A stretch of 64,000 bases of DNA from NCBI RefSeq assembly GCF_003234655.2, contig NZ_CP126271.1, positions 1,550,001 through 1,614,000 on the forward strand. The letters run 5' to 3'. The DNA comes from Curtobacterium sp. MCLR17_007. Its GTDB lineage: Bacteria > Actinomycetota > Actinomycetes > Actinomycetales > Microbacteriaceae. A program made the translations under genes and the position numbers. Each line of letters opens with the position of its first letter. Position 1 is the first letter of the stretch. This document shows, in pieces, positions 1 through 64,000 of the stretch. The notes under the pieces are model-generated. The model was not told the DNA's origin and did not search any database. It was given only the letters and a program-made list of their open reading frames with translations.

Positions 1-543
1 CAGTCCACCGCCGGCGTGGGACTGCTCTTGGCGGAAGCCGTCGAGCTGGTCCTCGCCGAGCCGGCCCTCCATGAAGGCACGCGCGTACATGCCGGGGGAG
101 GCGTGGCCCTGGAAGAAGACCTGGTCGCCACCGGACGGGTGGTCCTGTGCGCGGAAGAAGTGGTTGTAGCCGACCTCGTACATGGCGGCACTCGACGCGT
201 ACGTCGAGATGTGTCCACCCACCGCGATGCCGGGCCGCTGCGCGCGGTGCACCGTGATGGCCGCGTTCCAGCGGATCCACCGACGATACCGGCGCTCGAG
301 CTCTTCGTCGCCCGGGAACTCCGGCTCGTTCTCCGGAGCGATCGTGTTGACGTAGTCCGTCGTCGGGACCATCGGCACGCCGAGGTGCAGCTCGTTCGAG
401 CGCTTCAGCAGGCTCTGCATGATCTCGCGGGCCCGCTGGTGGCCGTGCGTCGCGACGAGTCCGTCGAGCGACTCACGCCACTCTGCGGTCTCTTCCGGGT
501 CCTGGTCGGTCCCTGCGATGCTGCGCGGGTCCTGGTCGTTCAC
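1..543 (-). CDS. aceE: Pyruvate dehydrogenase E1 component, N-terminal part (cut by window edge)
   Basis: The minus-strand frame stays open to base 1 and gives 181 residues of the homodimeric, thiamine-diphosphate-dependent E1 subunit of pyruvate dehydrogenase, which decarboxylates pyruvate to feed acetyl-CoA synthesis. Recognisable family stretches are [14 protein letters not shown] near the start, [20 protein letters not shown], and [15 protein letters not shown] followed by FFRAQDH and the segment [18 protein letters not shown]. Full-length family members are about 900 residues, so most of the gene lies left of the window. GTG codons at 543 and 549 are both in frame; 543 is used here. The gene is divergent from the peroxiredoxin at 863. 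Family assignment is secure; only the exact start is uncertain. Confidence 0.93.
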
Positions 544-757
544 CGTCACCCTTGACCTCGTTCGTTCTCGTGGTGGTGGACATAGGTGGTCCACCGGTCG
601 ATCGGGTCGCGACCGTCGGTGGGAGCCGCCGTCCACTCTAGGCCCCACCACCGACTGGTCGCCTGTGGGAGCCCCGTCCACACGGTCCCCACAGGCGACG
701 CGGAGCACGGGTGCGCACACGCCCCACGGGCGAGGCGGAGCCTGGGTGCGCGCACGC
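544..757. other. Intergenic region between aceE and the peroxiredoxin gene
   Basis: This is the larger part of the 300-bp divergent intergenic space. I see no convincing coding frame, RNA fold or operator. A short inverted pair around 661-700 (GTCGCCTGTGG and CCACAGGCGAC) can fold into a hairpin. It probably contains the aceE promoter, but no clear -35/-10 pair was identified for that direction. Confidence 0.4.
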
Positions 758-785
758 TTGCATTCACGTGTCGTCGGCGTACGAT
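758..785 (+). promoter_or_regulatory. Probable sigma70-type promoter of the peroxiredoxin gene
   Basis: TTGCAT at 758-763 and TACGAT at 780-785 are separated by 16 bp and lie about 80 bp upstream of the ATG at 863. TACGAT matches the actinobacterial -10 consensus well. Assigned by sequence resemblance only. Confidence 0.45.
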
Positions 786-862
786 TGCCGATCGTGCCCA
801 CGCGAACCCGCGGGGCGTGGATCGACGGGCACACCCGCAGCCCGAGGAAGCAGCACCCAACG

Positions 863-1351
863 ATGGCACTGGAGATCGGCTCACTCGCGCCGGACTTCGA
901 GCTCCCGAACCAGTTCGGTGAGCACGTCCGCCTCAGCGACTTCCGCGGCACCCGCCCGGTCGCCCTCGTCTTCTTCCCGCTGGCGTTCTCGTCGACGTGC
1001 ACGACCGAGCTCTGCGACCTCCGGGACAACATCACGATGTTCCAGGACAACCGCATCGAGCTCATCGGCATCTCGGTCGACTCGAAGGCCACGCTGCGGT
1101 CGTTCGCCGACCAGAACGGCTACGACTTCGAGCTGCTCGCGGACTTCTGGCCGCACGGCGCCGTCGCCAAGGAGTACGGCGTGTTCCTCGAGCACAAGGG
1201 CTTCGCGAACCGGGCGACGTTCGTCATCGACGTCCAGGGCCGCATCCGCGCGTCGATCATCTCCGAGCCCGGCGTGGCCCGCGACGTGACCGAGTACCGC
1301 GCGGCGCTCGACCGGCTCGCCGCCTGCACGGCGCCCGTCACCGTCGGCTAG
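863..1351 (+). CDS. Peroxiredoxin, AhpE-like
   Basis: A 162-residue thioredoxin-fold peroxidase that reduces hydroperoxides through a peroxidatic cysteine in the cytoplasm. It opens with [19 protein letters not shown], the usual AhpC/TSA beginning, and carries the active-site segment [13 protein letters not shown], with Cys46 as the expected peroxidatic residue. Ser43 replaces the usual Thr of the PxxxTxxC motif, a known variation. Cys51 five residues later could be a resolving or structural cysteine. The ATG at 863 was chosen because family homology begins there; the open frame extends further upstream without family features. The gene is divergent from aceE and preceded by a plausible promoter at 758-785. 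An electron donor such as mycoredoxin or thioredoxin is not encoded nearby. Confidence 0.9.
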
Positions 1352-1414
1352 CAACCGCTCGTCGGTCCGGTTCCGAATCCTCCGCAGGTGCATCCGCACC
1401 CGACAGGAGGCACG

Positions 1415-2407
1415 GTGCACACCCACGACACGACGTCCCCACCCGACGTGGTCGCGTCCACCGCGTACGCCCCGTTCCCGGTGTCGGCAGACCCCGTCCC
1501 GTGGTCGCTGACCCGCATCGTCGTGCCGACCTCGTCCGGCCCCGTGGTCGTGCACGCGCGCCCGGGCGACCGACCACTGCTGCTGCTGCACGGCGTCGCC
1601 GGGTCGTGGACCACCTGGACGCCCCTGCTCCGTGCGGCACACGGGTACGGCGACCGCGGTCTGGTCCTCGTCGACCTGCCCGGGTGGGGTTCGTCACCGG
1701 CTCCGACGACCCCGATCGGCATCGACGACACGGTGCGGGTGCTGACCGAGGTCCTCGACGCGGTCGGTGTCGGCGCCGTCGACGTCGTCGGGCACTCGAT
1801 GGGCGCGTTCGTCGCCCTGCACCTCGGGGTCGCCGTCCCGGAGCGGATCCGGACGATCGGGCTCGTGTCGGGGACGACCTTCGCCGCGACGGACGCCGCC
1901 CGGCACCCGCTCCGTGGCGTCCTGACCCTGCCGGCGTTCGCGCTGCTGCGCGCCGGTCTGGCGGTCACCCGGAGCGCCGCGGTGCCGATGCTGCGCGGCC
2001 TGGCGCGCGTCGGACTGCTGCGGCTGCTGGCCGCGCCGGTGTTCACGCACGTGCGGGCGCTGGACCGCAGCGTGCTCGATGCCTTCGTCGAGGAGCTCCG
2101 GCCCGCCGGCTTCCTGGCCGCCGCTGCCGCGGGTGGTGTCTACGACACGGACCGGTGGCGCACGGTCCGGAGCCCGGTCACCGCGGTCGCCGGACGGGAC
2201 GACGTGTTCGCCCGGGTCGAGGACCTGGGGCGCCTCGCCGAGGTGCTGCCGCACGTCCGGACGGTCCTGCTCGACGACTGCGGCCACTTCGCGCACGTCG
2301 AGCACCCCGACGCCGTCGTCGCGGCGCTGGCCGGTCGGCCGGTCAGTGGTACTGCGGAGGCCAGTCGAACGCGGCCGAGCGGTGCGGGGCCTCACCGAAC
2401 GTCGTGA
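1415..2407 (+). CDS. Alpha/beta-fold hydrolase
   Basis: A 330-residue alpha/beta hydrolase. Visible family features are the oxyanion-hole segment LLLLHGVAGSW (residues 55-65), the beta-strand/loop VLVDLPGWGSS, the nucleophile elbow GHSMG (126-130, Ser128), an acidic residue in AGRDDVF and the catalytic His in DCGHFAHVEHP. There is no signal peptide, so it acts in the cytoplasm on an unknown ester, lactone or amide. The GTG at 1415 is preferred over an upstream in-frame GTG at 1388 because AGGAGG sits at 1405-1410. The 3' end overlaps the convergent lipoprotein gene by 65 bp. Confidence 0.85.
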   Translation: MHTHDTTSPPDVVASTAYAPFPVSADPVPWSLTRIVVPTSSGPVVVHARPGDRPLLLLHGVAGSWTTWTPLLRAAHGYGDRGLVLVDLPGWGSSPAPTTPIGIDDTVRVLTEVLDAVGVGAVDVVGHSMGAFVALHLGVAVPERIRTIGLVSGTTFAATDAARHPLRGVLTLPAFALLRAGLAVTRSAAVPMLRGLARVGLLRLLAAPVFTHVRALDRSVLDAFVEELRPAGFLAAAAAGGVYDTDRWRTVRSPVTAVAGRDDVFARVEDLGRLAEVLPHVRTVLLDDCGHFAHVEHPDAVVAALAGRPVSGTAEASRTRPSGAGPHRTS

Positions 2408-2882
2408 CGGCGATGTCGACCTGCTCCAGGTCCCGCAGCGGGATCGACCGCGGGTTCGCGAACCACCGGTCGCCGTCGACCCACACCGTGACGTCACCGT
2501 GCAGCCCCCCGACGTGTCCGGGCCCGAGCGAGACTCCCCACTCGTCGAAGAACTGACCGAGGGTGAAGTCCCGACGTTCCGGGGACTCGACGTGGATGAT
2601 GCCGGAGGTGTCGTGCGTGTGGATCTCGGCCGCGAACCTGCGTGCCGCGGAGTGCCCGACGTCACCGGGCACGACGACCTGCTCGTCGCCGTCGGTGATC
2701 GACAGGTGCGTGTGGATGTGCTCGGCGAGCCGCTGCCCCCACACGTCGTGGAGTCCGGCGGCCTCGGCGCGTCCGGCGAGGTCCGTCGGCCGCGGCCACG
2801 GCGGAGCGCCCTGGTTCGCGGAACACCCCGTCAGGAGCACCACGAGCGCCGCTGCCGTCACCGCCACCGTCGCTCGTCGCAC
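2343..2882 (-). CDS. Putative lipoprotein of unknown function
   Basis: A 179-residue protein with a short basic N-terminus, a hydrophobic stretch and the lipobox LLTGC, predicting lipidation at Cys20 and location on the outer face of the membrane. The mature part has His-rich segments (HIHTHLSI, EIHTHDTSGIIHVESP) that recall metal or small-ligand binding, and GQFFDEWGVSL, a pattern seen in other uncharacterised actinobacterial lipoproteins. It starts 3 bp after the stop of the two-domain hydrolase and is probably co-transcribed with the aminoacyl-carrier cluster. No function can be assigned. Its 3' end overlaps the facing hydrolase gene. Confidence 0.8.
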   Translation of the reverse strand: MRRATVAVTAAALVVLLTGCSANQGAPPWPRPTDLAGRAEAAGLHDVWGQRLAEHIHTHLSITDGDEQVVVPGDVGHSAARRFAAEIHTHDTSGIIHVESPERRDFTLGQFFDEWGVSLGPGHVGGLHGDVTVWVDGDRWFANPRSIPLRDLEQVDIAVTTFGEAPHRSAAFDWPPQYH

Positions 2883-2885
2883 CCC

Positions 2886-4481
2886 TCAGTTCCTACTCGG
2901 TCGCACGCCGGCCGGGAACGTGGCCCTGACCCGCGCGCGGACTTCGGACACCACGGCCCGTCGCATGTGCGGGGAGAACAGCGAGTGGTCGCCCCCGGGG
3001 ACGCGGACGAGGGTCACCGAACCCGGCTCGGCGCCCGGTGCCCAGCGCGCGAGGGCCGCCCGCCCACCGAGCCGGTCGAACAGGGCGGCGTCGACGTCCG
3101 CGGCGATCATCACGACGTCGGTGCCGGCGGAGACCAGCGGACGGACGTGGTCGACGACGCCGCCGGCACGGTCCCGGCGCGCGATGCGCTCACGCAGGGC
3201 CTCCGGCACGACCACGTTGTAGCGCTCACGCACCCACCGTCTGGCCGGTGACGGTGCGTCGACGGCCCGGACGCCGTCGCTGTAGCTGCCGGGTTCGGCG
3301 GCACGTCGCCGGTAGTCGTTCGGGCTGATCTCCACGACGAGTCGCGGGGACGCGGACGACCCGCGTCCCGCGAGCCAGGCGCCGGCGCACATGCCGACCA
3401 GCGCGAGCCGGTCGTGGTCGACGTCGAGCGCGGCCACCACCGCGGCCTGGTCGTCGATCCACTCCTGTGCGAACAGGTAGTCGCGTTCGTCGGCGGCCAC
3501 GGGGGAGCTCTCGCCCGTGCCCCGGCGGTCGACACGCAGCACGCGGACGCCGTCCCGCGCGAGTGCCCGAGCGAGCTCCACCTGGTAGTCCGACGCGCCG
3601 ACGCGGTGCTCCGCTGCGCCGTTGTGCAACACGACCACGGGGGCGTCCTCGTCGTGCGGCACCGTCTCGATCGCGAACAGGCGCTCCGGGCCGAGGAGCA
3701 CGACACGCTCGGACACGCCGTGCCCCAGGTGCAGGACGTCGTCCACCTCCGGAGGGGTCGTGGCGGTCCCGGCGGCGGGTGCCAGGTCATCGATCCAGGA
3801 GACCACCGTCTCGAGGGCGTCGGCGGGGATGCGCGCGTGGATGCTCGTGCCGTCGAGGAGTTCGGCGCTCCCGGCGACCTCGACGACGGCGACGTCCCCG
3901 AGGGCCTTCGGGGCGCGGGCACCGGGACGCACCAGCACCAGGGTGGCGTCGGACCGGGGACCGTGTCGGAGTGCCCCGACGGCCGCCAGCTGGTCCGGGT
4001 CGAGGTCGATGCCGACCAGGGTCTCGACACCGTCGACGACGCGGTGGGCACCGATGGTCATCGTCGCCAGGGCGCGCTGTCGCCGCAGCCAGGCGCGACC
4101 CGACTCCGGAGCGTCCCAGAGCACGAGCCCGTCGTCGTCCGTGGCCGCCGCAGCCGCGACGAGCGCCGCCGACGCCAGTCCGACGAAGACGACGCGCTCG
4201 ACACCGGTCGTGCGGAGCACGGCCGCGGCGTGCCGGGCAGACCGGAGCAGCGCGTCGGGGTCCGCATCGGCCTGGGCGTCACCACGTCCGGACGGGTCGT
4301 AGCGGATCGAGGCCACGCCACGGGCCTCCAGGCGGTCTGCCAGCAGGCGCAGCGTGCGGTAGGCGATCACGCCCTCCTGGCCGAGCGGCGGGCAGATCAC
4401 GACACCGAGCCGTGCCGACGGCGGCGTCTGGACGGCGACACGGAGGGCCGGGGAACCCGACCACCCGTGCGACGTGGTCAC
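2886..4481 (-). CDS. Two-domain alpha/beta hydrolase with Cys nucleophile in the C-terminal domain
   Basis: A 531-residue protein formed from two alpha/beta-hydrolase-like halves. The N-terminal half (about residues 1-235) has VVICPPLGQEGVIAYRTLRL and YDPSGRGDA, as in exosortase-system-type hydrolases, but its elbow is GLASA (101-105), so the nucleophile position is Ala and this half is probably not catalytic. The C-terminal half has LHNGAAEHRVG, VDRRGTGESS, elbow GMCAG (363-367, Cys365) and His499 in PGGDHSLF. A Cys nucleophile in this fold is known from thioesterases and from SyrC/CmaE-type aminoacyltransferases, so an aminoacyl shuttle or release role is inferred. The GTG at 4481 is chosen because it forms a GTGA overlap with the ligase stop; an in-frame ATG exists at 4514. 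Confidence 0.78.
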   Translation of the reverse strand: MTTSHGWSGSPALRVAVQTPPSARLGVVICPPLGQEGVIAYRTLRLLADRLEARGVASIRYDPSGRGDAQADADPDALLRSARHAAAVLRTTGVERVVFVGLASAALVAAAAATDDDGLVLWDAPESGRAWLRRQRALATMTIGAHRVVDGVETLVGIDLDPDQLAAVGALRHGPRSDATLVLVRPGARAPKALGDVAVVEVAGSAELLDGTSIHARIPADALETVVSWIDDLAPAAGTATTPPEVDDVLHLGHGVSERVVLLGPERLFAIETVPHDEDAPVVVLHNGAAEHRVGASDYQVELARALARDGVRVLRVDRRGTGESSPVAADERDYLFAQEWIDDQAAVVAALDVDHDRLALVGMCAGAWLAGRGSSASPRLVVEISPNDYRRRAAEPGSYSDGVRAVDAPSPARRWVRERYNVVVPEALRERIARRDRAGGVVDHVRPLVSAGTDVVMIAADVDAALFDRLGGRAALARWAPGAEPGSVTLVRVPGGDHSLFSPHMRRAVVSEVRARVRATFPAGVRPSRN

Positions 4482-5425
4482 AGGTCCAGCGCGCGACGGA
4501 CGTCGGCCGGCCACGAAGCCGGGTCGGTGCCGTGCGCGGCGAAGAGGGCGATGGTGACGCGTTCCAGTCCCCAGGCGACGCAGGCGCTGTGGGCGACCTC
4601 GCCGTCCTCGGTGCGGATGTCGAACGACGTGCCGAAGTGGTCCTCGTGCAGGTTGGCCGAGCCGATCGCGGTCGGGTCGCCGGCGTCGCCGTAGACCGGC
4701 GTGACGAACTCGAACTTCAGCGCCTGCTCGACCTGGTTGCGGGCCAGCATCCGGCCGACCCGGCCGAAGAACGGGTCGTTGGCCGGGACGACGTCGATCT
4801 CGAGGCCGAACGAGGTCAGCAGGTCGCGGATCGCGGGGACACGCCCGTCGCGGTGCGCCTGCGCCGAGGCCGGGGTGCCGACGTGCACGAACTCGTGCAT
4901 GTGGAAGGCCTGCAGGCGCATCGGGTCGAGCGACGGCTCGCGGCGGAACGAGTCACCGAAGATGTCGAAGGTGCGGCCCTGCTGCGGGACCGTCCCCGTC
5001 AGCAGTCCGTAGAGCGGGTGGCACACCGCCGGGGTGAGCATGAGGTCGGCGGGGTCGAGGAAGTCCTCCCACCGCTCGCCGCGCTCGCGCGCCGCCAGCA
5101 GCTCGCGGTGCTTGCGGTCGTCGCCGGTGAAGCCCGAGATGGACGCGGCCAGGTCGGGGAACGACGCGATGTAGTCGGTGCGTTCGAAGGCGGCGAGGGG
5201 CTCGACCGGCGGGAAGCGGACCACCGCGGTGTCGAGGTCGGCCATCGATCGGACCCCGGCGGTGTCGACCGCGCTGGACACGCGCTCGAAGACACCGGTC
5301 CGGCCGTACAGGCCGGGGGAGCCCAGGTCGATGAGCACGCCGTCGGCGAGCAGGTCCCGGCGCAACGCTGCGCGGGCCCGGTCGAGCGGCGTGTCGGTCG
5401 CGGTGGTGGGGTCGGTGATCGTCAC
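4478..5425 (-). CDS. Amino acid:[carrier protein] ligase, class II synthetase-like
   Basis: A 315-residue homologue of the catalytic core of class II (atypical seryl-tRNA-synthetase-like) enzymes that activate an amino acid as adenylate and load it on the phosphopantetheine arm of a carrier protein, as characterised in Bradyrhizobium. Motif 2 is visible as FGDSFRREPSLDPMRLQAF. The three residues expected to bind the catalytic zinc are placed as in that family: Cys135 (TPAVCHPLYG), Glu178 (FHMHEFVHVG) and Cys282 (AHSACVAWGLERV). No tRNA-binding domain is present. It overlaps the preceding and following genes by GTGA, so it is translated within one operon with the carrier protein. Amino acid specificity (glycine or alanine in known members) cannot be read from sequence. 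Confidence 0.85.
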   Translation of the reverse strand: MTITDPTTATDTPLDRARAALRRDLLADGVLIDLGSPGLYGRTGVFERVSSAVDTAGVRSMADLDTAVVRFPPVEPLAAFERTDYIASFPDLAASISGFTGDDRKHRELLAARERGERWEDFLDPADLMLTPAVCHPLYGLLTGTVPQQGRTFDIFGDSFRREPSLDPMRLQAFHMHEFVHVGTPASAQAHRDGRVPAIRDLLTSFGLEIDVVPANDPFFGRVGRMLARNQVEQALKFEFVTPVYGDAGDPTAIGSANLHEDHFGTSFDIRTEDGEVAHSACVAWGLERVTIALFAAHGTDPASWPADVRRALDL

Positions 5426-6639
5426 AGGATCGCTCCGGTCATCAGGGCCAGTCCGGCGTCGTTCTGCAGGAGACGGTCGTTGCTCACCATGACGGCAGCA
5501 CCGTGGGCGTCGCGGAGGTTCCGGGAGATGCTCATCGGACCGGAGGCGGCGTACCCGGCGATCCCGACGATGCGCAGTGCCTTCGTGACGAGGTCGGTGA
5601 CCCGCTCGGACGCGCCGATCTTCAGCGCGTTGGCGGCGAGGGCGTACGCGCTCGACTCGAGCGTGTCGGGGTCGTCCGCGACGCTGTCGAACCGCTCCGC
5701 AGCGTGCCGGACGCTGTCGGCGAGGAACTGCAGCTCGACCAGCAGCTCCGCGAGCCGGAGCGCACCCGGGGGCGTGGTGCCGACGTTCGCCCGGGCCTGC
5801 TTGCGGACCGCTGCCCGCGCACGCTCGGCGGCCGACGCGGCGATGCCGAGCCAGACCGACGCCCAGAGGACGTGCGAGACGGGGAGGACGGTCTGCGCGG
5901 AGATCGTCGCGTAGTCGTCGCGGAACACCGCGTCCGCCGTGGTCTCGGCGTCGAGGACCCAGCCGTTGCTGCACGTGCCGCGGAGCCCCATCGTGTCCCA
6001 CGTCGAGGTCTGCGAGAGCACGGTGTCCTTCGTCCAGCAGCCGACGAGCCGCTGGTCGGACGCGGCGGCGTCGGGGTCGCGGCGCGCGGTGACGAGGACG
6101 ACGTCGGCCTCGGTGGCGTAGGAGATGACCGGCGCGTCCTTGCGCAGGCGGATCCGGGCCACAGACGAGGGCTCGTGCTCGGTGTGCAGGGTCTCGATCG
6201 CGCAGGTCGAGCGGCGGGCGTCACCACCGACGCCCTTCTCGGTCGTCGACGACGCGACCAGGGCACCGTCGCGGACCGCGGCGGTCATCGCGAGCACGCC
6301 GGCGCCGTCGCCGCCGTGCCGCCACAGCGCCATGACCTGCCCCTGGTGCATCGCGAACACCATGCCCGTCGCCGCGCACGCGCGACCGAGCTCGGTCGCG
6401 ATCACCGAGAGCTCGGAGACGGAGGCACCCTCGCCACCGAGTCCGGTCGGCACAGCGGCGGCGAGCAGGCCGTACTCGCGCATGGCGGCGATGGCCTCGC
6501 GCGGGGGGCGGGCGTCGCGGTCGACCTCGTCGGCGTGCTGTGCGGCGACGGCAGCGACGGCGGCGGTGCGCTCCGCGAAGCGGTCGACGGGGACCGGTCC
6601 GGCCTGCAGCAGCGGGGTCTCCTGGTCCGTCAGGGTCAT
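5422..6639 (-). CDS. Acyl-CoA dehydrogenase-family flavoprotein
   Basis: A 405-residue FAD-dependent acyl-CoA-dehydrogenase-fold enzyme. Family features include the N-terminal helical part (REAIAAMREYGLLAAAVPTG), GGEGASVSELSVIATELGRA, the middle beta domain with ISYATEADVVLVTARR and WDTMGLRGTCSNGWVLD, and the C-terminal helical bundle with LRIVGIAGYAASGPMSISRN. It overlaps the carrier-protein stop by ATGA and the ligase start by GTGA. The context suggests that the substrate is an aminoacyl group on the carrier protein rather than a CoA ester, by analogy with prolyl-carrier dehydrogenases of pyrrole biosynthesis (PltE type). That substrate proposal is inference; the fold assignment is firm. 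Confidence 0.85.
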   Translation of the reverse strand: MTLTDQETPLLQAGPVPVDRFAERTAAVAAVAAQHADEVDRDARPPREAIAAMREYGLLAAAVPTGLGGEGASVSELSVIATELGRACAATGMVFAMHQGQVMALWRHGGDGAGVLAMTAAVRDGALVASSTTEKGVGGDARRSTCAIETLHTEHEPSSVARIRLRKDAPVISYATEADVVLVTARRDPDAAASDQRLVGCWTKDTVLSQTSTWDTMGLRGTCSNGWVLDAETTADAVFRDDYATISAQTVLPVSHVLWASVWLGIAASAAERARAAVRKQARANVGTTPPGALRLAELLVELQFLADSVRHAAERFDSVADDPDTLESSAYALAANALKIGASERVTDLVTKALRIVGIAGYAASGPMSISRNLRDAHGAAVMVSNDRLLQNDAGLALMTGAIL

Positions 6640-6938
6640 GAGGTCGCCAGTGCGGCGGCGGCGACGATGGACGCCACCGAGCCGAAGGTCGCGCGGTTCA
6701 GCACGTGGTCGGGGAACTCCGCGTCGAGGTCGTTCTCGACGGCGAGCATCACGTTGACCGTGGCGTGCGAGGTGAGCCCGAGCGCGTAGAGGTCGGCGGT
6801 CGACGCGACGTCCCCGGCGTCGACGGTCAGGCGTCCGTGGTCGGCGAGCGCACGTCGGACGGCCTGCTCGGCCGTCGGGTCAGCGAGTGCGAGCGAGGTC
6901 GCTCCGGTGTTCTGGTCCTGTTGCATGTGAGCAACCAT
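6636..6938 (-). CDS. Small acyl/aminoacyl carrier protein
   Basis: A 100-residue acidic helical protein resembling acyl carrier proteins. The segment LYALGLTSHATVNVMLAVE fits the helix-II region of carrier proteins, with Ser57 of GLTS as the probable phosphopantetheine attachment site (the usual motif is DSL). Downstream FPDHVLNRATFGSVASIV matches the helix III/IV part. It is the first gene of the set carrier, dehydrogenase, ligase, hydrolase, and lies 102 bp downstream of the holo-ACP synthase that could modify it. An in-frame ATG at residue 5 is an alternative start; no good ribosome binding site supports either. Confidence 0.8.
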   Translation of the reverse strand: MVAHMQQDQNTGATSLALADPTAEQAVRRALADHGRLTVDAGDVASTADLYALGLTSHATVNVMLAVENDLDAEFPDHVLNRATFGSVASIVAAAALATS

Positions 6939-7040
6939 AGGGAGCGGACGGCCCCGGTAAACCGCCGTGCCGGTGCGGGAACCCGCACCCTCCGGACCCG
7001 TTCCTGCACGGGTTGACAGGCTCGCCGGGCATGTCGGCCG

Positions 7041-7418
7041 TCACTGCTCCGCGAAGGCCACGGCCGTCGCGAGCGCCAGCCCCCGTTCGTGGGACAGGGA
7101 CACGTCGACGGTGGTGATGCCGGCCGTCGCCGCGAGTCCGGCGGCCGCTCCGACGAGCTCGACACGGGGTGCGCCCTGCTCGTCGAGGACGATCGCGACG
7201 TCGCGGAGCGGGACCGACTCGGACCGCGTGGGGCGGAGGAGCTTGATGACCGCCTCTTTCCCGGCGAAGCGGGCCGCCAGGCGCTCCGGGTCGTCTCCGG
7301 CGTCGGCGCGCTCCCGTTGGGTGAAGACGCGGGCCAGGTACCGCTCGCCGTGGGCGCTGATGCCGGCGCGGACGTCGTCGACCGACGCCAGGTCGCAGCC
7401 GGTGCGGATCTGGGTCAT
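7041..7418 (-). CDS. acpS: Holo-[acyl-carrier-protein] synthase (4'-phosphopantetheinyl transferase)
   Basis: A 125-residue AcpS-type transferase that moves 4'-phosphopantetheine from CoA to the serine of carrier proteins. The magnesium-binding motifs are clear: GCDLASV with Asp9, and LAARFAGKEAVIKLL with Glu55; the C-terminal VSLSHERGLALATAVAF is also typical. Size matches the AcpS family (about 120-130 residues). It lies between the GH130 gene (22 bp gap) and the carrier protein on the same strand. It may serve fatty-acid-synthase ACP, the adjacent aminoacyl carrier, or both; sequence cannot decide. Confidence 0.9.
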   Translation of the reverse strand: MTQIRTGCDLASVDDVRAGISAHGERYLARVFTQRERADAGDDPERLAARFAGKEAVIKLLRPTRSESVPLRDVAIVLDEQGAPRVELVGAAAGLAATAGITTVDVSLSHERGLALATAVAFAEQ

Positions 7419-7440
7419 GCGGTCAGCGTACGGCGGGTGC

Positions 7441-8514
7441 TCAGCGGCGGACGAGCCGCGCCACCCCGATCTTCGAGTCGGCCATCCCGTAGAACACGTA
7501 CCGCACCCCGTCGATCTCCTCGATCGCCGTCGGGAACACCACGTTCGGCACGATGCCCGACTGCTCGTCCTCGGTGTCGGCGGACAGCAGCGGCTCGGTC
7601 GTCCGGGACACGACCTGCCACGGCCGCTCCGCGTCGAGGATCATCGCCCCGGCCGCGTAGTTGACGTTCTGCTGCTGGGCGAGGGAGCCGACGAGCTCGC
7701 CGGTCACCCCGTGGTGGAGGAGCAACCAGCCCTCCGGCACGCGGATCGGCGCCGGTCCCGCCCCGATCTTGAGCTCCTCGAACGGCATCTCCGGTGCGGC
7801 GAGGACCCGGTGCCCGCGCCACTCCGCGAGTGCCCCGACGTCCTCGCGGACCCGGTCGAGGTGCACGAACGAGATCCAGATCGACGGCCGGGTGTCCTCG
7901 ACCCACGACGGCGGGTGCACGCCCTCGCCGGGGCGGATCTCGGACAGGTCCCAGCCCGGGCGCTGCAGCACCGCGATGCTCGTGACGCCGTCCGGTCCGA
8001 CGACCGGCTCGGGGAGGAAGACGCAGTCCTTGTTGAAGTACAGACCGAGGTCGACGTCGAGGGCGTCGTCGTACCCGAACCGGACAGGTCCGAGCCGGCG
8101 CCACGCGCGCAGGTCCTCCGACACGGCCACGGCCGTGTGCGGTCCGAGCGGCCCGTAGGCGACGTACGTCATGACGTGCAGGCCGATGGCCGGGAGGAAC
8201 GTGGTGCGCGGGTCCTCGACGCCGGCGTTCTGCGCCCCCACCTCCCACGTCCGCTCCGGCTCGAGCACGATCCCCTCGCGTTCGACACCGACGGGCACGC
8301 CGTCCTCGACGACGACGCGGGCGATGCCGATCCGGGAGACGTTGCCGGTCGCCACGAGCCGGGGGAGCAGGTAGAGCTCGCCGTCCGGGCCGCGGCCGCT
8401 GCCGGGGTTCAGCACACCCTCGGCTTCGAGCGGGTCGTCCGCCAGCGGCGACATGAGCAGGCCGACCCGCTCGAGGGCGTACGGGAAGTCAGCGGCGGCA
8501 AGGGCGTCAGTCAT
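7441..8514 (-). CDS. Glycoside hydrolase family 130 enzyme (beta-mannoside phosphorylase-like)
   Basis: A 357-residue five-bladed beta-propeller protein of GH130, the family that phosphorolyses or hydrolyses beta-1,2- or beta-1,4-linked mannosides. Diagnostic stretches are VLNPGSGRGPDGELYLLPRL, GVEDPRTT, FNKDCVFLPEP, the phosphate-site-like KIGAGPAPIRVPEGWLLLHH and the ending VVFPTAIEEIDGVRYVFYG. No signal peptide, so it acts on imported oligosaccharide. It is the last gene of the LacI operon and its start overlaps the end of the next GH130-like gene by 8 bp. Linkage specificity and phosphorylase versus hydrolase activity are not determined by what is visible. Confidence 0.88.
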   Translation of the reverse strand: MTDALAAADFPYALERVGLLMSPLADDPLEAEGVLNPGSGRGPDGELYLLPRLVATGNVSRIGIARVVVEDGVPVGVEREGIVLEPERTWEVGAQNAGVEDPRTTFLPAIGLHVMTYVAYGPLGPHTAVAVSEDLRAWRRLGPVRFGYDDALDVDLGLYFNKDCVFLPEPVVGPDGVTSIAVLQRPGWDLSEIRPGEGVHPPSWVEDTRPSIWISFVHLDRVREDVGALAEWRGHRVLAAPEMPFEELKIGAGPAPIRVPEGWLLLHHGVTGELVGSLAQQQNVNYAAGAMILDAERPWQVVSRTTEPLLSADTEDEQSGIVPNVVFPTAIEEIDGVRYVFYGMADSKIGVARLVRR

Positions 8515-9616
8515 GGTGGTCCTCTCGGTAGCAGTACATCTCGCGGGTGCCGCGCGGCGCGTCCCAGCCCTGTGCGAACACGCGGTCGCCGTCCCAGCGG
8601 AGCAACCCGCCCCACGCGAGGGACCCGCCGCTGTGCAGCTCGCGCTGGGTGAACGGGGCGTCGACGTCGTAGCAGGCCTGGGCGGCGGCGAAGTGCCCGG
8701 CGGGGTCGCGGTGGAAGAAGTCGAGGACGAGCCGGTCGCCGTCCACGACCGCGCACGCGACCTCGTACAGCTGCGGCCCGAGCGAGGACATGTCGAGGTA
8801 GTCCTCGGGCGCGAACGTCCAGTGCACCATGTCGTCGGAGTGGCCGACGGTCAGGCGTCCACCGCACCCCTCGGACAGGTACATGAGGTACTCGCCGCCG
8901 ATCCGGACCGCTTCGCCGCGGTCGTTCCGCGGGATCACGGCGCCCTTCGCCCAGAGCTGCGACACCGCGTACGGCACGACCTGTCCGAGCTTCTCCCAGT
9001 GCACCAGGTCATCGGACACCGCGAGGTTGATGTCGCATCCGACTTCGCCGTCCAGGTGGTCGGCGGACGGGTACTCGGCACGCTCGGGTGTCCCGGTGGT
9101 GTCCCAGATGCCGTTGTAGAACAGGAACCAGCGTCCCTCGGCACGGTAGAGCTTCGGGTCCTCGACCCCGAGCGACTCGTTGCGGAGCGTCGGCCAGAGG
9201 ATCGGGCCGCCGTCGTCGACCCAGCCGTCCGCGATCAGGACCGCGTGCCCGATCCGCGACGAGGTGCTCTCCTTGCGCGGGGCCGCACGGTAGACGAGAT
9301 GCAGCTGCTCCGGGCCTCCTGGCCGTCCGTCGACCGGAGCGACGCCCAGCGTGGGGTTGAAGACGGACTCGGCCGTCCACCCGATCCCGGTGGGGTCCGC
9401 CCAGGCACGCGGCTGCGTGAAGGTGAGCGACGGATCGCGCCGGAACGGCCCGATCATCCAGGCCGGTGGGTCGTCGTAGACGGCGGAGAAGTCGTCCGTC
9501 GAGATCCGGTCGGTCAGCGCGTTGTCGTGCCGGAGGGCTCGCTCGTAGTCGGCGACGAGCTGGGCGCGGTCGAGCTGACTCGGTTCGGACCGGCTCGGGT
9601 CGAGGTCGGCGCTCAT
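8507..9616 (-). CDS. Beta-propeller glycosidase/phosphorylase, GH130-like
   Basis: A 369-residue protein with propeller-type repeats: TAESVFNPTLGVAPVDGR, HLVYRAAPRKE, SSRIGHAVLIADGW, LGVEDPKLYRAEGRWFLFYN, and YLMYLSEGCGG. The arrangement VFNPT / VYRA / IGHA / GVEDPK resembles GH130 and related GH32/43 superfamily propellers, more divergent than the neighbouring GH130. The ATG at 9616 makes an ATGA overlap with the permease stop. Cytoplasmic, no signal peptide. It probably processes the same imported oligosaccharide as the adjacent GH130, perhaps a different linkage or chain end. GH43-like activity is the main alternative. Confidence 0.75.
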   Translation of the reverse strand: MSADLDPSRSEPSQLDRAQLVADYERALRHDNALTDRISTDDFSAVYDDPPAWMIGPFRRDPSLTFTQPRAWADPTGIGWTAESVFNPTLGVAPVDGRPGGPEQLHLVYRAAPRKESTSSRIGHAVLIADGWVDDGGPILWPTLRNESLGVEDPKLYRAEGRWFLFYNGIWDTTGTPERAEYPSADHLDGEVGCDINLAVSDDLVHWEKLGQVVPYAVSQLWAKGAVIPRNDRGEAVRIGGEYLMYLSEGCGGRLTVGHSDDMVHWTFAPEDYLDMSSLGPQLYEVACAVVDGDRLVLDFFHRDPAGHFAAAQACYDVDAPFTQRELHSGGSLAWGGLLRWDGDRVFAQGWDAPRGTREMYCYREDHHD

Positions 9617-10578
9617 CCCTTGACCCCGGACCCGACGTCGGTCGAGATGAAGTAGCGCTGGAACACGATGAACAGCACGACGACCGGCGCGGCGAGCACG
9701 ACCGCCCCGGCGAGGATCGCTCCGAACGGGTTCGCGGTCGACTGGGCGATGTTCGAGATGTAGTTGGCGAGCGACACCGCAAGGGGCTGCATCGATGCCT
9801 CCTTCGTGATGAGGAACGGCCAGAGGAAGTCGTTCCACGGCCCGATGAAGGTCACGAGCACCACGGTCACGAGCGCCGGCCGGACCAGGGGGAGTGCCAC
9901 CCGCCACAGCACGCTGATCTCACCGGCACCGTCGATCCGCGCGGCGTCGAAGATCTCCTGCGGGACCTGCAGGAAGTACTGGCGGAAGATGATCACCGCC
10001 GTCGAGTTGATCGCGAACGGCAGGATCATGCCGAGGTAGTTGTCGGCGAGTCCGTAGTTCCGCGCGATGAGCACGTAGAGCGGGATCATCAGCAGCTGGA
10101 ACGGGATGACCTGCACGAGGAGTGCCAGGGCGAAGGTGACGCCGCGTCCCTTCCACTGCAGGACCGCGAGCGCGTAGCCGGCGAGGACGCCGAAGACGAC
10201 CGTGCAGATCACCACGCCGCCGGTGTAGATGCCGGAGTTCAGGAGCCCCTGGCCGAGGTTCACCCGGGAGTTGATCTCGGCGTAGTTGTGCCCGGTGATG
10301 TTCGACGGGTTCGGGAACGCACCGGCGATCGAGGTGTCCGGGGACGCCTGGAGCGAGCCGACGATCATGTACCAGAACGGGAACAGGAAGACCGCGGCGC
10401 CGATGAGGAGCACCACGAACCGGAGCGCCGCCTGGCCGCGGCTCAGCTGGATCCCGTCCATGCGGCGTCGCCGCGTGCGGCGCGGTCTGGAGGCCCGACC
10501 TTCGTCGTCCCCGCCGGTGCCGGTCCCCGGGACGGGGAGGCCCGCAGCGCCTGCGGCGCCGGTTGCTGTCTGGCTCAT
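9613..10578 (-). CDS. Carbohydrate ABC transporter permease (MalG-type)
   Basis: A 321-residue inner-membrane permease of the CUT1 family. After a basic, disordered N-terminus (RASRPRRTRRRR) come six hydrophobic segments beginning with FVVLLIGAAVFLFPFWYMIV. The ATPase-contacting EAA loop is visible as FDAARIDGAGEISVLWRVALP. The C-terminal FQRYFISTDVGSGVKG is typical of the MalG/LacG type. Coupled by ATGA overlaps on both sides. No ATPase is in the operon, so a shared MsiK-like ATPase elsewhere is expected, as is usual in actinobacteria. Confidence 0.9.
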   Translation of the reverse strand: MSQTATGAAGAAGLPVPGTGTGGDDEGRASRPRRTRRRRMDGIQLSRGQAALRFVVLLIGAAVFLFPFWYMIVGSLQASPDTSIAGAFPNPSNITGHNYAEINSRVNLGQGLLNSGIYTGGVVICTVVFGVLAGYALAVLQWKGRGVTFALALLVQVIPFQLLMIPLYVLIARNYGLADNYLGMILPFAINSTAVIIFRQYFLQVPQEIFDAARIDGAGEISVLWRVALPLVRPALVTVVLVTFIGPWNDFLWPFLITKEASMQPLAVSLANYISNIAQSTANPFGAILAGAVVLAAPVVVLFIVFQRYFISTDVGSGVKG

Positions 10579-11525
10579 CGTTCTCTTCCTCCGGCGAATC
10601 GGTTCTGCAGGAACGCGATGACCATGACCCCGACGACCAGCACGATGCCGATCGCGGACGCGTACCCCGGGTGGTTCTGCTCGATGCCCTGCTGGTACAT
10701 CACCAGCACGGGTGACGACGACGAGCCGTTCGGGCCGCCGCCGCCAGTCAGCAGGTAGGGCTCCGTGAACAGGTTCGCCCCGATGACGGTGCTGAGGAGC
10801 AGGACCAGCACGGTCGCGGGTCGGACTCCGGGGACGGTCACGGAGAAGAACGACCGCACCTTGCCCGCACCGTCCGTCGCGGCTGCTTCGTAGAGCTCCT
10901 TCGGCACGTTCTGCAACGCCGCCAGGTACAGCAGGATGTAGAACCCGAGCTGCTTCCACGTGACGAAGAGCGCGACGATCGGCATCGCCCAGTGCTCGTT
11001 GACGAGCCACCCAGGGTTCGGGGCGAGCGGGCCGAGGAGCTTCGACACGAGGCCGGTCTGGTTGAACAGGAACAGCCAGACGCCGACGACGGCGACGGAC
11101 GCCGTGACGTACGGCACGTAGTAGCTGACCCGGAAGAACGTCGACCAGCGGACGACGCTGTTGAGCGCCGCCGCGAGCACGAGCGACAGCACGACGGTGA
11201 GCGGCACGTTGATGAGCAGGAACTCGCCGACGTTCAGGAACGACTGCCGGACCTGGGGGTCCTCGAACGCCTGCACGTAGTTCTGCACGCCGATGAACGG
11301 TCGGTCGACGGTCGCCCCCGGGGCCGAGAAGAAGTAGTCGTGGAACGACATGTAGACGGCGAGGACCAGGGGGTAGGCGAAGATCACCAGCACGAACACC
11401 AGGTACGGCGCGCTGAAGAGCCAGCCGAGGGGGTTCCTGCCGAACACCCGGATGCGCCAGGGGTGCCGGTGCTGACCGCGGTCCCCAGCGGATGCGGCGG
11501 CCGGGGCGGTCGCTGTTGCGGTCAT
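10575..11525 (-). CDS. Carbohydrate ABC transporter permease (MalF-type)
   Basis: A 316-residue permease with six membrane segments, starting with WLFSAPYLVFVLVIFAYPLVL. The EAA motif reads LYEAAATDGAGKVRSFFSVT. The loop YLLTGGGGPNGSSS before the last segments is typical of the MalF/LacF partner. It is translated just before the MalG-type permease (ATGA overlap) and 13 bp after the binding protein. Together the three genes form one importer for an unidentified oligosaccharide, probably a mannoside given the two GH130-type enzymes downstream. Confidence 0.9.
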   Translation of the reverse strand: MTATATAPAAASAGDRGQHRHPWRIRVFGRNPLGWLFSAPYLVFVLVIFAYPLVLAVYMSFHDYFFSAPGATVDRPFIGVQNYVQAFEDPQVRQSFLNVGEFLLINVPLTVVLSLVLAAALNSVVRWSTFFRVSYYVPYVTASVAVVGVWLFLFNQTGLVSKLLGPLAPNPGWLVNEHWAMPIVALFVTWKQLGFYILLYLAALQNVPKELYEAAATDGAGKVRSFFSVTVPGVRPATVLVLLLSTVIGANLFTEPYLLTGGGGPNGSSSSPVLVMYQQGIEQNHPGYASAIGIVLVVGVMVIAFLQNRFAGGRER

Positions 11526-11538
11526 GGTCGGTCCTCCT

Positions 11539-12837
11539 TCACTTCTGGACAGCGAGCTGGGTCGTCTTGGTGGCCGCGGCGGCGAGCTGCGGATCGAGTT
11601 CGCCGTCGCCGGAGATGACGGCCTTCGTCCAGAAGTTCCGGAACGCCTGCAGGACGGCCGTCGAGTTGGGACCCGTCGGGTCGTCGACGGTCCTGGCTGC
11701 CTGGGCGCCGAACTCCCGGTACGACGGGTTCTTCGCGAAGTAGTCCGCGTAGGTCGACGCGAGGTCCTTCCGGATCGGCATCTGCCCGGTCGTCTCGAGC
11801 AGCGCGCGGTCCTGGTCGGGACTCGTCGCGTACTTGAGGACGTCCCACGCGGTTCCCTGGTTGCGGCACGACGCGTACATCGCGGCGTTCTTGGCGTCCG
11901 GGAACGTCCAGGTCGCGTCCGCTGCGGTGCCGTCCTTCGTCGGGACGGGCACGACGCCCCAGTCCACCGCACCCTTGTAGCTGGCGACCGCCCACGGGCC
12001 GACCATCGCCATCGCGGCCTGGCCGGTGGCGAAGGCGTCACCCTGGAGCTGGTCCTTGCCGGCGTACCCCTTGGCGTACACGGTCTTCCAGAAGCTCGCG
12101 ACGTCCTTGCCGGCGGCGTCGTCGAACGTGGCCTTCTGGTCCCCGTCGAGCAGCCCCGTCCCGCCGGTCTCGGCGGCGTACAGCGGCAGGAAGTCGAAGT
12201 TCGGCTGGAAGAACTCGCTCGTCGCCGCGGGGTAGATGGCGAACGGCGCGGCCTTCGTGGCCTTGATCTTCGCGGCGGCAGCGAGGAAGTCGGCGTAGGT
12301 GCTGAGCTTCGGGTCGGTGGTGCTCAACCCGGCCTTCGCGAAGACCTTCTTGTTGTAGAACATCATCACCGGGTTCGACTTCCACGGCATCTGGTAGTAG
12401 TCACCGTCCGGGGACTTGTACTGGTCGGCCGTCTTCCCCGAGCGCGCCTGGATGTAGGCGTCGGCACCGGGGAACTTCGACAGGTCGACCAGGCCGCCCT
12501 GCTTCTGGAACTGCCCGGTGGCGGCGGGCAGGTTGTTGAACACCAGGCACGGTGTGGTGCCGGCCGTGATCGCGGCGCCGATCACCTCTTCGGTGCTCTT
12601 GCCCGCGGGGACCTCCTGGGCCCTGATCGGCTCGTCCGGGTGGTCCTTGTTCCACGAGCTGACGAGCCCCTTGCCCCAGGTGACCTCCTGGGCGTTGTTC
12701 GAGTACCAGATCGTGATCGGACCGTGCTTGGTCCTCGCCTCGGGTCCGGCCACCGTGTTGCCGGTGGCGCAGCCGGAGACGGTGAGCGCCACGGTCGCCG
12801 CGAGGGCGGTGCCGATGGCGAGCATGCGGCGGTGCAT
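11539..12837 (-). CDS. Sugar ABC transporter substrate-binding lipoprotein
   Basis: A 432-residue extracellular solute-binding protein family 1 member. It has a signal peptide and lipobox VSGC, predicting lipidation at Cys23. The mature part begins with GPITIWYSNNAQEVTWG and contains MPWKSNPVMMFYNKKVFAKAG and the segment GDAFATGQAAMAMVGPWAV, all classic for sugar-binding proteins of CUT1 systems. AAGGAGT upstream of the ATG supports the start. It follows lacI by 50 bp on the same strand and precedes two permeases, so it is the recognition part of this importer. Confidence 0.92.
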   Translation of the reverse strand: MHRRMLAIGTALAATVALTVSGCATGNTVAGPEARTKHGPITIWYSNNAQEVTWGKGLVSSWNKDHPDEPIRAQEVPAGKSTEEVIGAAITAGTTPCLVFNNLPAATGQFQKQGGLVDLSKFPGADAYIQARSGKTADQYKSPDGDYYQMPWKSNPVMMFYNKKVFAKAGLSTTDPKLSTYADFLAAAAKIKATKAAPFAIYPAATSEFFQPNFDFLPLYAAETGGTGLLDGDQKATFDDAAGKDVASFWKTVYAKGYAGKDQLQGDAFATGQAAMAMVGPWAVASYKGAVDWGVVPVPTKDGTAADATWTFPDAKNAAMYASCRNQGTAWDVLKYATSPDQDRALLETTGQMPIRKDLASTYADYFAKNPSYREFGAQAARTVDDPTGPNSTAVLQAFRNFWTKAVISGDGELDPQLAAAATKTTQLAVQK

Positions 12838-12887
12838 GTGACTCCTTCGTCGGGTGTGCGTCCGAGCCGTCGAGGCTCCCGCGCGCA

Positions 12888-13928
12888 CTACGCGGTCGTG
12901 TGCTGTCGGGTCGGAGGCGCGCCCGTCGACCCGCGGACGATGAGTCCGGCGGGGTGCAGAGCGCGGTCGACGGGCGTGGTGCCGTCGACGAGGTCGAGCA
13001 GTGTGGCGGCGACGATGCGCCCCCACTCGGCCGGGTCGTTGTCGAGGGTGGTGAGGGCCGGGTACACGAGCCGCCCGATCTGCGAGCCGTCGAGCCCGGT
13101 GACCGAGAGGTCTTTCGGGATCCGGAGGCCGCGGTGCTGGGCGACCGACATGCCGGCGATCGCCATCGGGTCGTTCCCGTAGACGATCGCCGTCGGGCGG
13201 TCGTCCACCGGGAGGTCGAGGAGCTGCTCGGTCGCCGCGGCGCCCTGTTCGGGCGAGAAGTCCGTCGGGACCACGGCCGCGTCGAGGCCGGCCTCGTGTG
13301 CCGCGTCGGCGAACAGCTGCCGACGCTCGTGTCCGTGAAGCATGGACTCGGGACCGGCCACGTGGGCGATCCGCTCGTGACCGAGGCCGACCAGGTAGCG
13401 GACGAGCTCGTGGATGCCGGGGGCGTAGTCCCGTCGGATCGCGGGGAACGCCGTCGGCACGTCGGGCTCGCCGAGTGTGACGGCGTGCACCCCGAGGTCG
13501 GCGATGAGCTCGATTCGGGGGTCGCCGGCGAGCAGGTCCGTGACGATGAACCCGTCGACCCTGGCGTCCGCGGCGAGCGTGCGGTAGGCGCGTTCCTCGG
13601 CGTCGTGGTCGCCGACGAGGCTGAGGACGAGGACCTGGCCGCGCTCCGACAGGACGGTCTCGAGACCGGAGATGAACGACGCGAAGAACGGGTCGACCTC
13701 GATGATGCGGGGGTCGCGACGGACCACCAGGCCCAGGGCGTAGGCGCGACGGTTGGTGAGGCCACGGGCGGCCGGGTTCGGGCGCCAGCCGATGTCCGCG
13801 GCGACCTTGTGGATGCGTTCGCGGGTGGTGGCGTTGACACCGGGCCGGTCGTTGAGCGCGAGGGACACGAGGCCCTTCGAGACGCCGGCTTCGCGTGCGA
13901 CGTCGACGATGGTGGGGCGTCGTGTCAT
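12888..13928 (-). CDS. LacI-family transcriptional regulator
   Basis: A 346-residue repressor with the LacI helix-turn-helix at residues 6-26 (TIVDVAREAGVSKGLVSLAL) followed by the hinge IGWRPNPAARGL. The rest is a periplasmic-binding-protein-like effector domain, with the dimer-domain features GFIVTDLLAGDPRIEL and TAIVYGNDPMAIAG. It heads the operon lacI, binding protein, two permeases, two GH130-type genes, all on the minus strand. A pair of CCGG-centred operators lies 36-71 bp upstream of its start, so autoregulation of the whole operon is likely. The inducer is probably an oligosaccharide or sugar released by the GH130 enzymes. Confidence 0.92.
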   Translation of the reverse strand: MTRRPTIVDVAREAGVSKGLVSLALNDRPGVNATTRERIHKVAADIGWRPNPAARGLTNRRAYALGLVVRRDPRIIEVDPFFASFISGLETVLSERGQVLVLSLVGDHDAEERAYRTLAADARVDGFIVTDLLAGDPRIELIADLGVHAVTLGEPDVPTAFPAIRRDYAPGIHELVRYLVGLGHERIAHVAGPESMLHGHERRQLFADAAHEAGLDAAVVPTDFSPEQGAAATEQLLDLPVDDRPTAIVYGNDPMAIAGMSVAQHRGLRIPKDLSVTGLDGSQIGRLVYPALTTLDNDPAEWGRIVAATLLDLVDGTTPVDRALHPAGLIVRGSTGAPPTRQHTTA

Positions 13929-13963
13929 CGTCGGCTCCTTCGCGTCGTGTCCCTGGTCACGGT

Positions 13964-13999
13964 TCTAAACCGGTTCAGAGTCATTTGTACCGGTTTAGA
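13964..13999. promoter_or_regulatory. Double LacI-type operator upstream of the sugar operon
   Basis: TCTAAACCGGT at 13964-13974 and its exact reverse complement ACCGGTTTAGA at 13989-13999 flank a 14-bp spacer. Each arm sits in a 16-bp CCGG-centred imperfect palindrome (TCTAAACCGGTTCAGA has one mismatched pair), with centres 20 bp apart, about two helical turns. CG-centred palindromes are the standard LacI-family operator type. Position upstream of lacI indicates repression of the operon transcribed to the left. Confidence 0.7.
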
Positions 14000-14082
14000 C
14001 AGACCGCCGCAAGGGCGGTGAAGAACCGGACGGACGGGCGGCGCGGGTCGGGCCCGCACCGCACCTGGCGTCCGTCACCAAG

Positions 14083-14088
14083 TACGAT
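14083..14088 (+). promoter_or_regulatory. Probable -10 element of the tRNA-Val gene
   Basis: TACGAT ends 9 bp before the first base of the tRNA. A matching -35 is not obvious. The same hexamer is used upstream of the peroxiredoxin. Confidence 0.4.
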
Positions 14089-14097
14089 CGTCGCTGC

Positions 14098-14170
14098 GGG
14101 CTCTTAGCTCAGTTGGTAGAGCACTTCGTTTACACCGAAGTGGTCGGCGGTTCGAGCCCGCCAGAGCCCA
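14098..14170 (+). tRNA. tRNA-Val (anticodon TAC)
   Basis: A complete cloverleaf can be drawn: acceptor stem GGGCTCT/AGAGCCC, D arm GCTC-AGTTGGTA-GAGC, anticodon stem CTTCG/CGAAG with loop TTTACAC (anticodon TAC), and T arm GGCGG-TTCGAGC-CCGCC. The discriminator is A at 14170; the genome continues with CCG, so the 3' CCA is not fully encoded and must be added enzymatically. It decodes GUA and, by wobble, GUG. Confidence 0.96.
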
Positions 14171-14228
14171 CCGTGTACCCACCGCGGTCGTGGTTCCGGT
14201 CGCGGACCGCCGAACAGGAGCCCGACGC

Positions 14229-14981
14229 ATGCTCACGCCGCAGCTCGTCACCGGAACGCTCATCGGCATCGGCGCACTCGTCGCCCTCGCGACGGCGCTG
14301 CTGCTGGCCGTCCGAGCCCCGAAGCCGTTCGCGCCGGCGCTCGCCGTCCTGCAGGGCACCGTGCAGCTCGCCGCCATCAGCCTCATCCTGTCGAACATCA
14401 TCCGCAGCCCGTTCTGGATCGGCGTCGCCCTGTTCGTCATGTTCACCGTGGCGACGTGGACCGCGGCCCGTCGGCTGGGCGCGTACCGGCGCATGGTCGG
14501 GCCGGTCGCGACCGCGATGGGCGCCGGCGTCGTCGTCAGTCTGGCCGTGGTGTTCAGCACCGGAGCCATCGAGTTCTCGCCCCGGTACGTGCTCGCGATC
14601 GGCGGGATCGTCATCGGGAACGCGATGACGATCGCCACGCTGAGCGGTCGGCGGTTCGTCGAGCTCACCGGCGACCACTGGGAGGAGGTCGAGGGGTGGC
14701 TCGCGCTCGGCGCACGTCCACGCCAGGCGACCGTGGACCTGGTGCGCCGTGCTGTCCACGCCGCCATGGTCCCGACGACCGACCAGACCCGCACCACGGG
14801 GCTCGTTACCCTGCCGGGAGCGTTCGTCGGGGCCGTGTTCGGCGGGGTCTCGCCGCTCGAGGCGGGGCGGTTCCAGATCGTGGTCCTGGCCAGCATCATC
14901 GGCTGCGGCGCGGTCGTGGCCATCGTCCTCACGCGGTGGCTCGCACCCGTCCGTGTGCGGCCGGCGACGCTGCACAACTGA
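14229..14981 (+). CDS. FetB-like ABC transporter permease (UPF0014 family)
   Basis: A 250-residue membrane protein with about seven hydrophobic segments and the UPF0014/FetB hallmarks: LQGTVQLAAISLIL, the segment ATWTAARRLGAYRRM, IGGIVIGNAMTIATLSGRRF, and TTGLVTLPGAFVGAVFGGVSPLEAGRFQ. In E. coli the FetA/FetB pair is linked to iron export and oxidative-stress resistance. AGGAG at 14216-14220 supports the ATG at 14229. No FetA-type ATPase lies in this window, so its partner must be encoded elsewhere. The substrate is inferred from the family only. Confidence 0.82.
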   Translation: MLTPQLVTGTLIGIGALVALATALLLAVRAPKPFAPALAVLQGTVQLAAISLILSNIIRSPFWIGVALFVMFTVATWTAARRLGAYRRMVGPVATAMGAGVVVSLAVVFSTGAIEFSPRYVLAIGGIVIGNAMTIATLSGRRFVELTGDHWEEVEGWLALGARPRQATVDLVRRAVHAAMVPTTDQTRTTGLVTLPGAFVGAVFGGVSPLEAGRFQIVVLASIIGCGAVVAIVLTRWLAPVRVRPATLHN

Positions 14982-15095
14982 CGCACGCGCGACGGCAGCG
15001 CCGTGGCGGTCGGGACAGGTGGGCGCGCACCTGACCTGCCGCCCGTCGACGCCGCGCCCCGGGCGCCTCGCGGGGTGATCCGGCATGATCGACAG

Positions 15096-16862
15096 GTGCC
15101 CTCCCCGAACGTGACCGCCGCGTACCGCGCCGCCCGTGACCAGCTCCTCGCCGCGACGGAACCAGCACGAGCCGACGACCCGGTGATGCCCGACACGACC
15201 GTGGCCACGTTCGCCTGGCCCGACCTCGGCGACACGTTCAACTGGGCCGACGACTGGTTCGACGTCATCGCCGCGGGCAACGACCGCACGGCGCTCTGGC
15301 TCGCGGACGCCGACGGCGACCGCCGGTTCAGCTACGCCGAGATGGCCGCGCGCTCCGACCGGCTCGCGGTCGTCCTCGACGCACACGGCGTCCGGAAGGG
15401 CGACCACGTGCTGGTGATGCTCGGCAACCAGCTCGAACTGTGGGAGACGATGCTCGCGGTCATCAAGCTCGGCGCCGTCATCCTGCCGACCTCGACGATG
15501 CTCGACACCGCCGACCTGCAGGACCGCGTCGACCGCGGGTCCGTCGCCCACGTGGTCACGAACGCGGCGGAGACACCCAAGTACACGGGCGTGCACGGGG
15601 ACTTCTCACGCATCGTGATCGGCGGCGCCGCGGACGGGTGGGCGCCGTACCCCGACCACCTCGGCGACCCGGCACCCGCGGGCGAACAGCGCCCGGTCGT
15701 CACCACCCGGACGACGGACCCGTGCCTGGTGTACTTCACGTCCGGCACCACCTCGAAGCCGAAGATGGTCGTGCACACGCAGACCTCGTACCCGGTCGGA
15801 CACCTCAGCACGATGCACTGGATCGGTCTGCGGCCCGGCGACGTCCACCTGGCGATCAGCTCACCGGGGTGGGGCAAGCACGCGTGGAGCTGCTTCTTCG
15901 CACCGTGGATCGCCGAGGCCACCGTGTTCGTGCACGACACCCCGCGCTTCGACCCCGCGGCGCTGCTGGCACAGCTCGAACGGGCCGAGGTCAGCACGTT
16001 CTGCGCGCCGCCCACGGCCTGGCGGATGATGCTGCAGGCCGACCTCGGAGCCCGGCCACGAGCGCTGCGCGAAGTGGTGTCCGCCGGCGAGCCGCTCAAC
16101 CCCGAGGTCATCGACCGGGTGCGCGACGCATGGGGCCTGACGATCCGCGACGGCTACGGCCAGACCGAGACGACGGCGATCATCGGCAACGCCCCGGGCG
16201 CGGACGTGACAGCCGGCGCGATGGGGACGCCGCTGCCCGGCGTCACCGTGGTGCTGCTCGACCCGTTGACCGGTGCACCCGGGGACGAGGGCGAGGTCTG
16301 CCTCGACCTGCGCGAGCGCCCGGTGAACCTGATGGCCGGGTACCTCGGCGAAGCGGACCGGACCGCCGACGCGATGCGCGACGGCCACTTCCACACGGGC
16401 GACATCGCCGCCCGTGACGCGGCCGGACAGCTCACCTTCATCGGCCGCACCGACGACGTCTTCAAGTCCTCCGACTACAAGGTCTCGCCGTTCGAGGTCG
16501 AGAGCGCCCTGCTGCAGCACCCGGCCGTCGCCGAGAGCGCGGTCGTCCCCGCACCGGACCAGGCGCGGCTCAACATCGTGAAGGCCTACGTTGCGCTCGC
16601 CGCGGGCTGGGAGCCGACGGCCGACACGGCGCGCCAGGTCCTCGAGCACGCACGTGATGTCCTCCCCGTGTACGCACGGGTCCGCCGGGTCGAGTTCGCC
16701 GAGCTGCCCAAGACCATCTCCGGCAAGATCCGCCGGGTGGAGCTCCGTGAGCTCGAGGAACGCGCTGCAGTGAGCGGGACGCCCGCCGTGGGTGAGTGGC
16801 GCGAGGACCACTTCCCCGAGCTCCGCGGCACGCGCGCAGCCGAGGCGCCCGGCGCGAGCTGA
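15096..16862 (+). CDS. AMP-dependent acyl-CoA synthetase/ligase
   Basis: A 588-residue member of the ANL adenylating enzymes, of the acetyl/medium-chain acyl-CoA synthetase type. Core motifs appear in order: YFTSGTTSKPKMVVHT (ATP-binding P-loop), GYGQTETT, HFHTGDIAARD, GRTDDVFKSSDYKVSPFEVE and the catalytic-lysine motif LPKTISGKIRRVELRE. It activates a carboxylate to the acyl-adenylate and then to CoA. The GTG at 15096 is preferred over the earlier start of the frame: CATGAT at 15083-15088 lies 7 bp before it, fitting a leaderless transcript. Substrate chain length cannot be told. The gene stands alone, ended by a strong hairpin. Confidence 0.85.
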   Translation: MPSPNVTAAYRAARDQLLAATEPARADDPVMPDTTVATFAWPDLGDTFNWADDWFDVIAAGNDRTALWLADADGDRRFSYAEMAARSDRLAVVLDAHGVRKGDHVLVMLGNQLELWETMLAVIKLGAVILPTSTMLDTADLQDRVDRGSVAHVVTNAAETPKYTGVHGDFSRIVIGGAADGWAPYPDHLGDPAPAGEQRPVVTTRTTDPCLVYFTSGTTSKPKMVVHTQTSYPVGHLSTMHWIGLRPGDVHLAISSPGWGKHAWSCFFAPWIAEATVFVHDTPRFDPAALLAQLERAEVSTFCAPPTAWRMMLQADLGARPRALREVVSAGEPLNPEVIDRVRDAWGLTIRDGYGQTETTAIIGNAPGADVTAGAMGTPLPGVTVVLLDPLTGAPGDEGEVCLDLRERPVNLMAGYLGEADRTADAMRDGHFHTGDIAARDAAGQLTFIGRTDDVFKSSDYKVSPFEVESALLQHPAVAESAVVPAPDQARLNIVKAYVALAAGWEPTADTARQVLEHARDVLPVYARVRRVEFAELPKTISGKIRRVELRELEERAAVSGTPAVGEWREDHFPELRGTRAAEAPGAS

Positions 16863-16890
16863 CGCGGCGCCAGCCCGGCGCGACCCATGG

Positions 16891-16936
16891 CCGGACAGGA
16901 GGACCGTGCCGGGTCGGCACCGCGCCTCCCGTCCGG
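16891..16936. terminator. Hairpin, GACGGGAGGC-type repeat copy 1
   Basis: Arms 16891-16910 and 16916-16936 pair with few mismatches around a 5-nt loop. It lies between two convergent genes (stops at 16862 and 16947), so a bidirectional terminator is likely. No T-run follows. The right arm ends CGCCTCCCGTCCGG, shared with the other copies in this window. Confidence 0.65.
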
Positions 16937-16946
16937 TGGTGACCCG

Positions 16947-17888
16947 CTACTCGTGCCGCGGGGACGCGGTCAGGGCGCCCTGCAGCGCGCGTGCCTGCGC
17001 GAGCCAGAAGGCGCGCGACACACCGGCCTTCGGCATCACCGCGTCGAAGCCGTGGAACGCGCCCGGCACGACCTCGAGCGTGCAGTCGATCCCGGCGGCG
17101 CGGAGCCGCTCCGCGTACTCGACGTCCTCGTCGTGGAACAGGTCGTTCGCGCCGACGCCGACCCAGGCCGGAGGCAGGCCGGCGAGGTCGGTGCGGCGGG
17201 CCGGGGCCGCGTACGCCGACACGTCCGGGCTGCCGGGATCGGTGCCGAGGTACGACGTCCAGCCGTACCGGTTGCTGCCCGGCATCCACACGTGCACGTT
17301 GGTGGTGTCCATGTCGGTCCGCAGCACCGTTCTGTCGTCGAGCATCGGGTAGACCAGCAGCTGGAAGACCGGCACCGGACCCGGCCGGTCCACGGCCATC
17401 AGGGTGGCAGCGGCGGCGAGCCCACCACCCGCGCTCGCACCCCCGATCGCGATCCGGGCCGGGTCGATGCCCAGCCGTCCGGCCCGCTCGACCAGCGCAA
17501 CGAAGGCGCTGTACACGTCCTCGGCGGCGGCGGGAGCGACGGCGTCGGGCGCCAGGCGGTACCGCACGGCGGCGACCGCGATCCCGAGGCTGCGGACGAA
17601 GCCGGCGTTCGCGCGGTCGTCCTGCTCCGGGCTGCCGGAGATGAGCCCGCCACCGTGGACCCAGAGCAGCAGCGGCGTCGGGCCCTCGGCGAGCGCCGGG
17701 CGGAGCAGCCGGACCGACACGTCCGGGTTGCCCGCGGTGCCCGGCAGGTGCAGTTCGGACGCCGTGACCTCCGGCCCGAGGTCGGCCGGCCGCGGCCGCA
17801 CCCGCCGGACGAGCCCCGTCAGGCGCGGTCCCCAGGAGAACCCGGGCAGGAAGCGGATCGCACGGAGGTCGGGGTGGGTGGGGGTCAT
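16947..17888 (-). CDS. Alpha/beta hydrolase, hormone-sensitive-lipase type esterase
   Basis: A 313-residue esterase/lipase of the HSL family. The oxyanion-hole motif HGGG appears in LLLWVHGGGLISGSPEQDD, and the nucleophile elbow GASAGGGLAA follows. The acid is likely in GANDLFHDEDVEYAERL, and the His in VPGAFHGFDAVMPK. Cytoplasmic, no signal peptide. The ATG at 17888 overlaps the stop of the upstream ATPase gene by ATGA, so the two are coupled. Substrate unknown; short-chain acyl esters are usual for the family. Confidence 0.88.
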   Translation of the reverse strand: MTPTHPDLRAIRFLPGFSWGPRLTGLVRRVRPRPADLGPEVTASELHLPGTAGNPDVSVRLLRPALAEGPTPLLLWVHGGGLISGSPEQDDRANAGFVRSLGIAVAAVRYRLAPDAVAPAAAEDVYSAFVALVERAGRLGIDPARIAIGGASAGGGLAAAATLMAVDRPGPVPVFQLLVYPMLDDRTVLRTDMDTTNVHVWMPGSNRYGWTSYLGTDPGSPDVSAYAAPARRTDLAGLPPAWVGVGANDLFHDEDVEYAERLRAAGIDCTLEVVPGAFHGFDAVMPKAGVSRAFWLAQARALQGALTASPRHE

Positions 17889-18418
17889 CGTGTGCTCCTG
17901 GCTGCGCCGTCTGCCGGTCCCGTTCCGCCGGTGTGCCGAACGTACTCGTGGACGAGGGCGAGTTCCATGGCGGTGACCGGCTCGAACACGCCCTCCGCCC
18001 ACCGCAGGTCGTCCTCGGTCAGGGGTGCCGACCCGGGCGCGGCAGCGGCGTTGCGACGACGCAGCCGCTCCCACAGCGTGTCGTGGTCGACCTCGAACAC
18101 GTGGAAGCGCACCCGCGCACCGCAGGCTCGGGCGTCCGCGAACTTCTGCCGCCGCTCGGCAGCGGTCCACAGCCCGTCCTCGAGGACCACGTCCACGCCC
18201 GCCCGCAGCAGGGTCAGGGCGTGCCGGTACAGGACCACCTGCAGGGACTCGTGGAAGTCGGAGTCCGCATGCGGGACGCCGATCATCGCCTGCCACTCGT
18301 CCGTCGCGATCCGGATGCCGTCGCCAGCGGCCTCGAGCCGGCGTGCCAGCGTGGTCTTGCCGGACCCGGGCAGACCGCAGAACAGGGTGAGGGTCGGTGC
18401 ACTCGGGGACAGGGCCAT
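17885..18418 (-). CDS. P-loop kinase-like ATPase of unknown substrate
   Basis: A 177-residue protein with Walker A GLPGSGKTTLARRLE at the N-terminus. VDVVLEDGLWTAAERRQKFA and the lid-like WERLRRRNAA fit small-molecule or tRNA/zeta-toxin-like P-loop kinases. It is translated immediately before the HSL-type esterase (ATGA overlap). The ATG at 18418 is close to the divergent SGNH hydrolase start at 18459. Without further motifs the phosphorylated substrate, or whether it phosphorylates at all, cannot be stated. Confidence 0.78.
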   Translation of the reverse strand: MALSPSAPTLTLFCGLPGSGKTTLARRLEAAGDGIRIATDEWQAMIGVPHADSDFHESLQVVLYRHALTLLRAGVDVVLEDGLWTAAERRQKFADARACGARVRFHVFEVDHDTLWERLRRRNAAAAPGSAPLTEDDLRWAEGVFEPVTAMELALVHEYVRHTGGTGPADGAARSTR

Positions 18419-18458
18419 GCGCGCACTCTGCCACGGTCGGTCGTGCCATGATCGGGCG

Positions 18459-19253
18459 ATGACCCGGCACATGGTGGCACTCGGCAGCTCGTTCGCCGCC
18501 GGGCCGGGGCTCGCGCCCGTGGTCGACCGGCTGGCCGGTCGCTCGGGTGCCAACGCGTCGCACCAGATCGCTCGTGCGCTCGGAGCCCGCCTGACGGACG
18601 CATCGGTCAGCGGTGCGACGACGGACACGGTCCTGCGCACGGCCCAGCGCGTCGGTCCGAAGCGGTTCCCACCGCAGATCGAGGCCGTACGCGCCGACCA
18701 GGACGTCGACCTCGTGACGATCACCGCGGGCGGCAACGACCTGCGGTACGTCGGTTCGCTGTCGGCGGCGGCGTGGGGGAGCTGGCTGTCCGCACGGCCC
18801 CTGACCCGCGCGCTCGGCGGTCGGCTCCAGCGGACGGCGACGGCCGACCCGCCGACGCAGCGGGACGTCGACGCCGCGACCGCCGGGCTGGTGGACGTCG
18901 TCAGCGCCGTCCACGACCGTGCACCCGCGGCACGGGTCCTGCTGGTCGACTACCTGACGATCATCGGCACGGCGACGACACGCTCTCGGCTGGCACCGTT
19001 CTCCGAGGACCAGATGGTGGCGTTCCGACGGATCGCCGGCCAGCTCCGCGACGCCTTCACCGCGGCGGCAGCACAGTCGGGCGCCGAGCTCGTCGACGTC
19101 GCCGCAATGAGCGACGAGCACGCCGTCGGGTCCGCGGAGCCCTGGGTGCAGGGCTTCACGGCGTTCCGCAATGGCGACGCGGCCCTGTTCCACCCCACGC
19201 CCGCCGGCATGCGCGCCGTCAGCGACGCGGTGCTCGCGCACCTTCGCGGGTGA
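18459..19253 (+). CDS. SGNH/GDSL-family hydrolase
   Basis: A 264-residue esterase-like protein with the SGNH blocks: block I ALGSSFAAGPG (catalytic Ser in place of the GDSL Ser), block III TITAGGNDLRY and block V ALFHPTPAGMRAV with the catalytic Asp replaced or displaced before His. There is no signal peptide. CATGAT at 18447-18452 lies 6 bp upstream of the ATG, suggesting a leaderless mRNA; the second ATG at 18471 is an alternative start. It converges with the DUF4232 lipoprotein gene after an 8-bp gap. Substrate unknown. Confidence 0.8.
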   Translation: MTRHMVALGSSFAAGPGLAPVVDRLAGRSGANASHQIARALGARLTDASVSGATTDTVLRTAQRVGPKRFPPQIEAVRADQDVDLVTITAGGNDLRYVGSLSAAAWGSWLSARPLTRALGGRLQRTATADPPTQRDVDAATAGLVDVVSAVHDRAPAARVLLVDYLTIIGTATTRSRLAPFSEDQMVAFRRIAGQLRDAFTAAAAQSGAELVDVAAMSDEHAVGSAEPWVQGFTAFRNGDAALFHPTPAGMRAVSDAVLAHLRG

Positions 19254-19261
19254 CGGAGGGG

Positions 19262-19921
19262 TCAGGAGCCGGGCTGGATCGCCTGGACCTCGAGCTGGGT
19301 GTCCTGCGCGTTGGTGCACGCGGACAGCTGCAGCTGTCCGGCGTCGATGAACAGCGACTGCTTCGACCCGGGCGGGTAGACGCGGAAGCCGTCGGCGGTC
19401 GTCGCTCCGCAGTCGCCGAAGTCGCCGGCCTGCGCGACGATCACCGTGGCGTGGGCGATGCTCCCCGCGGCGATCGTCACCGTGCCGTGCGGGCTCGCAC
19501 GGTCGAAGGACGCGGCGGCACCGAGCTGGGTGCCGTTGCCCTTCCCGACGAACGAGACGCCCGGCCAGCCCTGCAGCGTGCACGGCTTCGACCCGGTGTT
19601 GCGGAAGACGAGCTCGTAGCCCTGGTGTCCGGCTGCGCCGCCCCCGGGGGTGCTCGTCACGGACCCGGCGAGGTCGGTGGTCGCGCAGGCACCGGTGCGG
19701 AGCGAGTCGCCGCCGGTGCCGCTGCTGTCGGTTCCGCTGCTGCCGGTGGTCGGGCTCGCCGTGCCGGAGGCGGTGCTCACGTGTGTGGCGGGCGTCGCGG
19801 CGGTCGTGGTGGCGGTCGTCGGCTCCGCGGTGACGGATCCGTTCGCGGCGCACCCGCTCAGGGCGATGAGCGTCGCGATCCCTGCCGCGCTGGCGAGTGC
19901 CAGGGTCTTCGAGGGTGTCAT
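19262..19921 (-). CDS. DUF4232-type secreted lipoprotein
   Basis: A 219-residue protein with a signal peptide and lipobox LSGC (Cys24), a Thr/Ser/Gly-rich linker of about 45 residues, and a C-terminal beta domain. The pattern GYELVFRNTGSKPCTLQGWPG, followed by ASPHGTVTIAAGSIAHA and FRVYPPGSKQSLFI, is characteristic of DUF4232. Paired cysteines are consistent with an extracytoplasmic fold. It starts 2 bp after the stop of the histidine kinase, so it is the third gene of that two-component operon and may be an accessory sensor or an output. Function of the family is unknown. Confidence 0.85.
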   Translation of the reverse strand: MTPSKTLALASAAGIATLIALSGCAANGSVTAEPTTATTTAATPATHVSTASGTASPTTGSSGTDSSGTGGDSLRTGACATTDLAGSVTSTPGGGAAGHQGYELVFRNTGSKPCTLQGWPGVSFVGKGNGTQLGAAASFDRASPHGTVTIAAGSIAHATVIVAQAGDFGDCGATTADGFRVYPPGSKQSLFIDAGQLQLSACTNAQDTQLEVQAIQPGS

Positions 19922-19923
19922 GG

Positions 19924-21264
19924 TCAGGCTCCTTCCTGTCGGCCTGCGTCCACGATGCGCGCGGGTGTGTGAGGTTTCGATGAGGCCGTCCGACGCGGTG
20001 TCCGGAACCGGATCGTGACCGTCAGGCCGGGTCGCTCGCGGTCCCGCGGGTCCGTGTCGGCCAGGGACAGCGTCGCTCGTTGGACGCGCGTCGCCCACTG
20101 CACGATGGCCAGCCCGGTGCCGGTCCCGGCGCCGCCGGTGCTGCCGGCCCGCAGGGCACGTCTGCGGTCCCGCGCCGGGATGCCCGCGCCCGAGTCCGCG
20201 ATCGTCAGGGTGCCCTCCGCCACCCGCACCCGGATCGGCGGACTGCCGTGGCGGTCGGCGTTCGCGAGCAGGTTCTGCACGATCTGGTCGACCAGGTCCG
20301 GGTCGGCGTCGACCGTCGTCGGTGCGAGGTCGACGTCGAGGTCGCGCGCGGTCGCGTCCCGGTCCAGGGACGTGATCACCGCCGACTCGACGACCTGGTC
20401 GAGTCGGATCGCCTGGGTGCTGACCACCGAGGTCGACGACGACCGTGCGCGCAGGAGCAGGCGGTCGGAGAGCGTGACGAGCCGGTCGACCTGCCGGATC
20501 GTCTGGTCGGGTGGTGCACGCCGCTCCGCGAGGACCCGCAGGGCAGCGAGGGGAGTCCGGAGCTCGTGGGCCGCCTCGACCAGGAACTGTTCCTGCGCCT
20601 CGAGCCCGCGCACGGCGGGCCGGACCGCCAGACCGGAGACCAGGTGCGCGAGTGCCGCGGCGACGACGGTCAGGGCGCCCGCGGCCAGCAGCAGTCCCGT
20701 CCGGAGCTGTGTGTGGCCAGCCGCGGCGGCCACGGGCTTCCCGGCGACCGCGATGCCGCCCGTGTAGGTGCCGTCGACGTAGGTGCCGTAGTCCGTGATC
20801 GTCGACGCTGCCCAGTGCAGGCGCTCCCCGTCGGGGGACGCGGCCTCCGGCGCCACGAAGGTCACGACGCCGCCCTTCGCGTGCCGCGCGTCGGCGAGGG
20901 CACGCCGGAGGACCGCGTCGCTCGGCAGGGAGTCCTGGGCGGGTTGGGCGTAGGCGATGGCGGTGTCGGTGACGAAGCCGTACACGGGGACCGACCCAGC
21001 CGCGTGGCTCTGCTGCACCGGACCGAGGTGCAGCTGCTGGTCGTCGCCGAACGTCACCAGGTCGGCGAGGGTCTCCACCCGCTGCTGCAGGTCGGTGTCC
21101 GTGGCCTCGCCGCGTGAGGCCAGGTCGATGTGCAGCGCCGCCGCGACGAGGACCCCGAGGCACGCAGCGGTCGCCGCGGCGAACACGACCGTCGTCGTCC
21201 ACCGGATCCGTGCGATGCGACGGCGCGCCGGGTCGGACCGGCGGCGCGAGCTGCTGCCCCGCAT
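19924..21264 (-). CDS. Sensor histidine kinase
   Basis: A 446-residue membrane kinase. TM1 is about residues 23-44 and TM2 about 189-209, enclosing an extracytoplasmic sensor of roughly 145 residues without recognised domain. The H-box is AAHELRTPLAALR with His233, the N-box QIVQNLLANADRHG and the G-box IADSGAGIPARD plus GTGTGLAIVQW. The DHp/catalytic part is somewhat short. Start and response-regulator stop share TGATG, so both are translationally coupled. It phosphorylates the response regulator at 21264-21923; the signal is unknown. Confidence 0.9.
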   Translation of the reverse strand: MRGSSSRRRSDPARRRIARIRWTTTVVFAAATAACLGVLVAAALHIDLASRGEATDTDLQQRVETLADLVTFGDDQQLHLGPVQQSHAAGSVPVYGFVTDTAIAYAQPAQDSLPSDAVLRRALADARHAKGGVVTFVAPEAASPDGERLHWAASTITDYGTYVDGTYTGGIAVAGKPVAAAAGHTQLRTGLLLAAGALTVVAAALAHLVSGLAVRPAVRGLEAQEQFLVEAAHELRTPLAALRVLAERRAPPDQTIRQVDRLVTLSDRLLLRARSSSTSVVSTQAIRLDQVVESAVITSLDRDATARDLDVDLAPTTVDADPDLVDQIVQNLLANADRHGSPPIRVRVAEGTLTIADSGAGIPARDRRRALRAGSTGGAGTGTGLAIVQWATRVQRATLSLADTDPRDRERPGLTVTIRFRTPRRTASSKPHTPARIVDAGRQEGA

Positions 21265-21923
21265 CACACGGGCACCCGGTAGCCGACGCCGCGGATGGTC
21301 TCGATCGGGTCCGGCGGACCGAGGCGGCGACGGAGTTGGCCGACGAGCACGTCGACGACGTTCGAGCCGGGCGCGCTCATCTCGTCCCAGCAGCGCTCGA
21401 GCAGCTCGGTGCGCCCGACCACACGTCCCGTCGCGGACAACAGGACCTCGAGGACCTGGAACTCCTTCGCGGTCAGGGTCAGGAGTGCTCCATCGCGGCG
21501 CGCCTGGTGCCGCGCGAGGTCGAGTTCGAGGTCGCCGGCTCGCAGCACCGGCGGCGTCGGGTCCGCGGCCCGACGACCGAGCGCCCGGATCCGCGACACG
21601 AGCTCCGCGAACGCGAACGGCTTGACCAGGTAGTCGTCGGCTCCGTGGTCGAAGCCGGCGACGCGGTCGGACACCCGGCTCCTGGCGGTCAGCAGCAGCG
21701 TCGGGGTGGTGTCGCCGTCCTGCCGCAATCGGTCGACGAGCGCGAGTGCGTCCCCGTCGGGGACCATGCGGTCGAGGACCAGGCAGTCGTACCGAGCGGT
21801 CACGCGTTGGACGTCGGCGGTCTCGATCGTGGTGACGTGGTCGACGACGAAGCCCTCGTCGCGCAGGCCGTCGAGGACCGCTGCGCCGAGCTCGACGTCG
21901 TCCTCGAGGAGCAGCACCTTCAC
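21264..21923 (-). CDS. OmpR-family response regulator
   Basis: A 219-residue two-domain regulator. The receiver has the acidic pair EDD near residue 7, phosphoacceptor Asp51 in CLVLDRMVPDG, the conserved Thr in TLLLTARSRVSD and Lys in DDYLVKPFAFAEL. The winged-helix output contains LTLTAKEFQVLEVLL, VVGRTELLERCWDE, VDVLVGQLRRRLG and ends IRGVGYRV. It is the first gene of the operon response regulator, kinase, DUF4232 lipoprotein. Target promoters are not evident. Confidence 0.92.
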   Translation of the reverse strand: MKVLLLEDDVELGAAVLDGLRDEGFVVDHVTTIETADVQRVTARYDCLVLDRMVPDGDALALVDRLRQDGDTTPTLLLTARSRVSDRVAGFDHGADDYLVKPFAFAELVSRIRALGRRAADPTPPVLRAGDLELDLARHQARRDGALLTLTAKEFQVLEVLLSATGRVVGRTELLERCWDEMSAPGSNVVDVLVGQLRRRLGPPDPIETIRGVGYRVPV

Positions 21924-21972
21924 CCAGGCGACGGTACGGCAGTTGCACCTGGGCCGTCCGTGCGCGCGTCGG

Positions 21973-22542
21973 TCAGCGCAGCGGCAGCGGCGCCGCAGCC
22001 GGGTCGAGCGCCCGGAGCAGCTCGGTGAACGCCGCGTCGGCGCGGTCGAGGTCGCCCGTCGCCTCGACGTCCATGAACAGGCCGCGGATGACCGCGAGCA
22101 CCAGGGTCGCTGAGCCAGCGCGGTCGATGCTCGCGAGCCCGGCCTCGAGCGGCCCCAACCAGTCGGTCGTCGCCTGCCGCGTGAACCCGGGCCACAGCGA
22201 CTGCTCGGACTGCTGCCGGAGCTGGCTGAACATCCGCAGGAACGGCGCCTCGTCCGGGCCGGTCATCGACACCCATGCGCGGCCGAGGGTGGTCGCGTAG
22301 TGCTCGTCCGGGCGGAGCCGCAGCAGCCCACCCCAACGGTCGAGGTGTCGTCCCCGAGCCTGCCGGAGCACCGCGAGCAACAGGGCGTCGCGTGTGCCGA
22401 AGTGGTACAGGAGCATGCGTGCCGAGGTGCCCGTGGCCTGCACGAGGGGCTCGAGCCGGTCCGGGAGCCCGTGCTCGAGTGCGTGGTCGGTGCACCGCTC
22501 GAGCAGCTGCTCGGCGATCTCCGGCCGCGGGTGTCGTCCCAT
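21973..22542 (-). CDS. TetR-family transcriptional regulator
   Basis: A 189-residue regulator with an N-terminal helix-turn-helix (LVQATGTSARMLLYHFGTRDALL) and a C-terminal all-helical ligand domain. The ATG at 22542 is used; the frame begins 18 bp earlier at a GTG without support. It is divergent from the alpha/beta hydrolase at 22632, and a palindrome lies in the 89-bp shared promoter region. It likely represses the hydrolase and itself, with a small hydrophobic inducer. Confidence 0.87.
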   Translation of the reverse strand: MGRHPRPEIAEQLLERCTDHALEHGLPDRLEPLVQATGTSARMLLYHFGTRDALLLAVLRQARGRHLDRWGGLLRLRPDEHYATTLGRAWVSMTGPDEAPFLRMFSQLRQQSEQSLWPGFTRQATTDWLGPLEAGLASIDRAGSATLVLAVIRGLFMDVEATGDLDRADAAFTELLRALDPAAAPLPLR

Positions 22543-22571
22543 GGCGGCATCGTCGCACACCGTCCGCGTTT

Positions 22572-22591
22572 CACGTAACGATCGCTACATG
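22572..22591. promoter_or_regulatory. Candidate TetR operator
   Basis: CACGTAACGATCGCTACATG is a 20-bp imperfect palindrome centred on CGATCG; the inner 14 bp (22575-22588) have a single mismatched pair. It lies between the divergent TetR and hydrolase genes, where a TetR dimer would block both. Confidence 0.55.
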
Positions 22592-22631
22592 TACCGTTGA
22601 CGAGACACCGCTGTCGAACCAGGAGGAACAC

Positions 22632-23342
22632 ATGGACGTCGTCTTCGTGCACGGAGCACTGGTCCGCGACGGAGCGTGGTGGTGGCACCCCACGGCCGAC
22701 GTGCTGCAGCAGCGCGCGGGGATCCGCAGCCACGCGGTCGCCCTGCCGTCCTGTGGCGAGGGCGGCTCGACCGAGGTCGCCGCGGACGGCCTGGCTGCCG
22801 ATGCCGCAGCGCTCCGCCACGTGCTCGACCAGCTGGACGACGACACCGTCGTCGTCGGCCACTCGTACGGCGGGACGGTCATCGCCGAGGCCGGCCACCA
22901 CCCGGCCGTCGCGCACCTGCTGTTCGTGTCGTCCTACCTGCCCGACGTCGGCCAGCCCCAGGGCGGGATCATGAGCGGAGAGCCCGACCCGGTCGCCGTC
23001 GCCGAGGTCCGTCCCGGCGTGGTCGGTGTGGACGGGTACGACGCCGAGTCGTTCGGTGCCCGGTTCCTGCAGGACGCCGACCCGGCGACGCAGCAGGCGG
23101 CGTGGAGCCGCGTGACGGAGCAGGCCGTCGGGGCGTTCGCGACGCCGACCAGCGCCGCCGGGTGGCAGGGCGTCGATTCGACGTACCTGGTGTGCACCGG
23201 AGACCGCAGCACCACCGTCGGCCTGCAGCGTCACCACGCGGCGCGGGCGACGCGCAGCGTCGACGTGCCAACGGGGCACCACCCGTTCATCACGCGACCC
23301 GATCTCGTCGCCGACGCGATCGGACGGTTCGCGACCGGCTGA
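22632..23342 (+). CDS. Alpha/beta hydrolase, EstC/MES-like
   Basis: A 236-residue hydrolase with FVHGALVRDGAWWW (oxyanion region), elbow VVVGHSYGGTVIAEA (Ser in GHSYG), VCTGDRSTTV with the acid region, and the catalytic His in VPTGHHPFITRPD. The pattern is like small esterases of the EstC and methylsalicylate-esterase type. AGGAGG at 22621-22626 precedes the ATG by 5 bp. It is divergent from a TetR gene that probably controls it and ends directly in a strong hairpin. Substrate unknown. Confidence 0.86.
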   Translation: MDVVFVHGALVRDGAWWWHPTADVLQQRAGIRSHAVALPSCGEGGSTEVAADGLAADAAALRHVLDQLDDDTVVVGHSYGGTVIAEAGHHPAVAHLLFVSSYLPDVGQPQGGIMSGEPDPVAVAEVRPGVVGVDGYDAESFGARFLQDADPATQQAAWSRVTEQAVGAFATPTSAAGWQGVDSTYLVCTGDRSTTVGLQRHHAARATRSVDVPTGHHPFITRPDLVADAIGRFATG

Positions 23343-23386
23343 CGGACGGGAGGCCCGGTGCCAGCTGGCACCGGACCTCCCGTCCG
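23343..23386. terminator. Hairpin, GACGGGAGGC-type repeat copy 2
   Basis: Two 22-bp arms (23343-23364 and 23365-23386) pair with one mismatch and no loop, beginning immediately after a stop codon. It lies between convergent hydrolase and katG genes, fitting a bidirectional terminator. Confidence 0.75.
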
Positions 23387-23401
23387 ACCCGTGGTCGCGG
23401 C

Positions 23402-25771
23402 TCAGGCCGCCATCGGTCCGTACCGACGGTGTCCCTTGACGTCGTACCGGTCGAGCATCATGACCTTGTCCCAGACGCGGACGAAGTCGGCGACGAAGCG
23501 CTGCTGCCCGTCGCTGCCCGCGTAGGCGTCGACGACCGAGCGCAACTGTGCGTTCGAGCCGAACACCAGGTCGTTGCGCGTCGCCGTGAAGCGTCGTTCG
23601 CCGGTGGCCTGGACCGTGCCTGTGAACGTCGACTCGGTGTCGTCGGTCTTCGTCCAGACCAGCTCGGTGTCGGTCAGGTGCACGAAGAAGTCCGTGCTGA
23701 GGACACCGACCCTGTCCGTGAACACGCCCGCGTCCGAGCCGTCCCAGTTCGCCCCGAGGACCCGCAGGCCCCCGGTCAGCACGGTCCACTCCGGCGCGGT
23801 CAGGGTCATCAGGTTCGCCTTGTCCAGGAACGTGGCCTCGGGGGCGACCCCGGGGGCGAACTCGGCGAAACGGTCCGACACGAAGTTCCGGAACCCGTCG
23901 GCCACCGGGCGGAGCCACTCGAACATCTCGATGTCCGTCAGCTCCTGCGTGGTGTCGACGCGTCCGGGCGTGAACGGCACGGTGATGTCGGAGCCCGCCG
24001 CTCGTGCTGCCTGCTCGACCGCAGCGGAGCCGGCCAGCACGACCAGGTCCGCCAGCGAGACGTGCTTGCCGGACGTGCCGGCGAAGTCGGCCTGGACGCC
24101 GCGCAGGGCCTCGACCACGGGGACGGTCCGCCGGTTTACGGCCCAGTCCTTCTGCGGCGACAGCGCGATCCGCCCGCCGTTCGCCCCGCCGCGCTTGTCG
24201 CTGTCGCGGTAGGTCGACGCTGCGGAGAACGCCGTGAACACCAGGTCCGAGACGGACTGCCCGCTTGCCAGGACCGCCTGCTTGAGCACCCGGACGTCGG
24301 TCTCGTCGAGCGGGGCGCCCTCGGCCTCTGGGAGCGGGTCCTGCCAGAGCAGGTCGTCGGCGATCGTCACCTCGGGTCCCAGGTAGCGGAACTTGGGGCC
24401 CATGTCGCGGTGGGTCAGCTTGTACCAGGCCTTCGAGAACGCCGTCGTGAACAGGTCGAAGTCGGCCAGGAAGCGTTCGCACACCTCGCGGTACGCCGGG
24501 TCGACCTTGAGCGCGATGTCCGACGTCATCATCATGAGCGGGTTCATCTGCCCGGGCACGTGAGCGTCTGGGGTCTTCGGCGCGGCCGGGTCCGTCGGGG
24601 TCCACTGCAGGGCACCCGCGGGGCTCTTCGTCTGCTCGAAGTCGTACGCGAACAGGTTCTCCAGGTAGGTGTTGTCCCACTGGGTCGGGTTCGGCGTCCA
24701 GCTGCCCTCGATGCCGTTCGTCGAGGTGTACTCGGCGTTGCCGGTGCCGACCGGGTTGTGCCAGCCCAGGCCCATCGACTCGATCGGCGCGGTCTCGGGC
24801 GACGGGCCGATGTCCGACGCGGGGACCTGCCCGTGGCTCTTGCCGAAGGCGTGGCCGCCGGCGATCAGCGCGACGGTCTCCTCGTCGTTCATCGCCATCC
24901 GCGAGAACGTGATCCGGATGTCGCGCGCCGAGCCCATCGGGTCCCCGTTCGCGTACGGGCCCTCGGGGTTGACGTAGATGAGCGCCTGGTGCGACGCGGC
25001 GAGCGGGCTCTGCAGGTCGTAGTCCGCGTCGCCGTTCTGCCCGGTCCACCGCTCGTCGCGCGTGACCATGTCGTCGCCCTGGTGCGCCTCGTGCGGGTTC
25101 CACACCTCGGGTCCCCACCAGGTGCCGTCGTCGGGCTCCCAGGCGTCGAGCCGGCCCCCGCCGAACCCGTAGGTGGGCAGGCCCATCAGCTCGAGCGAGC
25201 AGTTGCCCGTCAGGACCATCAGGTCCGCCCAGCTCAGCGCGTTGCCGTACTTGTGCTTGATCGGCTGCAGCAGACGGCGGGACTTGTCGGTGTTGCCGTT
25301 GTCCCACCAGCTGCCGATCGGCGCGAACCGCTGCATCGCGGTCCCCGCGCCGCCGCGGCCGTCCGCGATGCGGTAGGTGCCGGCGGCGTGCCACGCCATC
25401 CGGATCATCTGCGGGCCGTAGTTGCCGTAGTCCGCCGGCCACCAGTCGACCGAGGTCGTCAGCAGCTGCTTGATGTCGGCCTTCAGCGCGTCGAGGTCGA
25501 TCGTCGCGAAGGCGGCGGCGTAGTCGAAGTCGGCGCCGAGCGGGTCGGCGTCGATGCCGTTGCGGTGCAGCAGCTCGACACGGAGTCGCTGCGGGTACCA
25601 GTCGGACAGGGTCGGGGACTGCCCGAACGTGCCGCCCTGGTGGTCACCGCCCGCGGGCAGTGCACCCCCCATGTGGAAACTGCAGGTGTTCGTCCCGTCC
25701 GGGTCGGTCGTGTCGGCGGGGGATCCTCCGGTGGAGGTCCCGTCGGTCTCGGCGGTGCGGTGTTCGGTCAC
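23402..25771 (-). CDS. katG: Catalase-peroxidase
   Basis: A 789-residue bifunctional heme catalase-peroxidase that destroys hydrogen peroxide. The distal-site triad Arg124, Trp127 and His128 is in [14 protein letters not shown]; the Tyr of the Met-Tyr-Trp adduct is in [10 protein letters not shown]; the proximal heme His is in [12 protein letters not shown]. The C-terminal duplicated peroxidase-like domain is complete, ending [13 protein letters not shown]. The GTG at 25771 has a GAGGAG site upstream. Length is slightly above the usual 720-750 because of a Thr/Gly-rich N-terminus. No furA gene is adjacent, unlike in mycobacteria. Confidence 0.96.
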
Positions 25772-26064
25772 GGCTGCTCCTCGTCGTGCGGTGGGACGCG
25801 CCAGGTGCCCCGTGGCGACGCGTCCACACCCCACGTTCCGCCGTCGTGCTGGGAGAAGCGCGCACGGTGTTCGCAACGGAACTCGAATCCTCGAACGAAC
25901 GGGCCGGACGCCCCGTGAGGGCGGACCATGGCACCCGGGTCGGTCGCGATCCGCCCGCGCATCCGGTGCCCGACCCGAACGGGCACCAGGTGTCGTCACG
26001 AGTGACGCTCGCGTCCTCCCGCAGCGCCGATCGCGTGCCAGGATCGCCTGTGAGGGGGTTCACG
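25772..26064. other. Intergenic region upstream of katG
   Basis: Nearly 300 bp between the katG start and a small possible gene. It should hold the katG promoter. I see no clear -35/-10 pair, Fur-like box, RNA fold or conserved coding frame in it. Confidence 0.35.
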
Positions 26065-26221
26065 ATGCGGTTCATCACCCGGTTGCTCGACACGCTCGGG
26101 CTGCTTGCGCGCGGGGTCGACAGTGCGAGCGGTGCGGGGCCGGGGGGTCCGGCTCGACGAGGCACTGCGTCGCGCCGATGCGGACGCAGCGCACCGCCGT
26201 CGGCAGGACTACCGGCCGTAG
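26065..26221 (+). pseudogene. Possible small gene broken by a frameshift in a G run
   Basis: An ATG at 26065, preceded by GAGGGGG, opens a frame reading MRFITRLLDTLGLLARGVD. The frame then enters low-complexity sequence, while the +1 frame continues as VRLDEALRRADADAAHRRR and stops at 26219-26221. Removing one G from the six-G run at 26142-26147 would join both parts into one protein of about 51 residues, with an amphipathic N-terminal helix and a charged C-terminal helix. It may be a real small gene with a frameshift or sequencing error, or chance. A GTG at 26123 could also start the second half alone. Confidence 0.3.
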
Positions 26222-26313
26222 CCGTTCGTCCGCCATCCCGTCCGCGCGCGACGGTTCGCGCGACGGCCCCGCCGACGACATGATGGACATTCCCACAGCA
26301 ACGAGGAGTGCCC

Positions 26314-27315
26314 TTGCCTGACCTGCCCGTCGTGTTCGAAGTCGGGTCGATGATCGCGATCGTCCTGATCCTGCTCGCCGACCTGCTCATCGTGGCGCGA
26401 CGCTCGCACGTGCCGACCGTGAAGGAGTCGGGCCTGTGGGTCGGCCTCTACGTGGGACTCGCCCTGGTGTTCGCGGTGCTGATGCTGGTCGTCGCGGGCG
26501 GGGACGCCGCCGGGCAGTTCGTCGCCGGCTGGCTCACCGAGTACAGCCTGAGCATCGACAACTTGTTCGTCTTCGTCATCATCATGGCGCGGTTCGCGGT
26601 GCCCAAGCAGATCCAGCAGTCGGTGCTGATGATGGGCATCATCATCGCCCTGGTGCTGCGGGGCGTGTTCATCCTGCTCGGCGCACAGCTGATCGAGGAC
26701 TTCTCGTGGATCTTCTACCTCTTCGGCGCGTGGCTGGTCTACACCGCGATCCAGCAGGTGCGCGAGGACCACGACGACGACGCCGAGCAGCAGGACAGCT
26801 TCATCGTCCGCCAGCTGCGTCGCCGGGTCCGGATCACCGACACCTTCGACGGAATCAAGCTCCGGACGACGCACGACGGCGTCCGGCACCTGACGCCGAT
26901 GATCGTCGTCCTGATCGCCATCGGGACCACCGACCTGCTCTTCGCCCTCGACTCGATCCCCGCGATCTTCGGCATCACCGAGAGCGCCTTCATCGTGTTC
27001 ACGGCCAACGTCTTCGCGCTCATGGGCCTGCGGCAGCTGTACTTCCTGCTCGGCGGCCTGCTCGAGAAGCTCGTGTACCTGAAGTACGGCATCGCGGTGA
27101 TCCTGGCCTTCATCGGGGTCAAGCTGGTGCTGCACGCGCTGCACGAGAACGAGCTGCCGTTCATCAACGGCGGCCGTCCGGTCGAGTGGGCACCGGAGAT
27201 CACGACGGTGACGTCCCTGGTCGTGATCGTCGTGTCGATCGGCCTCGCGACCCTCGCCAGCCTGGTGCGGATGCGCCACGAGTCGTCGACCGAACGGCAG
27301 CCGGCCGACCGCTGA
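26314..27315 (+). CDS. TerC-family integral membrane protein
   Basis: A 333-residue protein with about eight to nine membrane helices. The TerC signature is visible: LTEYSLSIDNLFVFVII in the first half and TDLLFALDSIPAIFGITE in the second, both with conserved Asp residues in membrane segments. Family members are linked to tellurite resistance and to metal (manganese) loading of exported proteins. The TTG at 26314 is chosen because AGGAG at 26304-26308 leaves a 5-bp spacer; the in-frame GTG at 26308 would overlap that site. It is followed 29 bp later by a GNAT gene. Confidence 0.88.
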   Translation: MPDLPVVFEVGSMIAIVLILLADLLIVARRSHVPTVKESGLWVGLYVGLALVFAVLMLVVAGGDAAGQFVAGWLTEYSLSIDNLFVFVIIMARFAVPKQIQQSVLMMGIIIALVLRGVFILLGAQLIEDFSWIFYLFGAWLVYTAIQQVREDHDDDAEQQDSFIVRQLRRRVRITDTFDGIKLRTTHDGVRHLTPMIVVLIAIGTTDLLFALDSIPAIFGITESAFIVFTANVFALMGLRQLYFLLGGLLEKLVYLKYGIAVILAFIGVKLVLHALHENELPFINGGRPVEWAPEITTVTSLVVIVVSIGLATLASLVRMRHESSTERQPADR

Positions 27316-27344
27316 CCCGTGCCCGTGCAACCCGAGGAGTCCCG

Positions 27345-27920
27345 ATGACGGTCGTCACCACGACCCTGCAGATGCTCGCTCCGCCGCGGACTGCCCCTCG
27401 CCCGTTCCCCGAGGACGTCCGGCTCGACCGGGCGGCACGGGTGTCACCGGAGTACGCCCGCTTCCTCTACGGCCTGGTCGGCGGACCATGGCACTGGACG
27501 GACCGGCTGGGATGGTCGCGGCAGCAGTGGGTCGACGAACTTGCCACCGCGGCGACCGAGTTCTGGGTCCTGTACGGCGACGGCAACCCGCTCGGGTACG
27601 TCCACCTGCAGCCCCAGCCGACCGATCGTGGGACAGCGGTCGAGATCCGGTACTTCGGGCTCGCCGAGACCGCGATCGGTCGCGGACTCGGCGGACCGCT
27701 GCTGGAACACGGCGTCCGGGCCGCCTGGACCCTCCCCGAGCGCACCGGGATCCCCGCGGTGTCGCGCGTGTGGGTCCACACCTGTTCGCTCGACGGACCC
27801 GCCGCCCTCGCCAACTACCGGGCGCGTGGGCTCGTCGCCACGGGCTCCGAGGAGACGGACGAGGACGTCCCCGACCGTCCGATCGGCGCGTGGGTCGCCA
27901 CGGGCGGCCCGGCCGGCTGA
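27345..27920 (+). CDS. GNAT-family N-acetyltransferase
   Basis: A 191-residue acetyltransferase-like protein. The central part NPLGYVHLQPQP, AVEIRYFGLAETAIGRGLGG and PLLEHGVRAAW fits beta4, the acetyl-CoA pyrophosphate-binding loop and helix 3 of the GNAT fold, and VWVHTCSLDGPAALANYRAR fits the C-terminal motif. GAGGAG at 27334-27339 supports the ATG. It probably shares a transcript with the TerC gene upstream. Acceptor unknown. Confidence 0.82.
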   Translation: MTVVTTTLQMLAPPRTAPRPFPEDVRLDRAARVSPEYARFLYGLVGGPWHWTDRLGWSRQQWVDELATAATEFWVLYGDGNPLGYVHLQPQPTDRGTAVEIRYFGLAETAIGRGLGGPLLEHGVRAAWTLPERTGIPAVSRVWVHTCSLDGPAALANYRARGLVATGSEETDEDVPDRPIGAWVATGGPAG

Positions 27921-27927
27921 TCGCCGG

Positions 27928-27969
27928 GGACGGGAGGCCCGTGGCCGGCTGGCCACGGGCCTCCCGTCC
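27928..27969. terminator. Hairpin, GACGGGAGGC-type repeat copy 3
   Basis: Perfect 19-bp arms (27928-27946 and 27951-27969) with loop GGCT, 8 bp after the GNAT stop. It is between convergent genes and is followed by a second, imperfect copy. Confidence 0.75.
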
Positions 27970-27981
27970 GGCTCCGCGGCC

Positions 27982-28021
27982 GACGGGAGGCGCGGTGCGG
28001 GCTCGCCACGGGCCTCCCGTC
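27982..28021. terminator. Hairpin, GACGGGAGGC-type repeat copy 4
   Basis: Arms starting GACGGGAGGC and ending GCCTCCCGTC pair over about 18 bp with mismatches around GGCT. It lies 12 bp beyond copy 3, so the pair is a tandem duplication of the same element ahead of the convergent TetR gene. Confidence 0.6.
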
Positions 28022-28043
28022 CGCCACGCGCTGTCGAGCGGGC

Positions 28044-28631
28044 TCAGCCGATCGCCAGCACGTCGAAGGCGCGCTCCATGGCGTGCGCCGGACCGCCGAC
28101 GTCGTCGTGCAGCGCCCACCAGGTCAACGCCGCACTCGCCGCGGCGGCGACCGCGTGCGCGCGGACGGTGACCGCCAGGTCGTCCGTCGGGCGCCCTTCC
28201 CGTTCGGCGACGAAGTGGACGATCGTCTCCGTCAGGGACGTGACCGTCGCCTCGCCGCCGCGCTCCAGGGACGGGTTCGCACGGATGACGCGGAGCCGGC
28301 GCCGCGTCACCTCGAGCGCGGCGTCCGGGAACGACGCGCCGACCAAGTACGCGGTGCGCAGGGCCACTCCCGACGCCTCCGTGGCGGGTCGGCGTTGCAG
28401 CGCCTCGGTGAAACGCGCAGCGAACTCGTCGAGTCCGCCCCACACCAGCGCGGACTTGCTCGGGAACAGGCGGAACAGCGACCGACGGCTGATCCCGGCG
28501 GCCGCGGCGATGTCGTCCATCGACACGGCGTCGAAGCCGTCGTCGTCGAAGAGCCGGAGTGCGGTGAGGGACACCGCGCCGGGGTCGATCGTGCGCGGGC
28601 GCCCGGTCGGACGGTCGCTCGTCGGACTCAT
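28044..28631 (-). CDS. TetR-family regulator, MftR-like
   Basis: A 195-residue TetR regulator. The DNA-binding part ALRLFDDDGFDAVSMDDIAA followed by AAGISRRSLFRLFPSKSALVW is close in pattern to MftR, the regulator seen near mycofactocin-dependent dehydrogenases; this is a resemblance, not proof. It is divergent from an SDR dehydrogenase gene with a perfect GCACT/AGTGC palindrome between them. No mycofactocin biosynthesis gene lies in this window. Confidence 0.85.
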   Translation of the reverse strand: MSPTSDRPTGRPRTIDPGAVSLTALRLFDDDGFDAVSMDDIAAAAGISRRSLFRLFPSKSALVWGGLDEFAARFTEALQRRPATEASGVALRTAYLVGASFPDAALEVTRRRLRVIRANPSLERGGEATVTSLTETIVHFVAEREGRPTDDLAVTVRAHAVAAAASAALTWWALHDDVGGPAHAMERAFDVLAIG

Positions 28632-28643
28632 CGGTTCCTTTCG

Positions 28644-28654
28644 GCACTGAGTGC
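28644..28654. promoter_or_regulatory. Candidate operator between TetR and SDR genes
   Basis: GCACTGAGTGC is a perfect 11-bp palindrome 13 bp upstream of the TetR start and 47 bp upstream of the SDR start. TACAAC right after it (28655-28660) could be a -10 element for the SDR gene. Confidence 0.45.
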
Positions 28655-28700
28655 TACAACTGGGGGTGGCGCACCTGGCGCCGCTCGACGAGGAGGCACC

Positions 28701-29468
28701 ATGACCGACACCACCACCGGACGCTTCACCGGCAGGACCATCATCGTCACCGGAGCGGGATCCGGCATCGGGCGCGCCACGGCCGCCCGGATCGCGCACG
28801 AGGGCGGCCGGGTGATCGCGACGGACGTCGTGGCCGAGCGCCTCGACGCCCTGCGTGCCGAGCTCGTCGAGTCCGCCGGACTCGCGGTCGAGACGGTCGT
28901 CGGCGACGTCACCGGGACCGAGACGATCGACGCGGTGCTCGCTGCCGCGGGTGACCGCATCGACGGCCTGGCCAACGTCGCCGGGATCATGGACGCGTTC
29001 CTGCCACCGAGCGAGGTCGACGACGCCACGTGGGACCGGGTCTTCAGCGTCAACGTCACGGGTCCGATGCGCCTGACCCGGGCGGTGCTGCCGGTGATGA
29101 TCGCTGCCGGTCGCGGCGCCGTCGTGAACGTGGCGTCGGAAGCGGCCCTGCGTGGGTCGGCTGCCGGCGTGGCGTACACGGCGTCGAAGCACGCGATCGC
29201 CGGGTTCACCAAGAGCGTCGCCTTCTTCCACGGGCCGCAGGGGATCCGCGCGAACGCCGTGGCGCCGGGTGCCGTGGCGACCAACATCGAGGCGCCGATG
29301 CGCAGCGAGTACGCGGCCGGACGGATCGGCCCGCTCCTGCAGGTCGTCGTCCCGCCGGTGGCGCAGCCCGAGCAGCTCGCGGCCGCGATCACCTGGCTGC
29401 TGAGTGACGACTCGGCGAACGTCAACGGTGCCGTCCTGCCGAGCGACGGCGGCTGGTCGGTGGTCTGA
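28701..29468 (+). CDS. Short-chain dehydrogenase/reductase
   Basis: A 255-residue classical SDR. The cofactor motif TGAGSGIGRATAARIA is near the N-terminus, Asp after beta2 (IATDVVAERL) favours NAD(H), LANVAGIMDAF is the NNAG-like strand, and the catalytic residues are Ser in NVASEAA and the YTASK motif (Tyr, Lys). The C-terminus AVLPSDGGWSVV is typical. AGGAGG at 28691-28696 supports the ATG. It is divergent from, and probably regulated by, the MftR-like TetR protein. The alcohol or keto substrate is unknown. Confidence 0.9.
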   Translation: MTDTTTGRFTGRTIIVTGAGSGIGRATAARIAHEGGRVIATDVVAERLDALRAELVESAGLAVETVVGDVTGTETIDAVLAAAGDRIDGLANVAGIMDAFLPPSEVDDATWDRVFSVNVTGPMRLTRAVLPVMIAAGRGAVVNVASEAALRGSAAGVAYTASKHAIAGFTKSVAFFHGPQGIRANAVAPGAVATNIEAPMRSEYAAGRIGPLLQVVVPPVAQPEQLAAAITWLLSDDSANVNGAVLPSDGGWSVV

Positions 29469-29531
29469 CGGACGCGAGCCGCGCCACCAGGCCGCGCACC
29501 GTGCGCGGTTTGTCTTCGGTGCGAGCTTGAC

Positions 29532-29565
29532 GGCTCGGTGCGAGGCAACAACCTTGCACCGAGCC
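29532..29565. repeat. Hairpin, CGGTGCGAG-type repeat copy 1
   Basis: GGCTCGGTGCGAGG (29532-29545) pairs with CCTTGCACCGAGCC (29552-29565) with one mismatch around CAACAA. Flanking outward repeats (CGGTGCGAGCTTG before, CCAAGCGCGCGAGCACCG after) extend it. It lies between convergent SDR and membrane-protein genes and resembles the element at 34975-35051. Confidence 0.6.
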
Positions 29566-29619
29566 ACCAAGCGCGCGAGCACCGGGCCGTCCGCGTGCGG
29601 ACCGGGGGCGTCCGCGTGC

Positions 29620-30063
29620 TCAGCCGCGCCGCATCGCCGCCGTCCGGACCGACAGCCAGATCGCGACGCCGTAGACGACGAACGCCAGCACGACGTGCCA
29701 CGGCGTCACCCAGTCCCAGCCGAGGGTCGTGATCGCGTGGCCGAGCAGCCACTGCACGACGCTCAGGACGAACAGCGCCCCGGCGCCGACGGCAGCGAGT
29801 CGAGCAGCGCTGAGCCGCGTGAACGCGACCACGGCCGCGGCCAGGGCGAAGACCATGATCGGGTAGGCGACGAGCCCGTGGACGTCCGTCCAGGTCGCCT
29901 TCGCGGACTCGGGCAGGCCGTCGGAGATGAACTCGCCGGCGGTCAGCGACTGCAGGAAGACGAACAGGACGGTCAGCCCGACCAGGACCGCGAAGGCCCG
30001 CCGGGGTCCGGCGGGGAGCGTGCTCGTGGTGCGGGAGTCGGACCGGGTGGTGGGGACAGTCAT
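29620..30063 (-). CDS. Small four-helix membrane protein of unknown function
   Basis: A 147-residue protein with four predicted membrane helices: AFAVLVGLTVLFVFLQSLTA, VHGLVAYPIMVFALAAAVVA, LAAVGAGALFVLSVVQWLLG and WHVVLAFVVYGVAIWLSV. His residues occur near helix ends, as in small cytochrome-b-like or DUF6220-type proteins, but no assignment is secure. The ATG at 30063 was chosen over the upstream frame start. It is divergent from the response regulator at 30160. Confidence 0.75.
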   Translation of the reverse strand: MTVPTTRSDSRTTSTLPAGPRRAFAVLVGLTVLFVFLQSLTAGEFISDGLPESAKATWTDVHGLVAYPIMVFALAAAVVAFTRLSAARLAAVGAGALFVLSVVQWLLGHAITTLGWDWVTPWHVVLAFVVYGVAIWLSVRTAAMRRG

Positions 30064-30159
30064 GGCGAGGACGCTAGCCAGCCCGGCGCGCACCGTGCCC
30101 GCGCGGCGTCGTTCGAAACCTCACACGATGCGCGGGCCGGATGCTGGTTGGCTGGGGGC

Positions 30160-30846
30160 ATGGCGGCGATCCTGGTGGTGGAGGACGACCCGGCGATGGG
30201 CGCCCTGGTCGCGCGTGGGCTCACCGGCGAGGGCCACACCGTGACGGTCGTGACCGACGGCGTCGAGGCGCTCCTCCGTGCCCGCGAGCAGGCGTTCGAT
30301 GCGGCGGCCATCGACGTGATGCTGCCGGAGATGACCGGCTTCGAGGTGTGCCGCCGGCTGCGCGAGATGGGGCAGGACCTGCCCGTGATCCTGGTGACCG
30401 CGCGCGACGCCGTCGACGACCGCGTGTTCGGGCTCGACTCCGGCGCCGATGACTACCTGACCAAGCCGTTCGCGATCGCCGAGCTGAACGCCCGGATCCG
30501 CGCGCAGCTGCGTCGTCGTGCAGCGGGCACCGCGACCGTCGTGACGGCCGGACGGGTGCGGCTCGACGTGGTCGCCGTGCGTGCATCGGTCGACGGACGC
30601 GACCTGCCACTGAGCGTCAAGGAGTTCTCGCTGCTGCGCTTCCTGATCCAGGGGAGTCCGGCGACGCGCTCGCGGGCCGAGGTGCTGCAGGAGGTCTGGG
30701 GGAGTGCCGAGCACTTCGACCCGACGATCGTCGACCAGTACGTCAGCTACGTGCGGAAGAAGCTGACCGCGGCGGGGGCCGACGTCGTGATCCGCACGGT
30801 GCGCGGCATCGGCTACGCGCTCGAGCCGATGGTCGGACCCGCGTGA
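30160..30846 (+). CDS. OmpR-family response regulator
   Basis: A 228-residue regulator. The receiver has EDD at residues 8-10, phosphoacceptor Asp52 in AIDVMLPEMTG, Thr in LVTARDAVDD and Lys in DYLTKPFAIAEL. The winged-helix domain has LPLSVKEFSLLRFLI, RAEVLQEVWG, VDQYVSYVRKKL and the ending TVRGIGYAL. It is the first gene of a kinase pair (TGATG coupling) and is followed by the flavin electron-transfer operon on the same strand, which it may regulate. Confidence 0.92.
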   Translation: MAAILVVEDDPAMGALVARGLTGEGHTVTVVTDGVEALLRAREQAFDAAAIDVMLPEMTGFEVCRRLREMGQDLPVILVTARDAVDDRVFGLDSGADDYLTKPFAIAELNARIRAQLRRRAAGTATVVTAGRVRLDVVAVRASVDGRDLPLSVKEFSLLRFLIQGSPATRSRAEVLQEVWGSAEHFDPTIVDQYVSYVRKKLTAAGADVVIRTVRGIGYALEPMVGPA

Positions 30847-32210
30847 TGCGTCTCCTCGGGCGGCTGTCGATCCGCGCGCGGATCACCCTCGGCAGCCTGG
30901 TCATCGGCGCGGTCGTGCTCGCCGGGGTGGCCGGGGTGCTGCACCTGCAGATCCGGCAGGCGACGCTCGCGACGGACCGGTCGCTGGCCGCGGGTGACGC
31001 CGCCCCGTTCGTCTCCGACCTGCGGAACAACCCCGACGAACCGCCGGACCGCCCGGCCGAGGACGTCCTGGTCGGCATCCGGAGTGCGGACGGCAGCTGG
31101 GTCGTCGACGCCCTTCCGGCCGACGTCCGCCGGGTGCTGCCCGACACCGTCCCGGACGACCAGGTCACGCTGCGCCTGCACACCGACCGTCGGAGCGTCA
31201 CGGTCGTCGGCACCCCGGTCGTCAACGACCGTGGGACGTTCGTCGTCTGGGCCGCATACGACGGCCGCGCCGGGCAGGAGACCCTGGAACGCGTCGACCG
31301 GTCCCTGGTGATCGGGGTGCTCCTGGCCGTCGCGGCGTTCGCGGGGACGGCGTGGCTGCTCTCGACGCTGGCGCTCCGGCCGGTGGGTCGGTTGCGACGG
31401 ACCGCCGAGGACATCAGCGCGGGCCGCAGCGGTGGGCACCTGCCCGTCGGCACGTCGGCCGACGAGCTCGACGACCTGGCGCGGACCCTCAACGCGTTCA
31501 TCGACCGGCAGCGCGCAGACGCCGCACGCGAGCGACAGATGGTCTCCGACGCCAGCCACGAACTGCGGACTCCGCTCGCGGCGCTGACCGCGCGGCTGGA
31601 GCTGGCACACCGCGAGTCCGGCGACGCCGAGGCACTCGAACGCGAGCTGAGCGCCGCCGAGGTCGACGCGGCGCGGCTCGTCGCGCTGGCGAACACGCTG
31701 CTCGAGCTGAGCCGCCTGGACGAGGACGGTCCGCAGCCGACCACGACAGCGCGCGACCTCGTCACCGAGTTGATGGGCAGCGTGGACCGCGCCCGGGCGC
31801 TCGGCGGGGTCGAGGACCGCGACATCGACTTCGACGTCGATGCGCCCGACAGCGACGTCCGGTACGCGATCGGCACCGCGGCCTTCGCCCGCGTCGTCGA
31901 CAACCTGGTCGCGAACGCGGTCGCCGCCGGCAGCGTGGGCGGTGTGGTGCGGGTGGCACTCGGCCAGGAGGACCGGCTCGGCCTGGTCCTGCGGGTCACC
32001 GACGACGGTCCCGGCGTGCCGGTGGACTTCCTCCCGCGGGCGTTCGACCGGTTCACGCGTGCCGACGAGGCCCGGCGCTCCCGGCTCGGCGGCAGCGGGC
32101 TCGGGCTCGCGCTCGTGCGGGCCGTGGCTGAGCGGGCCGGCGGGAGCGCATCACTCGCCAACCCGGTGGGCGGGGGCGCGGAGGCCGTGGTCCGGTTGCC
32201 CGCGCTCTGA
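30846..32210 (+). CDS. Sensor histidine kinase
   Basis: A 454-residue HAMP-type kinase. TM1 is about residues 12-33 and TM2 about 153-175, followed by HAMP (LALRPVGRLRRTAEDISAG). The H-box is SDASHELRTPLAALTARLEL with His238, the N-box VVDNLVANAVAAG, and the G-boxes are VTDDGPGVPVDF and GGSGLGLALVRAV. Sensor region about 120 residues. The ATG at 30846 shares bases with the regulator's stop (TGATG); a GTG one codon earlier is possible. It phosphorylates the preceding response regulator. Confidence 0.92.
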   Translation: MRLLGRLSIRARITLGSLVIGAVVLAGVAGVLHLQIRQATLATDRSLAAGDAAPFVSDLRNNPDEPPDRPAEDVLVGIRSADGSWVVDALPADVRRVLPDTVPDDQVTLRLHTDRRSVTVVGTPVVNDRGTFVVWAAYDGRAGQETLERVDRSLVIGVLLAVAAFAGTAWLLSTLALRPVGRLRRTAEDISAGRSGGHLPVGTSADELDDLARTLNAFIDRQRADAARERQMVSDASHELRTPLAALTARLELAHRESGDAEALERELSAAEVDAARLVALANTLLELSRLDEDGPQPTTTARDLVTELMGSVDRARALGGVEDRDIDFDVDAPDSDVRYAIGTAAFARVVDNLVANAVAAGSVGGVVRVALGQEDRLGLVLRVTDDGPGVPVDFLPRAFDRFTRADEARRSRLGGSGLGLALVRAVAERAGGSASLANPVGGGAEAVVRLPAL

Positions 32211-32214
32211 CCGC

Positions 32215-32246
32215 GGCGCTTCGTTCGAGGTCTCGAACGAAGCGCC
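32215..32246. terminator. Perfect inverted repeat after the kinase gene
   Basis: GGCGCTTCGTTCGAG (32215-32229) and its exact reverse complement (32232-32246) are separated by GT. It begins 5 bp after the kinase stop and 80 bp before the reductase gene. A terminator or attenuator is likely; it does not match either repeat family in this window, and an operator role is also possible. Confidence 0.6.
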
Positions 32247-32325
32247 GTGGCCGTTCCCGGTCCACGCATAGGAGTCATCCTCAGGCTGTGTGTCACCCGA
32301 CCACCTGCTGAAGAGGAGCGCGACG

Positions 32326-33768
32326 ATGATCGACACCGCTCGCCCCGCCCGCACCGCCGTCCGACACGCGGTCCCACCCGCTGCCGAGCCGCTCGACGTC
32401 GCTGTCGGACGCCGCCGCCGAGCCCACCGTCGGCGCACCGCCGCGGGCGACCTGCTGGGTGTCCTGGCGTGGGCGTCGGCTGCCGCCGCGGTCGCGCTCT
32501 GGCTGGCCTCGCCGGGGTCGCACACGGTGTCCGGCATCAGCGGCTGGCTGACCGACGCGGGCATCGTCGCGGGGCTGGTCGCGACCGACCTGGTGCTGGT
32601 CATGCTCGTGCTGGCCGCCCGGGTCCCGCTCATCGACCGCACCTTCGGCCAGGACACCGCGATCGCCGTGCACCGGTCGCTCGGCAAGCCCTCGCTGTAC
32701 CTGCTGCTGGCGCACGGCCTGTTGCTCACCCTGGGCTACGGCGCGGCGGACCGGACGAACCCGATCGCCGAGACCATCGCGCTGTTCTCGACGCCGGACA
32801 TGCCGCTGGCGTACCTGGGACTCGGGCTGTTCGTGGCCGTCGTGGTGACGTCGCTCGTCGCCGTGCGCCGGCGCCTGCCGTACGAGGCGTGGCACGTGAT
32901 CCACCTGCTCAGCTACGCCGCGGTGCTCGTGGCGTTGCCGCACATGCTCAGCGTCGGCAGTGTCCTGGCGAACGGCACCTGGCAGCGGGTGTACTGGATC
33001 GCGCTGTACGTGATCGCGCTCGGGCTCATCGTCGTGTACCGGTTCCTGCTGCCCGTCGTGGTCTCCCTGCGGCACCGCATCCGTGTCGTGGCGGTGGAGC
33101 CGATCGCGCCCGGCGTGGTGTCGATCCACCTGACCGGGCGGGACCTCGACCGGCTGGGAGTGCGCGGCGGGCAGTACGGCGTGTGGCGGTTCTGGACCGC
33201 ACGGACCTGGTGGCACGCACACCCGGTCTCGTTCTCCGCCGTTCCCGGTGCCCGCTCTGCACGCATCACCGTGCGCGACCTCGGCGCCGGATCGGCCCGA
33301 CTCGGTCGGATCACCCCCGGGGCGGTCGTCTCGCTCGAGGGGCCCTACGGACTGTTCACCACGCGAGCCCGGACGGCTCCCTTCCTGGCGCTCGTCGCCT
33401 CGGGGATCGGAATCACCCCGGTCCGCGCGCTGCTCGAGGACACCGACCTGCGGCCGGGCGAGGCAACCGTGCTGCTGCGCGGGACGGACGCCGACCAGCA
33501 GTACCTGTGGCACGAGACCGCCGCGTTGGCCGCGTCGACCGGCAGCGTGTGCGCCACCATGGTCGGTCCCCGCGCATGGTCCCGCGACAGCTGGATGACC
33601 GAGGACGACGTCCGACGCGGTGTGACGCTGCGCTCGGTGTTCCCGCGCCTGCTCGAGTCCGACCTGTACGTGTGCGGCCCGCAGGTGTGGGCTGACCTGG
33701 TCGTCCGCGAGGCCCGGCTCGCCGGCGTCCCCGAACACCAGATCCACCAGGAACGGTTCGGCTCGTGA
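32326..33768 (+). CDS. Ferric reductase-like membrane flavocytochrome
   Basis: A 480-residue protein combining a ferric-reductase-like membrane domain (about residues 40-240) with a cytoplasmic FAD/NAD(P)H oxidoreductase domain. Likely heme ligands are His pairs in AVHRSLGKPSLYLLLAHG and EAWHVIHLLSYAAVLVALPH. The flavin part shows HPVSFSAVPG and GAVVSLEGPYGLFTTRA, the nucleotide part ASGIGITPVRALLE and the ending YVCGPQVWAD. AGAGGAG at 32312-32318 supports the ATG. It moves electrons from NAD(P)H across the membrane, probably to the FMN-binding protein encoded next. Confidence 0.88.
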   Translation: MIDTARPARTAVRHAVPPAAEPLDVAVGRRRRAHRRRTAAGDLLGVLAWASAAAAVALWLASPGSHTVSGISGWLTDAGIVAGLVATDLVLVMLVLAARVPLIDRTFGQDTAIAVHRSLGKPSLYLLLAHGLLLTLGYGAADRTNPIAETIALFSTPDMPLAYLGLGLFVAVVVTSLVAVRRRLPYEAWHVIHLLSYAAVLVALPHMLSVGSVLANGTWQRVYWIALYVIALGLIVVYRFLLPVVVSLRHRIRVVAVEPIAPGVVSIHLTGRDLDRLGVRGGQYGVWRFWTARTWWHAHPVSFSAVPGARSARITVRDLGAGSARLGRITPGAVVSLEGPYGLFTTRARTAPFLALVASGIGITPVRALLEDTDLRPGEATVLLRGTDADQQYLWHETAALAASTGSVCATMVGPRAWSRDSWMTEDDVRRGVTLRSVFPRLLESDLYVCGPQVWADLVVREARLAGVPEHQIHQERFGS

Positions 33769-34220
33769 GGGCGCGGATGGTGGCCGGCGGGATCGTCTCG
33801 TCCGCCGCGGTCCTGGTCATCGGCTGGCAGCTCGGCGCGCAGCCGGCGGTGACGACACCGGTGCAGCAGGGCACGACCAGCGGCAGCGCCTCGTCGGGCA
33901 GCGGTACCTCCGGCACGTCCACCGGGACCGGGACCTCGACCGCGTCCGGCACGTTCACCGGCACCACCGCCCAGACCCGGTACGGGCCGGTCCAGGTGGA
34001 GATCACCGTCGCCGGCGGGAAGATCACCGAGGTGACGGCGCTCCAGCTGACGAACCAGGACGGTCGCTCGGTCGCGATCAGCCAGCAGGCCGCCCCGATC
34101 CTGCGACAGGAGGCCCTGCAGGCGCAGTCCGCGAAGATCCAGGCGGTGAGCGGCGCGACCTACACCAGCGACGGCTACGTCACCTCGCTGCAGTCCGCGA
34201 TCGACCAGGCGGGCCTGTGA
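33765..34220 (+). CDS. FMN-binding domain protein, covalently flavinylated
   Basis: A 151-residue protein with an N-terminal membrane anchor or signal (VAGGIVSSAAVLVIGWQLGA), a Ser/Gly/Thr-rich linker and a FMN-binding domain. The domain contains YGPVQVEITVAGGKITEV and ends with the flavinylation motif SGATYT (residues 129-134), where Thr134 should receive FMN through a phosphoester bond made by ApbE. GTGA overlaps on both sides place it between the reductase and ApbE genes. It is the extracytoplasmic electron carrier of the set. Confidence 0.9.
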   Translation: MRARMVAGGIVSSAAVLVIGWQLGAQPAVTTPVQQGTTSGSASSGSGTSGTSTGTGTSTASGTFTGTTAQTRYGPVQVEITVAGGKITEVTALQLTNQDGRSVAISQQAAPILRQEALQAQSAKIQAVSGATYTSDGYVTSLQSAIDQAGL

Positions 34221-34960
34221 GCGTCCGGACGTTCCCGACGATGGGCACCGTGGTCAGCCTCCGCGGTGCCGACGACGCCACCGCGGCCGAGGTCCGCAGC
34301 GTGTTCGCCGGGTACGACCACCGCTACAGCCTGTACGACCCGAGCTCGGTGCTGCGCCGCGTGGCCGACGGGGCGCTCCGCCTGCCGGACACCCCGGACG
34401 AGGTCCGTGCGACGTACGCCCTGGCGCTGGCATGGCGTGACCGGACCCACGGGGCGTTCACCCCGCACCGCCCGGACGGCGTCGTCGACCTGTCCGGGGT
34501 CGTCAAGGCGATGGCCATCCGTGACGCCGGCACGGTGCTCGACGCGGCTGGTCACGACTGGATGCTCAGCGTGGGCGGCGACGTGCTGGTGCGCGGGCAG
34601 CACGAGGAGCAGCCCTGGGGCGTCGGGATCGTCGACCCGACCGACCGGCAGCGGGTGGTCGCCGTCGTCCCCCTCGCAGCTCCACGTCGGGCGGTCGCGA
34701 CGTCCGGCACGGCGGAACGCGGCGAGCACATCTGGCGCCGCGCCGCCCCGACGTTCGTCCAGGCCACCGTGGTCGCCGACGACATCGTCACCGCCGACGT
34801 GCTCGCCACCGCGATCGTCGCCGGCGACGAGACCGACCTGGCCGGGTTCACCGCGGACGAGGACGTCGACGTCATCGCGTTCGGTGCCGACGGCCGGGTG
34901 TGGGCGACGCCGGGCCGCGCGACCGCCGCGCTGACGCAACCGAGCACGGTGCGAGGCTGA
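34217..34960 (+). CDS. apbE: FAD:protein FMN transferase (ApbE)
   Basis: A 247-residue ApbE/flavin transferase, which attaches FMN from FAD to the Thr of the SGATYT motif in the preceding protein. Family features: start FPTMGTVVSLRG, LYDPSSVLRRV, DLSGVVKAMAIRDAG (equivalent to the DLGGIAKG segment), SVGGDVLVRG, and VATSGTAERGEHIW with the metal site near TADVLATAIVAG. It is shorter than the common 300-350-residue forms and has no signal peptide, as seen in other actinobacterial versions. It closes the operon; a complex repeat follows. Confidence 0.88.
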   Translation: MSVRTFPTMGTVVSLRGADDATAAEVRSVFAGYDHRYSLYDPSSVLRRVADGALRLPDTPDEVRATYALALAWRDRTHGAFTPHRPDGVVDLSGVVKAMAIRDAGTVLDAAGHDWMLSVGGDVLVRGQHEEQPWGVGIVDPTDRQRVVAVVPLAAPRRAVATSGTAERGEHIWRRAAPTFVQATVVADDIVTADVLATAIVAGDETDLAGFTADEDVDVIAFGADGRVWATPGRATAALTQPSTVRG

Positions 34961-34974
34961 CGGCCTCGAGCACG

Positions 34975-35051
34975 GTGCGAGCTTCCCGCTCGGTGCGAGG
35001 TTGACGGCCCGGTGCGGGGGGCAACCGCGCACCGGGCGGCCAAGCTCGCAC
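34975..35051. repeat. Nested inverted repeat, CGGTGCGAG-type copy 2
   Basis: Outer arms GTGCGAGCTT (34975-34984) and AAGCTCGCAC (35042-35051) enclose an inner hairpin GCCCGGTGCG (35007-35016)/CGCACCGGGC (35028-35037). Copies of GGTGCGAG also recur in direct order. It lies between convergent apbE and lacZ genes and resembles the element at 29517-29587. Confidence 0.6.
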
Positions 35052-35075
35052 GGACCGCCGCCGCACCCCGCCCGG

Positions 35076-38054
35076 TCAGCGGAACGTGATGTCGAGCGCC
35101 ACCTGCCGCGGCCAGAGTGCGTATCGGGGGAGCACGTCCGGCCCGCATGCCCGTGACCCGAGCCCGTGCTGCGCAGCGTCGAGGTACAGGTGGAGTCGAT
35201 CGGACGCCGGCAGCTCGTGCGCGTGCCCGACGGCGCTCCACTGCTGGGCACTGTGCCGCGCGACCTGGAAGCCGGGCAGCGTGGCGCCGTGCCCCTCGGC
35301 GGCGGCGACGACGAGCGGACCGAGCCGCAGTTCGTGCAGCCCCGGCCGGTGCCCGGTCTCCTGCGGCCGCGCGTACCGGATGCCGAGGTCGTCGATCGGC
35401 GCGGTGAAGCGTCCGACCTCGACGCCGTTGCGGGCGTCGGCGTAGGACTCGTGCGGACCGGTGCCCCACCACGAGGCGTCGTCGGTCAGGTCCTCGGGCA
35501 GCTCCAGGTGCAGCCCGATCCGCGGCCACGTGCAGTCCCACGGACCGATCGGCACGGTGGTCCAGCGCAGGCGCAGGCTGCCGTCGTCGCCAGTCCAGCG
35601 GAACTCGGACTCGATGCCCGTCGAGGAGCCCGCCGGCATCGACCGGACGCGCTGCACGAGGGCCCGCCCGTCGGTCTCGAGCGACAGCACGCGGTGTGTC
35701 AGCCGGTCGAGGCCCCGCTCGCGCCAGCGGTCGGCGGACGGCGGGACGGACTCGTCGCCCCGCCCCGAGGTGAGTTCCGGCAGCACCGTCTCGGAGGACC
35801 CCTGTCCGGCGGCACGGTCGTTCTCGGTGGGCGCACGCCACAGTTCCGGCCGCGGTCCGGCGAGCGGGACACCGCGCCACGACCGCAGCGTGCCGTCGTC
35901 CGAGAACACCGCGGACACCGGCAGTGCGGTCCGGCCCGGCCGGCCGGACTCGGCCTCGACGGGCTCGACTGCGACCACGTCGGCCGCGACCTGGCCGCTC
36001 GCGACGGCGTGCCCGGCGTCCGCCCATGCGGTGTCGGCACGCAGGTCCGCTCGGAAGGTCAGGTGCGCACGGTGGCCTCGCCGCGGGGCGATCGCCTCGC
36101 TCGGCAGGGCGACTGTCGCCTCCGAACCGGGTCGGACGGGAGGCACGTCCAGCGTCCCGTCGTCGACCGCGCGTCCGTCGACCCGCAGCTCCCACGACAC
36201 GACCAGGTCTGCTGTGTCGGCGTGCGCCCGGAGGTTCCGGACGGTCAGCGACGAGCCCGTCCGGACGAAGCGGACGGGCGCCCAGAGCGCCGCCAGGTCG
36301 GCGAGTGCGGGGGTGGGCGTGCCGTCGGACAGCACCAGACCGTCCATCACGAAGACCCCGTCGTGGACGGGCTCGCCGAAGTCGCCGCCGTACCCGAAGT
36401 ACGTCGTGCCGTCGGCCGTCCGGGTGCGGAGGCCGTGGTCCCGCCACTCCCACACGAACCCGCCGTGCAGCGACGGCCACCGCTCGATGCGCTCCTGGTA
36501 CTCGGCGAGCATGCCCGGCCCGTTGCCCATCGCGTGGCCGTACTCGCACAGCAGGAACGGCTTGGCCCGCTGTCGGGCACCGGCGGCGGGACCCGAGGTC
36601 TCGTGCACCGGCATCGTGACCGTGCCGCACACCGAGTCGATCTCCTCGAGCGTCGGGTACATCCGCGAGTAGACGTCCGTGTACGCGCCGTCGACGTCGC
36701 CCTCGTAGTGGATCGGCCGCGAGGGGTCGCGCTGTCGGATCCAGTCCGCCATCGCCGCCAGGTTCCGCCCGGTGCCGGACTCGTTGCCGAGCGACCACAT
36801 CACGACCGAGGCGTGGTTCTTGTCCCGCTCGACGGTGCGCCGTACCCGGTCCAGGTACGCGTCGCGCCACGTCGGGTCGTCGGAGGGGTTGCCGACCCAG
36901 TCGACCTCCCAGAAGCCGTGGGTCTCGAGGTCGCACTCCAGCACGACCCAGAACCCGAGCTCGTCGGCGAGCTCGAGGAAGCGCGGGTGCGGCGGCTGGT
37001 GGGCGGTGCGGATCGCCTGGACGTTGTGGCGCTTCATGAGCGCGAGGTCGGCGCGGACCACGTCCTCGTCGAACACCCGGCCGAGGTCGGGGTGGGTCTC
37101 GTGCCGGTTCACGCCGTGGAACACGAGCGGGACGCCGTTGGCCAGCAGCTGGTCGCCGACGACCTCGACGCGACGGAACCCGACCCGCATGCGGACCCGT
37201 TCGCCGTCGGTCGCGACCGTCAGGTCGTACAGCCGGGGGATCTCGGCCGACCACGCGTCGACGACGCCGACGTCGAGGTGGGCCGGCGAGGCGGGGCTGA
37301 TCCGGGCCTCCAGTCCGGTCTCCGGCAGCCGGACCGTGACCGACCCGGCGGTGGTGACCGTCTCGATGCGCAGCCGGCCGCGGCCCGTGACGGGGTCGCG
37401 GTCTGCGGTGACGAAGACGTCGTCGAGCGCGTCGACCGGGCGGTGTTCCAGCGCGACCGAGCGGAAGACGCCCGGCAGCCACCACTGGTCCTGGTCCTCG
37501 AGGTAACTGCCCTGCGACCACTGGTGCACACGGAGCGCGACCGTGTTGGTGCCCGGACGCAGCACGTCGGTGACGTCGTACTCGACCGCGAGCCGGCTGC
37601 CGGTGGACCAGCCGATCTCGGTGCCGTTGACCCACACATGGGCGAGCGACTCGGCGCCGTCGAGCCGCAGCACGGTCCGCCCGGTCGCGGGCCAGTCGTC
37701 GGGGAGATCGACCGTGCGGACGTGGTCGCCGGTCGGGTTCGTGTCGGGGACGTGCGGCGGGTCGACCGGGAACGGGTAGCGGATGTTCGTGTACCAGGGG
37801 GATCCGTGGCCGTGCAGGGGCCAGTGGGACGGGACGACCAGGTCGTGCCAGTCGGCGCCGTCGGGTCCGTGCACGGCGAACGGCGGGATGCCGTCGACCT
37901 CGTCGAGCGGCGCGTGGTCGGTGAGCCGGAACCGCCACACGCCGTCGAGTGACAGTGCCCTGGCGTCCGACCGGACCCGTGCGCGAGGAGGCAGGCGCGA
38001 GTCCGAGCCGGGCGTCGTGGTCCCAAGGGGCCGGACGGCGTGCGGTGCGCTCAC
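35076..38054 (-). CDS. Beta-galactosidase, GH2 (LacZ-type)
   Basis: A 992-residue GH2 enzyme with the five-domain LacZ layout: sugar-binding jelly roll (DGADWHDLVVPSHWPLHGHG), immunoglobulin-like domains, TIM barrel with acid/base Glu in VMWSLGNESGTGRNLAAM and nucleophile Glu in FLLCEYGHAMGNGPG, and a C-terminal beta-sandwich (small chain, WWGTGPHESYADARNG). No signal peptide, so it is cytoplasmic and acts on imported beta-galactosides. The GTG at 38054 gives a GTGA overlap with the permease stop, making it the last gene of the PfkB/ABC arm of locus A. Activity on other beta-glycosides is possible. Confidence 0.9.
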   Translation of the reverse strand: MSAPHAVRPLGTTTPGSDSRLPPRARVRSDARALSLDGVWRFRLTDHAPLDEVDGIPPFAVHGPDGADWHDLVVPSHWPLHGHGSPWYTNIRYPFPVDPPHVPDTNPTGDHVRTVDLPDDWPATGRTVLRLDGAESLAHVWVNGTEIGWSTGSRLAVEYDVTDVLRPGTNTVALRVHQWSQGSYLEDQDQWWLPGVFRSVALEHRPVDALDDVFVTADRDPVTGRGRLRIETVTTAGSVTVRLPETGLEARISPASPAHLDVGVVDAWSAEIPRLYDLTVATDGERVRMRVGFRRVEVVGDQLLANGVPLVFHGVNRHETHPDLGRVFDEDVVRADLALMKRHNVQAIRTAHQPPHPRFLELADELGFWVVLECDLETHGFWEVDWVGNPSDDPTWRDAYLDRVRRTVERDKNHASVVMWSLGNESGTGRNLAAMADWIRQRDPSRPIHYEGDVDGAYTDVYSRMYPTLEEIDSVCGTVTMPVHETSGPAAGARQRAKPFLLCEYGHAMGNGPGMLAEYQERIERWPSLHGGFVWEWRDHGLRTRTADGTTYFGYGGDFGEPVHDGVFVMDGLVLSDGTPTPALADLAALWAPVRFVRTGSSLTVRNLRAHADTADLVVSWELRVDGRAVDDGTLDVPPVRPGSEATVALPSEAIAPRRGHRAHLTFRADLRADTAWADAGHAVASGQVAADVVAVEPVEAESGRPGRTALPVSAVFSDDGTLRSWRGVPLAGPRPELWRAPTENDRAAGQGSSETVLPELTSGRGDESVPPSADRWRERGLDRLTHRVLSLETDGRALVQRVRSMPAGSSTGIESEFRWTGDDGSLRLRWTTVPIGPWDCTWPRIGLHLELPEDLTDDASWWGTGPHESYADARNGVEVGRFTAPIDDLGIRYARPQETGHRPGLHELRLGPLVVAAAEGHGATLPGFQVARHSAQQWSAVGHAHELPASDRLHLYLDAAQHGLGSRACGPDVLPRYALWPRQVALDITFR

Positions 38055-38944
38055 TTGATGGCGCCCTTGGCGATGTCCCCGATGAACTGGCGGGCACCGA
38101 TGAGGAACACGACCAGCAACGGCAGGACGGACAGCAGCGCGCCGGCCATCACCATGCTGTAGTTGTTCGCGAAGGTGGTGTTGAGCTGCGCCATCGCGAC
38201 CTGCAGCGTCAGGTGGTTCGGGTCGTTGAGCACGATGAGCGGCCACAGGTAGTCGTTCCACGAGCCGATGAACGTGAAGATCCCGAGGAACCCCAGGCCC
38301 GGACGGATGAGCGGCAGGCACACGGTCCACCACTGCCGGAAGAACCCGGCGCCGTCGATCACCGCGGCGTCCATCAGCTCGTCCGGGACGCTCGACAGGA
38401 TGTACTGCCGCAGCCAGAAGATGCCGAACGCGTTCGCCGCGGCCGGCACGATGAGCGCCTGCAGGTGCCCGACCCAGCCCAGGTTCGTCATCGTGATGAA
38501 CTGCGGGATCACCGACAGCTGCATCGGCAGCATGAACGTGACGAGCACCACGGTGAACAGCGTCTTGCGCAGCGGGAAGTCGAACTTGGCGAACGTGAAC
38601 GCCGCCAGCGAGTCGAAGAACAGCACGAGCGCGGTGACGCTCACCGAGACGATCACGGTGTTCAGCAGCGCGCCGCCGAAGTCGATCTTGTCGAAGACCT
38701 CGCCGATGTTCTGGAAGAGCCACGGCCCCGGCACGAACACCGGCGGCGACTTGTAGATGTCGCTCGTGGTGTTGCTCGCCATCACGAACAGCCAGTACAG
38801 CGGGAAGATCGACACCACGGCGCCCAGGGTGAGCAGCGTGTACAGCACCACGCGTGACGCGGGCGGTCGACGGTGGCGGCGCCGGGTCAGGGGAGAGCGC
38901 GGTTCGGTCTGCGCCGCCGTCGGGCGCTGGGTCAGGACGGTCAC
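38051..38944 (-). CDS. Carbohydrate ABC transporter permease (MalG-type), locus A
   Basis: A 297-residue CUT1 permease with a basic N-terminus (RSPLTRRRHRRPPASR), six membrane helices from VVLYTLLTLGAVVSIFPLYW, and the EAA loop LMDAAVIDGAGFFRQWWTVC. The C-terminus GARQFIGDIAKGAIK is typical of MalG-type partners. The GTG at 38944 overlaps the upstream permease stop. It works with the permease at 38941 and the binding protein at 39894. Confidence 0.9.
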   Translation of the reverse strand: MTVLTQRPTAAQTEPRSPLTRRRHRRPPASRVVLYTLLTLGAVVSIFPLYWLFVMASNTTSDIYKSPPVFVPGPWLFQNIGEVFDKIDFGGALLNTVIVSVSVTALVLFFDSLAAFTFAKFDFPLRKTLFTVVLVTFMLPMQLSVIPQFITMTNLGWVGHLQALIVPAAANAFGIFWLRQYILSSVPDELMDAAVIDGAGFFRQWWTVCLPLIRPGLGFLGIFTFIGSWNDYLWPLIVLNDPNHLTLQVAMAQLNTTFANNYSMVMAGALLSVLPLLVVFLIGARQFIGDIAKGAIK

Positions 38945-39897
38945 GACTGTGCCTCTTCCTTGCGGCCGGCGGTGAAGCGCCAGCTGATGATCGTGAACAC
39001 GACGACGATGAGGAACACGCCCCAGGCGATGGCTGCGCCGTAGCCGAAGCGGTTGAAGCCGAAGGCCTGCTGGTAGAAGTAGAGGACCATCGTCAGGCCG
39101 CCCTGCCCGGCACCGCCGCTGTTGGTGGACCCGGCGGTGGTGGTCAGGACCTGGGCCTCGGTGAAGCTCTGCAGGCCGGTGATCGTGCTGACGACCAGCA
39201 CGAAGATCACCGTCGGGCGCAGCAGCGGCAGGGTGATCGAGAAGAAGCTGCGGAAGGCGCCGGCGCCGTCGATCTTGGCTGCCTCGTACACCTCGCCGCC
39301 GATGGACTGCATGCCGGCCAGGAAGATGATCGCGTTGTAGCCCGTCCACTGGTAGGTGATCAGGAGCGACACGGTGACCTGGATGCCGAACGGCGTGCTC
39401 AGCCACGGCACCGCGGGCAGACCGACGGCGTGCAGCAGGGTGTTGGCCAGGCCGAAGTTCTGCCCGAAGATCGAGCCGAACAGCACCGCCATGGCGACGA
39501 CCGACGTGATGTTCGGGATGAAGTAGGCGATGCGGAGTGCCGTGCTGTAGCGGACGGCGCTGTTGAGCATCGCCGCCACGACGATGGCGATGACGAGCAT
39601 CGGGAACGTCGACAGCGCGAAGATGACGAAGGTGTTGCGGATCGACAGGTAGAACGTCGGGTCGGCGAAGAGCTTCTGGAAGTTCTCCAGGCCGACCCAG
39701 GTCGGGTCGCCCAGACCGTTCCAGTCCTGGAAGGACAGCACGAGCGAGTACATCGTCGGGTACAGCCCGAACACCAGGAACAGGATGAAGAACGGTGCGA
39801 CGGCGAGGTACATCGGCCAGGTGCGGCGGATGCCCCGCCGGCGGGGCCGGGTCGACGGACCCGGCCCCGCCAGCGACGGTGCGACGGAGGTCGTCAC
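38941..39897 (-). CDS. Carbohydrate ABC transporter permease (MalF-type), locus A
   Basis: A 318-residue permease; six helices begin with WPMYLAVAPFFILFLVFGLY and the EAA loop reads VYEAAKIDGAGAFRSFFSIT. GTG start at 39897 overlaps the stop of the binding protein (GTGA), showing tight coupling. The importer lacks its own ATPase gene in this locus, so a shared ATPase is expected. Confidence 0.9.
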   Translation of the reverse strand: MTTSVAPSLAGPGPSTRPRRRGIRRTWPMYLAVAPFFILFLVFGLYPTMYSLVLSFQDWNGLGDPTWVGLENFQKLFADPTFYLSIRNTFVIFALSTFPMLVIAIVVAAMLNSAVRYSTALRIAYFIPNITSVVAMAVLFGSIFGQNFGLANTLLHAVGLPAVPWLSTPFGIQVTVSLLITYQWTGYNAIIFLAGMQSIGGEVYEAAKIDGAGAFRSFFSITLPLLRPTVIFVLVVSTITGLQSFTEAQVLTTTAGSTNSGGAGQGGLTMVLYFYQQAFGFNRFGYGAAIAWGVFLIVVVFTIISWRFTAGRKEEAQS

Positions 39898-41162
39898 TTG
39901 GCTGACTCCAGCGCCGACTTCGCGGCCTTGACGGCGTCGTCCCAGGCCTGGTCCGCGTCCTTGCCCTGCGACTGGATGTTCGTCAGCTGGGTGAGGTACG
40001 GCGCCGAGACCTGGGCGTCGTAGGGGCTGGTGTACTTCGTCGGCATCGACTCGATCGCGTCCTTGAACACGGACGCGGTGTCCTGGCCGCCGAAGAACGA
40101 GTCGCCCTTCGTCAGCGCTGACTCGTCGAGCGCCTTGGACGAGGACGGGAAGTTGCCGACCTGGCTGTACGTGGTCGCCTGGGCCGACGGCGAGATCAGC
40201 GACTCGATGACCTTGAGTGCGGTCTTCTTGTCGGACGTGGCGGCGGGGATGGTCAGGAACGAACCACCGACGTTGCCGGGCCCGCCGGGCGTCGCCGTGA
40301 CGCGCCAGTTGCCCGACGTGTCCGGCGCCGCGCTCTTGATGTCCCCGGCGTGCCATGCGGCGCCGAGGACGGTCGGGATGGTGCCCTTGTTGACGGCTGA
40401 GGCCCAGTCCGGGCTGCCGTCCTCGATGCCGGCGACGATGCCGTCCTTCTCGGCGGTGACGGCGCGGTCCCAGGCCTGCTTGACCGTGTCGCTGTCGCCG
40501 GTGAACTTGCCCGACTTGTTGACGAACCCGCTGTCGGCCTGCGCCATCGACCAGCTGAAGACGTCGCCCATCGAGACCTCGAGCGACGCGCCCGTCTTCT
40601 CCTTGAGCTGCTTGCCGAACGCGAAGTACTTGTCCCACGTACTGGTGGCGTCCGCGACGGCTGCGGGCTCGGAGGGCAGCCCCGCCTTCTCGAGGACGTC
40701 CTGACGGTAGAACAGCGCCGAGGGGCCGATGTCCGTCGGCAGCCCGATCAGCTTGCCGTCGGCGGTGGTGGCCTCGGCGAGCTTCCACTTCGGGAACTGC
40801 GCGAGGTACGAGGCCGGCACCACGTCCTTCAGATCGGTGAACAGACTCGACTGCTGCAGGAAGTAGGGCATGTCCTCGCCCTTGACGCCGGTGATCGAGG
40901 GGATGTTGCTCTTGCCGGTGAACGTCGTCACGAGCTTCTGCTTGAAGTCACCGCCGATGACGTTGACCTGCAGCTTGTCGGAGCTGAACTCCTTCTTGGC
41001 GCTCGAGACCACCGTGTCGCCGACGGCGCCGGGCCACAGCCAGGTGGTGAGCTTGCCGGACGATGCGGACGAGCCCGCGGAGCAGCCGGTGAGGACGATG
41101 GCCGCGGCGACCGCGGTGGCGAGGACCGCGGCGGTGCGGCGACGCTTCGAGGAGGTGCGCAT
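39894..41162 (-). CDS. Sugar ABC transporter substrate-binding lipoprotein, locus A
   Basis: A 422-residue family 1 solute-binding protein. Signal peptide RRRTAAVLATAVAAAIVL with lipobox LTGC (Cys27). Mature sequence begins KLTTWLWPGAVGDTVV; GLPTDIGPSALFYRQDVLEK and GTIPTVLGAAWHAGDI are typical segments of sugar-binding proteins. It is preceded by the PfkB-type kinase on the same strand (51-bp gap). The ligand is unknown; the locus enzymes (GH2, GH4, GH38) suggest a plant or microbial glycoside. Confidence 0.92.
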   Translation of the reverse strand: MRTSSKRRRTAAVLATAVAAAIVLTGCSAGSSASSGKLTTWLWPGAVGDTVVSSAKKEFSSDKLQVNVIGGDFKQKLVTTFTGKSNIPSITGVKGEDMPYFLQQSSLFTDLKDVVPASYLAQFPKWKLAEATTADGKLIGLPTDIGPSALFYRQDVLEKAGLPSEPAAVADATSTWDKYFAFGKQLKEKTGASLEVSMGDVFSWSMAQADSGFVNKSGKFTGDSDTVKQAWDRAVTAEKDGIVAGIEDGSPDWASAVNKGTIPTVLGAAWHAGDIKSAAPDTSGNWRVTATPGGPGNVGGSFLTIPAATSDKKTALKVIESLISPSAQATTYSQVGNFPSSSKALDESALTKGDSFFGGQDTASVFKDAIESMPTKYTSPYDAQVSAPYLTQLTNIQSQGKDADQAWDDAVKAAKSALESAK

Positions 41163-41213
41163 GGGGTGTCTCCTGGTGTTCGGGAAGTGGAGCGGGGAGG
41201 GGGAGGTGGTGGG

Positions 41214-42218
41214 TCAGGTGGTCCGGCCCGCGGTGGCGGGCGTGACGGACAGGAGGCTCGTGGCGAGGAACCCGAACCGGTCCGGATCCGCGGCGGCCGG
41301 GTTGGCGGCCAGCCACGGGGCCAGGTCACCGGCGCGGGGGGCGGTGGACGCGCCTCCGGGCCGGGAGACGGTGATCGCGGCGACGAGCGCGGCGAAGTCG
41401 ACCCGCTCGCGCAGCGGCAGGTCGGTGAGCGAGGCCACGGCGAGCGCGGCGCAGAAGACGTCACCGGCGCCGGTCGCGTCGACCGCGCGGACCCGGACGG
41501 GCGCCGCGACGACCTCGTCGCCGGTGCTCGCGTCGACCGCGACGACGCCGTCGCCGCCCATGGTCACGACACTGAGCGGGACACGCTCGGCCAGCGCTCG
41601 TGCGGCTCGGACCGGGTCGTCGGTGCGGGTGTAGGCCATCGCCTCGCGGTCGTTCGGGGTGAACGCGTACGCGCCGTCGATCGCGTCGAGGAGTGCGGGG
41701 TCCCAGGCGCCGGACGCGTCCCAGCCGACGTCGGCGAAGACACGCAGACCCCGATCACCGCTGGCGCGGACCCAGTCGGCGGTGGTCGCGTCGACGTGGA
41801 GTGCGGCGACGCGCCCGCCCCGTGCCGGCAGCAGGTCGTCGAGGGCGACGGGGGACTCGGTCCCACCGGTGACGATCGCGCGGTCGCCGTCGTACCCGAG
41901 GCAGGCGCTGACCGGGACGCTCCAGCCCGGCACCGTACGGAGCAGGTCGGTGCCGATGCCCTCGGCCGCCAGCGACGACCGGCACAGGTCGCTCAGGGCG
42001 TCGTCCCCGACGGCCGCACAGGCGTCGGTGGACGCACCGAGGCGGGCCGCGGCGATCGCGAAGTTGGCGATGCCGCCGGGCGTCCAGGCGAAGTGCCGGG
42101 TCCAGTGCTCCTCGCCCAGGACGGGTGCGCCGTGCAGGTCGGCGAACACCGCGTCGAAGAACAGCATGCCGGCAACGAGCACGTCGGCATCGGTGCTGAG
42201 GTGCAGTCGGTCGTCCAT
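41214..42218 (-). CDS. PfkB-family carbohydrate kinase, locus A
   Basis: A 334-residue ribokinase-fold sugar kinase. It has the N-terminal signature TPGGIANFAIAAARLGA and the C-terminal ATP/anion-hole signature VRAVDATGAGDVFCAALAVA with the catalytic Asp in GAGD. GGAG inside the preceding METAM codons supports the ATG at 42218 over the ATG at 42230. It is the first gene of the leftward arm, divergent from deoR. Its likely role is to phosphorylate a sugar or glycoside imported by the adjacent ABC system, possibly supplying the phosphorylated substrate of GH4; this is inference. Confidence 0.88.
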   Translation of the reverse strand: MDDRLHLSTDADVLVAGMLFFDAVFADLHGAPVLGEEHWTRHFAWTPGGIANFAIAAARLGASTDACAAVGDDALSDLCRSSLAAEGIGTDLLRTVPGWSVPVSACLGYDGDRAIVTGGTESPVALDDLLPARGGRVAALHVDATTADWVRASGDRGLRVFADVGWDASGAWDPALLDAIDGAYAFTPNDREAMAYTRTDDPVRAARALAERVPLSVVTMGGDGVVAVDASTGDEVVAAPVRVRAVDATGAGDVFCAALAVASLTDLPLRERVDFAALVAAITVSRPGGASTAPRAGDLAPWLAANPAAADPDRFGFLATSLLSVTPATAGRTT

Positions 42219-42303
42219 CGCGGTCTCCATCGGTCGGCGCTGAGGAAGTTGTAACACAGATCGATCCCGATCGCGCAGGATTTTGGTTGAAGATCATTGC
42301 AAG

Positions 42304-42327
42304 TTGATCGATTTTGATCGCTATGCT
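42304..42327 (+). promoter_or_regulatory. Direct-repeat operator and -10 element of deoR, locus A
   Basis: TTGATCG occurs at 42304-42310 and again at 42314-42320, a 10-bp period. TATGCT at 42322-42327 is a good -10 element, placing the transcription start near the ATG at 42335. Further GATCG units in opposite orientation lie at about 42259-42273, towards the kinase gene. Helically phased repeats between divergent genes fit a DeoR-family operator. Confidence 0.5.
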
Positions 42328-42334
42328 GGTGACC

Positions 42335-43090
42335 ATGAAGGACATCCGCGATCTCGCCATCCTCGATCGACTGCGGGCCGCCCGCGCCGCGTCGGTGACC
42401 GACCTGGCCGAGGCGACCGGGTCCAGCGTCGCGACGATCCGCCGCGACCTGCAGCGGCTCGACGATGCCGGCCTGCTGCGGCGCACCCGCGGCGGCGCGG
42501 TCCTCGCCGACGGCCACGAGGGCGACGCCCCGTTCCCCGAGGTCGAGACCGTGCACCGCGACGAGAAGGTCCGCATCGCCCGGGCCGCCGCCGACCTGAT
42601 CGAGGACGGCCACACCGTGGTGCTCGACATCGGTACGACCGTCCTGCAGCTCGCGATGCTGCTGCGCGGGCGCCCCGTCACCGTCATCACCGCGAACATG
42701 GCGGTGTTCGAGGCGCTCAAGGACGACGCCGCCGTGCACCTCGTGCTGCTGCCGGGCGACTACGACCCCGTGTACCACTGCGTCTCGGGACCCCTGACCA
42801 CCGACTCGCTCCGACTCATCCGCGCCGACCACGCCTTCCTGGGCGTCAGCGGGATCTCGGCGAGCGGCGACCTGCGCGACACCACGATCGCGCAGGTCCC
42901 CATCAAGCAGGCGATCGCCACCGCGTGCGACGAGGTCACCGTCCTCGCCGACAGCAGCAAGTTCCCGGGCACCGGGGCCGCGCGCATCGACCTGCCGTCA
43001 TCGATCGTGCGGGTCGTCACCGACGCCGAACCGCCGGTCCCGGTCGCCGCCGCGTTCGCCGCGCACGGCGTGGAGGTTCTCGTCCCGTGA
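42335..43090 (+). CDS. DeoR-family transcriptional regulator, locus A
   Basis: A 251-residue DeoR-type repressor. The helix-turn-helix is ASVTDLAEATGSSVATIRRDL followed by the family signature LDDAGLLRRTRGGAVL. The effector domain has the ISOCOT-type features VVLDIGTTVLQLAMLL, VITANMAVFEAL and VLADSSKFPGTG, and binds phosphorylated sugars in known members. The ATG at 42335 aligns with the start of the paralogue at 53069 and fits a leaderless mRNA. It is divergent from pfkB and overlaps the GH4 gene by GTGA. Confidence 0.9.
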   Translation: MKDIRDLAILDRLRAARAASVTDLAEATGSSVATIRRDLQRLDDAGLLRRTRGGAVLADGHEGDAPFPEVETVHRDEKVRIARAAADLIEDGHTVVLDIGTTVLQLAMLLRGRPVTVITANMAVFEALKDDAAVHLVLLPGDYDPVYHCVSGPLTTDSLRLIRADHAFLGVSGISASGDLRDTTIAQVPIKQAIATACDEVTVLADSSKFPGTGAARIDLPSSIVRVVTDAEPPVPVAAAFAAHGVEVLVP

Positions 43091-44427
43091 AGCTCGTCAT
43101 GATCGGCGGTGGCGGGTTCCGCACGCCGCTGGTGTACTCCGCCCTGCTCCGCGACCACGCCCCCGGGCGGGTCACCGAGGTCGCCCTCGTCGACGTCGAC
43201 GCCGACCGCCTGCGCACGATGGCCCGGATCCTCGCCGACCAGGCCGACGGGGTCGCCGACGCCCCCGTCGTCTCCGTGCACACCGACGTCGAGGCGGCGC
43301 TCCCCGGTGCCGACTTCGTGTTCTCGGCGATCCGGGTCGCGGGGATGGAGGGCCGGGCGACCGACGAGCGGATCGGCCAGTCCCACGGCGTGATCGGGCA
43401 GGAGACCGTCGGCTTCGGCGGGATCTCGTACGCGCTCCGCACGCTGCCGATCGTCATGGAGCTGGCTCGGACGATCCGCCGTCTTGCTCCGGACGCCTGG
43501 GTGATCAACTTCACCAACCCCGCCGGCGTCGTCACCGAGGCCATGTCGACCGTGCTGGGTGACCGTGTGATCGGCATCTGCGACTCGCCGATCGGCCTGG
43601 CCCGTCGTGCGCTGGGCACGCTCGGCATCCAGCACGGCCCCGACGTCGAGCTCGAGTACGCGGGTCTGAACCACCTGGGCTGGCTGACCGCCCTGCGCGT
43701 CGACGGGGTTGACCGGCTGCCCGAGGTGCTCGCCGACCCGGGGCGGATCGAGTCCTTCGAAGAGGGCCGCCTGTTCGGCGCCGAGTGGGTGCAGGCGCTC
43801 GGGGCGCTGCCGAACGAGTACCTGCACTACTACGCCTACCGCCGGGACGTGCTGCAGGCCGACCAGTACGCGCCGCACACCCGCGCGCGCTACCTGGTCG
43901 AACAGCAGGACCGGTTCTGGGCGGACGCCGCGCAGAGCCCCCAGCCGTTCCACACCTGGCAGGAGAGCCGCCACGAGCGTGAGTCGACCTACATGGCGAC
44001 CAACCGCGATTCGGTCGGCATGGGGGAGCGCGACCTCGAGGACATGACCTCCGGCGGCTACGAGGACGTCGCGCTCTCGCTCATGCGGGGCATCGCGTAC
44101 GACCAGCCTGCCCGGCTCATCCTCAACGTGCCGAACCGGGGCACGCTCGCCGGACTCGACGACGACGCCGTGGTCGAGGTCCCGTGCACCGTCGACGCAT
44201 CCGGCGCGCACCCGATCGCCGGAGCCCGCGTGCCCGACTTCGGGCTCGGCACCGTCACCGCGGTCAAGTACGTCGAGCGCCAGACGATCGAGGCAGCGCT
44301 CCACGGCTCCCGTTCCGCCGCGCTGCGCGCACTCGCCCACCACCCGCTCGTGGACTCCGTCCGGGTCGCCCGGGCGCTGCTCGAGGACGCGACCACGTCG
44401 TTTCCGCACCTGTCCTACCTGAGCTGA
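43087..44427 (+). CDS. GH4 NAD-dependent 6-phospho-beta-glucosidase-like enzyme, locus A
   Basis: A 446-residue GH4 enzyme, which uses NAD+ and Mn2+ to cleave glycosides by an oxidation-elimination-reduction route. Rossmann motif KLVMIGGGGFRTPLVYSAL; substrate and metal segments VINFTNPAGVVTEAM, IGICDSPIGLARR with metal-ligand Cys165, and YAGLNHLGWL with His196. GQETVGFGGISYALRT is typical of the 6-phospho-beta-glucosidase branch. It overlaps deoR by GTGA and precedes the GH38 gene. No PTS gene is nearby, so the phosphorylated substrate would have to be made by the PfkB kinase, or the enzyme accepts unphosphorylated glycosides as some GH4 members do. Confidence 0.88.
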   Translation: MKLVMIGGGGFRTPLVYSALLRDHAPGRVTEVALVDVDADRLRTMARILADQADGVADAPVVSVHTDVEAALPGADFVFSAIRVAGMEGRATDERIGQSHGVIGQETVGFGGISYALRTLPIVMELARTIRRLAPDAWVINFTNPAGVVTEAMSTVLGDRVIGICDSPIGLARRALGTLGIQHGPDVELEYAGLNHLGWLTALRVDGVDRLPEVLADPGRIESFEEGRLFGAEWVQALGALPNEYLHYYAYRRDVLQADQYAPHTRARYLVEQQDRFWADAAQSPQPFHTWQESRHERESTYMATNRDSVGMGERDLEDMTSGGYEDVALSLMRGIAYDQPARLILNVPNRGTLAGLDDDAVVEVPCTVDASGAHPIAGARVPDFGLGTVTAVKYVERQTIEAALHGSRSAALRALAHHPLVDSVRVARALLEDATTSFPHLSYLS

Positions 44428-44520
44428 CCCGCGACTCCCGGTCGACCCACCGACCGTGCTCGTCCCAGCAGCCCTGCCCACCCTGGCCCCGCCCACACGG
44501 CCCGTCCCGAAAGCCCCGCC

Positions 44521-47500
44521 ATGCACCAGAACCAGAAGCTCGTCGAGGAGCGCATCGAGCGCGTCCTGAACGAACGGATCGTCCCCGCCGTCCACCAGGC
44601 CCGCACGCCCGTCGCACTGCGTGCGTGGCAGGTGCCCGACGAACCGGTGCCCGCGGACGAGGCCCTGGGCGCCGAGTACCGTCCCTTCGCGGTCGGTGAG
44701 CCGTGGGGTCGGGCGTGGTCGACCTGGTGGTTCGAGGTCACCGGCACGGTGCCGCCCGAGTGGGCCGGCCGGACCGTCGAGCTGCTCGTCGACCCCGGGT
44801 TCCAGGGGGACTGGCCCGGCAACCAGGCCGAGGGGCTGCTGCACACGCCGGACGGCACGCCGGTCAAGGGCATCCACCCGCGCAACCACTACCTGCGCAT
44901 CGCGGACCAGGCGGAGGGCGGCGAGCAGGTGCACTACTTCCTCGAGGCCGCGGCCAACCCTGACATCCTGGTCAACGAGTTCGTCCCGACGCGGTACGGC
45001 TCGAAGAAGACCGCGCCCGAGACGCCGATCTACACCTTCCGCACCGCGGAGCTCGCCGTGTTCGAGCCCGAGGTCTGGGCGCTGCGGTTCGACGTCGAGG
45101 TGCTGTTCCAGATGGTGCGGGAGCTACCCGAGACCGACCCCCGCCGCGACGAGGTGCTGCGCGACCTGGAACGCGCGATGGACGTGCTGGCACTCGACGA
45201 CATCGTCGGCACCGCAGGCGCCGCACGCGCCGAGCTCGCCGGTGCCCTCGCCAGCCCGGCCAACCGCTCCGCCCACCGCCTGAGCGGCATCGGGCACGCG
45301 CACATCGACAGCGCCTGGCTCTGGCCGATCCGTGAGACCAAGCGCAAGACCGGCCGGACGTTCTCGAACGTGCTCTCCCTGGCCGAGCAGTACCCGGACC
45401 TGAAGTTCGCCGCGTCGAGCGCCCAGCAGTACGCCTGGGTCAAGGAGCGGTACCCGTCGGTCTTCGCCGGGATCAAGGCCGCCATCGCGCGCGGCCAGTG
45501 GATCGTCGTCGGGTCGCAGTGGATCGAGCCGGACGGCAACCTGCCCGGCGGCGAGGCCATGGTCCGGCAGGTCACGCAGGGGCTGCGGTTCTTCGCGGAC
45601 GAGCTCGACGTCGAGACCCACGGGATCTGGCTGCCCGACTCGTTCGGCTACACGGCGGCGTTCCCGCAGATCGCCAAACTCGCCGGGCTCGACTGGTTCC
45701 TGACGCAGAAGCTGTCGTGGAACCAGACGAACACCTTCCCGCACCACACCTTCTGGTGGGAGGGAATCGACGGCTCGCGGATCTTCACGCACTTCCCGCC
45801 GATCGACACCTACAACGCGACGCTCGAGGGCGAAGAGCTGCACCACGCCGTGCGGCAGTTCCGCGAGAAGGGTGCCGCGACCACCTCCCTGGTGCCCTTC
45901 GGGTACGGCGACGGCGGCGGTGGCCCGATCCGCGAGATGATGGAGCGCCAGCGCCGGGTGGAGTCCCTCGAGGGCTCGCCGCGCGTCGAGATCGAGCACC
46001 CGGACGACTTCTTCGCCCGAGCGCGTGCGGAGTACCCCGACGCGCCGGTCTGGGTCGGCGAGCTGTACCTCGAACTGCACCGCGGCACCTTCACGTCGCA
46101 CGCTCGCGAGAAGCGCGGCAACCGCCGGGCCGAGCACCTGCTGCGCGAGGCCGAGCTGTGGTGGACCGCGGCGGCACTGCACGGCGCCGACTACCCGTAC
46201 GACACGTTCGACCAGCTCTGGCAGGCGACCCTGCTGCAGCAGTTCCACGACATCCTGCCCGGGTCCTCGATCCAGTGGGTGCACGAGGAGAACGAGGGGA
46301 CCTACCGCCGCACCCACGCCGAGATCGAGCAGCTCGCCCTCGACGCCCTCGCGGCGCTGGGGTCCGCCGCGGGCGCGGTCGGCGCGGTCGCGAACCCGGC
46401 CGACCACGCCCGCCGGGAGCTCCTCGTCGACGCTGACGGTCGGGCCGTCGGCGTCGTCGAGGTCCCCGGTCACGCGGTCGTGCCCGTGCGCGCGGTGTCG
46501 CCGGTGCACCCGGTCACGGCCATGCAGGACGAGGACGGCATCGTGCTCGACAACGGGCTCGTGCGCGTCCACGTCGACGCCGAGGGGCTGCTCGACTCGA
46601 TCCGCGACCTGACCGCCGGCCGCGAACTCGTGCCCGCGGGCCGTTCCGCGAACCTGCTGCACCTGCACGAGGACCTGCCGAACGCGTGGGACGCGTGGGA
46701 CATCGATGCGCACTACCGCCGCTCCGTCGTCGAACTCCGCGCCACGGACCGCATCGAACTGGACACGGACGGTGACCTGCGCGCGGTCGTGCGCGTGCAC
46801 CGCACGTTCGGCTCGTCCGAACTCGTGCAGACCGTCACACTGCACGCCGACGACGTGCGCGTGCACCTCGGCGTCGACCTCGAGTGGCAGGAGCGCGAGA
46901 AGCTGCTCAAGGCCTCGTTGCCGTTCGTCGTGCACGCGCAGCACCACAGCGCCGAGATCCAGTTCGGCCACCTGCGCCGCCCGACCCACACGAACACCTC
47001 GTGGGACGACGCCCGCTTCGAGGTGATGGCGCACCGGTGGGTGCACGTCGAGGAACCGGGCTACGGCATCGGTGTGACGAACGCCGGCACCTACGGGCAC
47101 GACATCACGCGCCGGGTGGGTGACTCCGGCGAGGTCGAGACCGAGGTCCGGCTGAGCCTGGTCCGCGGCGCGCAGTCACCCGACCCCCAGCAGGACCTGG
47201 GACACCACACCTTCGCCTACGCCGTCCACCCGGGCGCCGACATTGCCGCCACCGTGGCGAGTGGCTACGACCAGAACCTGCCGTTGCGTGCGGTGGCGGC
47301 GGGCGCGGACCTGACCGCTCCGGTGGTGTCCTCGTCGTCGGGCGTCCGCGTCGAGTCGGTCAAGCTCGCCGACGACCGGTCCGGCGACGTCGTCGTCCGG
47401 CTGTACGAGGCGCTCGGCGCACGGACCGACACCGAGCTGGACCTGCGGGTCGACGCGGCGTCGGTCGAGCAGGTCGACCTACGCGAACGGCCCCTGTCCG

Positions 47501-47604
47501 ACCCGGCGCTGACGGCGCGGCACTTCGACTGGACGGGCGGCACCGTGTCGCTCGGGCTCCGGCCGTTCCAGGTGGTCACGCTGCGGGTGCGGCCGCGCGC
47601 CTGA
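44521..47604 (+). CDS. Alpha-mannosidase, GH38
   Basis: A 1027-residue GH38 enzyme. The N-terminal domain contains PWGRAWSTWWFEVTGTVP. The catalytic domain begins SGIGHAHIDSAWLWPIRETK with zinc ligands His261 and Asp263, and GIWLPDSFGYTAAFPQI holds the nucleophile Asp373. QFHDILPGSSIQWVHEENEG marks the end of the helical middle domain, followed by C-terminal beta-sandwich domains. No signal peptide, so it is cytoplasmic and trims alpha-mannosides taken up by the cell. It lies 93 bp after GH4 on the same strand and is probably part of the DeoR-controlled arm of locus A. Length agrees with the bacterial family. Confidence 0.92.
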   Translation: MHQNQKLVEERIERVLNERIVPAVHQARTPVALRAWQVPDEPVPADEALGAEYRPFAVGEPWGRAWSTWWFEVTGTVPPEWAGRTVELLVDPGFQGDWPGNQAEGLLHTPDGTPVKGIHPRNHYLRIADQAEGGEQVHYFLEAAANPDILVNEFVPTRYGSKKTAPETPIYTFRTAELAVFEPEVWALRFDVEVLFQMVRELPETDPRRDEVLRDLERAMDVLALDDIVGTAGAARAELAGALASPANRSAHRLSGIGHAHIDSAWLWPIRETKRKTGRTFSNVLSLAEQYPDLKFAASSAQQYAWVKERYPSVFAGIKAAIARGQWIVVGSQWIEPDGNLPGGEAMVRQVTQGLRFFADELDVETHGIWLPDSFGYTAAFPQIAKLAGLDWFLTQKLSWNQTNTFPHHTFWWEGIDGSRIFTHFPPIDTYNATLEGEELHHAVRQFREKGAATTSLVPFGYGDGGGGPIREMMERQRRVESLEGSPRVEIEHPDDFFARARAEYPDAPVWVGELYLELHRGTFTSHAREKRGNRRAEHLLREAELWWTAAALHGADYPYDTFDQLWQATLLQQFHDILPGSSIQWVHEENEGTYRRTHAEIEQLALDALAALGSAAGAVGAVANPADHARRELLVDADGRAVGVVEVPGHAVVPVRAVSPVHPVTAMQDEDGIVLDNGLVRVHVDAEGLLDSIRDLTAGRELVPAGRSANLLHLHEDLPNAWDAWDIDAHYRRSVVELRATDRIELDTDGDLRAVVRVHRTFGSSELVQTVTLHADDVRVHLGVDLEWQEREKLLKASLPFVVHAQHHSAEIQFGHLRRPTHTNTSWDDARFEVMAHRWVHVEEPGYGIGVTNAGTYGHDITRRVGDSGEVETEVRLSLVRGAQSPDPQQDLGHHTFAYAVHPGADIAATVASGYDQNLPLRAVAAGADLTAPVVSSSSGVRVESVKLADDRSGDVVVRLYEALGARTDTELDLRVDAASVEQVDLRERPLSDPALTARHFDWTGGTVSLGLRPFQVVTLRVRPRA

Positions 47605-47621
47605 CTGAGCACGGTGCGGGG

Positions 47622-47651
47622 GAGCACGGTGCGCACGTGCGCACCGTGCTC
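47622..47651. terminator. Palindromic hairpin after the GH38 gene
   Basis: GAGCACGGTGCGCAC (47622-47636) and GTGCGCACCGTGCTC (47637-47651) form a perfect 30-bp palindrome in the 55-bp gap between convergent genes. It shares GCACGGTGCG with the CGGTGCGAG-type repeats. Likely bidirectional terminator. Confidence 0.7.
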
Positions 47652-47659
47652 GCGACGCG

Positions 47660-48625
47660 TCAGCCGAGCCGCCGGACCTGCTCGGCCGCTGCAGCGCCCC
47701 AGCCCGTCGGGTCGTCGCCGGGTGGCACGAACGCCAGGGACGTCCACAGCACCAGGACGTCCCACCACGCGGCCTCGGCCGACGACAGCGGGCTGACCGA
47801 CTCGTACGCCCGGCGGAACGCCGCGCGGACCTCGGCGTCGACCGGCCCCCAGTCGTGGAAGCGCGTGCCGAGCAGGACGGCCCCGCGAGCGAGCTCGACG
47901 ACGCGGTGGTCGAGCCGGAGGTCCTCGAAGTCGATCAGGCCGACGACCTCGCCGTCGGCGCACAGGACGTTGGCCGAGCGGACGTCACCGTGCACGACCT
48001 GTACCGGCAACGGCTCGCTCGGCACCGAAGCGAGCCGAGCGCGCAGCAGGTCGAGCGCCGCGGGCGGCAGGTGCGACGGGGCACCGTCGAGCCATCCCGT
48101 CACCTGGTCGACGAGCGGCAGGGGCGCCGGCCGGACGGCGGCGACGTCGTCGTGGCGCGGGCAGGCGGCCAGTGCGTCGTGCACCCGCGCGATCAACCGA
48201 CCCGTCGACCGCACCGCATCGGGGTCATCGACGTCGAGGAGCTCGCCGCCGATCACCCGCTGCAGCCCGGCCGACACGCCGTCGACCTCGACCTGCACCG
48301 ACCCGTCTCGGGCCGGCACGGGTGCCGACACCGGCAGCCCCCGGTCACCGAGCCACGCGACGACGTCGGCGGCGACCGCCAGCCGCGGGAAGCGTGAGGG
48401 CTCGATGCACCACTTGAGCAGGACCTGACCGGTGTCCGTGGCGAGCCATGCCAGGGCGTTCCGGTCGCTCATGACGATCCGCGTGCACGCCGAAGCTGCG
48501 ATGCCCCAGTGCTCGCTTGCGGCCCGGACCGCCCACCCGGCTGCCTCGTCCTCGGACGCGAACCCGAACCGGTCGCGCAGCACCTCGGCCGCGTCGGCCG
48601 TCTCCCACAGCATCGTGATCCCCAT
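47660..48625 (-). CDS. Aminoglycoside phosphotransferase-like (APH/choline kinase fold) protein
   Basis: A 321-residue kinase-like protein. The APH signature is VQVVHGDVRSANVLCADGEV (catalytic-loop HGD, with Asn) followed by VGLIDFEDLRLDHRVVELAR (Mg-binding Asp). N-terminal ALAWLATDTGQVLLKWCIEP carries the ATP-binding lysine strand. The substrate is unknown; most such chromosomal genes are not antibiotic-resistance genes. Starts at ATG 48625 or 48613 are possible; the latter has GGGGA ahead of it. It lies between the two glycoside loci and on the opposite strand from GH38. Confidence 0.82.
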   Translation of the reverse strand: MGITMLWETADAAEVLRDRFGFASEDEAAGWAVRAASEHWGIAASACTRIVMSDRNALAWLATDTGQVLLKWCIEPSRFPRLAVAADVVAWLGDRGLPVSAPVPARDGSVQVEVDGVSAGLQRVIGGELLDVDDPDAVRSTGRLIARVHDALAACPRHDDVAAVRPAPLPLVDQVTGWLDGAPSHLPPAALDLLRARLASVPSEPLPVQVVHGDVRSANVLCADGEVVGLIDFEDLRLDHRVVELARGAVLLGTRFHDWGPVDAEVRAAFRRAYESVSPLSSAEAAWWDVLVLWTSLAFVPPGDDPTGWGAAAAEQVRRLG

Positions 48626-48660
48626 GCGCGCAGACTGGCGCACGTTCCTGGGTCCCCGGC

Positions 48661-48702
48661 GGATTGGAGGCTCGTGGCGGGCCCGCCACGAGCCTCCAAT
48701 CC
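48661..48702. terminator. Hairpin, GGAGGC-type repeat copy 5
   Basis: Two perfect 21-bp arms (48661-48681 and 48682-48702) without loop. The arm GGATTGGAGGCTCGTGGCGGG is a variant of the GACGGGAGGC family. It lies 31 bp downstream of the locus B permease operon and 36 bp upstream of the APH-like gene, so it should end the locus B transcript. Confidence 0.75.
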
Positions 48703-48732
48703 GATCCCGGCCACGGATCAGGGGTGGCCGGG

Positions 48733-49557
48733 TCAGCGGTCGGCGAAGCCGCCGAGCATCCCCGAGATGAACCGCTTCTGCAGGAAGAAGTACAGGACCA
48801 CGATCGGCAGCGCGACGATCACCCCCGCAGCGGAGAGCAACGAGTAGTCGGTCAGGTGCGCGCCCTTGAAGAAGGCCAGGCCGAGGGGCGCGGTGCGGTG
48901 GTCCTCACTGGTGATGAGGACCAGGGGGAGCAAGAACTCGTTCCACGTCCACATCGTGATCAGCAGCGCCATCGTCATGATCGGCGCGACGGCCGCGGGC
49001 ACGATCACCTGCCACAGCAACTTGACGTCGCGGGCGCCGTCGAGCCGCGCGGCCTCGATCACCTCGCCGGGGAAGGCGCGGAACTGGCTGCGCATCCAGA
49101 AGATGCCGAACGCCAGGGACTGCGCGGTCTGCGGCAGGATCAGGCTCGTGTAGGTGTCGGTCAGGCCGACCGAGCGCAGGTTGAAGTAGAGCGGGATGAT
49201 GAACGCCTCGGCCGGCAGCATCAGGCCGGCGAGCATCACGAAGAAGATCACGTTCGACCCGAAGAAGTCGAGCCGTGCGAAGGCGAACCCCGCGAAGACG
49301 GCGAGGACGGTGGTGAGCACGACGACCGACACCGTCACCAGCACGCTCGACAGCATGTACGACGCGAAGTGCCCCTGGTTCCAGGCGGCGCCGAAGTTCC
49401 CGAGGTCGATGGTGGACGGCACGCTGAAGCCACCCGAGTTCTGCGCCGACGGGGTGACCGACGACAGCAGCACCCCGATCAGCGGGATGATCGCGAACAG
49501 CGCGAACAGCGTCAGGATGACGTAGTTGACGGTCTTCTCGCGGACCGAGATCCTCAT
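48733..49557 (-). CDS. Carbohydrate ABC transporter permease (MalG-type), locus B
   Basis: A 274-residue CUT1 permease with six membrane helices from VNYVILTLFALFAIIPLIGV. The EAA loop reads VIEAARLDGARDVKLLWQVI and the C-terminus FLQKRFISGMLGGFADR is characteristic. ATGA overlap with the partner permease. It is the last gene of the locus B transport arm, followed by a strong hairpin. Confidence 0.9.
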   Translation of the reverse strand: MRISVREKTVNYVILTLFALFAIIPLIGVLLSSVTPSAQNSGGFSVPSTIDLGNFGAAWNQGHFASYMLSSVLVTVSVVVLTTVLAVFAGFAFARLDFFGSNVIFFVMLAGLMLPAEAFIIPLYFNLRSVGLTDTYTSLILPQTAQSLAFGIFWMRSQFRAFPGEVIEAARLDGARDVKLLWQVIVPAAVAPIMTMALLITMWTWNEFLLPLVLITSEDHRTAPLGLAFFKGAHLTDYSLLSAAGVIVALPIVVLYFFLQKRFISGMLGGFADR

Positions 49558-50510
49558 GCGACGTCCTTCGGCTGGATGCGGCTGATCAGCGCCGTGACGA
49601 TCAGGATGACGACGGTGAGCGACACCGCGACGGCCGCGGCGGACCCGACCTGCCCGGTCTGGAACGCCCGGTTGTACGCCTCGAACGCGGGGACCGACGT
49701 CGAGTTCCCCGGACCGCCGCTCGTCGTGACGTAGACCAGGTCGAAGGACTTGAGCGCGGACACCACGGTGAGTGTGAGCGCTGCGGCGATCTGTCCGCGC
49801 AGGGACGGCAGCGTGATCGAGAAGAACTCGCGCGCCGCTCCGGCGCCGTCGATGCGTGCCGCCTCGAACAGGCTCGGGTGGATGTTGCCGACGCCGGACA
49901 GGAACAGGACCAGGCAGAGCCCGACGTTCAGCCAGGTGCCGACGAACCCGATCGCGGGCAGCGCCGTGTCGTACCCGCCGAGCCAGACCTGCGCGAGCTG
50001 GCCGAGCCCGACCAGTCGGAGTGCGTCGTTGAGCAGGCCGTCCGCCGAGTAGATCGACACCCAGATCGTCGCGACGACGACGGACGCGATCACCTGGGGG
50101 AGGAACAGCACCGTGCGGAAGAACGACATCCCGCGCAGTCCGTTCGCCCGCGAGATGATCGACGTCAGGAACAGTGCCACGACCACCGGCACGGCGGCGT
50201 AGAACACCATGAGCACGAGCGCGTGCCCGAAGGCCGCGCGGAGCTGCGGGTCCGTGACCACGCCGGCGTAGTTCGCGAACCCCGCCCAGGTCGCGGCGGA
50301 CAGCCCGTCCCAGTCGTAGAACGAGTACTGGATGCTCTGCAGGAAGGGCACCCCGAGGAACACGGCGAACACGACGAACGCCGGCAGGATGTAGAGGTAG
50401 GCGACGAGGCTCCGCCGCCGCTTCCGGACACCGCCGGTCGTCGGGCGGGCCCGCCCGCGGCGGGTGCTGCGCTCGGCAGCACCCGCCGTGGTCCCGGTGA
50501 ACTGGGTCAC
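49554..50510 (-). CDS. Carbohydrate ABC transporter permease (MalF-type), locus B
   Basis: A 318-residue permease. A basic N-terminus (RRGRARPTTGGVRKRRRS) precedes six helices starting LVAYLYILPAFVVFAVFLGV. The EAA loop is LFEAARIDGAGAAREFFSIT, and VYVTTSGGPGNSTSV is the usual loop before the last helices. The GTG at 50510 follows the binding-protein stop by 12 bp. Partner of the permease at 48733. Confidence 0.9.
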   Translation of the reverse strand: MTQFTGTTAGAAERSTRRGRARPTTGGVRKRRRSLVAYLYILPAFVVFAVFLGVPFLQSIQYSFYDWDGLSAATWAGFANYAGVVTDPQLRAAFGHALVLMVFYAAVPVVVALFLTSIISRANGLRGMSFFRTVLFLPQVIASVVVATIWVSIYSADGLLNDALRLVGLGQLAQVWLGGYDTALPAIGFVGTWLNVGLCLVLFLSGVGNIHPSLFEAARIDGAGAAREFFSITLPSLRGQIAAALTLTVVSALKSFDLVYVTTSGGPGNSTSVPAFEAYNRAFQTGQVGSAAAVAVSLTVVILIVTALISRIQPKDVA

Positions 50511-50522
50511 GTGGTCGCCCCG

Positions 50523-51881
50523 CTACTTCTTCACGAAACCGGAGTAGTCGTCCTGGAGCGTCTTCGTGTACTGCTCCGGGGTCGCCTTGCCCGCGACCAG
50601 GTCCTGCATCGCCGCCGTGATGGTGTCGTAGAACGTCGGCGTCGCGTAGTCCAGGTACGGGGTGATGCTGTTCGACGACGAGATCGCCTTGTAGTTGCTG
50701 GTGATGTCCCCGGCGATCGTCCCCTCGGCGGGGGTGTCGTCGTCCGGCACCACGGTCGGCAGGTTGCCCTTGTCGACGAGCGTCTCGGCGGCCTTCGCGT
50801 TCGTCACGAAGTCGACGTAGGCCGCAGCAGCGTTCGCGTTCTTGGTCTTGGAGGTGATGGCCCACGCCAGGCCCTCACCGCCCATCGTCACCGGCTTCGA
50901 TGCGCTGGGCGGGGTCAGGGCGGTGAAGCCGATGTCCTTCGCGCTGGCGGCGGCTTCGAGGGTGGCCTGGTACCAGGTCCCCGTGATGAGGAAGGCCGAG
51001 CCGCCCTTGCCGAACGTGCTCACGGCGTCGTCACGTGAGACGCCGTTCGCACCCTCGGTGACGTAGCCCTTGTCGACCCAGTCGGTGATGGTGCTGGCGG
51101 CCTTGACCTCGTCGTCGCCGGTCCAGCTGCCGGACTTGCCCGCGACCAGGTCGTTGACGGCGTCGTGTCCGGCCAGGGCGGAGAGGACCAGCCCGTACAG
51201 GTGGATGCCCGGGCTCTTCTCGACGTCGCCGTAGCTCAGGGGCAGCGACCCGGCGGACTTGACCTTCGCCATGTCCGCGGTCAGTTCGGCGACCGTCGTC
51301 GGCGGGCTGTCGATGCCGGCCTGCTGCAGGACCTCCTTGTTGTAGTACAGACCCACGAGCTCGCCGGTCTGCGAGACGCCGTACAGGTCGTCGCCCTGCC
51401 AGGTGCTGCCGTCGCTCGAGAACGAGTTGAGCTTCAGCAGGCTCGACGGGTAGTAGTCGTCCCAGCCGTACAGCTTGGAGTAGTCGTTCACGGGGCGCAG
51501 GAAGCCCGCCTTCACGAAGGCACCCATGTCCGGGTACCCCTGGTTCGCCTGCACGACGTCCGGCGGGTTGTCACCCGACAGCGCGAGCTTCAGCGTCGTC
51601 TTCAGGTCGGCGAACGAGCGCGAGACCCGCTTGATGGTGATGTTCGGGTGCGCCTTCTCGAACGCGTCGTTGAGCTCCTGCTGCGCGTCGTTGATGCCGG
51701 TGTCGGTGTTCTGGTCCCAGACCGTCAGGGTCGTCTTGCCGGACCCGACGTCCTTCGACACGGGGCCGAGGCTCTGCGACGCGGCCGGGGCTGCCGATCC
51801 GCCCGGCGTGCACGCGGTCAGGCCGAGTGCCAGGGCTGCGGCGACGCCGATGACCATCGTCGCCTTGCTGGAGTGCTTCAT
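50523..51881 (-). CDS. Sugar ABC transporter substrate-binding lipoprotein, locus B
   Basis: A 452-residue family 1 solute-binding protein with signal peptide and lipobox LTAC (Cys24). The mature part contains KTTLTVWDQNTDTGINDAQQ, NPPDVVQANQGYPDMGAFVK, LVGLYYNKEVLQQAGID and FGKGGSAFLITGTWYQAT, all typical of oligosaccharide-binding proteins. It follows the PfkB gene by 50 bp. Ligand unknown and probably different from locus A, since the two binding proteins look only distantly alike. Confidence 0.92.
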   Translation of the reverse strand: MKHSSKATMVIGVAAALALGLTACTPGGSAAPAASQSLGPVSKDVGSGKTTLTVWDQNTDTGINDAQQELNDAFEKAHPNITIKRVSRSFADLKTTLKLALSGDNPPDVVQANQGYPDMGAFVKAGFLRPVNDYSKLYGWDDYYPSSLLKLNSFSSDGSTWQGDDLYGVSQTGELVGLYYNKEVLQQAGIDSPPTTVAELTADMAKVKSAGSLPLSYGDVEKSPGIHLYGLVLSALAGHDAVNDLVAGKSGSWTGDDEVKAASTITDWVDKGYVTEGANGVSRDDAVSTFGKGGSAFLITGTWYQATLEAAASAKDIGFTALTPPSASKPVTMGGEGLAWAITSKTKNANAAAAYVDFVTNAKAAETLVDKGNLPTVVPDDDTPAEGTIAGDITSNYKAISSSNSITPYLDYATPTFYDTITAAMQDLVAGKATPEQYTKTLQDDYSGFVKK

Positions 51882-51931
51882 GGTGGTCCAGTCCTTCGAG
51901 TGGGCTTCGGGTTGGGGGAGTGCGGGAGGAG

Positions 51932-52870
51932 TCAGTGGCTGGGGGCGACCGCGTCGAGGAACGACCAGTCGCCGGGGGCGGCCGTGCGGCGCAGGAAGGC
52001 CCGGAGCTGCTCGGGGTGCGGCGCGCTCGCGGCACCCCCGAGTCCGGTGACGGCGTAGGCGGCGCTCGCCGCGGCGAAGCGCAGCCGGGTCGGGAGGTCC
52101 CAGCCGTGGTGGGCCCCGGCCATGAACGACGCCACGAACACGTCGCCGGCGCCGGTGGGGTCGACCACGTCCACGCGGACCGTCGGCGCGGTGACGACGG
52201 TGCCGTTCGCCGAGTCCACCGCGACGACACCGTCTCCGCCGCAGGTGACGACGGCGAGGGGCACCCGCTCGGCGAGGGCCTTCGCGGCGTCGAGTGCCGT
52301 GTCGGTGCGCGTGTACCGCATCGCCTCGACGTGGTTCGGCACGAAGACGTCCACCTCGGCGAGCCGGTCGAGCACGCCGCCCGACCACGCACCGGTGTGG
52401 TCCCACCCGACCCCGCCGACGACCGTGGTGCCCGTCGCGCGGAGCTCGGCGACCCATGCGGGCAGGGGCGCCGCGATGCCGACGTGGGTGGCGGCGACCG
52501 GTCCGAGGTCCTCGGGCACGGTGAGGGCGTCCAGGTGTTCCTCGTACGTGATGAAGCTGCGGTCCTCGGGACCCGTCAGCGCGACCGACACCGAGCTCTG
52601 GTGGCCTGGCACGACGGTCAGCAGGCTGGTGTCGAGCAGCGGTTCAGCGGTGAGCGTCGCGTACACGTGCTGGCCGAGCACGTCGTCGCCGAGCCGGCTG
52701 AGCAGCTTGGTCGGTGCACCGGCCCGGGCGGCGGCCACGGCACGGTTCGCCACCCCGCCGGGTGTGACCGTGAACGCGTCCGCGTAGACCTCCGCGCCCT
52801 GCTCCGGCGCCGTGACGCCGGCGAAGACCAGGTCGCAGAACACGTCGCCGGCGAACAGCAGTGCGGTCAC
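51932..52870 (-). CDS. PfkB-family carbohydrate kinase, locus B
   Basis: A 312-residue ribokinase-fold kinase. The N-terminal signature is TPGGVANRAVAAARAGAPTK, and the C-terminal one VDVVDPTGAGDVFVASFMAG carries the catalytic Asp. It is the first gene of the leftward arm and divergent from deoR, just as in locus A. FVPNHVEAMRYTRTDTALDA aligns in pattern with FTPNDREAMAYTRTDDPVRA of the locus A kinase, indicating a common origin. It probably phosphorylates the imported sugar or glycoside. Confidence 0.88.
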   Translation of the reverse strand: MTALLFAGDVFCDLVFAGVTAPEQGAEVYADAFTVTPGGVANRAVAAARAGAPTKLLSRLGDDVLGQHVYATLTAEPLLDTSLLTVVPGHQSSVSVALTGPEDRSFITYEEHLDALTVPEDLGPVAATHVGIAAPLPAWVAELRATGTTVVGGVGWDHTGAWSGGVLDRLAEVDVFVPNHVEAMRYTRTDTALDAAKALAERVPLAVVTCGGDGVVAVDSANGTVVTAPTVRVDVVDPTGAGDVFVASFMAGAHHGWDLPTRLRFAAASAAYAVTGLGGAASAPHPEQLRAFLRRTAAPGDWSFLDAVAPSH

Positions 52871-53021
52871 GGCTTCTCCTCATCGTTGCGGATCGTCCCT
52901 GCGCAGGGATGCGCATTCCGGGACGGGACCGCTGGTGATGCTCAAGCCTGCGTGCTTGGTGTTGCGAGGACGTTACTCGATTGCACCAGATTTGTTAAGT
53001 CTGCTCCAGATCACGATTCGG

Positions 53022-53062
53022 TTGCGCGATCTTGCGTGAGGTTGCGCGAGTTCGGATACAGT
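53022..53062 (+). promoter_or_regulatory. Three phased direct repeats and -10 element of deoR, locus B
   Basis: TTGCGCGA (53022), TTGCGTGA (53032) and TTGCGCGA (53042) are spaced exactly 10 bp apart. TACAGT at 53057-53062 is a good -10 element 6 bp before the ATG at 53069, predicting a leaderless mRNA. The layout matches the TTGATCG repeats of locus A although the repeat sequence differs, as expected of diverged DeoR operators. Confidence 0.55.
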
Positions 53063-53068
53063 GACGCC

Positions 53069-53848
53069 ATGATCCTGCGTGAGCGGCAGAACCGCATCAT
53101 CACGGCGCTGCGGGTCGGCGGGGCCGCCTCGGTCCAGGAACTCGCCGACGCGCTGTCCGTGAGCCCGGCGACGATCCGCCGCGACCTCGAGATGCTCGAC
53201 CGCAACGGCGAGCTTGTCCGCACCTGGGGTGGCGCCGTGGTCGCTCCCCGGCAGACCGCACAGGACGGCGACGGCCCCGAGCCGATCGAGACCCCGTTCG
53301 AAGCTGCCGGCGACCTCGACCTGAAGCGTCGGATGGCGGTGGCTGCCGCTGCGATGGTGCAGGACGGCCAGGTGGTCATCCTCGACATCGGCACGACCAC
53401 CCCGCAGATCGCCGAGCTGCTGCGGGGCCGTGACATCACCGTCATCACGACGAACCTGGCGGTGTTCGACGTCCTGCGGGACGACGAGGCAGTCCGGCTC
53501 GTGCTGCTCGGCGGAGTCGTCCGGCGCAACTACCGCACGCTCGTCGGCTCCCTGGCCGAGGCGGCGCTCGAACACGTCAGCGCCGACCTGCTCTTCCTGT
53601 CGTGCACGGGTGTCCGCGCGAACGGGCACGTCGTGGACAACATGGCGGTCGAGGCCCCGATCAAGCAGTCGATGATCACCGCTGCCGAGCGGGTCGTCCT
53701 GCTGGCGTCCGAAGCCAAGTTCCCCGGCAGCGGCGCCCTGCGGCTCTGCTCCCTCACCGACGTCGACGTGGTCATCACCACGACCGGCGCTCCTGACGAA
53801 ACACTCGCACACAGCCGGAACGCCGGCGGAGAGGTCATCACCACATGA
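53069..53848 (+). CDS. DeoR-family transcriptional regulator, locus B
   Basis: A 259-residue DeoR-type repressor. The helix-turn-helix is AASVQELADALSVSPATIRR followed by LEMLDRNGELVRTWGGAVV. The effector domain has VVILDIGTTTPQIAELL, VITTNLAVFDVL, LLGGVVRRNYRTLVG and VLLASEAKFPGSGALR. Known relatives respond to phosphorylated sugars, which here could be the PfkB product. ATGA overlap with the GH4 gene. Start chosen from family alignment and the -10 element at 53057. Confidence 0.9.
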   Translation: MILRERQNRIITALRVGGAASVQELADALSVSPATIRRDLEMLDRNGELVRTWGGAVVAPRQTAQDGDGPEPIETPFEAAGDLDLKRRMAVAAAAMVQDGQVVILDIGTTTPQIAELLRGRDITVITTNLAVFDVLRDDEAVRLVLLGGVVRRNYRTLVGSLAEAALEHVSADLLFLSCTGVRANGHVVDNMAVEAPIKQSMITAAERVVLLASEAKFPGSGALRLCSLTDVDVVITTTGAPDETLAHSRNAGGEVITT

Positions 53849-55203
53849 AGCTCTGCATCCTCGGAGGCGGCGGGTTCCGCACGCCGTACGTGTACCAGGC
53901 ACTGCTCCGCGACAACGGGTCGCCACGCGTCGACGAGGTCGCGCTGTACGACGTCGACGAGGTCCGGCTGCACGCGATGGTCGCGATCCTCACCGAGCTC
54001 GCCGCCGAATTCCCGGACGCGCCGGTCCTCAAGCCCACGACCGACCTGCACCGCGCGGTCGAGGGCAGCGACTACGTCTTCGCCGCCCTGCGCGTCGGCG
54101 GACTCGAGGGCCGACGCTGCGACGAGCACGTCGCGCTCGACCTGAACGTCCTCGGGCAGGAGACCACCGGCCCCGGCGGCCTCGCGTACGCCATCCGCAC
54201 CGTGCCGGTCATGGTCGAGGCGGCGAAGGTCATCCGTGACCTCGCCCCGAACGCCTACGTGATGAACTTCACCAACCCCGCCGGCATCATCACCGAGGCG
54301 ATGCAGACCGTCCTCGGTGACCGCGTCCTCGGCATCTGCGACACGCCGTCCGGCCTCGGCCGTCGTGTGGCGGGGATGCTCGGGCTCGACCACACCCGCG
54401 TGCAGATGGACTACGTCGGTCTCAACCACCTGGGCTGGATGCGCCGCGTGATGTACGACGGCCGCGACGTCCTGCCTGAGCTCATGGCGGACGACGAGCG
54501 TCTCGGGGCGATGGAAGAGGGGCACGTGTTCGGCCTCGACTGGATCCGCTCGCTCGGCTCGATCCCGAACGAGTACCTGTACTACTACTACTTCAACCGT
54601 GACGCGGTCCGCACGATCGTCGGCTCCGGCAAGACCCGCGGCGACTTCCTCGCCGAGAGCCAGTCCGCCTTCTACGAGCGCGCGAGTGCCGCGGGTGACG
54701 GCGTGGCCGAGTTCTGGCGCGAGACCGTCGAACGGCGCAGCGCCTCGTACATGGCCGAGGCGAAGGGCGGCACGCAGGACGAGCCCCTCGACCCGAAGGA
54801 GCGCGAGACCGACCCGTCCCACCAGGGCTACGCCGGGGTCGCCCTCGGGGTGATGGCCGCGATCAGCCGCAACGAGCGCCAGACGATGATCCTGAACGTC
54901 CGGAACAACGGCACGATCGCCGGGCTCCCGCGCGACGCGGTCGTCGAGGTCCCGACGATGGTCGACGCGAACGGCGTGCACCCGATGACCACGGACCAGC
55001 CGGACCTGCACCAGATCGGGCTGATGAGCCAGGTGAAGGCCGTCGAGCGCCACACGATCGCGGCCGCCCTGACCGGGTCGAAGGACGAGGCACTCAAGGC
55101 GTTCGCGCTGCACCCGCTGGTCGACAGCGTCAGTGTTGCCCGTGACCTGGTGCGCGGGTACGTCGACCGCATCCCCGAGGTGGCGGCGGTCCTGACGAAG
55201 TAG
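53845..55203 (+). CDS. GH4 NAD-dependent 6-phospho-beta-glucosidase-like enzyme, locus B
   Basis: A 452-residue GH4 enzyme paralogous to that at 43087. Rossmann motif KLCILGGGGFRTPYVYQAL; VMNFTNPAGIITEAM; metal-ligand Cys165 in LGICDTPSGLG and His196 in YVGLNHLGWM, at the same residue numbers as in locus A. IPNEYLYYYYFNRDAV matches LPNEYLHYYAYRRDVL there. A Ser in place of Ile in CDTPSG, against CDSPIG, hints at a different glycone. It needs NAD+ and a divalent metal. It is the last gene of locus B; a weak hairpin (TCCCGTC/GACGGGA, about 55214-55235) and repeat copy 6 follow. Confidence 0.88.
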   Translation: MKLCILGGGGFRTPYVYQALLRDNGSPRVDEVALYDVDEVRLHAMVAILTELAAEFPDAPVLKPTTDLHRAVEGSDYVFAALRVGGLEGRRCDEHVALDLNVLGQETTGPGGLAYAIRTVPVMVEAAKVIRDLAPNAYVMNFTNPAGIITEAMQTVLGDRVLGICDTPSGLGRRVAGMLGLDHTRVQMDYVGLNHLGWMRRVMYDGRDVLPELMADDERLGAMEEGHVFGLDWIRSLGSIPNEYLYYYYFNRDAVRTIVGSGKTRGDFLAESQSAFYERASAAGDGVAEFWRETVERRSASYMAEAKGGTQDEPLDPKERETDPSHQGYAGVALGVMAAISRNERQTMILNVRNNGTIAGLPRDAVVEVPTMVDANGVHPMTTDQPDLHQIGLMSQVKAVERHTIAAALTGSKDEALKAFALHPLVDSVSVARDLVRGYVDRIPEVAAVLTK

Positions 55204-55310
55204 CGCGTTCCTTCCCGTCACGCGGGGGACGGGAGGTCGGTTCGCGCGTGGTCGGGTGGAACATCCGCCTGCCAACGCGCGATTCGACGGTCCATGTACG
55301 ACCACACGGC

Positions 55311-55352
55311 GGACGGGAGGCCCGGTGCCAGCTGGCACCGGGCCTCCAGTCT
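55311..55352. terminator. Hairpin, GACGGGAGGC-type repeat copy 6
   Basis: Arms 55311-55331 and 55332-55352 pair over 21 bp with two mismatches. It lies between convergent GH4 and aldo/keto reductase genes, 5 bp from the reductase stop. A half-copy GGACGGGAGGTCGG occurs upstream at about 55227-55240. Confidence 0.7.
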
Positions 55353-55357
55353 GTGCA

Positions 55358-57822
<2,465 letters not shown>

Positions 57823-57832
57823 GGGTCCCCGG

Positions 57833-60250
57833 TCAGCGACCGAGCTGCGCGCGCAGGTAGGGGGCGGTCCGGCTCGTCGTCGACCCGGCGACCTCGTCCG
57901 GGGTCCCGGTGGCCACGACCTGCCCGCCGTCCTCGCCGCCGCCCGGCCCCATGTCGATGACGTGGTCCGCGGTCGCGACGACGTCCATCGCGTGCTCGAC
58001 GATCACGACCGTGTTGCCCGCGTCGGTGAGCCGTGCGAGCTGTTCGGTCAGCAGTTCGACGTCGGCGGGGTGCAGTCCCGTCGTCGGTTCGTCGAGCAGG
58101 TACAGCGTGTGCCCGGTCCGCGCGCGCTGGAGCTCGGTCGCGAGCTTGATGCGCTGCGCCTCGCCGCCGGACAGCTCCGGCGCCGGCTGCCCGAGTCGCA
58201 GGTACCCCAGACCCACCTGCCGCAGCGTCTCGAGCGCGCGGGACGCCGCCGGCACGGACGCCAGGAACGGCGCCGCGTCGTCCACCGTCATCGCGAGCAC
58301 GTCGGCGATCGTCGCGTCGTGCCAGCGGACCTCGAGGGTCTCGGCCGTGTAGCGCGAACCGTGGCACTCCGGGCAGGGTGCCCAGCTGCCGGGCAGGAAC
58401 AGCAGCTCGACGGACACCGAGCCCTCGCCCTGGCAGACCTCGCACCGTCCACCCGCGACGTTGAAGGAGAACCGTCCGGCGGTCCATCCGCGGGCGCGGG
58501 CGTCGTCCGTCGCGGCGAACGTCGACCGCACCGCGTCGAACAGCCCGGTGTAGGTGGCCAGGTTCGACCGGGGTGTGCGACCGATCGGCTTCTGGTCGAC
58601 CTGGACGACGCGGTCGACCAGCGGGTGGTCCAGGGCGGTCCGGGGGAGCACACCACCGACGAGCGAGGACTTGCCGGATCCGCTCACGCCGGTCACGGCG
58701 GTCAGGACACCGAGGGGCAGGTCGACGTCGAGCCCGCGCAGGTTGTGCTGCGTGACGTCACGGAGCTGCAGCGTGTCCACCGGCACGCGCGGGCTCCGGG
58801 GTGCGGTGTCGTCGACCCGTGGCCGCAGGAAGCGCCGGGTGACCGACGCCTCGACCTCGGCGAGCCCGTCGACCGGGCCGCTGTACAGTACGGTGCCGCC
58901 GCCGCTGCCCGCACCGGGTCCGACGTCGACGACCCAGTCGGCGCGGCGCACGATGCCCATGTCGTGTTCCACCACGAACACGCTGTTCCCGCCGGCGCGC
59001 AGGTCCTCGAGCACCTCGACCAGGGACTCGGCGTCGGCGGGGTGCAGGCCGGCGCTCGGCTCGTCGAGCACGTACACGACGCCGAACAGTCCGGAGCGCA
59101 GCTGCGTCGCGATGCGCAGGCGCTGGGTCTCGCCGGGGGAGAGCGTCGGGGTCGCGCGGTCGAGCGACAGGTACCCGAGCCCGAGGCCGGTCAGCACCTC
59201 GACCCGGGTGAGCAGGTCGCGGGAGATCGCGACGGCGACCTCGGTGTGCTCGCCCGACGACGCGCGCGACGTCGCTGCGGTCGCGTCGGTGATCGTGGCG
59301 ATCGGACCGAGCGCGTCGGCGAGGGCCGTCAGCGGCATCCCGTTCAGCGCGGCGATCGTGTGCCCGCCGACGGTCACCGCGAGGGCAGCGCGGGTCAGCC
59401 CGGTCCCGCCGCAGAGCCCGCACGGACCGGACTCGACGAAGCGCAGGGCCTTCGTTCGCTGCGTCTCGCTCTGGCTGTCGGCGAGGGTGTGCAGGATGAA
59501 CTGTCGGGCGCTCCAGAACCGGCCCCGGTACGGCTTCGCGACCCGGTCGCGCTTGGGGTGGACCTCGACGACGGGCTGCTCCTCGGTGAAGAGCAGCCAG
59601 TCCCGATCGGCTCGGGAGAGCTCGCGCCACGGTCGCTCGATGTCGTAGCCGAGCCCAGCGGTCACGTCGCGCAGGTTCTTGCCCTGCCAGGCGCCCGGCC
59701 ACGCGGTGATCGCGCCGTCACGGATGCTGAGGGAGTCGTCGTGCACGGCCGACCGCTCGGTCACCTCGTGCGCGGTGCCGAGGCCGTGACAGCGGGGGCA
59801 CGCCCCGGCCACGGTGTTCGGCGAGAAGGAGTCCGACTCCAGCCGGTTCGCCCCCGCGGGGTAGGTGCCGGCGCGGGAGAACAGCATGCGCATCGAGTTC
59901 GACAGCGTCGTCAGGGTGCCGACGGTCGACCGGGAGCTCGGCGCACCGCGCCGCTGCTGCAGCGCCACGGCCGGGGGCAGTCCGGTGATCGAGTCGACGT
60001 GCGGGGTCGACCCCTGCGCGATGAGCCGTCGGGCGTAGGGGGCGACCGACTCGAGGAACCGTCGCTGCGCCTCGGCGAACACGGTGCCGAACGCCAACGA
60101 GGACTTGCCCGAACCGGAGACGCCGGTGAAGGCGACGATGCAGTCGCGCGGCACGTCCACGTCGACGTCCCGCAGGTTGTTCTCACGGGCACCACGGACC
60201 CGGATGAACCCGTCGCGGCCGAGGTCGGGCATGGTCGAGGGGGAGGGCAT
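57833..60250 (-). CDS. UvrA-like excinuclease ATPase (UvrA2 type)
   Basis: An 805-residue protein with two ABC ATPase modules: Walker A GVSGSGKSSLAFGTVFAEAQ and GVSGSGKSSLVGGVLPR, signatures LSPGETQRLRIATQL and LSGGEAQRIKLATEL, and Walker B VYVLDEPSAGLHPADAES and LYLLDEPTTGLHPADVEL. Zinc-finger cysteines are present (CPRCHGLG, CGLCGGTG, CEVCQGEG, CPECHGSRY). It is about 150 residues shorter than housekeeping UvrA and lacks the UvrB-interaction region, as in UvrA2 and drug-resistance relatives such as DrrC. Role in DNA-damage or DNA-binding-drug tolerance is inferred from the family. Confidence 0.9.
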   Translation of the reverse strand: MPSPSTMPDLGRDGFIRVRGARENNLRDVDVDVPRDCIVAFTGVSGSGKSSLAFGTVFAEAQRRFLESVAPYARRLIAQGSTPHVDSITGLPPAVALQQRRGAPSSRSTVGTLTTLSNSMRMLFSRAGTYPAGANRLESDSFSPNTVAGACPRCHGLGTAHEVTERSAVHDDSLSIRDGAITAWPGAWQGKNLRDVTAGLGYDIERPWRELSRADRDWLLFTEEQPVVEVHPKRDRVAKPYRGRFWSARQFILHTLADSQSETQRTKALRFVESGPCGLCGGTGLTRAALAVTVGGHTIAALNGMPLTALADALGPIATITDATAATSRASSGEHTEVAVAISRDLLTRVEVLTGLGLGYLSLDRATPTLSPGETQRLRIATQLRSGLFGVVYVLDEPSAGLHPADAESLVEVLEDLRAGGNSVFVVEHDMGIVRRADWVVDVGPGAGSGGGTVLYSGPVDGLAEVEASVTRRFLRPRVDDTAPRSPRVPVDTLQLRDVTQHNLRGLDVDLPLGVLTAVTGVSGSGKSSLVGGVLPRTALDHPLVDRVVQVDQKPIGRTPRSNLATYTGLFDAVRSTFAATDDARARGWTAGRFSFNVAGGRCEVCQGEGSVSVELLFLPGSWAPCPECHGSRYTAETLEVRWHDATIADVLAMTVDDAAPFLASVPAASRALETLRQVGLGYLRLGQPAPELSGGEAQRIKLATELQRARTGHTLYLLDEPTTGLHPADVELLTEQLARLTDAGNTVVIVEHAMDVVATADHVIDMGPGGGEDGGQVVATGTPDEVAGSTTSRTAPYLRAQLGR

Positions 60251-60381
60251 CCTGTCGACACTAGGCCGAGCAGCTGAGCGTCAGCGCGTGCGTCCACGTC
60301 ATGGTGGGCTGCTGTTCACCCGCGATGGCCACACTGGGAGCAGAGCGCGCGGGTCGGATCCGCGCGGGGAACGGAGACGCG

Positions 60382-61290
60382 ATGCTGGACGCCACACCGG
60401 TCGGGGACCTGCGCGAGTACATCGAGGACCTCCGGACGCGGGGGTTCACGGTCGAGAGCGCGCACACCGCCGACCCGGAGCTGATCGACCCGCAGGGCAA
60501 CCCGATCCACACCTGGCGAGAGGACTACCCGTACGACGAGCGGATGGACCGCGACGAGTACGAGTACGAGAAGTACCGGCTGCAGGTCGAGCTGCTCAAG
60601 CTGCAGTACTGGCTCGAGGACGAGGGCCGTCGCGCGATCATCCTCTTCGAGGGCCGTGACGCCGCGGGCAAGGGCGGCACGATCAAGCGCTTCACGGAGC
60701 ACCTCAACCCCCGGACGTCCCGGGTCGTCGCGCTGTCGAAGCCGAACGACCGCGAGCGGGGCCAGTGGTACTTCCAGCGCTACGTGGAGCACCTGCCCAG
60801 CGCCGGCGAGATCGTCATGTTCGACCGCTCCTGGTACAACCGTGCCGGCGTCGAGCGGGTCATGGGGTTCTGCTCGGACGACGAGTACGAGACCTTCATG
60901 AACCAGGCGCCGTCGTTCGAACGCATGCTCGTGGACTCCGGCATCCACGTCACGAAGTTCTGGTTCTCGGTCACGCGCAAGGAGCAGCGCACCCGGTTCG
61001 CGATCCGGCAGCTCGACCCGGTGCGACGGTGGAAGCTGTCGCCGATGGACGTCGCGTCGCTGAGCGTCTGGGACGACTACACCGCTGCCAAGGAGGCGAT
61101 ATTCCAGCGCACGGACAAGCGCTACGCCCCGTGGACCATCGTCCGCTCGAACGACAAGAAGCGGGCCCGCGTCAACGCCATGCGCTACTTCCTGGCGCAG
61201 TTCGACTACGAGGACAAGGACACGTCCGTCGCCGTCGCCCCGGATCCGCTGCTCGTGATGCGCGGCAAGGCCCTGCAGCTCGAGGAGTAG
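60382..61290 (+). CDS. ppk2: Polyphosphate kinase 2 (PPK2, class I type)
   Basis: A 302-residue PPK2 enzyme that transfers phosphate between polyphosphate and nucleoside diphosphates. Walker A FEGRDAAGKGGTIKRFTEHL, LPSAGEIVMFDRSWYNRAGV (Walker B with Asp-Arg), the lid FWFSVTRKEQRTRFAIRQ and the ending SNDKKRARVNAMRYFL are diagnostic. One-domain length fits class I. GGAG at 60373-60376 supports the ATG at 60382; the frame upstream lacks family similarity. Divergent from uvrA2. Confidence 0.93.
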   Translation: MLDATPVGDLREYIEDLRTRGFTVESAHTADPELIDPQGNPIHTWREDYPYDERMDRDEYEYEKYRLQVELLKLQYWLEDEGRRAIILFEGRDAAGKGGTIKRFTEHLNPRTSRVVALSKPNDRERGQWYFQRYVEHLPSAGEIVMFDRSWYNRAGVERVMGFCSDDEYETFMNQAPSFERMLVDSGIHVTKFWFSVTRKEQRTRFAIRQLDPVRRWKLSPMDVASLSVWDDYTAAKEAIFQRTDKRYAPWTIVRSNDKKRARVNAMRYFLAQFDYEDKDTSVAVAPDPLLVMRGKALQLEE

Positions 61291-61318
61291 CCACGCGGCG
61301 TCCCGCGCGGCGGACGGA

Positions 61319-62062
61319 TCAGCGACCCCGGGCAGCTCGACGCCGGGGCGCGATCCCGTCGGACCGTCCGGGGGCCTGGAACGTGCGGACGAGCTCGGCC
61401 AGCAGCCGGGGCTGTTCGACGATCAGCCCGTGTGTCGCGCGCGGGACCACGGCGAGCTCGGCGTCCGGCACGGCCTCGAGCATCGTGGCCAGGTGCCCGA
61501 GGCGGACCTCGTCGTCGTCACCGCAGACGATCAGCACCGGGACCCCCAGGGTCGCCAGGTCCCCGGTGGTCCAGGCGGGCTCGACGGCGTGCATCGCCGC
61601 TGACTTCGCCACGACGACCGGCCAGTGCTCCCGCCCGTCCGGGGAGACCTCGGCGTAGGAGTCCGCCATGAACGCCGGCGGGTCGGCGTCGTCGAGCACC
61701 CCGTCGTGCCAGCAGTCCACCGCGAACGGCGCGCCGCCGAACACCAGCGAGCGCACCAGCTCCGGGCGGGTCATCGCCAGGTGCAGGCCGACCAGGGCGC
61801 CGTCGCTCCACCCCACCACGTGCAGGGGACCGACTCCCGCGTCCTCCACCAGCCGCGCCGCGACCGACGCCATGTCCGCCAGGTGCCACGGCCCCGCGAC
61901 GTCCGCGGACCGGCCGTGTCCCGGCAGGTCCACCAGCAGGACGCGGTACCCCGTGAGCTCGTCGACCAGCGGCCCCATCGACCGCGAGTCCGTCCCGCCG
62001 GGGTGCAGCACCAGGACCGCGGGACCCACCCCGCCGGAGTCGGACGTCCACACCGTCGCCAT
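61319..62062 (-). CDS. Alpha/beta-fold hydrolase
   Basis: A 247-residue alpha/beta hydrolase. Oxyanion region AVLVLHPGGTDSRSMGPL, VLLVDLPGHGRS, nucleophile elbow GWSDGALVGLHLA (Ser), acid in LIVCGDDDEVRLGH and His in VVPRATHGLIVEQP. The Pro-Gly-Gly in place of HG near the oxyanion hole and the GWSDG elbow are seen in lactone and ester hydrolases of this fold. The ATG at 62062 is used; ATG 62077 is in frame. Substrate unknown. Confidence 0.86.
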   Translation of the reverse strand: MATVWTSDSGGVGPAVLVLHPGGTDSRSMGPLVDELTGYRVLLVDLPGHGRSADVAGPWHLADMASVAARLVEDAGVGPLHVVGWSDGALVGLHLAMTRPELVRSLVFGGAPFAVDCWHDGVLDDADPPAFMADSYAEVSPDGREHWPVVVAKSAAMHAVEPAWTTGDLATLGVPVLIVCGDDDEVRLGHLATMLEAVPDAELAVVPRATHGLIVEQPRLLAELVRTFQAPGRSDGIAPRRRAARGR

Positions 62063-62162
62063 GCCTGATCGTCCCATCCCGGTCGCCGACGCGCCAGGTG
62101 ACCGGGGCAGACCTTGGTGTGCCCTCCGAACCGCTCGCCCGGCGCCCGGCAGGGTGGAGGGC

Positions 62163-62762
62163 ATGCGCACCACCCGGATCGGCCTCACCCTCCTGTCCAC
62201 CGCCGCGGTCGCCGTGGCCCTCGCGGGCTGCTCGGGCGGTGACGCCCCCGGACCGACCGAGACCGTCACGACGACGGCCACGGCCACGGCGACCCCGACC
62301 GCTCCGGCCGCGGGCGGTGGCACGGCACCGTCGCCGACGCCGTCCGCCACGTGCGGACCGGACGACGCCGGCACCGCGGTCACCCGGGCCACGGCGTCGC
62401 TGCCCGCACCCGCGGGCCTGTCCGGCGCCCGCTGGGACGCGACCGCGGCAGACACCTCCGGCTACGACGCCTGCGCGGCACTCTCCTGGTCCGTCGTCCC
62501 CGTCGCCGAGGGGACGGCGAGCAGTCCGAACGCCATCCTGCTGTTCCACGAGGGCACGTACCTCGGCACGGCCACGAAGGAGCAGTACCCGTTCCAGCCG
62601 ACCGTGCGTCGGACCGCCGACGACGCCATCGCCGTCACCTACCGTTACGCGCGTGCGTCGGACGCGAACGCGGACCCGAGCGGGACGACCGATGCGACCT
62701 ACACCTGGGACGGGGACGCCGGGCGCGTGCAGATGACCGGCGACGTGCCGCCGGAGCCGTGA
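62163..62762 (+). CDS. LppP/LprE-like lipoprotein
   Basis: A 199-residue lipoprotein with signal peptide and lipobox LAGC (Cys23), a Thr/Ala/Pro-rich linker and a C-terminal domain. The domain stretch NAILLFHEGTYLGTATKEQY and the pair of cysteines around it match the LppP/LprE family of actinobacteria, whose function is unknown. GGAGG sits just upstream of the ATG. It is followed 23 bp later by the epimerase-like gene, which may have its own start. Confidence 0.85.
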   Translation: MRTTRIGLTLLSTAAVAVALAGCSGGDAPGPTETVTTTATATATPTAPAAGGGTAPSPTPSATCGPDDAGTAVTRATASLPAPAGLSGARWDATAADTSGYDACAALSWSVVPVAEGTASSPNAILLFHEGTYLGTATKEQYPFQPTVRRTADDAIAVTYRYARASDANADPSGTTDATYTWDGDAGRVQMTGDVPPEP

Positions 62763-62785
62763 GCCACGTTCGCTAGGGTCGAGCG

Positions 62786-63625
62786 GTGACAGTCATCATC
62801 GCCGGCTGCGGCGACCTCGGCATCGCCACCGGCCTCCGGTTCTCCGCGGCCGGCCACCGCGTCGTCGGCCTCCGTCGTCGTGCGGAACTGGTCCCGGCCC
62901 CGCTCGAGGGCCGCGCCGTCGACCTCCGGCAGGACGTCCCGATCGTCGACGACGACACCGACGTCGTGGTCGTCGCACTCGCGGCGGGCAGCCGCGACGT
63001 CGCGACGTACCGCGCGACCTACGTCGACGGGCTCCGGAACGTGCTGGACGGCATCGCGTCGTCCGCAGCCGCACCGCGGTTGCTGGTCGTGTCCTCGACC
63101 GCGGTGTACGGCGGCGAGGGTGACGTGACCGAGTCGACGCCCGCCACCGGGGGGACACCGACGGCGGACGTCCTGCTCGAGGCCGAGGCGCTGCTGCGCG
63201 CCCGTGTCCCGGACGCCACGCTCGTGCGCCTGTCGGGCATCTACGGCCCCGGTCGTGAGCGCCTGGTCGACCAGGTCCGCGACGGCGCTGCCCGTCTGGC
63301 CCCGACGCCGGAGCGGTCGCGCATGACGAACCGCATCCACCGGGACGACGCGGCGGCAGCACTCGTCCACCTGGCGTCGCTGCCGTCCCCGCCGACGACG
63401 GTGATCGGGACCGACGACGAGCCCGTCCGGCTCGACACCGTCACCCGGTTCATCGCGGCCGAGCTCGGCACGGAAGTGCCCGCGGTCGACGACACGGCGA
63501 CCCCCGGCCCGGACAAGCGCCTGTCGAACGCGCTGCTGCGGTCGACCGGGTTCACGTTCTCGTACCCGACCTACCGCGAGGGCTACCGCGCCGTGATCGC
63601 CGGCGACGGCACGCGCCACCCCTGA
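62786..63625 (+). CDS. NAD(P)-binding epimerase-like protein (YeeZ type)
   Basis: A 279-residue extended-SDR-fold protein. The cofactor loop is VIIAGCGDLGIATGLRFSAAG, followed by LLVVSSTAVYGGEGDVTEST (the SST...Y region) and VRLSGIYGPGRERLVDQV, as in YeeZ and nucleoside-diphosphate-sugar epimerases. NRIHRDDAAAALVHLASL is a typical late segment. The Lys of the YxxxK motif is not evident (YGGEG), so catalysis may be lost or altered. TAGGGT at 62774-62779 is 6 bp before the GTG, suggesting a leaderless mRNA. Confidence 0.83.
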   Translation: MTVIIAGCGDLGIATGLRFSAAGHRVVGLRRRAELVPAPLEGRAVDLRQDVPIVDDDTDVVVVALAAGSRDVATYRATYVDGLRNVLDGIASSAAAPRLLVVSSTAVYGGEGDVTESTPATGGTPTADVLLEAEALLRARVPDATLVRLSGIYGPGRERLVDQVRDGAARLAPTPERSRMTNRIHRDDAAAALVHLASLPSPPTTVIGTDDEPVRLDTVTRFIAAELGTEVPAVDDTATPGPDKRLSNALLRSTGFTFSYPTYREGYRAVIAGDGTRHP

Positions 63626-63631
63626 CGCTGA

Positions 63632-64000
63632 TCAGGCCGCGGCGACGAGCAGCCGCGCGACCGACCGCGCCACGGCGGTGTCGTGCCCGGGGTCACGCAG
63701 CCGCATCGCGAGCGCTCCCGAGACCACGAGCGTGAGTTGTTCGCCGACGACGGCCGCAGCCGGGCCGACCAGGGGCTCGGCGAGCGCGGACAGCCGCGTG
63801 CGGAGCCCGTCCGTCTCGGCGTCCAGGACCACGCGGATCTCGGCGGGCGCGTCCGCGTACTCCGAGGCGGTCCCGAGGAACGCACACCACCGGGACGCGG
63901 CCGACCGGGCGCGGAAGTCGTCGAGCGCGTCGAAGACGGCCAGCAGCCGGTCGAGGGGGTCCGTCCAGCGTTCGACCGCAGCGGTCCAGGTGTCCTGCCA
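63632..64000 (-). CDS. TetR/AcrR-family regulator, C-terminal part (cut by window edge)
   Basis: The minus-strand frame is open from base 64000 to the stop at 63632 and gives 122 residues of the ligand-binding domain of a TetR/AcrR regulator. DRLLAVFDALDDFRARSAAS followed by RWCAFLGTASEYAD matches the typical C-terminal pattern in which FxGCxFxNAxxE-like residues follow the DAL helix. The DNA-binding part lies right of the window. It converges with the epimerase-like gene after a 6-bp gap. Confidence 0.78.
   Translation of the reverse strand, partial: WQDTWTAAVERWTDPLDRLLAVFDALDDFRARSAASRWCAFLGTASEYADAPAEIRVVLDAETDGLRTRLSALAEPLVGPAAAVVGEQLTLVVSGALAMRLRDPGHDTAVARSVARLLVAAA

Follow-up and report, generated by a model that had tools for sequence, protein, structure and literature searches.

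A five-gene Curtobacterium cassette that may load, oxidise and transfer an aminoacyl group, possibly onto a surface glycan

A cassette of five adjacent minus-strand genes in Curtobacterium sp. MCLR17_007 may form a stand-alone unit for aminoacyl loading, oxidation and transfer, most likely onto a surface glycan, a reading to which we assign a probability of roughly 45%. The window, that is, the whole stretch of DNA that was analysed, comprises 64,000 nucleotides, and an earlier note made from its sequence had described the five genes as a thiotemplate unit; they are confirmed as real and are given below by position in the window together with one neighbour.

7041..7418, minus strand: AcpS-type phosphopantetheinyl transferase (PPTase), 125 aa, the first cassette gene
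6636..6938, minus strand: aminoacyl carrier protein (CP), 100 aa, with Ser57 as the phosphopantetheine site (codon 6768-6770)
5422..6639, minus strand: ACAD-fold flavoenzyme, 405 aa, with the non-acidic residues Ser255 and Val385 in the usual base columns
4478..5425, minus strand: class II synthetase-like amino acid:[carrier protein] ligase, 315 aa, with presumed zinc ligands Cys135, Glu178 and Cys282
2886..4481, minus strand: two-domain alpha/beta-hydrolase (HYD), 531 aa from the GTG at 4481 or 542 aa from 4514
7441-8514: gene called GH130, a neighbour of the cassette

The cassette is inherited largely as a block within the genus. Ligase and flavoenzyme occur in an identical set of 44 of 59 Curtobacterium genomes, and the cassette is missing from 15 of the 59 and fragmentary in two (G026 and G045). 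HYD and CP are each found in 46 of 60 genomes and, besides G487, which was left out of the ligase search, depart from the ligase and flavoenzyme set by a single genome each (G027 for HYD, G023 for CP). The PPTase adjoins the cassette in at least 42 of the 60 genomes, according to a hand count among the matches listed. Beyond the genus, the order CP, flavoenzyme, ligase is common to relatives in Actinomycetota and Pseudomonadota, and the zinc ligands of the ligase, the carrier serine and the Cys and His of HYD are kept. Gene presence in relatives was read from tblastn in preference to our own gene calling, which missed several CPs and, in one locus (L142), CP, flavoenzyme and ligase altogether. 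The earlier note had named a failure of ligase, carrier and flavoenzyme to co-occur elsewhere as one outcome that would refute it; the three do occur together in the genus, the family and the Pseudomonadota. The genes next to the cassette at 7441-13928, namely two GH130 genes, those of a sugar ABC transporter and a LacI gene, were rejected as parts of it: in none of the nine other mapped Curtobacterium cassette loci (L154, L160-L164 and L166-L168) does either GH130 gene have a relative less than about 10 kb away from the cassette.

Loading is the most probable of the proposed steps. The ligase matches the curated family NF005479 (PRK07080) with 375 bits against a cut-off of 357, and matches structures of the Bll0957 type with 231.5 bits (3mey) and 236 bits (4h2w). 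In an alignment of 114 ligases, the columns of Cys135, Glu178 and Cys282, which we take to be the zinc ligands, and of Arg161 and Arg289, which we take to be the class II motif arginines, are at least 93% identical. The cognate carrier gene sits two genes away; its product exceeds the cut-off of the NF005480 family (84.5 versus 72 bits) and matches the solved carriers 2jq4 (Atu2571) and 4h2w_C with 54.9 and 54.6 bits. Judging by its family, the ligase very probably loads a small amino acid onto CP. The PPTase exceeds the cut-off of PF01648 (50.1 versus 25 bits) and stays under that of TIGR00516 (49.2 versus 59.8 bits). The genome encodes three PPTases, and this one was rejected as the main AcpS, as the best AcpS match lies elsewhere (C1:3436246); a further PPTase (C1:2176645) is found about 4 kb from a carrier-domain match inside a 1496-aa open frame. 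The earlier idea that the genes form a self-contained aminoacyl-carrier unit equipped with a PPTase of its own is supported.

HYD matches Pfam Abhydrolase families, its AlphaFold2 model has a mean pLDDT of 90.5, and fold comparison matches mainly its C-terminal half to domains of esterases, lipases and dienelactone hydrolases. The C-terminal domain keeps a Cys (codon 3387-3389), an Asp and a His, the Cys and the His each being present in 64 of 65 relatives, and the N-terminal nucleophile is lost, its position being occupied by R, G or A in 63 of 65. Two models of exosortase A system hydrolases scored under their cut-offs with HYD (64.6 versus 168.45 bits for TIGR03100, 50.4 versus 202.75 bits for TIGR03101). 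Cys nucleophiles are common among acyl-transferring proteins of the alpha/beta-hydrolase fold, and we lean slightly towards HYD transferring an acyl group rather than acting as a plain hydrolase.

Which oxidation the flavoenzyme performs was approached through its usual catalytic base columns. The protein belongs to the ACAD fold (PF02771 56.2 bits, PF00441 38.1 bits; mean pLDDT of the AlphaFold2 model 91.1), and an acidic residue is found at column 255 or 385 in none of 104 relatives, 75 of which come from one contig scan and are therefore not independent. Column 385 was calibrated with a canonical paralogue from the same genome (L170), which has Glu there, and column 255, occupied by Ser, Thr or Ala in the family, is presumed to be the other base position; across columns 250 to 267, none of the 104 has an acidic residue. 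A second paralogue from the same genome (L172) also lacks the base (Ile), and L171, a wrong-frame ORF, was dropped as a control. In a profile search, the flavoenzyme matched KijD3, DnmZ, which we take to be an N-oxygenase, and a nitrososynthase with 84-90 bits, and prolyl-ACP dehydrogenase 4irn and 6cxt_B with 51-53 bits. The entry 6CXT is Bmp3 according to an excerpt of PMC11177257. Structure comparison was rejected as a means of deciding between dehydrogenase and oxygenase, because the Foldseek and VIA matches intermix both kinds; the absence of Bmp3 (6cxt) from the 50 VIA matches listed carries no weight either way.

Relatives outside the standard Curtobacterium type were counted in two samples. 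Thirteen divergent Microbacteriaceae loci, twelve from other genera and one from the Curtobacterium genome G051, have within 6 kb of the ligase a CP (13/13), a PPTase (13/13, always within 4.5 kb), a flavoenzyme (12/13) and a HYD (12/13). In the mostly proteobacterial relatives, DUF1839 and a GH2 glycosidase come after CP, flavoenzyme and ligase. They were sampled as the best 80 of 572 confirmed loci, and because these were ranked by similarity to an Azospirillum ligase, their counts describe one branch only: CP 77/77 where there was room to see it, flavoenzyme 76/77, DUF1839 and GH2 77/79 each, and HYD within 10 kb 56/72. Among 398 Microbacteriaceae genomes the ligase is found in 21 and DUF1839 in one, so the Microbacteriaceae version of the cassette mostly runs without DUF1839. 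DUF1839 (PF08893) gave no match in the genome of the window in a search in which no control genome matched either, and a comparable search of the family genomes gave a match in G226. No GH2 relative was found beside the cassette at the window's locus.

Several relatives adjoin genes for polysaccharide assembly, which gives a glycan about an even chance of being the acceptor of the modified acyl group. On a Tsukamurella plasmid (L044), ligase, carrier, PPTase and a HYD relative lie among exopolysaccharide glycosyltransferases, without the flavoenzyme. In G051, a divergent cassette (flavoenzyme 52% and HYD 45% identical) occupies the same chromosomal flank as in the genus, and two GT4 genes and a Bac_transf gene precede it. 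In five of the 13 divergent loci, a distance of 6 to 9.4 kb separates the ligase from a gene cluster represented in the scan by a single Bac_transf member, against a background of one to three genes of this type in nearly every whole genus genome. Beside the standard cassettes, no polysaccharide-assembly genes are visible. These assignments come from Pfam scans of 20 flank genes of relatives, eight cluster members from L154 and L160, and ten flank genes of standard Curtobacterium loci, each cluster being represented by one member.

The rival explanations concern the chemistry on the carrier and the fate of its product. A true ACAD-type dehydrogenation of the CP-bound amino acid, alpha,beta or from proline to pyrrole, is quite improbable, since both usual base columns are non-acidic in 104/104 relatives; the catalytic glutamate of the ACAD-type carrier-bound dehydrogenases RedW, PltE and Bmp3 is thus absent at both. 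The N-oxygenases also outscore the prolyl-ACP dehydrogenases in the profile search, the prolyl-CP dehydrogenase model NF045652 yields 16.9 bits, below its cut-off of 650, and glycine, a reported substrate of some of these ligases, could not be dehydrogenated at all if it is loaded, because it has no beta-carbon. The earlier note's proposal of a prolyl-to-pyrrole type of oxidation with a 2-Da loss is therefore not borne out, and ordinary dehydrogenation by the flavoenzyme appears unlikely. With the catalytic base missing, oxygenation, as in ChmG, is the probable alternative, judging from the sequence, and what had been a vague 'oxidation' becomes a question of mass shift, +16 or -2 Da. An ACAD fold without base glutamate, the feature of KijD3- and ChmG-like N-oxygenases, is what the flavoenzyme has; it is not specific to that type, since it also occurs in other ACAD-fold monooxygenases. 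An amine oxidase-like conversion of the alpha-amino group through an imine to a 2-oxoacyl thioester (e.g. glyoxylyl or pyruvyl), moved on by HYD, would not obviously depend on a carboxylate in the ACAD base columns, but none of the residue patterns examined prefers amine oxidation to oxygenation, and this too is improbable.

As for the fate of the product, the CP-bound amino acid could be oxidised, for instance N-oxygenated, and then freed by HYD as a metal ligand, signal or building block. The Chm proteins, the closest set shown experimentally in the excerpt of PMC11177257, offer a precedent, and the standard Curtobacterium cassettes have no recognised glycosyltransferase neighbours among the flank genes and cluster members scanned. 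Yet several relatives lie inside polysaccharide clusters, no transporter is common to the mapped loci among the flank genes scanned (single ones occur near L161 and L168), and Cys nucleophiles are frequent in acyl-transferring members of the fold, so that release is rather unlikely. The undescribed small metabolite suggested earlier may still be the product, though what surrounds the cassette in several relatives points rather to a glycan as acceptor. That the cassette is a decaying remnant or a chance grouping without joint function would fit its absence from 15 of 59 genomes and its breakage in G026 and G045, but is highly improbable given that the parts come and go together, that their order recurs in two phyla and that their key residues are kept.

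In the preferred reading of loading, oxidation and transfer, the PPTase would convert CP to its holo form, and the ligase would activate a small amino acid as adenylate and pass it to the CP thiol. The flavoenzyme would then oxidise the bound aminoacyl group, N-oxygenation or another monooxygenation being likelier than alpha,beta-dehydrogenation, and the Cys of HYD would accept the modified acyl group and hand it on, most likely to a sugar of a surface polysaccharide. From context, HYD would thus fill the role that DUF1839, alone or with HYD, probably has in the proteobacterial relatives. A more specific version, in which an N-oxygenated aminoacyl group (e.g. N-hydroxyglycyl or an oxime) is made on CP and fixed by HYD to a surface polysaccharide, is unlikely as it stands; if true, it would represent a new glycan decoration and a function for the class II ligase family. 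The biological role of carriers loaded by class II amino acid:carrier protein ligases, reported in 2010, was still described as unknown in a 2022 review, and this cassette variant may help to explain it. Its block-wise presence and absence in the genus and its own PPTase make it a compact system for studying loading, oxidation and transfer.

Among known systems, the Bll0957 and Atu2573 ligases with the carrier Atu2571 share with the window the NF005479 and NF005480 families and the zinc ligands; the window differs in belonging to an actinobacterial branch and in having PPTase and Cys-hydrolase inside the unit. An operon of this kind was described in 2010 in Biology Direct, reportedly by Iyer and colleagues. 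The excerpted note added in proof (PMC2922099) lists a StRS paralogue, an ACP, a redox enzyme, Atu2574 and a glycosidase, and predicts aminoacyl monooxygenation and aminoacylation of a surface sugar; the ligase-carrier-redox arrangement and a link to surface sugars had thus been noted by 2010, and the earlier note's reading is in this respect not new. Gene order suggests that the DUF1839 protein corresponds to Atu2574. In both operons, the genes for CP, redox enzyme and ligase lie side by side, and the window differs in a genome without a DUF1839 match, in having no GH2 gene beside the cassette, and in its PPTase and HYD, the excerpt mentioning no PPTase and no Cys-hydrolase in the 2010 operon. 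In the open-licence literature, no publication dealing with the five-gene variant of actinobacteria came up.

ChmJ, unlike the ligase of the window, is presumably no relative of the class II synthetases. It is a proline-specific adenylating enzyme, ChmG is an ACAD-fold N-oxygenase acting on an aminoacyl carrier without base glutamate, and ChmF of the chalkophomycin pathway is an alpha/beta-hydrolase releasing N-hydroxypyrrole carboxylate, as given in the excerpt of PMC11177257. ChmJ-ChmI-ChmG-ChmF, as excerpted, therefore resemble the window in combining adenylating enzyme, ACP, base-less ACAD-fold flavoenzyme and alpha/beta-hydrolase; by description, the base position, if it is column 255 as presumed, is occupied by Met in ChmG and by Ser, Thr or Ala in the family of the window's flavoenzyme. 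In the DltABCD and AlmEFG systems, an amino acid is activated, bound to a carrier and moved to a surface polymer or lipid, according to excerpts of PMC3783018 and PMC12930378, which assign the roles of AlmE and AlmF oppositely. No DltB- or AlmG-type acyltransferase was matched by Pfam among the five cassette genes. The window shares this logic of surface aminoacylation with unrelated enzymes: activation falls to a class II synthetase homologue rather than an ANL-type enzyme like DltA or AlmE, the putative transferase is a Cys alpha/beta-hydrolase-fold protein, and an oxidation step is added.

The five open reading frames claimed by the earlier note were confirmed and are readable as described, and those of the carrier protein (CP), the ACAD-fold flavoenzyme (ACAD), the class II amino acid:[carrier protein] ligase (LIG) and the two-domain alpha/beta-hydrolase (HYD) are joined by overlaps of four bases, with GTG 4481 as the most likely start of HYD. 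Together with an AcpS-type phosphopantetheinyl transferase (PPTase) they make up the cassette, directly upstream of which lies a group of sugar genes:

2886..4481, minus strand, HYD
4478..5425, minus strand, LIG
5422..6639, minus strand, ACAD
6636..6938, minus strand, CP
7041..7418, minus strand, PPTase
7441-13928, minus strand, two GH130 genes, two ABC permeases, a sugar-binding protein and a LacI regulator

In profile searches LIG scored above the curated cut-off of NF005479 and CP above that of NF005480, and comparison with solved proteins gave 231.5 and 236 bits for LIG (Bll0957-type ligase) and 54.9 bits for CP (Atu2571 carrier). The window spans C1:1550001-1614000 in a genome of 3.8 Mb, and among named organisms its proteins have their nearest relatives in Curtobacterium. 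Of the three PPTases that the genome encodes, the best match to AcpS is one outside the window. Amino acid loading on CP can be safely inferred; for the later steps, the guesses with the best support are oxygenation by ACAD and transfer to a glycan. A second ACAD-fold paralogue of the same genome (C1:1966039) also lacks the base glutamate, retains the His of the MH motif, and is perhaps another flavin monooxygenase-like enzyme.

That the cassette is a unit is borne out by the shared presence and absence of LIG, ACAD, HYD and CP across 59-60 Curtobacterium genomes. LIG and ACAD are present in the same 44 and absent from the same 15 of the 59 genomes searched for both. HYD and CP each occur in 46 of 60, namely these 44, strain G487 and one further genome, which for HYD is G027, where it is kept without the other cassette genes, and for CP is G023 (73% complete, at the start of a contig). 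LIG is fragmented in two genomes (G026 and G045), and PPTase adjoins the cassette in at least 42 of 60 by a hand count among the matches listed. The HYD gene of G027 occupies the cassette site, and family matches to LIG, ACAD and CP are absent there, a picture suggestive of loss of the remaining genes. In wider samples, LIG was found in 21 of 398 family-sample genomes (9 of 85 genera), and in the phylum sample in 10 of 396 at any strength and 4 of 396 above the cut-off.

One side of the cassette site in the genus, as drawn from loci L160-L164, L166-L168, L154 and L169 (own genome), carries a redoxin, pyruvate dehydrogenase E1, a PucR-type regulator, an acyl transferase and a ketoacyl-ACP synthase III. 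The ordinary ACP of the own genome (C1:1544150) is about 10 kb away; the site is close to fatty acid synthesis genes. On the upstream side, the GH130 genes of the window scored 100.7 and 32.9 bits (cut-off 26), a search of the nine other mapped cassette loci of Curtobacterium gave no GH130 relatives, and the sugar genes are probably a separate utilisation set.

HYD consists of two alpha/beta-hydrolase domains, and its structure model has a mean pLDDT of 90.5. At the nucleophile position of the N-terminal half, 63 of 65 relatives have Arg, Gly or Ala; in the C-terminal half, Cys and His are each present in 64 of 65, and Asp occupies two columns in 61 and 63. HYD resembles two exosortase A system-associated hydrolases below the cut-off, and its Azospirillum relative scores higher, still below it. 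An arrangement of one Cys site next to a silent domain is compatible with either acyl transfer or thioester hydrolysis. Transfer is favoured here, because a DUF1839 protein is missing from nearly all Microbacteriaceae that carry the ligase, and PMC2922099 predicts formation of the final bond for a protein that by gene order is DUF1839. In PMC10318531, DUF1839 is assigned to the papain-like fold, with glycan processing at the cell wall suggested as possible.

A polysaccharide is proposed as the acceptor because of the genes adjoining relatives, which include sugar transferases (Bac_transf), GT4 glycosyltransferases, flippase-like and Wzz-like genes. A Tsukamurella EPS cluster holds the ligase, carrier, PPTase and a HYD relative, with ACAD absent; of the 13 divergent family loci, 5 (two from one genus) have a Bac_transf cluster gene at a distance of 6 to 9.4 kb from LIG; and in Curtobacterium G051 a divergent cassette, preceded by a pair of GT4 genes and a sugar transferase, has the same chromosomal flank as the cassettes of other Curtobacterium. 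Against this acceptor count the sugar transferases found in 60 of 60 Curtobacterium genomes, with or without the cassette, and the flank genes scanned at the window and eight other standard cassettes, among which no polysaccharide-assembly neighbour was recognised. That this strongly diverged G051 cassette and its glycosyltransferases (L154, 7940-17391) take up the site used in other Curtobacterium suggests replacement by transfer. In G274, a related ligase/carrier locus without ACAD (L152, 7458-19436) also has PPTase, HYD, a sugar transferase and four genes from a single cluster, represented in the scan by an ATP-grasp protein, and possibly serves oligopeptide-type glycan decoration.

In 32-34 of the mapped loci, namely L075 (5485-8307) and rhizobial ones like it, a class II synthetase-like and an aminomutase-like (TIGR03822) gene lie upstream of the cassette and are perhaps an EF-P beta-lysylation set. 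Six plasmid records (Azospirillum, Rhizobium, Mycetohabitans and Caballeronia) share the order CP-ACAD-LIG-DUF1839, with GH2 annotated next in five and an alpha/beta-hydrolase nearby in three. Among the best 80 of 572 ligase loci, mostly from Proteobacteria, CP is near LIG in all 77 that extend far enough to show it, ACAD in 76 of 77, DUF1839 and GH2 each in 77 of 79, and 56 of 72 have HYD no more than 10 kb away. All 13 divergent Microbacteriaceae loci, of which 12 belong to other genera and one is that of G051, have CP and PPTase; ACAD and HYD are in 12 each, and a single locus, G226, has DUF1839 together with GH2. DUF1839 occurs in 1 of 398 family-sample genomes. From these counts, the cassette is a variant with the core, PPTase and HYD and without DUF1839. 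It makes the question of these ligases' purpose directly testable, and it counts as a variant of a known operon type, since that type was already noticed in 2010, in PMC2922099.
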